Shown piece by piece: positions 1 to 35,674 of a DNA stretch of 35,674 bases. The stretch comes from Actinomycetota bacterium (GTDB lineage Bacteria > Actinomycetota > Actinomycetes > Nanopelagicales > Nanopelagicaceae): positions 1 to 35,674 of the forward strand of contig SYAM01000038.1 of the NCBI GenBank assembly GCA_005787645.1, given 5' to 3'. The translations under genes were made by a program, and so were the position numbers. Within the stretch, counting starts at the first letter, position 1. Each line of letters opens with the position of its first letter. The notes under the pieces were generated by a model that did no database searches, was not told the origin of the DNA, and saw nothing but the letters and a program-made list of their open reading frames with translations.

Positions 1-90
1 ATGGGCGCACAAGGCCGAACTTGGATGGAGAGTCAATGGAGTTGGCAAGTAATCGGCCAACGTTTTCGCACGCTACTTGAGTTGAACTAG
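1..90 (+). CDS. Glycosyltransferase (GT4-like), C-terminal end only
   Basis: An open frame enters from the left edge and stops at TAG 88-90. The last 29 residues (GAQGRTWMESQWSWQVIGQR followed by FRTLLELN) look like the C-terminal tail of family-4 glycosyltransferases, which typically end in a GR-W-E--W-W helix. In actinobacteria a PimB'-type mannosyltransferase is often found near this acyl-CoA synthetase; that role is inference. The gene converges on the response regulator and overlaps its 3' end by 18 bp. The ATG at position 1 is internal, not a start. Only the tail is visible, so the sugar donor and acceptor cannot be called. Confidence 0.6.
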   Translation: MGAQGRTWMESQWSWQVIGQRFRTLLELN

Positions 91-711
91 TCCTAGAGAT
101 AACGCACGAACAACTGCAGAGGTACGGTTATCGCACTCTAGCTTCCGGTAGATACTTGAGAGATGCGTTTTAACAGTTGGCAAACTGATGAAGAGAGATT
201 TACTGATTGCATCAAGTTCTGCCCCTGAACTTAGCCGTTCCAGAATCTCTAATTCACGCGGAGTGAGCTTTGGTTTCTCTCGCTCTCGCTTGATTGCGTT
301 TGCCAAACCTTCTGCAGTAAAACTCTTCGGGGCTTTTATTGCTACATCAATCGCGGAAATCAACGTAGTGATAGGGGCGGATTTATGAATCAACGCATTA
401 GCGCCTGATTCGGCAGCAGGGATCAAAAATTCTGGGCTATTTTCGACGGTAAGTATGACGATTGCCATAGAGGGCTTGATTTTTCGGGCCCAACTAATCA
501 TTTGGAAACTTAGCCCGTCAGGCAGATGGAGATCTGTAATGAGGACATCAGGATTGACCCTTGCAAGTTGACCGCGCCCTTCACCACAACTAGCAGCCTC
601 GAAAATTTTGTTAAATCCATGCGCTTCAAGCGCTCGCATTAATCCTTGGCGAACAATGGGGTGGTCTTCGACGATGAGAAGTCCATTTTCAAGATTGACT
701 TCTGTTTTCAT
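73..711 (-). CDS. NarL/FixJ-type response regulator
   Basis: The 212-residue protein has an N-terminal receiver domain (about residues 10-125) and a C-terminal LuxR-type helix-turn-helix (about 148-212). The acidic pair E15/D16, phospho-acceptor D60 in the DVLITD strand, T88 and K110 are all present, so it should be phosphorylatable. The HTH contains the family pattern LTPRELEILERL and TVKTHLSSIYRKL. It is translationally coupled to the upstream histidine kinase (ATGA overlap), so the two form a cognate pair, and the kinase in turn overlaps an acyl-CoA synthetase gene. The target genes are not visible. A link to membrane lipid status is only suggested by the operon. Confidence 0.95.
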   Translation of the reverse strand: MKTEVNLENGLLIVEDHPIVRQGLMRALEAHGFNKIFEAASCGEGRGQLARVNPDVLITDLHLPDGLSFQMISWARKIKPSMAIVILTVENSPEFLIPAAESGANALIHKSAPITTLISAIDVAIKAPKSFTAEGLANAIKREREKPKLTPRELEILERLSSGAELDAISKSLFISLPTVKTHLSSIYRKLECDNRTSAVVRALSLGLVQLK

Positions 712-1322
712 CGGGGAATCCGAATTTCGTAGGAATTTATCTCACCCGTACGCTGATAGATGATTGTTCCACCAATAGATGCGATTCGTTCACGGATAGT
801 TGTGATGCCAAAGTGATAATTACTTTTCTGGGCGCTATCAAAAGAATCATTCACATGCCCATTGTCGTTTATCGCAATCTTCAATTCTGAGTCAGATGAG
901 TCTTCATTCATTGTGATGCCTCGTGCACCTGAATGTGAGAGGATGTTCATAAGAATTTCCCGGACCGCACGATAAAGTTCGAGCTCAACGTCTTTTTCAA
1001 CCCGGAGTTCTGGAGATATTTCGTTGCTTATCGAAACTGAATTCAAGGATTCAAGTTCAGAGCAGAGATTTGCAAGTAGTCTGCCGAATGGCAACGCGCT
1101 ATCCCGAAGAACACCAAGCTCATCACGAAGCATCAGGGTCACTAGAGAGATACGCGTTCGGATAGCAATCAATGATTCGCGCGCGTCACCCATAGCAGAG
1201 AGGGCGATTGCCTCATCACATGCATAACCCAGGGCAGCAATTTCTTGCGAGACGGTGTCATGCAAGTCGCGAGCGACTTTTAGCCGCTCGCTCGTATCAG
1301 TCGTAGAGCTTCTCAATCTCAA
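708..1322 (-). CDS. Soluble sensor histidine kinase (HisKA_3, DesK/NarX class)
   Basis: The 204-residue kinase consists almost only of catalytic parts. A HisKA_3 dimerisation helix carries phospho-acceptor H21 (RDLHDTVSQE). A HATPase_c domain follows, with an N box (REILMNILSHSGA), a D-NG motif (INDNGH) and a G2-like HFGITTIRERI segment. There is no transmembrane helix and no PAS or GAF sensor domain, so the signal must come from a partner or directly to the core. The start is TTG at 1320-1322, with AAAGAG about 7 nt upstream; this start lies inside the 3' end of the acyl-CoA synthetase gene (26-bp overlap). The stop overlaps the response regulator start by 4 bp. Autokinase activity is inferred from the family. 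Confidence 0.9.
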   Translation of the reverse strand: MRLRSSTTDTSERLKVARDLHDTVSQEIAALGYACDEAIALSAMGDARESLIAIRTRISLVTLMLRDELGVLRDSALPFGRLLANLCSELESLNSVSISNEISPELRVEKDVELELYRAVREILMNILSHSGARGITMNEDSSDSELKIAINDNGHVNDSFDSAQKSNYHFGITTIRERIASIGGTIIYQRTGEINSYEIRIPR

Positions 1323-3084
1323 CTGCGAACTCTTTGGCGACCACGTGACGTTTCACAGAGAGTTTTGCAGTGAGGTGTCCACCAGCGATAGTGAAATCCA
1401 CGGGCAAGATCGAGAATTTACGAATCGATTCTGCCTTGCTCACTGCCTTGTTCGCCTCATCGACGGCTGTTTGAACAACAGCGATGAGAGCAGAGTCTTT
1501 TGCAAGGTCTTCGATTGCAGCGCCACCTTTATTATTTGCAGCCGCCCAGACCTTCACAGCGTCTTGGTCAAGGGTGACAAGCGCTGCGATATAAGGCTTG
1601 TTATCACCGACAACCATGCATTGGCTGACGAGTGGATGAGAGCGAAGTCGATCTTCAAGGACCGCCGGGGCTACATTTTTGCCACCAGATGTGACAATCA
1701 ATTCCTTCTTGCGACCGACGATGTATAGGAAGCCATTTTCATCGAGCCGACCTAGATCACCGGAACGGAAATAACCATCAGAGGTGAATACCTCCTTATT
1801 TGCGGCATCGTTCTGCCAGTAGCCGTTCATCACGATCGGACCTTTGATGAGGACCTCGCCATCATCATCAATCTTGATGGTGGTTCCGGGGATAGGTCGT
1901 CCAACTGAACCGATCTTTACTGAGGAGGTGAGATTGAGCGTTGCTCCAGCGGTGGTTTCGGTTAATCCATAACCTTCGAGTACACGCACTCCAGCGCCGC
2001 GGAAGAAGTGGCCCAGGCGTTCGCCAAGGGGTGCACCGCCAGAGATTGCAGCATCGACATTTCCACCCATGACATGGCGGATCTTGCTGTAGACCAGTTT
2101 GTCAAAGAGCGCATGTTTGACGCGCAAACCCGGAGAGATGTGGCCATGTTGCATTCCTTCGCTGTAAGCAATGGCAATCCCCGCAGCCTTACGGAAGATT
2201 TTTCCTTTACCTGCTGCATCGGCCTTCGCTTCTGCGCTGTTATAGATCTTTTCGAAAATTCGGGGGACGGAGAGAACGAAGTTTGGTTTGAAACTTGCTA
2301 GATCACCTAGTAATCGCCCCACCGGATCGCTGCAATGAGCGAGATGCAATCCAGCGCGAATCGCGCCGATTTCGATCATTCGACCAAAGACGTGCGCGAG
2401 GGGGAGAAAGAGGAGGGTGGATCCACCAGGTCGCAAGAAGAGATCAGATGCACCTTCGACGACGTTGCCACATTCAGAGAGGAAGTTTGCGTGTGTCAGT
2501 TGAACGCCCTTGGGCTTACCGGTCGTTCCAGAGGTGTAAATGAGAGTGGCAAGCGTCTCTGGCTTGAGACTATTGCGTCGCTGCGTTACCTGATCATCGG
2601 AGATGCTACTTCCGCTTTGTGATAGATGCGCTAATGCATCTTCAGTGATGATCCATATGTTGTCGAGATTCTTGGTTCGTACAGATTCCACGAGTGCAGC
2701 GTGCGCAGGTGTCTCCACCACCATCGCTACTGCACCAGAGTCTTGCAAAATCCACTCGACCTGCTCAGCAGAGGAGGTTTCGTACACGGGAACGACAACA
2801 CCACCGGCAAACCAAATAGCAAAATCCATGATGGTCCACTCATAACGCGTGCGGGAAAGTAAGCCGACCCGATCGCCACTCTTTACTCCGGCGGCAATCA
2901 AACCTTTCGCTACGGCGCGAACTTCAGCTTCGAGGGTCCGAGCGCTAACAGGTTGCCACCCTTCGCCAACTGGGCGTGAGAGCATGATTCGCTCGGGTTC
3001 GAAATGGGCTCTATTTATAAGTAAGTCGGTGAGATTTCCCTCGGTAGCGGGTGGTACGAGGGCAGGTACAGATACCTCTTTCAT
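1297..3084 (-). CDS. Long-chain fatty acid-CoA ligase (AMP-forming)
   Basis: This is an ANL-superfamily enzyme of about 595 residues, expected to activate long-chain fatty acids with ATP and CoA for beta-oxidation or lipid synthesis. Visible motifs are the P-loop LIYTSGTTGKPKGVQLTH (around residue 185), GYGLTETTAG (around 375), the SGDLGRLDENGFLYIVGRKK hinge region (around 440) and the conserved GGKNVAP. It resembles actinobacterial FadD15-type proteins. I chose ATG 3082-3084 because AAAGGAG lies 7 nt before it. A GTG start 24 nt further upstream would be in frame but has no ribosome site. It heads the unit with the histidine kinase and response regulator. Cofactors or acyl-length preference cannot be read from the sequence. 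Confidence 0.93.
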   Translation of the reverse strand: MKEVSVPALVPPATEGNLTDLLINRAHFEPERIMLSRPVGEGWQPVSARTLEAEVRAVAKGLIAAGVKSGDRVGLLSRTRYEWTIMDFAIWFAGGVVVPVYETSSAEQVEWILQDSGAVAMVVETPAHAALVESVRTKNLDNIWIITEDALAHLSQSGSSISDDQVTQRRNSLKPETLATLIYTSGTTGKPKGVQLTHANFLSECGNVVEGASDLFLRPGGSTLLFLPLAHVFGRMIEIGAIRAGLHLAHCSDPVGRLLGDLASFKPNFVLSVPRIFEKIYNSAEAKADAAGKGKIFRKAAGIAIAYSEGMQHGHISPGLRVKHALFDKLVYSKIRHVMGGNVDAAISGGAPLGERLGHFFRGAGVRVLEGYGLTETTAGATLNLTSSVKIGSVGRPIPGTTIKIDDDGEVLIKGPIVMNGYWQNDAANKEVFTSDGYFRSGDLGRLDENGFLYIVGRKKELIVTSGGKNVAPAVLEDRLRSHPLVSQCMVVGDNKPYIAALVTLDQDAVKVWAAANNKGGAAIEDLAKDSALIAVVQTAVDEANKAVSKAESIRKFSILPVDFTIAGGHLTAKLSVKRHVVAKEFAVEIEKLYD

Positions 3085-3171
3085 AGCGCGCTCCTTTAGC
3101 GACTTCACCAGTAATGGCGTGAGTTACGTGAGGGGTAGAGGCTAGCCCAGGCACCCACTTCTGGAGAAGGG

Positions 3172-3177
3172 TAACCT
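3172..3177 (+). promoter_or_regulatory. Candidate -10 box (leaderless) of the SRPBCC-glk-plsC unit
   Basis: TAACCT matches TANNNT and sits 7 nt before the ATG at 3185, so transcription would begin at about the start codon. The eleven bases AGGGTAACCTT recur at the same distance from the DUF4191 start. No convincing -35 box is visible. A GGAGAAGGG stretch is too far from the ATG (14 nt or more) to be a normal ribosome site. Confidence 0.4.
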
Positions 3178-3184
3178 TCGGTCC

Positions 3185-3613
3185 ATGAGTGAAACCAAAT
3201 CAACCATCATCATTGAAGCCCCGTTATCCCAGGTAGCGGAGGCAATTGCCTCGGTAGGCACTTATCCGAGCTGGTCTGGTTCGATGAAAGCGGTCAAAGT
3301 CCTAGAGGGCGATGCGATGAAGCCGACCAAGGTCGAAATGTCCCTTGTTTCTGGCGCGCTCCGCGACGAGGCAACGCTGATCTTCGACTGGAGCAATTTT
3401 CCTACCTCTCTCACCTTTACTTTGGAGAGCGCAGATTTACTTACTGCCATGGACGGTAAACAAGAACTCAAGAGCATTGGTGAAGAGACTGAGATAAGTT
3501 ATGCGCTCACCGTTGCGCTCTCAATGCCTGTGCCCGACATGATGCGCCAGAAAGCCGAGAAAGCGGTTGTCGATCAAACGTTGAAGGAACTTAAAGCGCA
3601 TATCGAAGAATAA
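3185..3613 (+). CDS. SRPBCC / polyketide-cyclase-like (START-fold) protein
   Basis: The small 142-residue cytoplasmic protein begins with a beta-strand typical of the family (STIIIEAPLSQVAEAIASVGTYPSWSG). The PLSQVAEAIASV-YP-W pattern is the usual SRPBCC entry motif, followed by alternating strands and a long C-terminal helix. These folds bind hydrophobic ligands such as lipids, but no catalytic residue can be assigned. It lies between an acyl-CoA synthetase (divergent) and a ROK glucokinase (37 bp downstream), a neighbourhood I recall from other actinobacteria. Ligand and role are unknown. A lipid-carrier or lipid-sensing function is inference from the neighbours. Confidence 0.85.
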   Translation: MSETKSTIIIEAPLSQVAEAIASVGTYPSWSGSMKAVKVLEGDAMKPTKVEMSLVSGALRDEATLIFDWSNFPTSLTFTLESADLLTAMDGKQELKSIGEETEISYALTVALSMPVPDMMRQKAEKAVVDQTLKELKAHIEE

Positions 3614-3650
3614 GAGATAAAAAGAAGAACTGAGCGAGAGAAGCGCACAT

Positions 3651-4598
3651 ATGTCTTTGGCTATCGGCATCGATGTCGGCGGCACCAAGCTGCTTGGTGG
3701 CGTCGTAGATGACGAGGGACGTGTGATTGCTCGGTTGCGACGTGAGACTCCTCGTGAAGGTGGCAGAGCGCTCACTCTTTTAGTTGCTGAGTTGGTCAAT
3801 CAATTACAAAAAGATGTGAAGGAAGAAATTTCTAAAATTGGGCTTTCGGCTGCAGGCTTCGTCTCGGCCGATCGTGAACGAATGCTCGCAGCAACAAATA
3901 TCGCGGGTTGGACTGGAGTAAATCTCGCTGAAGAACTCGAACCACTTATTGGTTCTCGCGTCATTGTCGAGAACGATGCGAATGCAGCATGCTGGGGTGA
4001 ATACCGGTACGGCGCTGGACGGAACTCACGGAACATGATCTTTTTCATCTTAGGAACTGGGATGGGTGGCGCATTGATTGTCGATGGTCAACTCTTTAGA
4101 GGTGCTCATGGCACAGCAGCTGAGTTTGGCCACATGCGAGTCAATGCCAATGGGCCGCTCTGTGGTTGCGGAGCCCGCGGATGCTTTGAGCAATATTGTG
4201 CCGGTCCAGCATTGATGCGCCATGTGGAAGAAGCAATAGCGGCAGCTCCGGAACGTGCATTTGAATTGTTGCGATACGGTGATGGAACGCTCGAAGGATT
4301 GAATGGACGACATGTGAGCGCAGCCGCACAAGCGGGAGATCGCATCGCAACTACTGCCTTTAAACTCACAGGGGAGTGGCTTGGTTTCGGTTTAGCCTCA
4401 TTGGTTGTTATCTTGGACCCTGATTTAATTGTTTTAGGAGGCGGGGTGTCTGAAGCAGGAGAAATCCTTGCTGCACCCGCGCGCGAGTCCCTTGCACGTA
4501 GCGCCTCATTCTCGGGCCACTCATTACCGAATATCGTCACTGCCCAAATGGGAAATGATGCGGGCCTCGTTGGTGTTGCAGATTTGGCGCGCGGCTAA
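3651..4598 (+). CDS. glk: ROK-family glucokinase
   Basis: The 315-residue sugar kinase should phosphorylate glucose to glucose-6-phosphate. The N-terminal phosphate-binding loop IGIDVGGTKLLGG, the sugar-binding/catalytic VENDANAACWGEY segment with its Asp, the ROK glycine-rich ILGTGMGGALI and the zinc-binding CGCGARGCFEQYC motif are all intact. Length and motifs agree with actinobacterial GlkA. The ATG follows a purine-rich GAGAGAAG stretch. The stop codon shares one base with the start of the acyltransferase (TAATG), so the two are translationally coupled. An alternative substrate (mannose, N-acetyl sugars) cannot be excluded, but glucose is the usual one for this group. Confidence 0.92.
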   Translation: MSLAIGIDVGGTKLLGGVVDDEGRVIARLRRETPREGGRALTLLVAELVNQLQKDVKEEISKIGLSAAGFVSADRERMLAATNIAGWTGVNLAEELEPLIGSRVIVENDANAACWGEYRYGAGRNSRNMIFFILGTGMGGALIVDGQLFRGAHGTAAEFGHMRVNANGPLCGCGARGCFEQYCAGPALMRHVEEAIAAAPERAFELLRYGDGTLEGLNGRHVSAAAQAGDRIATTAFKLTGEWLGFGLASLVVILDPDLIVLGGGVSEAGEILAAPARESLARSASFSGHSLPNIVTAQMGNDAGLVGVADLARG

Positions 4599-5299
4599 TG
4601 CCCTATCGACTGCTTAAATCTTTTCTCACCCCAATTCTTTTCCTCCTTTTTCGACCTAAGGTGCGTGGTCTTGATTCGATACCGAATTCAGGTCCAGTGA
4701 TCATCGCCTCAAATCACCTCTCCTTCAGTGATTCGATCTTCATGCCTTTAGTCGTCTCTCGGAAAGTGACTTTTCTTGCTAAGCAGGAGTACTTCACTCA
4801 GCCAGGAATCAAAGGGTTAATTAAGAAATTGACTTTCCTAGCCCTTGGTCAAGTGCCGGTCGATCGTTCCGGTGGTCGAGCCAGTGAAGCAGCGGTGCGA
4901 ACTGGTATTGAGTTACTTGCAAAGGGTGAGTGCATCGGTATTTACCCAGAAGGTACCCGCTCTCCTGATGGTCGCCTGTATCGAGGCCGAACGGGTATCG
5001 CACGATTAGCAATCGAATCTGGCGCAACAGTGGTTCCGGTGGCGATGATTAACACTGAAAAAATCCAGCCAACAGGAAAGGTAATTCCAAAAATCATGAG
5101 AGTGGGGGTTTACTTCGGGAAGCCAATGAATTTCAAAGATTATGGCGACCCGAGTGATCCATTCGTTCTACGTAGCATTACTGATTCCATCATGAAAGAG
5201 ATTCAATCGATGAGTGGCCAGGAATATGTTGATATTTACGCCACTCGAGCAAAGGAACTACTTCAAAAAGGCGAAGAGATCGACGAAGATAACGAATAG
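4598..5299 (+). CDS. 1-acyl-sn-glycerol-3-phosphate acyltransferase (PlsC-like)
   Basis: This 233-residue membrane-associated acyltransferase should transfer an acyl chain to lysophosphatidate in phospholipid synthesis. The catalytic NHX4D motif (NHLSFSD, H40 and D45) and the phosphate-binding block EGTRSPDG are intact. A short hydrophobic N-terminal segment (about residues 8-20) probably anchors it to the membrane. It starts on the last base of the ROK kinase stop codon and is probably the last gene of the SRPBCC-glk unit. It converges on lysE with 5 bp between stop codons. A second, distinct PlsC-like protein is encoded at 18462-19178, so the two may differ in acceptor or position specificity. 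Confidence 0.92.
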   Translation: MPYRLLKSFLTPILFLLFRPKVRGLDSIPNSGPVIIASNHLSFSDSIFMPLVVSRKVTFLAKQEYFTQPGIKGLIKKLTFLALGQVPVDRSGGRASEAAVRTGIELLAKGECIGIYPEGTRSPDGRLYRGRTGIARLAIESGATVVPVAMINTEKIQPTGKVIPKIMRVGVYFGKPMNFKDYGDPSDPFVLRSITDSIMKEIQSMSGQEYVDIYATRAKELLQKGEEIDEDNE

Positions 5300-5304
5300 G
5301 GTAA

Positions 5305-5955
5305 TCATTCAATCTGTATGAGAACTAGAGCGCCAAGAATTATCATCACAATCCCGCCAGCACTCCTTAGAAGAACTATGCGCATTACATTCGTTGCTAA
5401 CCATTGTCGAACCGTACCTGCCAATATTCCCCAAGATCCATCGCAGATCAGCGCTAAGAGTGCGAATATCGCACCTAGCAAGATTAATTGAAGTACGACT
5501 TTTCCTGCACTGCGATCGATGAATTGTGGGGTGACTGCGGCATTAAAGACGATGCTCTTGGGGTTTAGGATGCCAACCACAAAACCATCTCTCATTACTC
5601 GTATGGTTGATGGGGCGCTGGTACCTCCCTTTTCTAGCATCTGACTCGTATGTTCATTCCGTTTCCGGATCGCATCGATGCCAAGGTAAATCAGATAGAG
5701 CCCGCCACTCCATTGCACCGCCGCATAGGCAAAGTCTGAGCTTTGAATGATTGGCCCGATCCCCACTGCCACCAAAAGTGACATCGCGAAGAAGCCGCTC
5801 GCATTACCCACGACAGTGAAAATGGCAACTCTTCTACCCCAAGCAATTGCGCGTGCGATAGTGAAGAGCACTGAAGGTCCCGGCGCAAGAATTATGGCGA
5901 GAGAAACGATGATGTATTCGCCGATTTTTGAGGGAATTGGAATTCCTAGGAGCAC
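5305..5955 (-). CDS. LysE-family amino acid exporter
   Basis: The 216-residue integral membrane protein has about six hydrophobic helices and the LysE/RhtB signature APGPSVLFTIARAIAWGRR in the first helix-loop. The family exports amino acids (lysine, threonine, homoserine) or related metabolites; the substrate cannot be read here. The start is GTG 5953-5955. It has no Shine-Dalgarno sequence but has TAGGCT six bases upstream, which suggests a leaderless transcript. It lies downstream of a strong terminator that ends the permease transcript, so it needs its own promoter. It is convergent with the plsC-like gene. Confidence 0.88.
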   Translation of the reverse strand: MLLGIPIPSKIGEYIIVSLAIILAPGPSVLFTIARAIAWGRRVAIFTVVGNASGFFAMSLLVAVGIGPIIQSSDFAYAAVQWSGGLYLIYLGIDAIRKRNEHTSQMLEKGGTSAPSTIRVMRDGFVVGILNPKSIVFNAAVTPQFIDRSAGKVVLQLILLGAIFALLALICDGSWGILAGTVRQWLATNVMRIVLLRSAGGIVMIILGALVLIQIE

Positions 5956-5961
5956 GAAATC

Positions 5962-5967
5962 AGCCTA
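5962..5967 (-). promoter_or_regulatory. Candidate -10 box (leaderless) of lysE
   Basis: TAGGCT (minus strand) is followed by six bases and then the GTG start. The identical hexamer precedes pepA (6 nt) and lipB (7 nt). No clear -35 box is visible. The region where one would lie, 17 bp upstream, is the U-tract of the preceding terminator. Confidence 0.45.
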
Positions 5968-5987
5968 GCAAGAAACTTATGAGGAAT

Positions 5988-6020
5988 AAAAAAAGGGCGA
6001 GGATTTCTCCCCGCCCTTTT
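5988..6020 (-). terminator. Intrinsic terminator of the permease gene
   Basis: On the minus strand a stem of about 13 bp (AAAAGGGCGGGGA pairing with TCCTCGCCCTTTT, one G-U) encloses a GAAA tetraloop and runs into a T-rich tail. It lies 18 bp after the permease stop codon and about 32 bp before the lysE start, so it separates the two units. Confidence 0.9.
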
Positions 6021-6038
6021 CTGGCAATTGCTTACCGG

Positions 6039-7310
6039 TTATCGCTTTTGCATTGCATGGAGTATGTGGTAGCCCAATATTGCAACCAGTGTTGCATTGA
6101 TGATTCCGTTGAATGTGTAATCGCCAATCTTGAATGAAACATCAGCGATACCAATGATCACCGAAGAGCCGGCAATAATAAGGTTCGTTGAGTTGCTGAG
6201 GTCGACTTTGGACTCAATCCAAATCTTCGCTCCAAGCATTCCAATCATTCCAAAGAGGGCAACGCTGGCGCCTCCAAGTACACCTACTGGAGTAGCGCTC
6301 AGTACCGCACCAAACTTTGGACAGAGTGCAAGGAGGATTGCTCCCACACCAGCGATGTAATAGGCAATAGTGGAGTACACCTTTGTCGCAGCCATGACAC
6401 CAATATTTTCCGCATAGGTGGTGGTCCCAGAACCTCCGCCAGCGCCGGCGAGGGTGGTTGCTAAGCCATCACCCATAAGCGCATTACCCATCTGGTCATC
6501 AAGATTCTTGCCAGTCATGGCTGCCACAGCTTTGACGTGCCCGACATTCTCAGCAATCAAGACCAGCACCACTGGAATAAAGAGCAATATCGCACTCATG
6601 GTGAAAGTAGGAGAGGTGAAAGTGGGTAGCGCAATCCACTTCGCATCAGAAATTGGTTTGGTATCAACATCGCCGCGAACTAGCGCAACTACATATCCCA
6701 CGACTAGACCAAGGAAAATTGAGATACGGCCAATAAATCCTCTGGAGATCGCCGCTATGAGTCCGATTGCAAGAAGCGTAATGATTCCAAGGAGTGGGCC
6801 TTGAGCCTGAAGTTGACCTGCACCGGGGCCGGTCCCACTCCATGCTTTGTTGTAGGCAACGCTTGCCAAGTTAAATCCGATGACCATGACAATCGTTCCC
6901 GTGACTACTGGCGGCATTAGCCAATTGATCCACGATGCACCTACTGCTCTCACAACTAATCCAACAAGTACGAGCAGGATGCCAGTGGCCACTACTCCGC
7001 CAAGGGCTGCCGCCGCTCCGCCACTACCTGCAGTGGCTGCTGCAATAGGCCCTAAGAAGGCAAACGAGGAGCCCAAGTAACTAGGCACCTTGTTCTGAGT
7101 GATTATGAGAAAGAGGATGGTGCCAATTCCGGAGAAGAAGAGGGTGGTTGCTGGCGGCAATCCGGTAAGAACTGGTACCAAGAAAGTGGCGCCGAACATC
7201 GCGGCGATATGTTGGAAGCCAATGCCGATGGTCCGTGGCCAGGAGAGGCGCTCATCTGGGGCGACTACATCGCCGCCAGAGTGGACTTTCCAGGTGAAGA
7301 GTGAAGCCAT
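6039..7310 (-). CDS. Nucleobase:cation symporter-2 (uracil/xanthine permease)
   Basis: From the ATG at 7308-7310 (MASLFTWKVHSGG) this is a 424-residue polytopic membrane protein with about 12-14 hydrophobic segments. It matches the NCS2/UraA group: N-terminal GFQHIAAMFGATFLVPVLTG, then ENVGHVKAV and the GAGGGSGTTTYAENIGVMAATKV block characteristic of these permeases. It should import uracil or a related base driven by a cation gradient. Uracil is the likeliest substrate from the UraA-like pattern, but xanthine cannot be excluded. An in-frame extension of 48 codons upstream lacks family similarity. A GGAAGGA ribosome site lies 10-12 nt before the chosen ATG. It is followed by a strong terminator and preceded by a hairpin in the leader. 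Confidence 0.9.
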   Translation of the reverse strand: MASLFTWKVHSGGDVVAPDERLSWPRTIGIGFQHIAAMFGATFLVPVLTGLPPATTLFFSGIGTILFLIITQNKVPSYLGSSFAFLGPIAAATAGSGGAAAALGGVVATGILLVLVGLVVRAVGASWINWLMPPVVTGTIVMVIGFNLASVAYNKAWSGTGPGAGQLQAQGPLLGIITLLAIGLIAAISRGFIGRISIFLGLVVGYVVALVRGDVDTKPISDAKWIALPTFTSPTFTMSAILLFIPVVLVLIAENVGHVKAVAAMTGKNLDDQMGNALMGDGLATTLAGAGGGSGTTTYAENIGVMAATKVYSTIAYYIAGVGAILLALCPKFGAVLSATPVGVLGGASVALFGMIGMLGAKIWIESKVDLSNSTNLIIAGSSVIIGIADVSFKIGDYTFNGIINATLVAILGYHILHAMQKR

Positions 7311-7333
7311 AGTGGGGGATTCCTTCCGTTTGT

Positions 7334-7358
7334 CCGTTCCGCCCTCAACGAGGAACGG
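7334..7358 (-). promoter_or_regulatory. Leader hairpin upstream of the permease
   Basis: CCGTTCC and GGAACGG form a perfect 7-bp stem around an 11-nt loop, ending 24 nt before the permease ATG on the minus strand. There is no T-tract, so it is not a simple terminator. It matches no riboswitch or PyrR site that I recognise. It could be an mRNA-stability or translational-control element, or an operator. Confidence 0.35.
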
Positions 7359-7494
7359 GGTAAGCCATGTGCGCTGGCTCACTAAGTAAAAAGGGTAAGG
7401 CTCTCTACCTGGGTAAATGGGCAGGTGCGGACAGGGCGCGCCGAGGGAGTTCACAACTTGCCCTCGAGGTGGGTTGCCGCTTAGATATGGCAGG

Positions 7495-7520
7495 CCGATG
7501 TATCGGTTCGATGTATCGAA
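7495..7520 (+). promoter_or_regulatory. Tandem palindromic operator upstream of padR-ino1
   Basis: Two perfect inverted repeats lie directly next to each other: CCGATGTATCGG (7495-7506) and TTCGATGTATCGAA (7507-7520). They share the core CGATGTATCG, with centres 13 bp apart, and end 31 bp before the GTG start of padR. A weak promoter (TTGCCC, 17 bp, TTAGAT at 7481-7486) would place the transcript start at the left edge of the array. Autoregulation by PadR is the simplest reading. Confidence 0.6.
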
Positions 7521-7551
7521 ATATCATGTGTCCTGTCCGGAAGGGGTATCT

Positions 7552-8085
7552 GTGGCGCTGCGAAGTCAACCACTGGAATTTACCCTCCTTGGGCTTCTCG
7601 CCGGTGGACCACTCCATGGGTATGAATTGCGAAAGCGATCGCTCACCATCCTGGGCCCCTTCCGAGCGCTCTCCTTTGGCTCCCTTTATCCCTTACTGAA
7701 AAGGATGGCTGAAGGGGGAGCAATCGAAGTCATTGAGAGCGAGAGCGGCAAATCGCGGCGAACTCGTATCGCCTATCAGATCACGAAGAAGGGTCTACTT
7801 CGTTTTCAAGAGCTCACCGAAACTCTTGATGCTACTGAGGATGAAGCTTTTGGCGTGCACTTTGCATTTTTTGGACCAACGTCACATACCAATCGCGTGC
7901 GAATTCTCGAAGCGCGAAGACGACGTCTTCGCGAAAAGGCAGATTTACTTCGTCATGAATTAGAGCGCTCGCCGATTGGACTAGATAAGTACTTCATTGA
8001 GTGGCGCCGTCACTCACTTGATTCGGCTGAGCGTGAAATCGCCTGGCTAGATGAAATGATCAAAGCAGAGAGGAAATCCCAGTGA
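7552..8085 (+). CDS. PadR-family transcriptional regulator
   Basis: The 177-residue DNA-binding protein starts [29 protein letters not shown], the standard PadR winged-helix beginning ([15 protein letters not shown]). The wing follows ([12 protein letters not shown]), and a helical C-terminal domain with many Arg and Glu residues serves for dimerisation. I chose GTG 7552 because GGAAGGGG lies about 5 nt upstream and the N-terminus then matches the family. Longer in-frame starts would translate through the palindromic operator. Its stop overlaps the ino1 start (GTGA). PadR beside inositol-1-phosphate synthase is a conserved actinobacterial pair as I recall, so it probably controls ino1 and itself. 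The effector is unknown. Confidence 0.92.
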
Positions 8086-9161
8086 GCAAGATCCGAGTAG
8101 CAATCGTTGGTGTAGGAAACTGCGCCAATTCGCTTGTACAAGGTGTGACCTATTACAAGGATGCTGCAGTCGACCAGGAGATTCCAGGCCTGATGCATGC
8201 TGTCATCGGGGGCTATCACATTCGCGACATCGAGTTTGTCGCTGCATATGATGTCGATGCCAAGAAGGTCGGTCTAGATCTTGCAGATGCCATGTGGGCA
8301 AGCGAGAACAACACCATCAAATTCTGCAATGTTAGCAAGACTGGCGTTACCGTCGAGCGTGGCACAACACATGATGGCCTTGGTCGCTACTACAGAGAGA
8401 CAATTAAAGAATCTGACGCGACGCCAGTCGATATGGTCGCATCTCTCAAGGAGAAGAAGGTCGATGTCCTGATTTGTTATCTACCTGTCGGATCTGAGGA
8501 TGCAACTCGCTTCTATGCACAAGCAGCGATTGATGCGCACTGCGCATTTGTAAATGCTCTTCCGGTATTTATCGCCTCTGATCCAGTCTGGGCAAAGAAA
8601 TTTAGCGATGCCAAGGTGCCAATCGTCGGAGATGACATCAAGAGCCAAGTGGGTGCCACTATTACCCACCGCATTCTTGCCAAGCTCTTCCAAGATCGAG
8701 GCGTCCATCTTGATCGCACATTGCAGTTAAATGTCGGTGGAAACATGGATTTCAAGAATATGCTCGAGCGCGATCGTCTAGAGTCGAAGAAAATCTCTAA
8801 GACGCAGTCGGTGACTTCGCAACTCGACCACGACATGGGCGAAGGGAATGTACATATCGGACCATCCGATTACGTTTCCTGGCTCGATGATCGTAAGTGG
8901 GCTTATGTACGCCTTGAAGGGCGAGCTTTTGGCGATGTGCCACTAAGTCTTGAATACAAACTAGAAGTGTGGGATTCGCCAAACTCGGCAGGAGTCATTA
9001 TCGACGCGCTCCGATGCGCGAAGATCGGTCTAGATCGGGGAATCGGTGGACCACTTCTCTCGTCGTCGAGTTACTTTATGAAGTCACCTCCTGAGCAATA
9101 TTCTGACGAGACTGCTCGTAATCGCACCGAAGAATTCATCGCTGGAACCATCGAAAGATAA
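8082..9161 (+). CDS. ino1: Inositol-1-phosphate synthase (myo-inositol-3-phosphate synthase)
   Basis: The 359-residue NAD-dependent enzyme converts glucose-6-phosphate to inositol-1-phosphate, the first step toward phosphatidylinositol, its mannosides and mycothiol in actinobacteria. The Rossmann entry [20 protein letters not shown] matches the short bacterial form. Other blocks are [42 protein letters not shown] and the [27 protein letters not shown] region. The GTG start at 8082 overlaps the padR stop by 4 bp and follows GAGGAAA about 7 nt upstream. Glucokinase elsewhere in the window could supply its substrate. It is followed at 14 bp by a crotonase gene, probably in the same unit. Confidence 0.96.
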
Positions 9162-9175
9162 GCGAGAACTTTCAG

Positions 9176-9931
9176 ATGTCGACCACTGATATTGCTATCT
9201 CCAGAGACCAGGGCGTCCTAGCGCTTGGACTCAACCGTCCACAAAAGATCAACGCCATCACCCGAGAGATGTATGCAATCCTCGCTCGTGAAATCAACGA
9301 TGCCAATGTTGATGATGAGATTGGCAGTGTTCTGATCTATGGCGAGGGTGATGACTTCACTTCGGGAAATGATCTCAATGATTTCCTCGAACACCCACCA
9401 ACGGGAGATGAATCACCTGTATGGCACTTCCTCACTGCGCTCCGCGATTTTTCCAAACCGCTGGTGGCCGCCATCAGTGGGCGTGCAGTTGGTGTGGGCG
9501 TCACAATGCTTTTTCATTGCGATTATGTGATTGCAGGGAAAAACTCAAAGCTTTCTATGCCTTTTGTCAATCTTGGGTTAGTGCCAGAAGCTGGTTCTTC
9601 CTATCTACTACCGCTGATCGCCGGTCATCATCGTGCCGCTGAGATGTTTATGTTAGGTGAAGTCTTCTCAGCGCAACGCGGTTATGAATCGGGCTTCATC
9701 AATGAGGTCGTCGCTGAGGAAGAGGTAGCAGTTCGTGCAGGAGAGAGAGCCAAGCATCTTGCTGATCAACCTAGAACTGCGATTCGTGAGACCAAGCGTT
9801 TGTTGCGCCAGGACCATAAGGAGCATTTGACTTCAGTCATGGCGGAAGAAGCCAGGCTCTTTACTGCTGCGCTGCAAAGCGATGAGGCTCGAGAGGCTTT
9901 TATGAAATTCTTAATGAAAAAAAGCAAGTAA
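9176..9931 (+). CDS. Enoyl-CoA hydratase/isomerase family protein (crotonase fold)
   Basis: This is a 251-residue crotonase-fold protein. The CoA/oxyanion-hole segments are SGNDLNDF and ISGRAVGVGVTMLFHCDYVIAG, followed by MPFVNLGLVPEAGSSYLLP. The position of the first catalytic Glu of classical hydratases (the GGGCE-type block) is not acidic here (VGVGVTMLF). The second segment keeps a Glu in PEAGSS, resembling PECI-type delta3,delta2-enoyl-CoA isomerases (PEGCSS). An isomerase or a non-hydratase function is therefore as likely as hydratase. It lies 14 bp after ino1 and 34 bp before an SDR gene, suggesting an acyl-CoA side branch in the same transcript. The substrate is unknown. Confidence 0.88.
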   Translation: MSTTDIAISRDQGVLALGLNRPQKINAITREMYAILAREINDANVDDEIGSVLIYGEGDDFTSGNDLNDFLEHPPTGDESPVWHFLTALRDFSKPLVAAISGRAVGVGVTMLFHCDYVIAGKNSKLSMPFVNLGLVPEAGSSYLLPLIAGHHRAAEMFMLGEVFSAQRGYESGFINEVVAEEEVAVRAGERAKHLADQPRTAIRETKRLLRQDHKEHLTSVMAEEARLFTAALQSDEAREAFMKFLMKKSK

Positions 9932-9965
9932 TAGCAAGTACTAGAGGGTAGAGAGAGCAGGAACG

Positions 9966-10802
9966 ATGTCCACCGAAACAACACTTGCCGGTAAGAAGAT
10001 TTTCATCACTGGCGCATCACGAGGTATTGGTTTAGCTATTGCAAAACGCGCTGCTCAAGATGGCGCGCTGGTCGCTATTGCAGCTAAGACCACCGAACCC
10101 CATCCAAAACTTCCAGGAACCATTTTTACTGCTGCTGAAGAGATTGAGGCAGCGGGTGGTAAGGCGCTACCAATCCAATGTGACCTGCGAGATGAAGAAC
10201 AGATTTCAGGAGCAGTTGCGAAAGCTGTGGCGGAGTTTGGCGGGCTCGATATCCTGATAAATAACGCATCGGCTATCAATCTCACGCCCACACTTCAAAC
10301 CCCCGCAAAGAGATTTGATCTGATGTTCTCGGTGAATGTCCGCGCAACCTTCCTCACCTCTCAGGCCGCAATTCCATCTCTCAAAGAATCAGCAGCGGCA
10401 GGGCGAAACCCACAGATCTTGATGATGGCTCCACCGCTATCGATGAAATCTAAATGGTTTAAGAATCATCTGGCCTACACAATGGCTAAATATGGAATGA
10501 GTATGTGTGTATTGGGCCTTGCCGATGAACTCAAGCGCGACGGCATCAAAGTCAACGCCTTGTGGCCGCGGACTGCAATCGACACGGCAGCGTTGCAGAT
10601 GATCCCCGGTATCGATACCGCTGCATGTCGCACAACAGAGATTCTTGCTGATGCTGCCCATGTCATTCTTACTGGAACTGAGCGAACCGGAGAATTCTTA
10701 GTTGACGATGAAGTCTTGGCCAGCGTTGGAATCACCGATCTCGATAAGTACGCAGTAGTGCCAGGTACGAAAGACTTTCTTCTCGACTTTTTCTTAGACT
10801 AA
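9966..10802 (+). CDS. Short-chain dehydrogenase/reductase, HSDL2-like
   Basis: The 278-residue SDR has the nucleotide-binding TGASRGIG motif at residues 15-22, the NNASAI motif and the active-site YTMAK block in the sequence NHLAYTMAKYGMSMCVLGLADEL. The MAPPLSMKSKWFKNHLAYT context is typical of hydroxysteroid-dehydrogenase-like protein 2 (HSDL2) homologues. A GKALPIQCDLRDEEQI segment follows the second strand of the Rossmann fold. HSDL2 proteins act on unknown fatty acyl or sterol-like substrates, so the natural substrate here is open. An AGGAACG ribosome site precedes the ATG. The gene follows the crotonase gene and converges on the metal-transporter ATPase with a 7-bp gap. Confidence 0.9.
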   Translation: MSTETTLAGKKIFITGASRGIGLAIAKRAAQDGALVAIAAKTTEPHPKLPGTIFTAAEEIEAAGGKALPIQCDLRDEEQISGAVAKAVAEFGGLDILINNASAINLTPTLQTPAKRFDLMFSVNVRATFLTSQAAIPSLKESAAAGRNPQILMMAPPLSMKSKWFKNHLAYTMAKYGMSMCVLGLADELKRDGIKVNALWPRTAIDTAALQMIPGIDTAACRTTEILADAAHVILTGTERTGEFLVDDEVLASVGITDLDKYAVVPGTKDFLLDFFLD

Positions 10803-10809
10803 ATTTCGT

Positions 10810-11553
10810 TTAAAAAGAAAATCCATGCGGTAGTTCTAGGCGATTAGCTGTTAACAATCTTTGGTTGCGGAGAATATTTACAGTCAAATCGTCAGCGACA
10901 ATCTCGCCTTGATTAAGAATTAGCGAACGTTGACAGAGCTCAAAAGCATACGGAAGATCATGTGTGACCATAAGTATCGTTACATCAAGACTAAGTAGAA
11001 TCTCTGATAGTTCCCGCCGAGAGGCTGGATCAAGGTTTGACGATGGCTCATCAAGGATCAAGATCTCAGGTTCCATTGCCAAGACAGTTGCAACAGCAAC
11101 CCGTCGTCGTTGCCCAAACGACAAATGATGTGGGGCCCGATCTCTAAGTTCTACCATTCCGACCATTTCAAGCGCCCTAGTGCTACGTCGTTCGATCTCT
11201 TCCCTGGCTAGACCCATATTGGTCGGTCCGAATGCGACATCTTCGTAAACAGTGGGCATGAAGAGTTGATCATCAGGATCCTGAAAGACGATTCCCACCC
11301 TCTCGCGGACCTTTTTGGTGACCTCTTTGTTCTTTTCATCGAGAGCAAATTCGCCAATATCGATTGAGCCAGATGTGGGAGAGAGAATCCCATTGAGATG
11401 CATCACCAAAGTGGTTTTACCGGCGCCATTTGGCCCCAGCAATGCAACTCGCTCACCTTTTGTGATGGTGAGGTCAACGCCATTGAGCGCTTTGTTCCCA
11501 TCGGGGTATGCATAATGAAGTGCGCTTACATGCACACTAGGTTTTGCCATCAT
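10810..11553 (-). CDS. cbiO: Nickel/cobalt ECF importer, ATPase subunit
   Basis: The 247-residue ATP-binding subunit of an energy-coupling-factor metal importer has Walker A (LLGPNGAGKTTL), the Q-loop (VFQDPDDQLFMPTVYEDVAFGP, typical of ECF ATPases), signature (LSFGQRRRVAVA), Walker B (ILILDEPSSNLDP) and the H-loop (VTHDLPYA). It is the last gene of an M-N-Q-O operon in which the reading frames overlap, and its ATG overlaps the cbiQ stop (ATGA). It powers uptake of nickel or cobalt through the membrane subunits. The operator upstream of cbiM favours nickel, in which case nikO would be the better name. Confidence 0.93.
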   Translation of the reverse strand: MMAKPSVHVSALHYAYPDGNKALNGVDLTITKGERVALLGPNGAGKTTLVMHLNGILSPTSGSIDIGEFALDEKNKEVTKKVRERVGIVFQDPDDQLFMPTVYEDVAFGPTNMGLAREEIERRSTRALEMVGMVELRDRAPHHLSFGQRRRVAVATVLAMEPEILILDEPSSNLDPASRRELSEILLSLDVTILMVTHDLPYAFELCQRSLILNQGEIVADDLTVNILRNQRLLTANRLELPHGFSF

Positions 11554-12344
11554 GAGAAGAGCACTCTACCGAGTAAAAATGAGAGTGCTGCCAAAAAAGG
11601 GAAAGTCAGACCCGCTCGCCAATGTTTAGGTCGAACATTTTCAACTGATAGCGAAGAGAGAGTTCCGGCATACCCACGGGCAAGCATCGCTAAATGGACT
11701 CGCTCACCACGCTCGTAGGAACGGATAAAGAGAGCACCAAGGGTTGAAGTAAATATCGGCCAACTACGGATACCTTGCGCCTGAAAGCCCCGTGATTCTC
11801 GGGCGACTTTCATACGAGCCATTTGGTCATTGATGACATTCAGATAGCGAATCATGAAAGCGGCTATCTGCACAAAAAGTGATGGGGTCTTTATTCGAAC
11901 AAATCCTGCAAGTAGCGAATGTGTAGTTGTTGAACCGGCGAGAATCATCGAACAGAAGACGCCGAGGGTTGCTTTAGTTATGAGATTCAGACCAGCAATA
12001 CTTCCTTCGCGAGAGAGACTTACTGGGCCAATATCGAACATCTCTCCACCTGCGGTAAAAGGCATAAGAAGGGCAAAGATAATGAAGGGAAATTCTATAG
12101 TTGCTCGTTTAGCAAGAGTGAGCATAGGTAACTTCGAGAGCGCTAGTGCAACAGAGATGATGAGAAAGTAGCCCACAAAAGATTGCCACTGTTGAATAGG
12201 GGTGAGAACGGCGATGATGATAAAGACGAAGAATGCAACAAGCTTGATGTGTCCGGGAAGTTCGTGAACGAATGAGTGACGATGGATGTAGAGACGTTCA
12301 CCGACGCTATGGCCATGTGTATGGGCATGGGATTCGGTATGCAT
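11550..12344 (-). CDS. cbiQ: Nickel/cobalt ECF importer, transmembrane T subunit
   Basis: The 264-residue T component couples the ATPase to the metal-binding M subunit. It has about five hydrophobic helices and the coupling-helix signature, here ARMKVARESRGFQ, followed by RSYERGERVHLAMLARGY. I chose ATG 12342-12344 with AAGAAG 5 nt upstream. A TTG start 27 nt earlier would overlap cbiN but lacks a good site. The first 30 residues are strikingly rich in histidine (MHTESHAHTHGHS, then IHRHSFVH), which suits metal handling. It ends in a 4-bp overlap with cbiO. Confidence 0.92.
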   Translation of the reverse strand: MHTESHAHTHGHSVGERLYIHRHSFVHELPGHIKLVAFFVFIIIAVLTPIQQWQSFVGYFLIISVALALSKLPMLTLAKRATIEFPFIIFALLMPFTAGGEMFDIGPVSLSREGSIAGLNLITKATLGVFCSMILAGSTTTHSLLAGFVRIKTPSLFVQIAAFMIRYLNVINDQMARMKVARESRGFQAQGIRSWPIFTSTLGALFIRSYERGERVHLAMLARGYAGTLSSLSVENVRPKHWRAGLTFPFLAALSFLLGRVLFS

Positions 12345-12351
12345 TTGCTTC

Positions 12352-12645
12352 TTAATTTTTCTTTTTACCAATCAGACGGATAAATAAATACATCACTAGA
12401 CCCGTGGCAATCACGCCAATCACGCCAGCAATTCCTACAGAGAGTCTCTCATTCTCGATTCCCGATACTCCGTAGTCAGCCAAAGCCGAGCCAGCAACCG
12501 CCGATTCTTGGGCCGAATCGATAAATCCAAGATCGATTGCAACCTTCTCTAAACCGTCTGGGGAGGAGGAGGCATAGAACGAGAAAAAGCCAGCAATCAC
12601 CAATGCGATTGCAATTCCAACAAGGTAGAAGCGCCTATTCTTCAT
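12352..12645 (-). CDS. PDGLE-domain small subunit of nickel/cobalt importer
   Basis: This is a 97-residue protein with two hydrophobic helices (about residues 6-26 and 70-92) and an extracytoplasmic loop between them containing the SSPDGLEKVA motif that names the PDGLE domain. PDGLE proteins occur with or fused to CbiM/NikM and take the place of CbiN/NikN, helping load or translocate the metal. The gene starts inside the cbiM stop (ATGA overlap) and is followed directly by cbiQ. Length and topology fit the family. Whether it should be called cbiN or nikN depends on the substrate. Confidence 0.88.
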   Translation of the reverse strand: MKNRRFYLVGIAIALVIAGFFSFYASSSPDGLEKVAIDLGFIDSAQESAVAGSALADYGVSGIENERLSVGIAGVIGVIATGLVMYLFIRLIGKKKN

Positions 12646-13295
12646 TTTCGAACCTTGAGCATTCCAAAAACTAGATCTGGTCGAGTCTTGAGTATTGCTC
12701 CGACGGTGAGCGTAGTAATGATTGCCTCACCGATTCCAATCAGCAGATGGGTTGTGAACATAGCTGCGAAAACAGTCGATGCTGCGAAGGTTCCCTGCCC
12801 ACCGATTGCATATTGAATACTGAAAAAGGTTGCTGCAAGCGGCACAGAGATAAATGCACCAACTGCAGAACCAATAAGTACCGAAGTGCGCGTGTATCGA
12901 AAAATTTTCCGCATTAACACGAAGGCGCCGTAGCCTCCCCACACTCCAACCACGGACATGTTGAAAACATTTAGACCAAGTGCGGTCAAGCCTCCATCAG
13001 CGAAGAGCAGCGCTTGGATCGCCAACACAACGGTCAGGGCGAGCGAGGCCGCATGTGGTCCCACCAGCACCGCGGCCAGAGCGCCCCCAAGTAGATGGCC
13101 AGAGGTACCAGCGGCTACCGGAAAATTAATCATTTGGCCGGCGAAGATAAAGACCGCTACCAACCCAACCAGGGGGGCGGCTCTCTCATCGAGCTTCTCC
13201 CGGGCGGCCCGCACCGAATAGCCCAAGCCAGTGGCGGCCAGGGCGGCTGAGGCTGTGGCTGTCGGGATATTGATGAAGCCATCAGGGATATGCAT
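12642..13295 (-). CDS. cbiM: Nickel/cobalt ECF importer, substrate-binding M subunit
   Basis: The 217-residue membrane protein binds the metal. It starts MHIPDGFI, the CbiM/NikM N-terminus whose Met1 amino group, His2 and further histidines coordinate the ion. Further blocks are FPVAAGTSGHLLGGALAAVLVGPHAA, containing the second conserved His, and the FADGGLTALGLNVFNM segment. About six to seven helices are visible. It is the first gene of the operon. The ATG has no Shine-Dalgarno sequence and lies 6 nt after a TAATCT -10 box, so it is probably translated from a leaderless mRNA. Substrate specificity between nickel and cobalt cannot be read from the protein, but the upstream Nur-like palindrome supports nickel. 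Confidence 0.94.
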   Translation of the reverse strand: MHIPDGFINIPTATASAALAATGLGYSVRAAREKLDERAAPLVGLVAVFIFAGQMINFPVAAGTSGHLLGGALAAVLVGPHAASLALTVVLAIQALLFADGGLTALGLNVFNMSVVGVWGGYGAFVLMRKIFRYTRTSVLIGSAVGAFISVPLAATFFSIQYAIGGQGTFAASTVFAAMFTTHLLIGIGEAIITTLTVGAILKTRPDLVFGMLKVRK

Positions 13296-13301
13296 AAGAG
13301 A

Positions 13302-13330
13302 AGATTATTGCAAATCATTTGCAACTACAA
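13302..13330 (-). promoter_or_regulatory. Promoter with Nur-like operator for the metal importer
   Basis: On the minus strand TTGTAG (-35, 13325-13330) and TAATCT (-10, 13302-13307) are separated by exactly 17 bp. These 17 bp are the near-perfect palindrome TTGCAAATGATTTGCAA (13308-13324). This fits the Nur box pattern TTGCAA-N5-TTGCAA that I recall from Streptomyces nickel-responsive repression. The ATG of cbiM starts 6 nt after the -10 box. Repressor binding would block RNA polymerase directly. Confidence 0.75.
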
Positions 13331-13356
13331 CCTGAAATGCGGCGCACAGGCTATAT

Positions 13357-13381
13357 CAGGTGCGGAAAATTGTTCCACCTG
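13357..13381. other. Imperfect hairpin between the uxa cluster and cbiM
   Basis: CAGGT-GC-GGAA, an AATTG loop and TTCC-ACCTG form a bulged stem of nine pairs. It lies 24 bp after the last stop codon of the UxaA cluster, on the transcript going into the cbiM promoter. It lacks a T-tract, so it may be a weak or Rho-assisted end, or an RNA 3'-stabilising stem. Confidence 0.35.
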
Positions 13382-13404
13382 CTCTGGCAGAAAATCTCTA
13401 ACCG

Positions 13405-14586
13405 TTATTGAGTTGAACCGTACAGTCTCGAGAGATTGAACTCTCGGTGGCCACCTCGCTCGGCTGCGGTCAGTTTCCCATTAGCGACATCAACAATCTC
13501 TGCAAAGATGCGTTCACCAACCTCTGCGAGCGTTTCAGTGCCATCAGCAATAGTTCCGGCATTTAAGTCGATCAGATCTGGGAGTGCAATTGCCATCTCA
13601 GTGTTGGTTGCCGCCTTAATGGTTGGGATGACAGCAGAACCAGTTGGTGTGCCGCGACCAGTGGTGAAGACCGTGATATTGACATCGGCTGCAGCAAATC
13701 CAGTCAATTGCTCGATGTCATGCCCTGGAGTGTCCATGAAGTAGAGACCCGGCTCCGTGGGGACATATGCATAATCGAGCACCCCTGTAAACGGGGCGTT
13801 CCCCGCTTTCTTGGCAGCGCCGAGTGATTTCTCTTCGAGAGTGGTTAAACCGCCTTCGATATTCCCACGGCTGGGTTGCGCTCCTCGAATATCAATTCCC
13901 TCATAGGTGATGGAACGCTCATATCGAGCGACGACATCAATAATCGCTTGCCCAACTTCAGGTGTTTTTGCACGCGCAGCGAGTAGATGTTCAGCACCAA
14001 GAATCTCCATAGTTTCTGCGAGTATCGAGGTGCCTCCCAATTCCACAAATTTGTCGCTGGCAACTCCGAGCGCAGGATTGGCAGTAATTCCCGAATATGC
14101 ATCTGAACCGCCGCATTCGAGACCTAGCACTATCGCGCTCCATGGTGCGCTCTCACGTTTGATGGATGTAACCAGAGGAAAGACTTCCGAGACCGACTCC
14201 GCGACGAGTTTTCGCAAATTATCAAAGCCACCTGAATCTTTTAAGGTCAAATAAGCAATGGGCATCTCGCGTTTGGCTCGCGCCGCTTGCACGATCTCTT
14301 CCTCTACTGCTGACCCCACGCCAATCACGATCGTCGCCCCCACATTTGGATTGACTGCGAAACCGGAAAAGACTCGATGAATGCGATCCCAATCGCTATC
14401 GATTTCACCACTCCAGTCATGGGCAACCGAGGTAATTACTGTTTGAGCGGGGTGGCTTACCCGCACCTCTTCAGCAAGTTGATTGAGCGCATTATGTAGC
14501 GGGAGGATGAGGATGTAGTTTCGAAATCCCCACTTTCCATTTTTTCGCAGAAAGCCAGTAAGTAGAGATGGAGTAGAGATACTCAT
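13405..14586 (-). CDS. UxaA/GarD-type dehydratase, large subunit (C-terminal-motif paralogue)
   Basis: The 393-residue protein belongs to the altronate/galactarate dehydratase and sulfolactate lyase superfamily (UxaA, GarD, SuyB). It starts with the family opening GFLRKNGKWGFRNYILILPLHNALN. It keeps the second-half motifs: LECGGSDAYSGITANPALG, DTPGHDIEQLTGFAAADVN and TTGRGTPTGSAVIPTIKAATN. The first-half metal/active-site blocks are missing: where family members have H-x-x-GC and GLGCE it has VAHDWSGEID and GVGSAVEEE. The paralogue encoded just upstream has the opposite pattern. It shares one base (TAATG) with that gene. Substrate is unknown; sugar acids or sulfolactate are the family precedents. 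Confidence 0.85.
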   Translation of the reverse strand: MSISTPSLLTGFLRKNGKWGFRNYILILPLHNALNQLAEEVRVSHPAQTVITSVAHDWSGEIDSDWDRIHRVFSGFAVNPNVGATIVIGVGSAVEEEIVQAARAKREMPIAYLTLKDSGGFDNLRKLVAESVSEVFPLVTSIKRESAPWSAIVLGLECGGSDAYSGITANPALGVASDKFVELGGTSILAETMEILGAEHLLAARAKTPEVGQAIIDVVARYERSITYEGIDIRGAQPSRGNIEGGLTTLEEKSLGAAKKAGNAPFTGVLDYAYVPTEPGLYFMDTPGHDIEQLTGFAAADVNITVFTTGRGTPTGSAVIPTIKAATNTEMAIALPDLIDLNAGTIADGTETLAEVGERIFAEIVDVANGKLTAAERGGHREFNLSRLYGSTQ

Positions 14587-15392
14587 TACACGCTCCGCAC
14601 CATACGAGGAACGACGATATTTCCAATCTTATTTCTCTCGGCCTTGCTCGCTTCGCCGTTGGCGACTACGAATAATTTCTCAAGTAATTGCTCGGGCGAG
14701 GTACCGCTCACACAATCGAAATCATCGATTAGTGCCTGGTGTAGAAGGGATTGAGCGTTAGCAATGGTGACCACTGGAATCAGCGGAAGTCCGGTGGGGG
14801 GTTGATTACCATCAGGGAATGAGGCAATTACATGGGCCTTTTCGCGGACAAGTTTGGCAAAATTTCGAGAAGGCTCTTTGAAATCATTAGCGATCACTAG
14901 TGAGTGTCCTGCCTTTGTAACGAGATCTCCAAAACCATCGAGAAATCTCGCTTCAGGGTTTCCTTCAACGCCAATCACTAAGTGATCAAGGGGAGCCTGC
15001 GGAGACTTAACGTGAAGCTGGCGCGCCGCTGCAACGCTAAGTTCAAGTGCCCCAGCCATACCCGCGCTCTCTTGAATTACAACATATCGCGTCTGGGGAA
15101 ATTTAACTGCAATGCTGTCGGTAAGTTCATTACCTTGGATGGTTTCGCACCCCAGTCCGAGCACGAGGGTGGATTGGACATTTGGGTGCCCAGCGAGAGC
15201 AACAAAGAATTCATTTACTCCAGCAACATCAGGCCCGATAATCCCGCACCCATGCTGATGTGAAAAAGTTATTGCGCCTACCTCTTCAGCAACTTTCTTA
15301 GAGAGGTGAGTTGAGCAGACCACCGATGGAAGAATCAATTGGAGACTTCGAATGCCAACCCCTCGCGAGTTATTTGCGTAACCAGTAATCAT
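14586..15392 (-). CDS. UxaA-type dehydratase, shorter paralogue (N-terminal-motif subunit)
   Basis: The 268-residue protein begins GYANNSRGVGIRSLQLILPSVVC, the same opening as the downstream 393-residue protein. It keeps the first-half motifs HQHGCGIIGPD and GHPNVQSTLVLGLGCETIQGNEL. Its second half is shortened and degenerate: EGNPEA replaces ECGGSDA, and ASFPDGNQPPTG replaces TTGRGTPTG, while the overall strand pattern and the VVANGE-SKAERN tail still align. Its start overlaps the SAF gene by 4 bp (ATGA) and its stop overlaps the large paralogue by 1 bp. I infer that it forms a hetero-complex with the larger paralogue; by itself it should not be active. Confidence 0.8.
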   Translation of the reverse strand: MITGYANNSRGVGIRSLQLILPSVVCSTHLSKKVAEEVGAITFSHQHGCGIIGPDVAGVNEFFVALAGHPNVQSTLVLGLGCETIQGNELTDSIAVKFPQTRYVVIQESAGMAGALELSVAAARQLHVKSPQAPLDHLVIGVEGNPEARFLDGFGDLVTKAGHSLVIANDFKEPSRNFAKLVREKAHVIASFPDGNQPPTGLPLIPVVTIANAQSLLHQALIDDFDCVSGTSPEQLLEKLFVVANGEASKAERNKIGNIVVPRMVRSV

Positions 15393-15682
15393 CCGGTTGG
15401 CTCCGTAGATACTCGATCGCCAATCACATTGTGGGTATGCGCATGAGCTCCACGAACTATTGGAAGATAAGCATGGCCCATCCGTTCGCCATATTTGATG
15501 ATGGGGTCGCCTTTTGCAATATCTACTAGTGCAATCTTGTGGCCACGAGGGATTATGGTCTTCACCTCTAATATGGATGCGATATCACTCTGTTCGATTC
15601 GCATTCCAACAGGAAGTTCTTGCAAGGCGATTGCGATGTTGTCTCTAGCGTCTAAGACAATCAAGGAATTCACTCGTGCCAT
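15389..15682 (-). CDS. SAF-domain small subunit of UxaA-type dehydratase
   Basis: This 97-residue protein matches the N-terminal SAF domain of UxaA/GarD or the separate SuyA subunit: LDARDNIAIALQELPVGMRI, then IPRGHKIALVDIAKGDPIIKYGE-MGHA and a final GAHAHTHNV segment. The domain lids the active site, and its histidines (in VRGAHAHTHNV) are candidates for substrate or metal contact. It is the first gene of the cluster. Its ATG has no Shine-Dalgarno sequence and lies 6 nt after TAAAGT, suggesting leaderless initiation only 7 nt beyond the glnA terminator U-tract. The three genes overlap end to end. Confidence 0.85.
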   Translation of the reverse strand: MARVNSLIVLDARDNIAIALQELPVGMRIEQSDIASILEVKTIIPRGHKIALVDIAKGDPIIKYGERMGHAYLPIVRGAHAHTHNVIGDRVSTEPTG

Positions 15683-15688
15683 GCCAAA

Positions 15689-15694
15689 ACTTTA
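15689..15694 (-). promoter_or_regulatory. Candidate -10 box (leaderless) of the UxaA cluster
   Basis: TAAAGT on the minus strand is followed by six bases and the ATG of the SAF gene. The -35 position would fall in the stem of the glnA terminator and is not recognisable. Confidence 0.35.
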
Positions 15695-15697
15695 TCG

Positions 15698-15740
15698 GAA
15701 AAAGTAGAGACCCCCGACGGTATGAGGCGCCGAGGGTCTC
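15698..15740 (-). terminator. Intrinsic terminator of glnA
   Basis: On the minus strand GAGACCCTCG pairs with CGGGGGTCTC (one G-U) around a 14-nt loop that can pair further, and is followed by TACTTTTTCC. It lies 14 bp downstream of the glnA stop. It ends 16 bp before the start of the SAF gene. Confidence 0.85.
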
Positions 15741-15754
15741 TGATCTAGAGGGGT

Positions 15755-17185
15755 TTAGATATCGAAGTAGAGCTCGAACTCTGCTGGATGTGGACGAAGT
15801 CGAACGTAGTCGACCTCTTCCTTTCGCTTGAAAGCAATCCAGGTATCAATCAGATCTTGTGCGAAGACGCCACCTTGAGTAAGGAATGCGTGATCCTTCT
15901 CGAGGTTATCGAGAACTTCGCCAAGTGAACCTGGCACTTGCGGAATCGAGGCTGCTTCGGCCCCTTCAAGTTCGTAGAGGTCCTTATCGACTGGCTTTGG
16001 TGGCTCGATCTTGTTCTTGATGCCATCAAGGCCTGCCATCAACATCGCAGCAAATGCGAGGTATGGATTGGAAGATGGATCTGGGCAACGGAATTCGATT
16101 CGCTTTGCCTTGGGGTTTGAACCGGTGATTGGAATTCGAATACATGCAGAGCGGTTACGCGCTGAGTAGACCAAGTTAACTGGCGCTTCGTACCCAGGAA
16201 CAAGACGGCGGTAAGAGTTTACGGTCGGGTTGGTGAAGGCCAGTAGTGATGGCGCGTGCTTGAGTAAGCCTCCGATGTACCAACGTGCCATGTCAGAGAG
16301 ATCGCCATAACCCTCTCCCCAGAAGAGTGGCTTGCCGTCCTTCCATAGCGACTGGTGAACGTGCATTCCTGAACCATTGTCTCCAAAGAGAGGCTTTGGC
16401 ATGAAGGTTGCAGTCTTACCCGCCTGCCATGCGGTGTTCTTGATGATGTACTTGAACTTCATCAATTCATCGCCTGCGCTCAAGATGTCAGTGAACCTGT
16501 AGTTAATCTCCATCTGACCAGCAGTTCCGACTTCGTGGTGTGAACGTTCAACTTGAAGTCCCACTTTTCCAAGGTTCATCACCATTTGATCGCGTAGATC
16601 TGCGAATTGATCTGTTGGCGAGACCGGGAAGTAGCCACCCTTGATTCGAGTGCGATAGCCACGGTTTGGCGTTCCATCTGCATCGTATTCGATGCCAGTG
16701 TTCCACGCGCCTTCGTATGAATCGATGTGGTGATAAGCCTCATTCATTCCAGTCTTAAAGCGAACGCTGTCGAATACATAGAACTCCGCCTCGGGTGCGA
16801 AGAATGCGGTGTCCGCAATTCCAATTGATCGCATGTACTCAACGGCCTTAGCAACGATTCCTCGTGGATCACGCGAATACGGTGAGTTGTCGACGGGGTT
16901 ATGCACGGAGAAGAGAATGACGAGCGTCTTCTCTTTACGGAATGGATCGATAAATGCAGAACCTGGTATCGGAAGTAGTTTCATATCAGATTCATGAATC
17001 GATTGGAATCCGCGAATCGATGAACCATCGAACATTAAGCCTTCAGTGAATACTGCTTCGTCGAAAGATTCGGCAGGAACATTGAAGTGGTGCTGGATGC
17101 CTGGTAGATCGATAAATCGGACATCGACTAACTTGATATCCTCTTTCTTAATATAGGCAAGGATTTCGCTTGCGCTCTTAAACAT
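15755..17185 (-). CDS. glnA: Glutamine synthetase type I
   Basis: The 476-residue enzyme makes glutamine from glutamate, ammonia and ATP, the centre of nitrogen assimilation. Typical GSI-beta features are visible: [28 protein letters not shown], the metal-site AEFYVFD, the NRSACIRIP arginine block, and the region around the adenylylation tyrosine ([16 protein letters not shown]), implying control by an adenylyltransferase. I chose ATG 17183-17185 with GGAGG 5 nt upstream. An upstream in-frame ATG at 17201-17203 would place that site inside the coding region. A GlnR-like box and a perfect hairpin precede the gene and a terminator follows it. Confidence 0.97.
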
Positions 17186-17204
17186 CTCTTCCTCCATTTT
17201 CATT

Positions 17205-17226
17205 CTCTTAAGCGTTTACTTAAGAG
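17205..17226 (-). promoter_or_regulatory. Perfect inverted repeat in the glnA leader
   Basis: CTCTTAAG and CTTAAGAG form a perfect 8-bp stem with a six-base loop, ending 19 nt before the chosen glnA ATG. It could be a 5' UTR hairpin that affects translation or mRNA stability, or a dyad operator. It has no T-tract following it. Confidence 0.5.
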
Positions 17227-17309
17227 GCGTGCTCATACATGTGGATGAAGAGCCATTCAGCGTCTTTGGTGAAGGGCGCTCCAACGAAGGCACACGTTAG
17301 GCCAAAACC

Positions 17310-17347
17310 ATGAAGCGGGAATAACCCCCATGTTTCGGGATTGTTAC
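17310..17347 (-). promoter_or_regulatory. GlnR-like operator upstream of glnA
   Basis: On the minus strand GTAAC, six bases, GAAAC, six bases, GTTAT, six bases, TTCAT follows the Streptomyces GlnR pattern GTNAC-N6-GAAAC-N6-GTNAC-N6-GAAAC. The first two half-sites are exact and the third has 4 of 5, while the fourth is poor. A TAACGT -10 candidate at 17294-17299 places the box over the -35 region of glnA. The same box is about 45-80 bp upstream of the divergent RDD start. Confidence 0.65.
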
Positions 17348-17378
17348 CTTTGGTGGAGCCAACCTTGAGGGTTGCCCG

Positions 17379-17384
17379 TACTCT
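17379..17384 (+). promoter_or_regulatory. Candidate -10 box (leaderless) of the RDD gene
   Basis: TACTCT is followed by six bases and the GTG start at 17391. GGGGA directly abuts the GTG, too close to act as a ribosome site for it. No clear -35 is present. Confidence 0.35.
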
Positions 17385-17390
17385 TGGGGA

Positions 17391-17783
17391 GTGAGCCAAA
17401 ATCGAGATAATCTCAGCGAATCGGGGGAGCCGGCCATGGCAATTGCCGGCTACAGCCGCAGGCTCTCTGCCCTGATTATCGATTGGCTTGCCGCCGGTCT
17501 CATCGCGGGGTTGATAACCCAAAAAACCCTCGACCAGGGGTGGCTTCAACTAGCAGTTTTCTTCGCAGAGGTCGCGCTCTTCACTGCGCTCTTGGGGGGT
17601 TCGGCCGGTCAAGTGGTTGTCGGTATTCGCATTGTGGATATCGATACCCATATGAAAATCGGGGTTCTGCCCTCCCTTATCCGCACGCTACTTATCTGCC
17701 TGGTCGTGCCACCATTGTTAACCATCCATGGTCGTGGCCTGCACGATCGCGCGGTGCGCACAGTCCCTACGGTGCGAATTTAG
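17391..17783 (+). CDS. RDD-family membrane protein
   Basis: This is a 130-residue membrane protein of the RDD family. The R-D motif is seen in YSRRLSALIIDWLAAGLIAGLI, followed by a second hydrophobic stretch (about 60-75), the GGSAGQVVVGIRIVDID block typical of the family, and a last helix (LIRTLLICLVVPPLLT) with HGRGLHDRAVRT. The function of such proteins is not established; ion or small-molecule transport has been suggested. The GTG start at 17391 keeps an N-terminal NLSESGEP segment that resembles the LGLPESGPGS stretch of actinobacterial relatives. ATG 17436 with GGGGGAG upstream is an alternative start. Stops of RDD and DUF4191 overlap by 4 bp, convergently. Confidence 0.88.
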   Translation: MSQNRDNLSESGEPAMAIAGYSRRLSALIIDWLAAGLIAGLITQKTLDQGWLQLAVFFAEVALFTALLGGSAGQVVVGIRIVDIDTHMKIGVLPSLIRTLLICLVVPPLLTIHGRGLHDRAVRTVPTVRI

Positions 17784-18451
17784 CGTTTAGGGATCTTTCG
17801 CATATTTGGAAGTGGACCTTTAGGCATTGGCAATTTTGCTCCGCCTACAGATTTCTCGCGCGCTCTCGCTTCACGAAGTTGGGACTTGGTTAATTTCTTA
17901 GGAAGTTTCTTGAGGTGCTTCTGTAACTTGCGAAGTGGAACCCTTCCCTCACCTTCGCCGACGAGCACTTCATGAACTGGGACTCCAGAGAGGAATCGCT
18001 CCATCTTTCGGCGTTCGTCAGTCATCATCACGCGCACTGCATTTGTTCCTTCACCTGTCACTACGACTCCGGCTCGACCGAGGCTGCGATGCACCAGATC
18101 TTGATTGCGTGCGACTTGAACTCCGGCAGTAGTGGTCCATCCTTTACGAATGGACATGAGGACGCTTGCCCCTGCTCCAACTTGATCTTCGATTGATGAA
18201 TAAGCAGCAGATTCGGCTAAGCGAGAGAAGATAAAAAGGGTGAGAATGATGGCGAAAGGAATGGTCATTAAGGAGAGGTAAATTGTCCGCCCCAGTATGA
18301 CTCCAATGCCTATTCCCACTGCCATGACCAGAGCGAAGACGACTGTGAGCAGAACAGGTAGGAGTGGACGAGCCTCGCGCGTTACACGGTAGGCCTGCCT
18401 CAGAGTCTTAATCCACTCTGGTGATTTACGTGGTTTCTTCTCGCGCGCCAT
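17780..18451 (-). CDS. DUF4191 membrane protein
   Basis: The 223-residue protein matches the actinobacterial DUF4191 family located next to lipA. It has a basic N-terminus (MAREKKPRKSPEWIKTLRQAYRVTRE), two adjacent hydrophobic helices (about residues 33-55 and 60-78), then a cytoplasmic domain with IRKGWTTTAGVQVARNQDLVHRSLGRAGVV and a very basic tail (LRKLQKHLKKLPKKL). No function is established for the family. Its constant position beside lipoate genes is known to me only as synteny. Eleven bases after the acyltransferase stop it starts at ATG 18449-18451. A TAACCT box 7 nt upstream could give it its own leaderless transcript. Confidence 0.88.
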   Translation of the reverse strand: MAREKKPRKSPEWIKTLRQAYRVTREARPLLPVLLTVVFALVMAVGIGIGVILGRTIYLSLMTIPFAIILTLFIFSRLAESAAYSSIEDQVGAGASVLMSIRKGWTTTAGVQVARNQDLVHRSLGRAGVVVTGEGTNAVRVMMTDERRKMERFLSGVPVHEVLVGEGEGRVPLRKLQKHLKKLPKKLTKSQLREARAREKSVGGAKLPMPKGPLPNMRKIPKR

Positions 18452-18458
18452 GTCCTAA

Positions 18459-18464
18459 AGGTTA
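18459..18464 (-). promoter_or_regulatory. Candidate -10 box before DUF4191
   Basis: TAACCT on the minus strand lies 7 nt before the DUF4191 ATG, inside the longer AGGGTAACCTT that also precedes the SRPBCC gene at identical spacing. Its first bases contain the stop codon of the acyltransferase gene, so coincidence is possible. Confidence 0.3.
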
Positions 18465-19178
18465 CCCTCTCTCTCCCTCGACCTCTTCCAGGGTAGGTGC
18501 GCTTCCACCTAGACGAGCCGGCGCCCACCATTGCCCCCGATGCTCATCAGGATATTCAGCTTGCACTTTCCGGAGCAATTTCTCCAAAGCTGACTTAATC
18601 TGCCCTTCAGCGCTCTCCACCTCTGTTTCACGAGTGAAAATAAGGGGTTCACCGACATAAATAGATATCGGGAATTTATTCCTGCGAAAATCTCGTTTTC
18701 GCCCCTTAGTCCAGATTCGTTGGCTTCCCCAAACAATCGTAGGAAAGACTGGAACGTTGGCGCCAATCGCCAAACGGGCGGCTCCAGATTTCATCGATTT
18801 AATCTCGAAACTTTTCGAGATTGTCGCTTCGGGGAAGATGCCGACTATTTCACCAGCCTTGAGCGCGCGCAGTGCAGCAACAAACGATCCCGATCCTGAA
18901 TTGCGATCCACGCTGATGTGATGCATACCGCGCATAAGCGGGCCAGCAATCTTGTTATCAAAGATCTGCTTCTTGGCCATGTAGCGGACGTATCGCTTCG
19001 CCGGCAAGGCCGCTGTTCCCGAGAGCGCAAAATCGAGATAACCAACGTGGTTGATTGCTAGGACCGCACCACCGGTGCGTGGGATGTTTTCTTCACCTTT
19101 GATAATCAATCGTAAGCCCAGGTACTTCCATAGAAGCCGGACGACGAGAATGACTACTGGGTAGACCCGATCAGTCAT
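18462..19178 (-). CDS. Lysophospholipid acyltransferase family protein
   Basis: This is a 238-residue PlsC-superfamily acyltransferase from ATG 19176-19178. It has the catalytic NHVGYLDF (NHX4D) motif and the second block [24 protein letters not shown], in which the usual EGT is EAT. As I recall, this variant is common in the actinobacterial subfamily next to lipA. The first 20 residues are hydrophobic ([16 protein letters not shown]), suggesting membrane association. It overlaps the lipA stop by 8 bp (ATGACTGA). An in-frame extension of 13 residues upstream is inside lipA and less likely. The acceptor lipid is unknown; phospholipid or glycolipid acylation are both possible. Confidence 0.9.
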
Positions 19179-20115
19179 GTGCGGAGAACGCCTGCTTAGC
19201 ATCTCTGGCCTGTACATATAACTTTCCTGCTCGATAACTTGAACGGACTAATGGTCCACTCATCACTCCAGCAAATCCAATCTCTTTCGCAAGAGCGGCT
19301 AATTCCACAAACTCCTCAGGTTTTACCCAACGCTCGACTGGGTGATGCTTCGCGGTAGGTCGTAGATATTGGGTGATGGTGATCAAATCACAACCTGCCT
19401 GATGGAGATTTACCAGCGCTTCTTCGATTTCCGCTCGCGTCTCACCTAATCCGAGGATGAGATTGGATTTTGTGATGAGCCCAAAGTTTCGTGCCTGTGA
19501 GATGACATCTAATGAACGTTCATACGTGAATGCAGGTCGGATTTGGCGAAATATTCGTGGCACTGTCTCAAGGTTATGTGCAAATACTTCGGGGCGAGCG
19601 GCGAAGACCTGTTCGAGCAATTCAGGTCGGGCATTGAAGTCGGGCGCGAGCATCTCGACGCCGCAACCCGGCACCAATTCGTGGATTTTGATAATCGTTT
19701 CGGCATAGAGCCAAGCGCCTTCGTCATCTAAATCATCGCGAGCAACTCCAGTAACCGTTGCGTAACGAAGCTCCATCTTTGCCACCGACTCTGCCACGCG
19801 TCGTGGTTCATCGCGATCAAGGGGGAGGGGCTTTCCAGTATCGATATTGCAAAAATCGCAGCGCCGGGTGCAGACCGAACCTCCGATGAGGAAGGTTGCT
19901 TCACGATCTTCCCAACATTCGAAGATGTTCGGGCATGCTGCTTCTTGGCAGACTGTATGTAACCCCTCGCCAGAAACTAGTGAGCGAAGACTTGTGTATT
20001 CCGGTCCCATTTTTGCTTTGGTCTTAATCCATTCAGGTTTTCTTTCGATGGGAGTTTGAGCATTGCGAGCTTCGATTCGCAATAAGCGTCTTCCATCAGG
20101 AGCGGGCGCGTTCAT
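19171..20115 (-). CDS. lipA: Lipoyl synthase (radical SAM)
   Basis: The 314-residue enzyme inserts two sulfurs into protein-bound octanoyl groups to make lipoyl cofactors. Both iron-sulfur clusters are supported: the auxiliary cluster by C56, C61 and C67 ([14 protein letters not shown]) and the radical SAM cluster by the CX3CX2C motif C82, C86, C89 ([10 protein letters not shown]). The final RSSY motif supplies the conserved Ser ligand. The N-terminus [20 protein letters not shown] is typical of actinobacteria. The start overlaps the lipB stop by 4 bp, so the two enzymes that act in sequence are translationally coupled. The E2 subunit and glycine cleavage system encoded in this window need its product. 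Confidence 0.98.
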
Positions 20116-20759
20116 GCAAGAACTCTCTCAAACTCGATAGCCAATTCCTCTGAGACAATCGGAATGACTTCTGCAAGGCTCACAACTCTGCCAAGTTCAG
20201 CACTCATGGAGGTGCTCATCACATCAGGAATTCCACACGGGATTATTCGCTCGAAATAGGAGAGATCAGGATTGACATTGAGTGCGAAGCCATGGGTAAC
20301 AATCCCTTTCGCCACACGGATTCCAATAGCCGCAATTTTGCGCTCTCCCCGTGAATCATTTAACCAGACACCAGAGTTATCGCAGATCTGACGTCCCTGA
20401 ATACCAAAATGTTTGAGCGCAGATATAAGAGCGCGCTCAAGGGTGCGAACAAAATCAACCACTTTGGTCGGTTCCTTTAATTTCACGACTGGATAGCCAA
20501 CAAGTTGCCCGGGACCATGCCAGGTGATTTTTCCTCCGCGATCAACATCGATAACCGGAACACCATTTATCGGACGTTCATGATCTTGCGTCCTTCGCCC
20601 CGCGGTATAGACCGATGGATGTTCGAGCAATAAAAGCGTTGATTGCGCAGTTCCACTAAGAATTTTATCGTGGAGATCTCGCTGGATGTGCAGCGCATCT
20701 TCATACTCAATAAGGCCAAGGTTGCGCACAAGAAACCGTGAGTCCGTCACAACCGCCAT
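20112..20759 (-). CDS. lipB: Octanoyltransferase
   Basis: The enzyme moves octanoyl from acyl carrier protein onto the lipoyl domains. The key residues are visible: the [18 protein letters not shown] block, the catalytic Lys in [10 protein letters not shown] and the catalytic Cys in [13 protein letters not shown] chose ATG 20757-20759 ([15 protein letters not shown], 215 residues) because TAGGCT lies 7 nt upstream, giving a leaderless start. A TTG 27 nt earlier would add nine residues with no family similarity. It heads the unit lipB-lipA-acyltransferase-DUF4191, and its product acts directly before LipA. Confidence 0.95.
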
Positions 20760-20766
20760 AGGCAAT

Positions 20767-20772
20767 AGCCTA
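20767..20772 (-). promoter_or_regulatory. Candidate -10 box (leaderless) of lipB
   Basis: TAGGCT on the minus strand is followed by seven bases and the ATG of lipB. It is the same hexamer as before lysE and pepA. Confidence 0.4.
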
Positions 20773-20872
20773 CTCAAGAGGGGCAAATCGAAGGTATTTC
20801 TCCTGTTGGCGCTAGGATTTGCAGGTGCTCATCACAAGGTATTGATGCTTGAATTGAGAGGAATTTCGCCCC

Positions 20873-23068
20873 GTGTCTAATGAAATGAATACATCTACGC
20901 TCGCGCACCGAACCGGTCGTGCTCGCAAGGGTCTCTGGATCGCCATCGTCGTTGTTTTCGGATGGATGGCAATCGGCGGGATATCAGGGCCGGTCTTCTC
21001 CAAGATCTCAACGGTGCAGGAGAACGACAACTCTGCATTCTTGCCAGAGAGCGCCGAATCGACGATCGCAAGCAAGATTACGGTTAAGTTCTCCAACCAG
21101 TCTTCTGATCTTCTACCGACCCTACTTCTGGCGGTGGGTAATGTGAGCCCAGAGAGTAATCCGCAACTTTTTGCAAAACTCAACTCCTACGCAGGCGCTC
21201 TTGGAGCACAAATCCTTCCCGAATCGAAAAAACCGCTTCGAGAGTACTTCATTGCTGGCGCCCCGCTCCAAGCCATTCCATCTGCAGATGGCAAGGCGGT
21301 GTTAATCAACGTTCAACTTAATTCAAAGATCGCTGGCGAGAATATCGACGAGGAGCCCATCCTTCCGTTGATAATCGATTTTATTCGTGAGGACCTAGAG
21401 GAGAATTTTGGTGGAGATTCAATTGAAACTCACGTCACGGGACCTGGTGGAATCTTTGCGGATCTCTTTGGGGCGTTTGGTTCGATTGATACCCGATTGC
21501 TATCTACCACTCTGATTGTCGTCGCCATTATTTTGATTATTGTGTATCGCTCACCTTTCCTTTGGACCATCCCGCTCTTCACAGCTGCGCTCGCGCTTGC
21601 CTTTGCAACCATGATTGTCTACTACCTTGCAAAAGCAGACATCATCGATCTCAACGGTCAGACTCAAGGAATCCTTGACGTACTCGTACTTGGAGCAGCA
21701 ACCGACTATGCGCTTCTCCTAATTTCACGTTATCGAGAGGAACTTCATCTTCACCAATCGTGCTTCACTGCAATGCGCGTTGCTCTGCGAGGAGTGGTTG
21801 AGCCAATTCTGGCCTCCGGCTCAACTGTGATTGCAGGTTTAATGGTCCTCTTATTGAGCGACCTTTCAAGTAATCGAGGTTTAGGTCCAGTTGGTTCGAT
21901 CGGTATTGCATGTGCCATGTTTGCCGCGCTCACCTTGCTTCCTGCAGCGCTAGTCTTGGTCGGACGTTGGGTGTTCTGGCCAAAGAAGCCAAAGTTTGAT
22001 TCAGAGGACGAGAAACTCTCCGGTTTGTGGTCAAAGGTTGGGAATTTGGTGGATAGAAAACCAAAGCCTGTCTGGATCAGCACCGCGATCCTCTTAGTGA
22101 TTTTTGCTGGCTTCTCGTTTACCTTGAAATCTGATGGATTGGCGCAAACCGACGCGTTCACGACGCGACCTGATTCCGTGATTGGCCTTGAGAAACTGGG
22201 GGAGCACTTCCCTAGTGGAGAAGGAACGCCGGTAGAGGTAGTGGTCAAAGAGAGTGATCTCCAGCGGTCAATTTCTGCGATCTCTCAGGTCAAGAATGTG
22301 GCATCGGTAGTCCCCGTCACCAATTTTGACGTAGCAACAATGACTCCGACCAAAGATGTGAAAGTGGTAGACGGTAATGTTTTGCTCTACGCAACCCTTT
22401 CAGTTGCCGCTGATTCCACAGAAGCAAAGAACACTATCCCGCTCATCAGGGAAGCGGCAAAATCCATAAATTCAACAAGTCTTGTCGGTGGTCAGACTGC
22501 GATTGGTTATGATGTCGATCAATCATCTAAGCGCGATAATCGCGTGATTATCCCGATCGTACTTCTCCTCATCGCTCTGATTCTCGGGTTGCTCTTACGA
22601 AGTATTTTTGCTGCAGCACTACTACTGGTAACAGTCGTACTCTCATTCTTTGCAACTCTTGGTGTATGTGCGCTGGTCTTCGAGTATGTCTTCGGCTTTG
22701 AAGGCACAGATGCGAGTTTCCCACTCTTTGCATTTGTCTTCCTCGTAGCATTGGGTATCGATTACAACATCTTCCTGATGACTCGTGTCCGTGAAGAAGC
22801 GCAGAAGATTGGCACGAAGGCTGGAGTCATTCGTGGTCTCACTGTCACCGGTGGAGTCATCACCTCAGCAGGAATCGTGCTGGCGGCAACTTTTGGTGTC
22901 CTTGGCGTTTTGCCACTTGTATTCCTCGCCGAACTTGGTTTTGCGGTGGCATTTGGAGTATTGCTCGACACCATCGTTGTTCGTTCACTCTTGGTGCCTG
23001 CGTTAGTTCGAATTTTTGGCAAGAAGATTTGGTGGCCATCCAAACTCTCCAAGGTTGGTATCGATTGA
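20873..23068 (+). CDS. MMPL-family (RND) transporter
   Basis: This large 731-residue membrane protein has two repeated halves, each with an extracytoplasmic domain followed by a bundle of helices. Both proton-relay segments typical of MmpL are present: GAATDYALLLISRYREE in the first half and VALGIDYNIFLMTRVREE in the second. The family exports lipids, siderophores or drugs using the proton gradient. The substrate is unknown. The start is GTG 20873 with GAGAGGAA about 10 nt upstream; ATG 20885 is an alternative. The stop overlaps the oxidoreductase gene, which suggests that the next two genes are part of the same function. Confidence 0.93.
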   Translation: MSNEMNTSTLAHRTGRARKGLWIAIVVVFGWMAIGGISGPVFSKISTVQENDNSAFLPESAESTIASKITVKFSNQSSDLLPTLLLAVGNVSPESNPQLFAKLNSYAGALGAQILPESKKPLREYFIAGAPLQAIPSADGKAVLINVQLNSKIAGENIDEEPILPLIIDFIREDLEENFGGDSIETHVTGPGGIFADLFGAFGSIDTRLLSTTLIVVAIILIIVYRSPFLWTIPLFTAALALAFATMIVYYLAKADIIDLNGQTQGILDVLVLGAATDYALLLISRYREELHLHQSCFTAMRVALRGVVEPILASGSTVIAGLMVLLLSDLSSNRGLGPVGSIGIACAMFAALTLLPAALVLVGRWVFWPKKPKFDSEDEKLSGLWSKVGNLVDRKPKPVWISTAILLVIFAGFSFTLKSDGLAQTDAFTTRPDSVIGLEKLGEHFPSGEGTPVEVVVKESDLQRSISAISQVKNVASVVPVTNFDVATMTPTKDVKVVDGNVLLYATLSVAADSTEAKNTIPLIREAAKSINSTSLVGGQTAIGYDVDQSSKRDNRVIIPIVLLLIALILGLLLRSIFAAALLLVTVVLSFFATLGVCALVFEYVFGFEGTDASFPLFAFVFLVALGIDYNIFLMTRVREEAQKIGTKAGVIRGLTVTGGVITSAGIVLAATFGVLGVLPLVFLAELGFAVAFGVLLDTIVVRSLLVPALVRIFGKKIWWPSKLSKVGID

Positions 23069-24087
23069 GTTCGCTACGAGTTGGATTAGTTGGATATGGG
23101 TTAGGTGGTCGGGTTTTTCACGCACCTCTTCTGGTGGGGGCAGGGTTTGAAATCGGAGCAATCCTTACCAATTCGCCCGAGCGAAGTTCTCAGGCAAAGA
23201 GGGATTTTCCAAGCGCGATAATCGTCTCAACTCTGGACGAGTTACTGTCATCTACTCCAGATGTAGTGGTCATCTCTTCGGCAAATCACGTGCATGCCGA
23301 GCAAGCGCTCGCAAGTATTGCTGCGGGAGTGGCAACAATCATTGATAAACCCGTTGGCCGAGACCTGCCAGAAACCAAAGCAATCTTTAGCGCTGCTGAG
23401 AGCGCAGGAGTAAAGGTATGCGCCTTCTTCAACCGTCGGTGGGATAGCGATGCCCTGACCCTAAAAAGGGTGATTCGCGAGAGATCTCTCGGTTCGATTC
23501 ACCGCTTTGAATCCAGGTTCGAAAGATATAAACCTGAAATCGCTAATTTCGGATGGCGGGATGCGAGCGATCGCGAATCCGGTGGAGGATGGTTATTAGA
23601 TATCCAAACTCATTTGGTTGCTGGAGCGCTTGATCTTTTTGGACCTGCGGAGGTGGGTTTTGCTTCGATGCGTAATATTCGTGGCGCCTCCGATGATGAT
23701 GTGATCATCGTGCTCCACCATTTGATGGGAGTGGATTCTTATCTCACTGCAAGTGCGGTTGCCGGATTCACAGGTCCGCGAGTGCGTTTATCTGCTCGAG
23801 GCGGAACCGTCGTTATAGATGATCTTGATCCTCAGGAGGATTTGCTCAAGAGTGGAAAAATTCCCCATGGTGGTAAATGGTCGATGTCTACTCAATCGCA
23901 AGCGAAGCTTTATCGAGGAGATAACAGTTCCTTTGAAGAGATCCCTGCCGAGAATGGGAGCTATGTCGATTTCTATCTCCAAGTACGGCGCGCGCTAGAG
24001 AGTGATGCACCCATGCCAGTACCAAATAAAGACGCACTTGAGGTTGCCCGCCTTATCGATATCGCCCGAGAGATATCACTGAGGTGA
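23065..24087 (+). CDS. Gfo/Idh/MocA-family oxidoreductase
   Basis: The 340-residue NAD(P)-dependent oxidoreductase has the Rossmann motif VGLVGYGLGGRVFHAPLL at the very N-terminus, the family's DKPVGRDLPE block with its conserved Lys, and a C-terminal beta-sheet domain with GGGWLLDIQTHLV. Such enzymes oxidise or reduce sugars and cyclitols. The start is TTG 23065-23067, sharing the sequence TTGA with the MMPL stop; a longer TTG start inside the MMPL gene would spoil the N-terminus. It overlaps the next gene by 4 bp (GTGA). The substrate is unknown. A link to inositol or to a sugar-modified lipid is speculation. Confidence 0.93.
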   Translation: MSSLRVGLVGYGLGGRVFHAPLLVGAGFEIGAILTNSPERSSQAKRDFPSAIIVSTLDELLSSTPDVVVISSANHVHAEQALASIAAGVATIIDKPVGRDLPETKAIFSAAESAGVKVCAFFNRRWDSDALTLKRVIRERSLGSIHRFESRFERYKPEIANFGWRDASDRESGGGWLLDIQTHLVAGALDLFGPAEVGFASMRNIRGASDDDVIIVLHHLMGVDSYLTASAVAGFTGPRVRLSARGGTVVIDDLDPQEDLLKSGKIPHGGKWSMSTQSQAKLYRGDNSSFEEIPAENGSYVDFYLQVRRALESDAPMPVPNKDALEVARLIDIAREISLR

Positions 24088-25256
24088 TTGTAGTAATTGG
24101 CGGCGGCCTAACAGGATTACGGGCTTCGCTGACCATACAAGAAAGTGGTCAACAGGTTCAGTTGATTGAGGGAAATAGCAATATTGGTGGACGAGTCTCT
24201 TCACAAGAGATCGATGGTTTCACAATTGATCGTGGGTTTCAGGTCATCAACCCCGGTTATCGGGAATTACAACGGCTTCATATTCGCACCCATTTCCACC
24301 CGATCCCCGCGGGTGCGGCAGCGATGGTCGGCGGACAGTGGCGCTTCTTTGGTGATCCGCGGCGAGAGATTCGAACGATTGTCGAAGCGCTCCCCAGCAT
24401 CGCAAGCAATCCGCTGCCCTTCTTTTCGCTGTTGCGTGCAGTCTTATTCGCCAGAATTGACGAAGGAGAGAGCGCGGCGACATTTCTCCAGCGAATCGGA
24501 ATAAATGGTGAAATTTATGATGCGATAGTCGAGCCTTTTCTTCGTGGTGTTTTTCTCATTGAACTAACGCAGGTAGATGCGAGATTTGCCAGGCGCGTAC
24601 TCCGTTCACTTTATCGCCAAGTTCCAGGCCTTCCCGACGGAGGCGTGCAAGCTCTCTCGCAGGAGCTACGTAATAGATTAAAATCCATTCATTGTGGTGA
24701 GTTGGTCCACGAGGTAACCCGCTCTGGAAAAGGATTCTCCGTAAGAACGGAGAGTTCGACAATCTCCGCTCGAAAAGTGATCGTTGCCGCAGATTACTCA
24801 AGTGCTCTAAAATTCTCAGATCATCTGCCGAGCATCCATCATGCTCGCTCGACTGCCTGGTATTTCACACTCGAACACCCGTTACATATGCAACACCAAC
24901 TCCACGTTGCATCATTGAATTCTGGGCCCATAGTCACGGCAATAGATCTTGCAGCTGTAGTGCCCAGTTATTCACCAGATGGTCGAGGCTTGCTCTCCGT
25001 CACAACTCTTGATACATGCGATGAATCTGCGGTGCGAAGTCAACTGGCAGAAATGTATGGCGAAGCGATAACTGGCGATCTCATCACTGTATTTGATATC
25101 GATAATGCGCTACCTATCCTTGCACCGGGAGCGAGTCGAAGCGGAATTCTTGAAGAAGATGGGCTGATCTTCGCAGGTGACTACCTCACCGAACCATCTC
25201 AGAATGGCGCGCTGCTATCAGGTCGTTTAGCGGGGGAATCTGCAATCAACAACTAA
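24084..25256 (+). CDS. FAD-dependent oxidoreductase (amine oxidase/phytoene desaturase-like)
   Basis: This is a 390-residue flavoprotein. The N-terminal dinucleotide-binding motif GGGLTGLRASLTIQESG is followed by IEGNSNIGGRVSS, and FAD contacts continue in the C-terminus (GLIFAGDYLTEPSQNGALLSG). The FTIDRGFQVINPGYREL segment is typical of the phytoene dehydrogenase/NAD(P)-binding group. No membrane helices are evident. The GTG start overlaps the Gfo/Idh gene by 4 bp (GTGA), giving a three-gene translationally coupled unit with the MMPL transporter. Carotenoid desaturation is possible but unproved, since no other carotenoid genes are present in the window. Confidence 0.9.
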   Translation: MIVVIGGGLTGLRASLTIQESGQQVQLIEGNSNIGGRVSSQEIDGFTIDRGFQVINPGYRELQRLHIRTHFHPIPAGAAAMVGGQWRFFGDPRREIRTIVEALPSIASNPLPFFSLLRAVLFARIDEGESAATFLQRIGINGEIYDAIVEPFLRGVFLIELTQVDARFARRVLRSLYRQVPGLPDGGVQALSQELRNRLKSIHCGELVHEVTRSGKGFSVRTESSTISARKVIVAADYSSALKFSDHLPSIHHARSTAWYFTLEHPLHMQHQLHVASLNSGPIVTAIDLAAVVPSYSPDGRGLLSVTTLDTCDESAVRSQLAEMYGEAITGDLITVFDIDNALPILAPGASRSGILEEDGLIFAGDYLTEPSQNGALLSGRLAGESAINN

Positions 25257-25276
25257 TGGTAATTCAGAGTGCAGGA

Positions 25277-26161
25277 TTAGTGTGCAGCCAATTTCGCTAA
25301 TGCTGGAGCAAGATGGGGGTGGTCAAAGGTAAAGCCTGCCTCATTGAGCCGTTCTGGGAGAACGCGTTTTGAACCGAGGATCTCGGTAGAGAATCCACCC
25401 AATGTGAGCTTGAGCGCGAAGCCTGGCACCGGCAGGAGCGCTGGCCTACGAAGCGCGCGAGCAAGAGCCGCAGTAAATTCACTATTCGTTGCTGGATTAG
25501 GGGCAGTGAGATTGATAGGCCCCGAAAGATCGCTGTCAATGAGGAAATCGATTGCGCGAACCTCATCATGAATAGTGATCCAGGACCACCATTGCTTTCC
25601 TGAGCCTAGTTTTCCTCCGAAGCCAAATTTGAAAAGCGGCATCATTCTTCCCAAGGCTCCGCCAGTGGGATCAAGGACTAGACCAGTACGTATCTTCACC
25701 GTTCTCACAGATGGAGCGCTATCAGCGGCGCGCTCCCACTCAAGACATACATGCGCAAGGAAATCATCCCCGCCACGATCGTTTTCAGTTACGGCACGAT
25801 TTCCCGTCTCTCCGTACCAGCCAATTGCACTTGATGAGACAAGTGATTTGATTTTCAATTCCTCGGCGGCATTGGCAATAGTTGTCGTTCCATAGAGTCG
25901 AGAATTGAGAATCTCACCCTTGTATGCGGTGCTCCACCGTTTATCTCCGACACCAGCGCCTGCAAGGTGCACAATCGAATCAACTCCTTCAAGGGCGACA
26001 AGATCCACCTTGCCCTCCATGGGATCCCAGAGCGCTTCATCCTTTGCTCGTGGTTCGCGTCGGACCAGTTTGATGACAGTGTCACCTTTCTCACGTAGGT
26101 GAGCAACAAGTGCCGAACCAATCAGACCTGAAGCGCCAGTAACTGCGATGGTCCGTGACAT
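25277..26161 (-). CDS. TIGR01777 / SDR39U1-type epimerase
   Basis: The 294-residue extended SDR starts with VTGASGLIGSALVAHLREKGDTV, followed by SSSAIGWYGETG (containing the Y and S of the family) and the C-terminal DUF1731 domain (LPVPGFALKLTLGGFSTEILGSKRVLPERL). TIGR01777 members are NAD(P)-dependent nucleoside-sugar-epimerase-like proteins of unknown substrate, found widely with actinobacterial dehydrogenase clusters. The gene begins 5 bp after the E2 stop and is probably the last of the pepA-lpd-E2 unit. It converges on the FAD oxidoreductase gene. Confidence 0.94.
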   Translation of the reverse strand: MSRTIAVTGASGLIGSALVAHLREKGDTVIKLVRREPRAKDEALWDPMEGKVDLVALEGVDSIVHLAGAGVGDKRWSTAYKGEILNSRLYGTTTIANAAEELKIKSLVSSSAIGWYGETGNRAVTENDRGGDDFLAHVCLEWERAADSAPSVRTVKIRTGLVLDPTGGALGRMMPLFKFGFGGKLGSGKQWWSWITIHDEVRAIDFLIDSDLSGPINLTAPNPATNSEFTAALARALRRPALLPVPGFALKLTLGGFSTEILGSKRVLPERLNEAGFTFDHPHLAPALAKLAAH

Positions 26162-26166
26162 CGCCT

Positions 26167-27816
26167 TTATATTCCTAAGTCAGCTTCGAAGCGACCAAGT
26201 TCTAAACGCTCTTTGAGCGTGCCCAAGAATCGTGCTGCATCGGCGCCGTCAACGATCCGATGGTCATAAGAGATTGCAAGGTAAACCATTGATCGGATCG
26301 CAATCTTCTCTTCACCATCACTCTCAGTAATGACGACTGGACGTTTCACAATCGAGCCAATTCCCAGAATTGCTACCTGAGGTTGGTTGATGATCGGGGT
26401 ATCAAAGAGCGCACCCCGACTTCCCGTGTTCGTAATTGTGAATGTGCCACCGCTTAATTCATCAGGATTGATCTTGCTTTCGCGGGTCCGTAATGCAACA
26501 TCATTGATTCGGCGGGCTAAACCACCGAGATTCAAGTCACCAGCATCTTTTATCACCGGAACGAGCAGGCCGCGTTCTGTATCTACGGCGATGCCAAGAT
26601 TCTCCGTGCCATGATAGACGATATTTTCACCATCAATCGAGGCATTCACGACTGGATGTTGTTTGAGCGCCTCACAGACTGCTACCGCAAAGAACGGCAG
26701 GAAAGTGAGGTTGACCCCTTCGCGCTCTTGGAAAGCGTTCTTTGCTTTTGCACGCAGTTTCGCAATCTTGGTCACATCTACCTCGATAACAGTGGTGAGT
26801 TGCGCAGCTGTTTGGAGCGATTCAACCATTCGCGAGGCGATGACTTTTCGCAAGCGCGTCATTGGAACACTCGTGCCGCGAAGTGGAGAGGTGGTAACGG
26901 TAGCTGCTGGACTTGATGGTGCGCTAACCGCCTGAACTGGAGCTGGCGTCACATTTGCAACCGGAGTCAGCGCGCGTGCTCGTTCAGCAGCATCGTAAAC
27001 ATCTTGTTTGCGAATCCGTCCACCAACGCCTGTTCCAGAGATGCTCGCAAGATCAACCTGAAGCTCTGCAGCAAGTTTTCGTACTAGTGGTGTTACGTAC
27101 GAATCAGATTCAACGCCTCTGCTCTGGGCAACCTGGGCAACCTGGGCAACCGGTGCGGGAATCGTATTCATGGGAGCGGGCTGTGCAGGAGCAGCAACAG
27201 GAGCAGCAACAGGAGCCGATGGAGCGCTCACTCCACCAGATGGAGTAATCGCAGCGAGTTTGCCGCCCACTGGGACCACAGAATCTGCAGGAGCAAAAAT
27301 CTCACTGACCGATCCAGCTACAGGAGAGGGGATTTCGGTATCAACTTTGTCGGTGGAGACTTCAAGGAGAGCTTCATCCATTGCGATGGATTCACCAACA
27401 TTCTTGAGCCAACGGGTAACAGTGCCTTCGGTGACGCTCTCACCAAGTGCTGGCATCACCACAATTTCTGCAGACTTTGCAGAGGTGTTAGCGCTCACAA
27501 CAGCTGGTACTGCTGGTGGAGCAGGAGTTGGCGCTGGCGTGGCTGGAGCAGGAGTTGAAAGCGGAGCCGCAGCGGGTGAACCATCATTGATGACGACTAA
27601 TTCGGCGCCCACCGGAACAGTTTGATCAACTGCAACGAGAATCTTTGCAACGGTGCCAGCGACGGGAGAGGGGATTTCGGTATCGACCTTGTCGGTCGAA
27701 ACCTCTAGGAGCGGTTCGTCGACTGCGACCTGATCGCCTTCATTCTTGAGCCAACGAGTAACGGTGCCTTCGGTCACGCTCTCACCAAGGGCTGGCATCA
27801 CCACATTAAATGACAT
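26167..27816 (-). CDS. sucB: Dihydrolipoyllysine-residue acyltransferase (E2) with two lipoyl domains
   Basis: The 549-residue E2 subunit has two nearly identical lipoyl domains, with lipoyl lysines K43 and K157 in [15 protein letters not shown]. They are joined by Ala/Pro-rich linkers to a peripheral-subunit-binding domain (about 242-278, [22 protein letters not shown]) and a C-terminal catalytic domain with the [13 protein letters not shown] motif near residue 519. It is usually labelled sucB. In actinobacteria with KGD-type oxoglutarate dehydrogenase this E2 mainly serves pyruvate dehydrogenase (aceF/dlaT), so the acyl group is uncertain. The ATG has AGAGGAG upstream. It lies 34 bp after lpd and depends on LipA/LipB from the same window. 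Confidence 0.93.
27124..27150 (+). repeat. Three tandem copies of a 9-bp unit in the E2 linker
   Basis: The plus-strand unit CTGGGCAAC is repeated three times without change, encoding the VAQ tripeptides of the flexible linker between the second lipoyl domain and the binding domain. In-frame slippage would lengthen or shorten the linker without loss of function. Confidence 0.9.
27186..27216 (+). repeat. 12-bp tandem repeat in the E2 linker
   Basis: The unit CAGGAGCAGCAA occurs twice and continues for a further seven bases. It encodes the Ala/Pro/Val-rich linker after the second lipoyl domain. It is part of the coding sequence and in frame. Confidence 0.9.
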
Positions 27817-27850
27817 CGTCTTCTCCTCTTATTCTCGCTAATCGTAATAA

Positions 27851-29215
27851 CTATCCGTGAGCGTGCAATGGCTTGCCCGCCAAAGCCAGGTGAGCCTCGC
27901 CCATCGCCTCTGACATGGTGGGGTGGGCGTGGATTAGCGGGGCGACATCATCGGCGCTCGCCTCCCAGTTGAAGATTAATTGCGCCTCAGCGAGTAATTC
28001 TCCAACGCGAGAGCCAACCATATGTATTCCCAATACCGGACCGTTCTTCTCTGAAACTAGTTTTATCGAACCTGAGGTACGCAAGATTTGAGATTTCCCA
28101 TTTCCCGCCAAATCGTAAACCAGCTCCACCACATCATGTCCGCGCTCTTTTGCCTGCGCCGTCGTCAATCCCACTGATGCAACTTCTGGCTCCGAATAGG
28201 TCACCCGTGGAACACCGTCGTAGTTGATTGGTCGAGGGTTTAGTCCTGCAATCTCTTCGGCGACAAGAATCCCCTCACCAAAACCTACATGTGCCAGTTG
28301 GAGCGTAGGAATCAGATCGCCAACGGCAAATACATTTGGCAGATTAGTGCGGCACTTCTCATTGACGAGAACGTACCCACGCTCCATAGCCACGCCAATC
28401 TCTTCATACCCCAGGTTTGCAGATGTTGGTCCGCGGCCGACGGAGACAAGAAGGAGATCTGCTTCGAATTCACGTCCATCTTCGAGTAGAACCTTCACGC
28501 CATTTTCAGTTGGCGTAGCGCTCTTGAAGCGCACTCCGAGTTCGAAATTGATTCCACGTTTCCGGTAAGCGCGCTCTAGCAACTTCGAGGACGATTCATC
28601 CTCTAGTGGAACGAGGTGTTGCAATCCTTCAATGATGCGCACTTCAGAACCAAATGATTTCCAGACCGAAGCAAACTCACACCCGATCACGCCACCACCA
28701 AGAACAATGACGCTCTTGGGAACATAGTCCAATCCCAGGGCATGATCACTGGTGACGATCGTGGTCCCATTGATCTCGAGTCCCGGAAGAGACTTGGGGT
28801 AGGAGCCAGTAGCAAGTACGAGATTTTTCCCAGTGTACTTTTCGCCATTTACTTCAACGGTGTCGGATGAGACCACTTTGCCATGGCCCTCGATAAAGGT
28901 GATGCCCCGACTTTTCACTAGACCTTGAAGGCCTTTGTAGAGTTTCGAGACCACACCATCTTTATAGGTGTTCACTCCAGGCATATCGATGCCACCTAAT
29001 TCAGCAACGACTCCAAACTCATGCGCTTCCCTCGTGTTATCGGCAATCTCCCCGGCATGAAGAAGGGCTTTGGTGGGGATGCAGCCTCGATGAAGACAGG
29101 TGCCACCTAACTTGCCCGCTTCAATCAGCGCCACGGAGAGACCAAGTTGAGCCGATCGAAGAGCGCAGGCATAGCCACCTGAGCCGCCACCAAGAATCAC
29201 TACATCAAAGGACAT
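27851..29215 (-). CDS. lpd: Dihydrolipoyl dehydrogenase (E3)
   Basis: The 454-residue flavoprotein reoxidises dihydrolipoyl groups for pyruvate/oxoglutarate dehydrogenase and glycine cleavage, reducing NAD. It has FAD motif LGGGSGGYACALRSAQLG, the redox-active disulfide C40/C45 (GGTCLHRGCIPTKALLH), the NAD-binding motif VLGGGVIGCEFASVW and the C-terminal active-site His-Glu pair in HAHPTMSEAMGEA. GGAG lies about 8 nt before its ATG. It lies 34 bp upstream of the E2 gene and 56 bp downstream of pepA, in the same direction. Confidence 0.97.
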   Translation of the reverse strand: MSFDVVILGGGSGGYACALRSAQLGLSVALIEAGKLGGTCLHRGCIPTKALLHAGEIADNTREAHEFGVVAELGGIDMPGVNTYKDGVVSKLYKGLQGLVKSRGITFIEGHGKVVSSDTVEVNGEKYTGKNLVLATGSYPKSLPGLEINGTTIVTSDHALGLDYVPKSVIVLGGGVIGCEFASVWKSFGSEVRIIEGLQHLVPLEDESSSKLLERAYRKRGINFELGVRFKSATPTENGVKVLLEDGREFEADLLLVSVGRGPTSANLGYEEIGVAMERGYVLVNEKCRTNLPNVFAVGDLIPTLQLAHVGFGEGILVAEEIAGLNPRPINYDGVPRVTYSEPEVASVGLTTAQAKERGHDVVELVYDLAGNGKSQILRTSGSIKLVSEKNGPVLGIHMVGSRVGELLAEAQLIFNWEASADDVAPLIHAHPTMSEAMGEAHLALAGKPLHAHG

Positions 29216-29271
29216 CTACCTAACTCCACTCTCGGGTGCTATCACGTTTTGCAGGAGATATCCTCCCACTT

Positions 29272-30765
29272 TCACCGGGTACTCGTGACCTCGGCGAGAT
29301 GGACCAGCGAGCGAACGGCAAAGCCCACCCCGCCTACGGGGGTGTACCCGTGAGGATCTCCCTCGTTATAGGAGGGGCCGGCGATATCCAAATGGAGCCA
29401 GGGCAAATCGGTAGGAACGAACTCGCGTAAGAAGAGGCCAGCAACCAGCATCCCACCCATGCGCTCGCCGATATTTGCAAGATCAGCAGTTGGGGAATCT
29501 AACGAGGGGCGCAACTCCTCGGGAAGTGGCATAGGCCAAAAGTTCTCACCCGCACTTCTGGCCGCATTCAAGAATCGATCTCGGAATCGATCGTCGTTAC
29601 CCATCACTGCCGCAGTTCTTTTCCCAAGCGCGATGATTTGCGCTCCCGTTAACGTTGCAACATCGATGATGCCATCGAGATCTTTACTCACTTCAACTGC
29701 TCGCACCAAGGCATCAGCGAGGATTAATCGACCTTCTGCATCGGGATTCAAGACTTCGACAGTCTTCCCACCATAAATCGATATGACATCGCTAGGCCTA
29801 GTGGCAGATTCGCTCACCATGTTCTCAGCAAGTGGCGCCCATACATCAATCGCAACTGGAATCTTTAATTCGGCAATCGCAATGATTGCACCGACAACTG
29901 CGGCTGCGCCACTCATATCCGATTTCATCGCCTCCATACCTTGAGCTGGCTTTAACGCCAGACCCCCGGTGTCGAAGGTGATTCCTTTGCCTACATACGC
30001 ATATTTCCTCCGCGCTTTCGCAGGACGATATGAGAGATGGAGTAAACGAGGAGGATTGACAGAACCTTGGCCTACCGCAGTGATTCCACCGTAACCTTCA
30101 TTGCGAAGTTGTACATCGCTCTTCACTTGAACTTTCACAGAGCTAGGCAAAAGTTTTCTGACAAGCGCGACGAAAGTAGTTGGCGTCAGATAACTTGGCG
30201 GCATGTTGATGAGATCGCGCACCATGAGCACCTGTTTGACAATGATCTCGGATCTCTTGAGAGTTTGTGCGCTATTTTTGATTGAGCGCCCTGGAGCGAT
30301 TGTGATTCTCTCTAGTTGCTTTGGATTTATGGAAGAACCTTTAAATTGGTGGAATTGATAGGCGCCAAGAAGAGCACCCTCTGCGATCGCTGCCAATTCA
30401 TCACTATTTCCAATTTCAATGGCAAAAGTGGCGCGAGCGTGACCAGCAAGTGCTCGTGAGGCAGCGCCCGCGGCGCGTCGAAGTTGCTCCAGATCGCTCT
30501 TCGTCGGTAGCGCGGCAGCAATAATCAATCGACCCGCTGGATCAGTCAGCGACCGAGTTTCATCCGGTTCACCCTTTACATGCGTATTTTCCAGGGCGCG
30601 CGTAAGCCATTGTGCGCTCTCTGCGGAGAGCGCCTTGACTGCCAATGAGAGCGTGAGCGAACTTATGGAGTTTTTCACGCTCACTCGATAACCAACTACC
30701 AAAGGTTCGGATCTTCCTGGCGCTCCCAGCGCGAGTGCGGTGACTTTTGTCGAGATTGGCTTCAT
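29272..30765 (-). CDS. pepA: Leucyl aminopeptidase (M17)
   Basis: The 497-residue cytosolic metallopeptidase removes N-terminal amino acids. The two-metal active site is intact: KGITFDTGGLALKPAQGMEAMKSDMSGAAAV supplies Lys and Asp residues, and NPDAEGRLILADAL carries the Asp/Glu pair and the catalytic Arg. The N-terminal domain is variable as usual for M17. It starts at ATG 30763-30765, 6 nt after a TAGGCT box with no Shine-Dalgarno sequence, so it is probably leaderless. It is divergent from gcvT with only 35 bp between the two ATGs and heads the lpd-E2-TIGR01777 unit. Confidence 0.96.
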   Translation of the reverse strand: MKPISTKVTALALGAPGRSEPLVVGYRVSVKNSISSLTLSLAVKALSAESAQWLTRALENTHVKGEPDETRSLTDPAGRLIIAAALPTKSDLEQLRRAAGAASRALAGHARATFAIEIGNSDELAAIAEGALLGAYQFHQFKGSSINPKQLERITIAPGRSIKNSAQTLKRSEIIVKQVLMVRDLINMPPSYLTPTTFVALVRKLLPSSVKVQVKSDVQLRNEGYGGITAVGQGSVNPPRLLHLSYRPAKARRKYAYVGKGITFDTGGLALKPAQGMEAMKSDMSGAAAVVGAIIAIAELKIPVAIDVWAPLAENMVSESATRPSDVISIYGGKTVEVLNPDAEGRLILADALVRAVEVSKDLDGIIDVATLTGAQIIALGKRTAAVMGNDDRFRDRFLNAARSAGENFWPMPLPEELRPSLDSPTADLANIGERMGGMLVAGLFLREFVPTDLPWLHLDIAGPSYNEGDPHGYTPVGGVGFAVRSLVHLAEVTSTR

Positions 30766-30771
30766 GGTACG

Positions 30772-30777
30772 AGCCTA
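30772..30777 (-). promoter_or_regulatory. Candidate -10 box (leaderless) of pepA
   Basis: TAGGCT on the minus strand is followed by CGTACC and the pepA ATG. Its expected -35 position (30795-30800) falls on the spacer of the divergent gcvT promoter. Confidence 0.45.
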
Positions 30778-30788
30778 ACGATTCGCGG

Positions 30789-30794
30789 TAAGTT
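30789..30794 (+). promoter_or_regulatory. Candidate -10 box (leaderless) of gcvT
   Basis: TAAGTT is followed by GCGGTT and the gcvT ATG at 30801. There is no Shine-Dalgarno sequence. Its expected -35 position (30766-30771) lies on the spacer of the pepA promoter, so the two promoters interlock. Confidence 0.4.
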
Positions 30795-30800
30795 GCGGTT

Positions 30801-31907
30801 ATGGAATCGCCCCTCCTTGAGCTCCATCGCTCCCTCGGGGCTAAGTTGGGTGACTTTGCAGGGTGGCAGATGCCTCTGGAGTATCCCGCTCCCATCGGGG
30901 GTGGAACTTTGGCCGAACATGAAGCGGTCCGTGAGACGGTGGCCATATTTGATGTTTCACATTTGGGAAAGATATCTATTTCCGGAACAGGTGCGAAGGC
31001 TTGGGTGAATGAGATTTTCACCAATAATTTAGAGAAAATTACCTCCGGGCAAGCGCAATACTCATTGCTCTGCGCACCGAATGGCGGAGTAATAGATGAC
31101 GTCATTATCTACTGCAAAGGTGATGACGAAATTCTCATCGTGCCAAATGCAGCAAATTCAGCAGAGGTCTTTCACATCTTAAATGAACAGCGCTCACTCT
31201 CTGATGCACATCTCAAACTGGCAAATCTCCATGAAGATTTCGCAGTCATTGCTGTGCAAGGGCCCCTTTCATCTCGTGCGTTGGCTCACGTCGGTATAGA
31301 TGTTTCGCTCGAATACATGTCCTTTACGGAAATCTCATTCGAAGGGTCCACATTTACGCTCTGTCGCACTGGTTATTCGGGTGAACATGGTTATGAGTTA
31401 ATTCCACCGCGTGAGATTGCAGTGTCATTGTGGAATACCTTGACTAGAGCAATTCTGGCGCTAGATGGAAAGATTGCAGGGCTTGGAGCGCGCGATACCT
31501 TACGTACGGAAATGGGTTATCCACTCCACGGCCACGAACTCTCTCTGGATATCTCTCCATTGGATGCCAATCTCTCCTGGGCGGTGGGCTGGCAAAAGAA
31601 ATCCTTCAGTGGCCACGAAGCCCTCCGCGAACAACAGGCAAAAGGGATCGAGCGAATACTCCGTGGTTTACTACTGACCGAAAAAGGAATTCCACGTGCG
31701 GGAATGTTGGTTCGCAATTCAGTTGGAGCGGTGGTTGGTGAAGTGACAAGTGGAACCTTTTCTCCAACGCTTAAGCAGGGGATAGCGCTAGCCTTCATTG
31801 AAGCCGGCATTGAAGTTGGCGAGCAGTTGCTCGTCGACGTTAGAGGACGGGCTTTAGGAGCGGTCGTGGTCAAACCGCCATTTGTTCCCTCGCATGTTCG
31901 CGATTAA
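30801..31907 (+). CDS. gcvT: Aminomethyltransferase (glycine cleavage T protein)
   Basis: The 368-residue folate-binding protein moves the methylene group from the aminomethyl-lipoyl H protein to tetrahydrofolate, releasing ammonia. Family motifs are seen: N-terminal HRSLGAKLGDFAGWQMPLEYP, VFDVSHLGKISISG, CAPNGGVIDDVIIY, the folate-site TGYSGEHGYEL, and C-terminal GLGARDTLRTEMGYPLHGHEL with the conserved Asp/Arg region. Length is standard. gcvH and gcvP are not in the window; the E3 subunit (lpd) is nearby. Its 3' end overlaps the convergent ECF S-component gene by 38 bp. Confidence 0.96.
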   Translation: MESPLLELHRSLGAKLGDFAGWQMPLEYPAPIGGGTLAEHEAVRETVAIFDVSHLGKISISGTGAKAWVNEIFTNNLEKITSGQAQYSLLCAPNGGVIDDVIIYCKGDDEILIVPNAANSAEVFHILNEQRSLSDAHLKLANLHEDFAVIAVQGPLSSRALAHVGIDVSLEYMSFTEISFEGSTFTLCRTGYSGEHGYELIPPREIAVSLWNTLTRAILALDGKIAGLGARDTLRTEMGYPLHGHELSLDISPLDANLSWAVGWQKKSFSGHEALREQQAKGIERILRGLLLTEKGIPRAGMLVRNSVGAVVGEVTSGTFSPTLKQGIALAFIEAGIEVGEQLLVDVRGRALGAVVVKPPFVPSHVRD

Positions 31908-32649
31908 TAAGAACGTTCCCTCGACGAATCGCTCGACGTAACGAATTCAGAATCGGACGACCGAGCAAGAGAATTAATATTGTGTTGAAAATTGCACGAG
32001 GAATATCCCAAGCAAGAGCAGTTGCAAAATGGAAGAGGACGAAACGTTGGAGATTGTCTAGTACCTCCGCACCAGGAAGGTATGCAATAGAGGTTGCAGG
32101 GGAGACTATCCAAGGCCATAGTTGTAGATCCATCATTGCACCGAAGAGAAGAGCGGTCACCGCCCCGTAACAAGCAAGAAGCGGTAATTCAATTGATTCC
32201 TTCACCTTGGGGAGCGCTCCAGCGCCCCAGCCAATCCATGCTGCGCACATCATTTGAAATGCAAGCCACGGTCCGACGCCTCCTGTGAGTAAAGCAGAGG
32301 CGAGCATTGTGGTGAGTCCGAGTATGAAACCAAATCTCTTCCCTAACGCCTTGCCTCCGATAATGATGAGAAACCAAATCGGCTCCAGGCCTACAGCGCC
32401 AGCGCCAATTGCTCGAAGGGCAGCGCCAGTTGCGCTCAGCACGCCAAGGAATGCCAGAGTCTTTACATCTAGTTGCCCCAGAGTGATTTCGACAATAAGA
32501 ATAATTGCCAGTAATGGCATTAATCCGAGAAATAACCATCGTGCGGCGCTGTCATTCTCTGCGGAAATAAAAAGTGGCCAGGTAAATGCGAGTAGACCGA
32601 TTAGTGAAGCAAGAAGTATCACTAGGGAAGAGAGCCGTTCTTTCTTCAT
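31870..32649 (-). CDS. ECF transporter S component (SCO2325-like)
   Basis: This 259-residue integral membrane protein with about seven hydrophobic helices is the substrate-binding subunit of an ECF-type vitamin importer. Recognisable stretches include FLGVLSATGAALRAIGAGAVGLEPIWFLIIIGGKALGKRFGFILG and WLAFQMMCAAWIGWGAGALP. I recognise it by its operon with a fused double ATPase, EcfT and an SCO2322-like protein, and by resemblance to SCO2325 of Streptomyces as remembered. The substrate is not proved; cobalamin or a related compound is the inferred candidate. It overlaps the ATPase gene by 4 bp and gcvT by 38 bp (convergent). Confidence 0.85.
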   Translation of the reverse strand: MKKERLSSLVILLASLIGLLAFTWPLFISAENDSAARWLFLGLMPLLAIILIVEITLGQLDVKTLAFLGVLSATGAALRAIGAGAVGLEPIWFLIIIGGKALGKRFGFILGLTTMLASALLTGGVGPWLAFQMMCAAWIGWGAGALPKVKESIELPLLACYGAVTALLFGAMMDLQLWPWIVSPATSIAYLPGAEVLDNLQRFVLFHFATALAWDIPRAIFNTILILLLGRPILNSLRRAIRRGNVLINREHAREQMAV

Positions 32650-34265
32650 GGAGCGCTCCTGCCAATCGACTTCAATACTTCATTGACAGTCAGCCACTGG
32701 GCAGGTGCGAGCACCTTCGCAACTTGTGGTGCAAATGCCGGCGACGAGGTGAGTATTTCTCCAGCAGGACCATCTGCGACGATTTCTCCATCAGCGAGCA
32801 CGATTACCCGAGTAGCAATCTCTGCAATCAACTCCACATCATGAGAGGCGACTATTACCGCTGACTTAAGGTCTCTACACTCGCGAATCGCCGCAATAAG
32901 TCGATCTTTCGCTCGATAGTCGAGCCCTCTAGTCGGTTCATCCAATATCAAAAGAGGAGGATTATTTGCTAGAACAATTGCCAAGACTAGACAAAGTCGC
33001 TCACCTTCAGAGAGATCTCGAGGATGTACATCTGCATCGATATCAGGCAGCAGTCGAGCAAGTAATCGAGAGGTAGTGCCTGACGGTACGCCATTGTCAT
33101 TATCACTATGGCGCAATTCCTCTTCCACGCTCTGGGCATAGAGTAAGTCGCTAGCTTCTTGGGGAATAAATCCAATTTTCGTGATTAATTCCTTACCTTT
33201 GAGCATTTGGGGGTCGACACCACAGACTCTCACCAATCCCCGCTCGAGTTTTCGTAGACCTGCAATACTGGAAAGTAAAGTGGATTTACCGGCGCCATTG
33301 CGCCCCATAACCGCCACTATCTCGCCAGGAGAGATTGCGACTGAAATGTTTTTTAGTGCGACCTTGGCCCCATAGTTAACCGCAACATTCTCCAATTCCA
33401 GAATTGGTTCGGCAGTAATAGTGGGCTGATGTCTCTGCAATGGTGAGAGCCAGGCGGCTAGATCCCCGAGTTGCCTGCGAGCGTCGCGAACCGTGAGTGG
33501 AATTTCACTTTCGGACATCTCGCTAGCCAGACCACGGAAGAGATGGACAATCGGTGGCGCCAACGTGGAATCTTTTAATATTTCCTGTGGAAAACCCACG
33601 GCAACTTCTCGTTCGTTTCGAACATAAATTACCCGGTCAACAAATTGAAGCACGCGTTCCAATTTATGTTCGGCAATCACAACGGTGATACCGAGGTCAT
33701 GTACCAATCGAGAGAGAGTTGCCAAGACTTCCTCGGCAGCAATTGGGTCTAGCGCACTTGTTGGCTCGTCGAGTAGGAGAATTTTGGGATTCATAGTCAG
33801 GACCGAGGCAATTGCAACTCTCTGCGCCTCGCCACCGCTCAACGAACTCAGTTTTCGCTGTCGCAACGGCGTCAATGCGAGAAGATCGAGCATATCTTCC
33901 ACTCGCTTGCGCATAACCTCAGGCGCTACACCTAAGGACTCCATTCCAAATACCAATTCTTCTTCCACGGTATCCGTGACAAAACCCAAAGCGGGGTTTT
34001 GACCAACAATCGCAATGAGATCCACTAGATCTCGTGGTTTATGGAGCGCAGTATCTTTGCCATCAACCATAATCGTGCCGGAGAAGATGCCACCGGTGTG
34101 ATGAGGAACCAGCCCATTCATAAGTTTCAATAAGGTTGATTTACCTGCTCCGGTATCACCCATAACCAGAACAAATTCGCCCTCGGGTACTTCGAAGGAA
34201 AGGTCCTCAAAAATTGTTCGTTGAACATAGGGATACACGAGCGTGACTTTATTGAATCTAATCAC
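32646..34265 (-). CDS. ECF transporter fused double ATPase
   Basis: The 539-residue protein contains two ABC domains in tandem. The first has Walker A GDTGAGKSTLLKLM, signature LSGGEAQRVAIA, Walker B KILLLDEPTSALDP and IAEHKLERVLQF. The second has Walker A GRNGAGKSTLLSSI, a degenerate signature LSEGERLCLVLA, Walker B PLLILDEPTRGLDY and VASHDVELIAEI. The ECF Q-loops (VGQNPALGFVTDTVEEELVFG; IPQEASDLLYAQSVEEELRHS) mark both halves. It should replace the separate EcfA and EcfA' subunits. The GTG start overlaps the EcfT stop (GTGA), and its end overlaps the S component start (ATGA). Confidence 0.94.
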   Translation of the reverse strand: MIRFNKVTLVYPYVQRTIFEDLSFEVPEGEFVLVMGDTGAGKSTLLKLMNGLVPHHTGGIFSGTIMVDGKDTALHKPRDLVDLIAIVGQNPALGFVTDTVEEELVFGMESLGVAPEVMRKRVEDMLDLLALTPLRQRKLSSLSGGEAQRVAIASVLTMNPKILLLDEPTSALDPIAAEEVLATLSRLVHDLGITVVIAEHKLERVLQFVDRVIYVRNEREVAVGFPQEILKDSTLAPPIVHLFRGLASEMSESEIPLTVRDARRQLGDLAAWLSPLQRHQPTITAEPILELENVAVNYGAKVALKNISVAISPGEIVAVMGRNGAGKSTLLSSIAGLRKLERGLVRVCGVDPQMLKGKELITKIGFIPQEASDLLYAQSVEEELRHSDNDNGVPSGTTSRLLARLLPDIDADVHPRDLSEGERLCLVLAIVLANNPPLLILDEPTRGLDYRAKDRLIAAIRECRDLKSAVIVASHDVELIAEIATRVIVLADGEIVADGPAGEILTSSPAFAPQVAKVLAPAQWLTVNEVLKSIGRSAP

Positions 34266-35257
34266 GTCAGGACTCGTTCTCGACTTGTAACAAATATTGG
34301 AGCAAGGGCAACTAGAAAAAGGAGTACTGCCAATAGCAGAGTAAAAGAAAGGCCAGCGAAAGCAATCGATATAACCCCCATCAGCAAGACAAAGGATTCA
34401 CGGAGCCCCCATTTTTGTGGACGGTATTTAGTTCTGGAGTTATTTCGATTTCCTAAGTACAAAGAGAACATAATCAGTGACAGAGCAAGTACAAGAGAAA
34501 TCTGGTAGCTATTGCCGATTACCAGAGAGATGATTGAGTATAGGAGTGCGAAGAGTCCTGCAAACATGGCCAAGGTAGGTAATAACGGATTTCCATTCTT
34601 TGGTTTATGCCCATAGCCACGAGCCTCCATCGATTCGGCAAGTATCAATGCGCGCTCCAGCGCCTCTTCAAAGAGTGGAACCAGGGTTTTTTTAAATCCG
34701 AATTTTTCCACATCTCCTCGTAGTGCGCGCGCTTGGCGGATCCTTTTTACACTCATCACAAAGTGGGGAATGAGCGTGGTGGCGATGATTAAAGCGACCC
34801 CCGCCTCATGAAGTACCCCGGGCAGCGCTCTTAAAGTCTGTTTTGGATTGGCTAGTGAGCTGGCTGCGGCGATTGCGACAACTAGTGCAAAGATTGTCAG
34901 CGATTCAAGAAAAACAAATTGGAGCCGTTCTTGCGTGACATCTCCACCAAGGAAAATACCAGCCAACCATTGAGGGAGCTTGATTCGGGGGATTGTAAAG
35001 AGAACCTTCCCTTGTTCTGGGATGCTAAAAAGAATAGCAATGAACATTCTTAAAAGCAGAGCGATACAAGCGATTTTGATTCCGATGCTGAGTGCGTTGG
35101 CCCAAGGATCGTCGGAGCGACGTGAGAACGTGACAATTACGGCAGCAAGGATAATTCCTCCCAGTAGCCAAAAATTCCCTGCTCGACTGGTGGCGATTGC
35201 AAGCGAAATGCCCCAACTCCACCAAGCAAGCGGATGTAACGTCCTCACATCGACCAT
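34262..35257 (-). CDS. ECF transporter T component
   Basis: This 331-residue transmembrane coupling protein (about eight hydrophobic segments) has both EcfT-type coupling motifs: SVKRIRQARALRGD and LAESMEARGYGHK. I chose ATG 35255-35257 with GGAAG 4 nt upstream; a TTG one codon earlier is also in frame. It is larger than the usual ~260-residue EcfT. It forms the membrane scaffold linking the fused ATPase to the S component encoded next. It starts 21 bp after the stop of the SCO2322-like gene. Confidence 0.9.
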   Translation of the reverse strand: MVDVRTLHPLAWWSWGISLAIATSRAGNFWLLGGIILAAVIVTFSRRSDDPWANALSIGIKIACIALLLRMFIAILFSIPEQGKVLFTIPRIKLPQWLAGIFLGGDVTQERLQFVFLESLTIFALVVAIAAASSLANPKQTLRALPGVLHEAGVALIIATTLIPHFVMSVKRIRQARALRGDVEKFGFKKTLVPLFEEALERALILAESMEARGYGHKPKNGNPLLPTLAMFAGLFALLYSIISLVIGNSYQISLVLALSLIMFSLYLGNRNNSRTKYRPQKWGLRESFVLLMGVISIAFAGLSFTLLLAVLLFLVALAPIFVTSRERVLT

Positions 35258-35278
35258 CAAACTTCCATCATCCTTCAG

Positions 35279-35674
35279 CTATTTACGCATTGACTCAGGT
35301 ACTGCGATTGGATCTGCTCCGCAATCCTTGGAGGGAAAACCTGCAAGACCGCAGATGAATCCACCCTCACCAGCGCGTACCTCTGTTACAGCGTTAAGTA
35401 CATCGATACCTGAGGCATCTATAGGTACTGATGCGCACCCTTGTAGCGCAGTTGGAGCGATATCACCCTCGGGATGAATTGCAGTGTTACCAAATTCGAT
35501 GACATACCCAACTCGTTTTGCATCATCTTTTACCGCAGTAGAACCACAGAGTGTTTGGAAATCTGGCGCGAGAGTAGGAGGTTCTGCATCAACAACGCCT
35601 TCGGCTGAAAGTGTGTAATTCCATCCCTCGACTGTTCCATCTTGGGGGTCTGTGGTTGCTGGACCCTCCATGGC
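35279..35674 (-). CDS. SCO2322-family protein, C-terminal part
   Basis: The frame runs off the right edge, so the N-terminus is missing; the ATG near the edge is internal. The 130 or so visible residues match the actinobacterial SCO2322 family as I remember it: GPATTDPQDGTVEGWNYTLS, an LCGSTAVKDDAKRVGYVIEFG stretch, an EGDIAPTALQGCA segment and a final GGFICGLAGFPSKDCGADP. The cysteines (about four) suggest an exported protein with disulfides. In Streptomyces this family precedes ECF genes and follows a protein with a transcobalamin-like DUF4430/squalene-oxidase-repeat domain. A surface partner for vitamin capture is inference. Confidence 0.8.
   Translation of the reverse strand, partial: AMEGPATTDPQDGTVEGWNYTLSAEGVVDAEPPTLAPDFQTLCGSTAVKDDAKRVGYVIEFGNTAIHPEGDIAPTALQGCASVPIDASGIDVLNAVTEVRAGEGGFICGLAGFPSKDCGADPIAVPESMRK

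Follow-up and report, generated by a model that had tools for sequence, protein, structure and literature searches.

The window, by which we mean the whole stretch of 35,674 nucleotides that was analysed, comes from an actinobacterium of the family Nanopelagicaceae. Its minus strand carries three genes, C, B and A, that lie head to tail with overlapping ends (4 bases are shared by C and B, and 1 by B and A):

Gene C, 15389..15682, minus strand: SAF-domain protein of 97 aa, the separate N-terminal domain of UxaA/GarD (Pfam)
Gene B, 14586..15392, minus strand: protein of 268 aa with an intact GD_AH_second domain (C26, H45, C49, C82, E83, Q107) and a shortened, degenerate C-terminal domain
Gene A, 13405..14586, minus strand: protein of 393 aa with a degenerate GD_AH_second domain (PLH, HDWSG) and an intact GD_AH_C domain (C158 GGSD, TTGRG)

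In Pfam searches, A matches GD_AH_second at 59.5 bits and GD_AH_C at 311.1 bits. B matches GD_AH_second at 83.9 bits, and GD_AH_C by its tail only (15.7 bits, below the cut-off of 26.8). PF04295 and PF20629 are thus both above their Pfam cut-offs in the one chain A; B passes for PF04295 only. C matches SAF at 18.5 bits, below the cut-off of 21, and matches the SAF end of the GarD model, too; it is the separate SAF protein said by the initial annotation to complete the set. None of the three reaches the threshold of the galactarate dehydratase equivalog TIGR03248 (cut-off 730.85; A 228.2, B 25.5 and C 38.8 bits), and no other PF04295 protein was found in the window's genome. UxaA and GarD of E. 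coli combine SAF, GD_AH_second and GD_AH_C in a single chain. The same three domains are present here, with the same motifs in total and, in A and B, the same fold (6u7l). In the E. coli enzymes, however, all four cysteines of the family and both halves lie on one chain, whereas here the halves are on different chains and SAF is on a third.

AlphaFold models were made of the single chains (A: pLDDT 80.9, pTM 0.85, from 19 sequences; B: pLDDT 86.5, pTM 0.86, from 20 sequences). The model of A matches GarD (6u7l) along its whole length (Z 38.0, rmsd 2.6, 337 residues aligned), and that of B matches across both domains (Z 19.3, rmsd 3.5, 234 aligned). The latter value comes from an aligner that re-scored Foldseek's list; Foldseek alone gave no significant match of B in the PDB (best E 0.012), and phmmer found none among PDB sequences at E up to 1. 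Since the modelled B spans both domains of GarD, it appears to be a miniature two-domain protein and no mere fragment. The initial annotation was right that the shorter protein lacks the blocks present in the longer one, but the model portrays it as a reduced version of the whole. Confidence is low at residues 41–60 of B and at 160–168 and 228–249 of A, all of them conserved catalytic segments; the alignments behind the models are shallow and there is no control model, and the low values would suit an absent partner.

Division of the conserved residues

B carries the motifs HQHGCG (residues 45–50) and GLGCE (79–83), A carries ECGGSDAYSG (157–166) and TTGRGTPTG (308–316), and neither chain has the other's blocks. 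The locus had been read at the outset as a three-gene split with complementary loss of motifs, and that description is borne out. So is the claim that A and B are paralogues of one superfamily, with shared UxaA/GarD domains and fold. The opening they were said to share is present in both (A 11–22, B 4–15), but it is spaced as G-x8-G-x-R and not as G-x-x-x-x-x-G-x-R. In an alignment that includes GarD and UxaA of E. coli and one actinobacterial relative of the one-chain type, domain 2 of B reads PSVVC, HQHGCG and GLGCE, and that of A reads PLHNA, HDWSG and GVGS. In the C-terminal domain of the same alignment, A carries ECGGSDAYSGITANP and TTGRGTPTG; B is shorter by some 110 residues there, and has FPDGNQPPTG at the second place. 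Five domain-2 residues are gone from A and kept by B: three cysteines, the glutamate of GLGCE and one glutamine. Of the four cysteines of the family (GarD 144, 179, 215 and 288), three are on B and one is on A, so that no one chain holds them all.

This division is constant among orthologues. C26, C49 and C82 each occur in 24 of 24 B proteins, and no cysteine is among the commonest residues (four at most per column) of A in these columns. C158 occurs in 23 of 23 A proteins, and no cysteine is among the commonest residues of B in this column. Some of the loci are perhaps near-duplicates; the sets omit the matches in L014 and L015 and also the A gene of locus L029, truncated where its contig stops. 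For trees and column counts we used 8 A and 8 B proteins (of about 25 each), 12 relatives (L111 was left out), 8 of 16 haloarchaeal records, and four proteins that we take to be SuyB-like, a label assumed from their missing cysteines (plasmid records say ‘UxaA family hydrolase’). The relatives have cysteine at all four columns (12/12 each). A has it in 0/8 at each domain-2 column and in 8/8 at the fourth, and B in 8/8 at each domain-2 column and in 0/8 at the fourth. At 77 positions conserved in at least 11 of the 12 one-chain or large-subunit relatives (23 in domain 2, 54 in the C-terminal domain), A keeps 10 and 50, and B keeps 16 and 6; six positions are kept by neither. The altered domain 2 of A is itself constrained, P29, H31, H56, D57 and W58 being invariant in A. 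Judged from these alignments, A and B are paralogues of the UxaA/GarD family, each without the active-site half that the other keeps.

According to a study of D-arabinonate dehydratase (PMC6336799), four cysteines are conserved across the superfamily, except in sulfolactate sulfo-lyase, and are proposed to be ligands of ferric iron. By their order and conservation, we read these as the four columns counted here.

Distribution and gene neighbourhood

All 20 loci found among genome contigs (L020–L039, all titled as actinobacteria) have the order C, B, A, with C upstream of B in every one; A is truncated by a contig end in L029. Among 296 genomes of the window's family, A occurs in 49 and B in the same 49, and they are never apart. 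A follows B directly, on the same strand, in all 49, the matched ends lying –11 to +20 bases apart. Orthologues of B were accepted from 137 bits (the score of a partial gene in G070); below this lie five proteins of a second family, X (68.9–111.8 bits), and cross-matches to A or to SuyB-like chains, at under 40 bits. Orthologues of A score at least 355 bits, and the next match, at 263.5, is SuyB-like. In a phylum-wide draw of 396 genomes, the only strong full-length match to B outside the order was in G653, and a class-wide draw of 149 genomes around G653 added G810. Both genomes, distant members of the Actinomycetota, show the C-B-A order and divide the residues in the same way.

Family X comprises B-like proteins of 343–374 aa in five genomes, with the same deletion in the C-terminal domain, a C-terminal extension and, mostly, no cysteines:

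L093:3534-4658, family X
L094:3020-4123, family X
L095:2789-3820, family X
L096:3383-4507, family X
L097:3410-4186, family X, partial

These genes have no A nearby and lie beside a sugar ABC transporter (and in L093 also a mandelate-racemase-like enzyme); the family is possibly a non-catalytic offshoot of B. Many genomes of the window's family have a SuyB-like pair, mostly in place of the triple, which is a possible hint of sulfonate use by freshwater actinobacteria. G653, in addition to its triple, has an open frame of 755 aa (L125:2136-4403) with a SuyB-like C-terminal half; it may be over-extended in GC-rich DNA. Lastly, a metagenome-assembled contig titled Bifidobacterium breve (L022, CAMAPN010000017.1) carries the triple at 67–86% identity to the window and in the same neighbourhood, and the title looks wrong.

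In 9 of the 20 loci, two genes come after A on the opposite strand, a mannitol-dehydrogenase-family gene and then uxaC, their identities being taken from the representative L020. Neighbours were annotated through representatives of neighbour clusters only. The best NCBIfam match of the first L020 gene is fructuronate reductase, below cut-off; the second matches glucuronate isomerase at 484 bits (cut-off 387). uxaC (PF02614) occurs in 30 of the 296 genomes, and 29 of these are among the 49 with A and B (Fisher p 6e-26, kinship ignored); in 13 of the 29 it lies no more than 8 kb from A. The galacturonate route is uxaC-uxaB-uxaA. Linkage to uxaC and the reductase points to the triple as the altronate dehydratase of this route, which is its most likely activity in the lineages that have the linkage.

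Twenty of the 49 triple-bearing genomes are without a detected uxaC, and the window's own, 88.9% complete, is among them; neither a uxaC match nor a linked reductase was found in it. In L020, the reductase, uxaC and a third gene separate A from the next gene shared with the window (12642-13295); all three are absent from the window. What the window has is a scar:

Scar, 13349..13405, plus strand: ~55 bp that align with the 3' end of a fructuronate/tagaturonate-reductase-like gene, the one located after A in L020; end points approximate

The gene after the scar is presumably cbiM-like. L022 also has the reductase, uxaC and third gene at this place; the third gene has no Pfam match, and by eye is alpha/beta-hydrolase-like. 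The only Mannitol_dh protein of the window's genome is 30% identical to the L020 reductase. Linked sugar-acid genes, proposed as a check on the original reading, are to be found beside A in relatives, but in the window only as the remnant of a reductase. Having lost this linkage, the pathway may be decaying in the window's genome, and B (or A) might then be a decaying gene, or else an artefact of gene calling. We consider this extremely improbable: dN/dS of the three genes against the close relative L020 is 0.07–0.21, and an intact B adjoins C and A in all 20 loci, except where a contig stops. Together with the invariance of the split residues in A and B orthologues, these ratios mean that the locus is neither chance nor a gene-calling error.

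Other triples have other neighbours. Loci without linked uxaC adjoin rhamnulokinase and a class II aldolase, an FMN-dependent dehydrogenase or an alpha-L-fucosidase. In G653 and G810, the triple has aldehyde dehydrogenase, glycerate kinase and a histidinol-dehydrogenase-like gene for neighbours. With sugar-gene neighbours as varied as these, the substrate is probably not uniform. In G810, the histidinol-dehydrogenase-family gene (L123:8470-9753) is divergent to C-B-A, and a glycerate kinase gene lies after A. The histidinol-dehydrogenase family has a relative in the sulfonate dehydrogenase HpsN, and the substrate of the G810 triple may be one other than altronate.

A counterpart in haloarchaea

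A search of plasmids with a distant B returned paired matches in haloarchaea. The two proteins, hA and hB, have an identical distribution: each is present in 16 of 72,556 plasmid records, and the records are the same. In each of the eight records examined, three neighbouring genes, all labelled ‘UxaA family hydrolase’, lie in the order A (393–398 aa), SAF, B (340–393 aa). Q246 and all three cysteines of domain 2 are gone from hA, but 50 of the 54 C-domain positions are kept; hB retains these cysteines together with E216 and Q246, and has 19 of the 54. The cysteine at column 288 is present in 8/8 hA and in 1/8 hB. These clusters (Haloterrigena turkmenica pHTUR02 and others) resemble the window in having three components and the same division of residues. 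They differ in gene order, A-C-B as against C-B-A, and in that their B has a nearly full-length, degenerate C-domain. We found no description of them in the literature searched. Co-occurrence, another check suggested for the initial annotation, is seen for A and B in the same 49 of 296 genomes, for the triple in G653 and G810, and for hA and hB in the 16 haloarchaeal records.

Trees put A and hA apart, and AU tests reject none of the joinings tried (A+hA, p 0.19 for the C-domain and 0.47 for domain 2; B+hB, 0.35; A+B, 0.39; hA+hB, 0.56 and 0.31). The differing gene order and the differing deletions in B weakly favour two origins, one actinobacterial and one haloarchaeal. That a duplicated UxaA/GarD enzyme became an obligate A:B heteromer by complementary loss twice, once in each group, is a tentative proposal, which we think somewhat doubtful.

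Recurrence of the pattern bears on the view that A and B are separate enzymes or proteins, acting on different substrates and brought into one operon by chance. Each chain does fold alone in prediction (pLDDT 80.9 and 86.5). But reciprocal loss of residues in two lineages with different gene orders, a single SAF subunit for both proteins, and perfect co-occurrence make such independence very unlikely.

A probable composite site between B and A

The best explanation, to which we give a probability of about 0.68, is that the products of C, B and A together make up a single, three-subunit sugar-acid dehydratase of the UxaA/GarD type, with an active site built between B and A. An ancestral two-domain enzyme would have been duplicated. 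In copy A, the C-terminal half of the active site would have survived and the cysteines of domain 2 disappeared; copy B would have retained domain 2 but little of the C-terminal domain. On its own, neither chain would be expected to be active, and the A:B pair would rebuild one complete site, to which B would bring three cysteines, the GLGCE glutamate and one glutamine, and A the fourth cysteine, GGSD, the central E/N/K residues and TTGRG. C would be the SAF part of the complex. Iron at the composite site is presumed, as is the complex itself.

How such a site might be assembled depends on the architecture of the family. In a homodimer with sites between its chains, duplication would allow the site made of domain 2 of B and the C-domain of A to survive while the other died. 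Were the sites within chains, the residue pattern would presumably leave no working site. Pairing of A and B like that of GarD protomers would thus require an active site between two chains throughout the family. In the model, A has its own degenerate domain 2 where the family normally has this domain; should the site of GarD lie within a chain, an A:B pair of the GarD type would need a domain swap to join its halves. GarD is said to dimerize via its second domain, and to have a Ca site in its C-terminal domain.

A different account of the locus comes from two-gene UxaA types such as SuyAB, the (R)-sulfolactate sulfo-lyase, which, as here, have a separate SAF subunit. SuyB-like chains resemble A in lacking the domain-2 cysteines (0 of 12 cells in four sequences), and six loci in the window's family (L098, L099, L100, L101, L105 and L106) have SAF and a 388 aa partner with no B beside them. 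SuyAB is described as an Fe2+-dependent enzyme (PMC11382572), so an A-like chain can serve in a working enzyme without the three cysteines. By this account, A and C would be a complete two-subunit enzyme of the SuyAB type, and B an accessory (a stabilizer, iron loader or regulator); cysteine-poor relatives of B, the five of family X, do exist without an adjoining A. The SuyAB type, however, has KCGESD and PTGQG, and forms a separate clade. A has the dehydratase-type CGGSD and TTGRG, falls outside that clade, and is never without B in 296 genomes; the motif residues of B are invariant, which a mere stabilizer would not need. We therefore regard an accessory B as unlikely. It is this counter-case that sets its standing, and that of the composite site, where we have placed them. 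The obligate hetero-complex of the initial annotation fares accordingly: complementary loss, strict co-occurrence, adjacency and conservation of the retained halves speak for it, and the SuyB-like relatives speak against a four-cysteine site being necessary.

Another parallel is the L-fuconate dehydratase of Paraburkholderia mimosarum, called ‘heteromeric’ in PMC6336799 and by that description a UxaA/GarD enzyme of two gene products, against three here. No three-subunit UxaA enzyme was found in the literature searched, mostly at listing level, in keeping with the original remark that this is not a described type. The three-gene split is more general than was first seen, and is described in none of that literature.

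The locus is a clear example of complementary loss splitting an enzyme between subunits that are paralogues, seen in freshwater actinobacteria and in haloarchaea. To annotate either A or B by itself as an altronate dehydratase is probably mistaken. The triple makes a structural question of the UxaA/GarD family testable: is the active site contained in a single chain or formed by two, and which of the cysteines bind iron? If the A:B heteromer has indeed arisen twice, the active site of the whole family would lie between two chains, with an iron site of three plus one cysteines bridging them.
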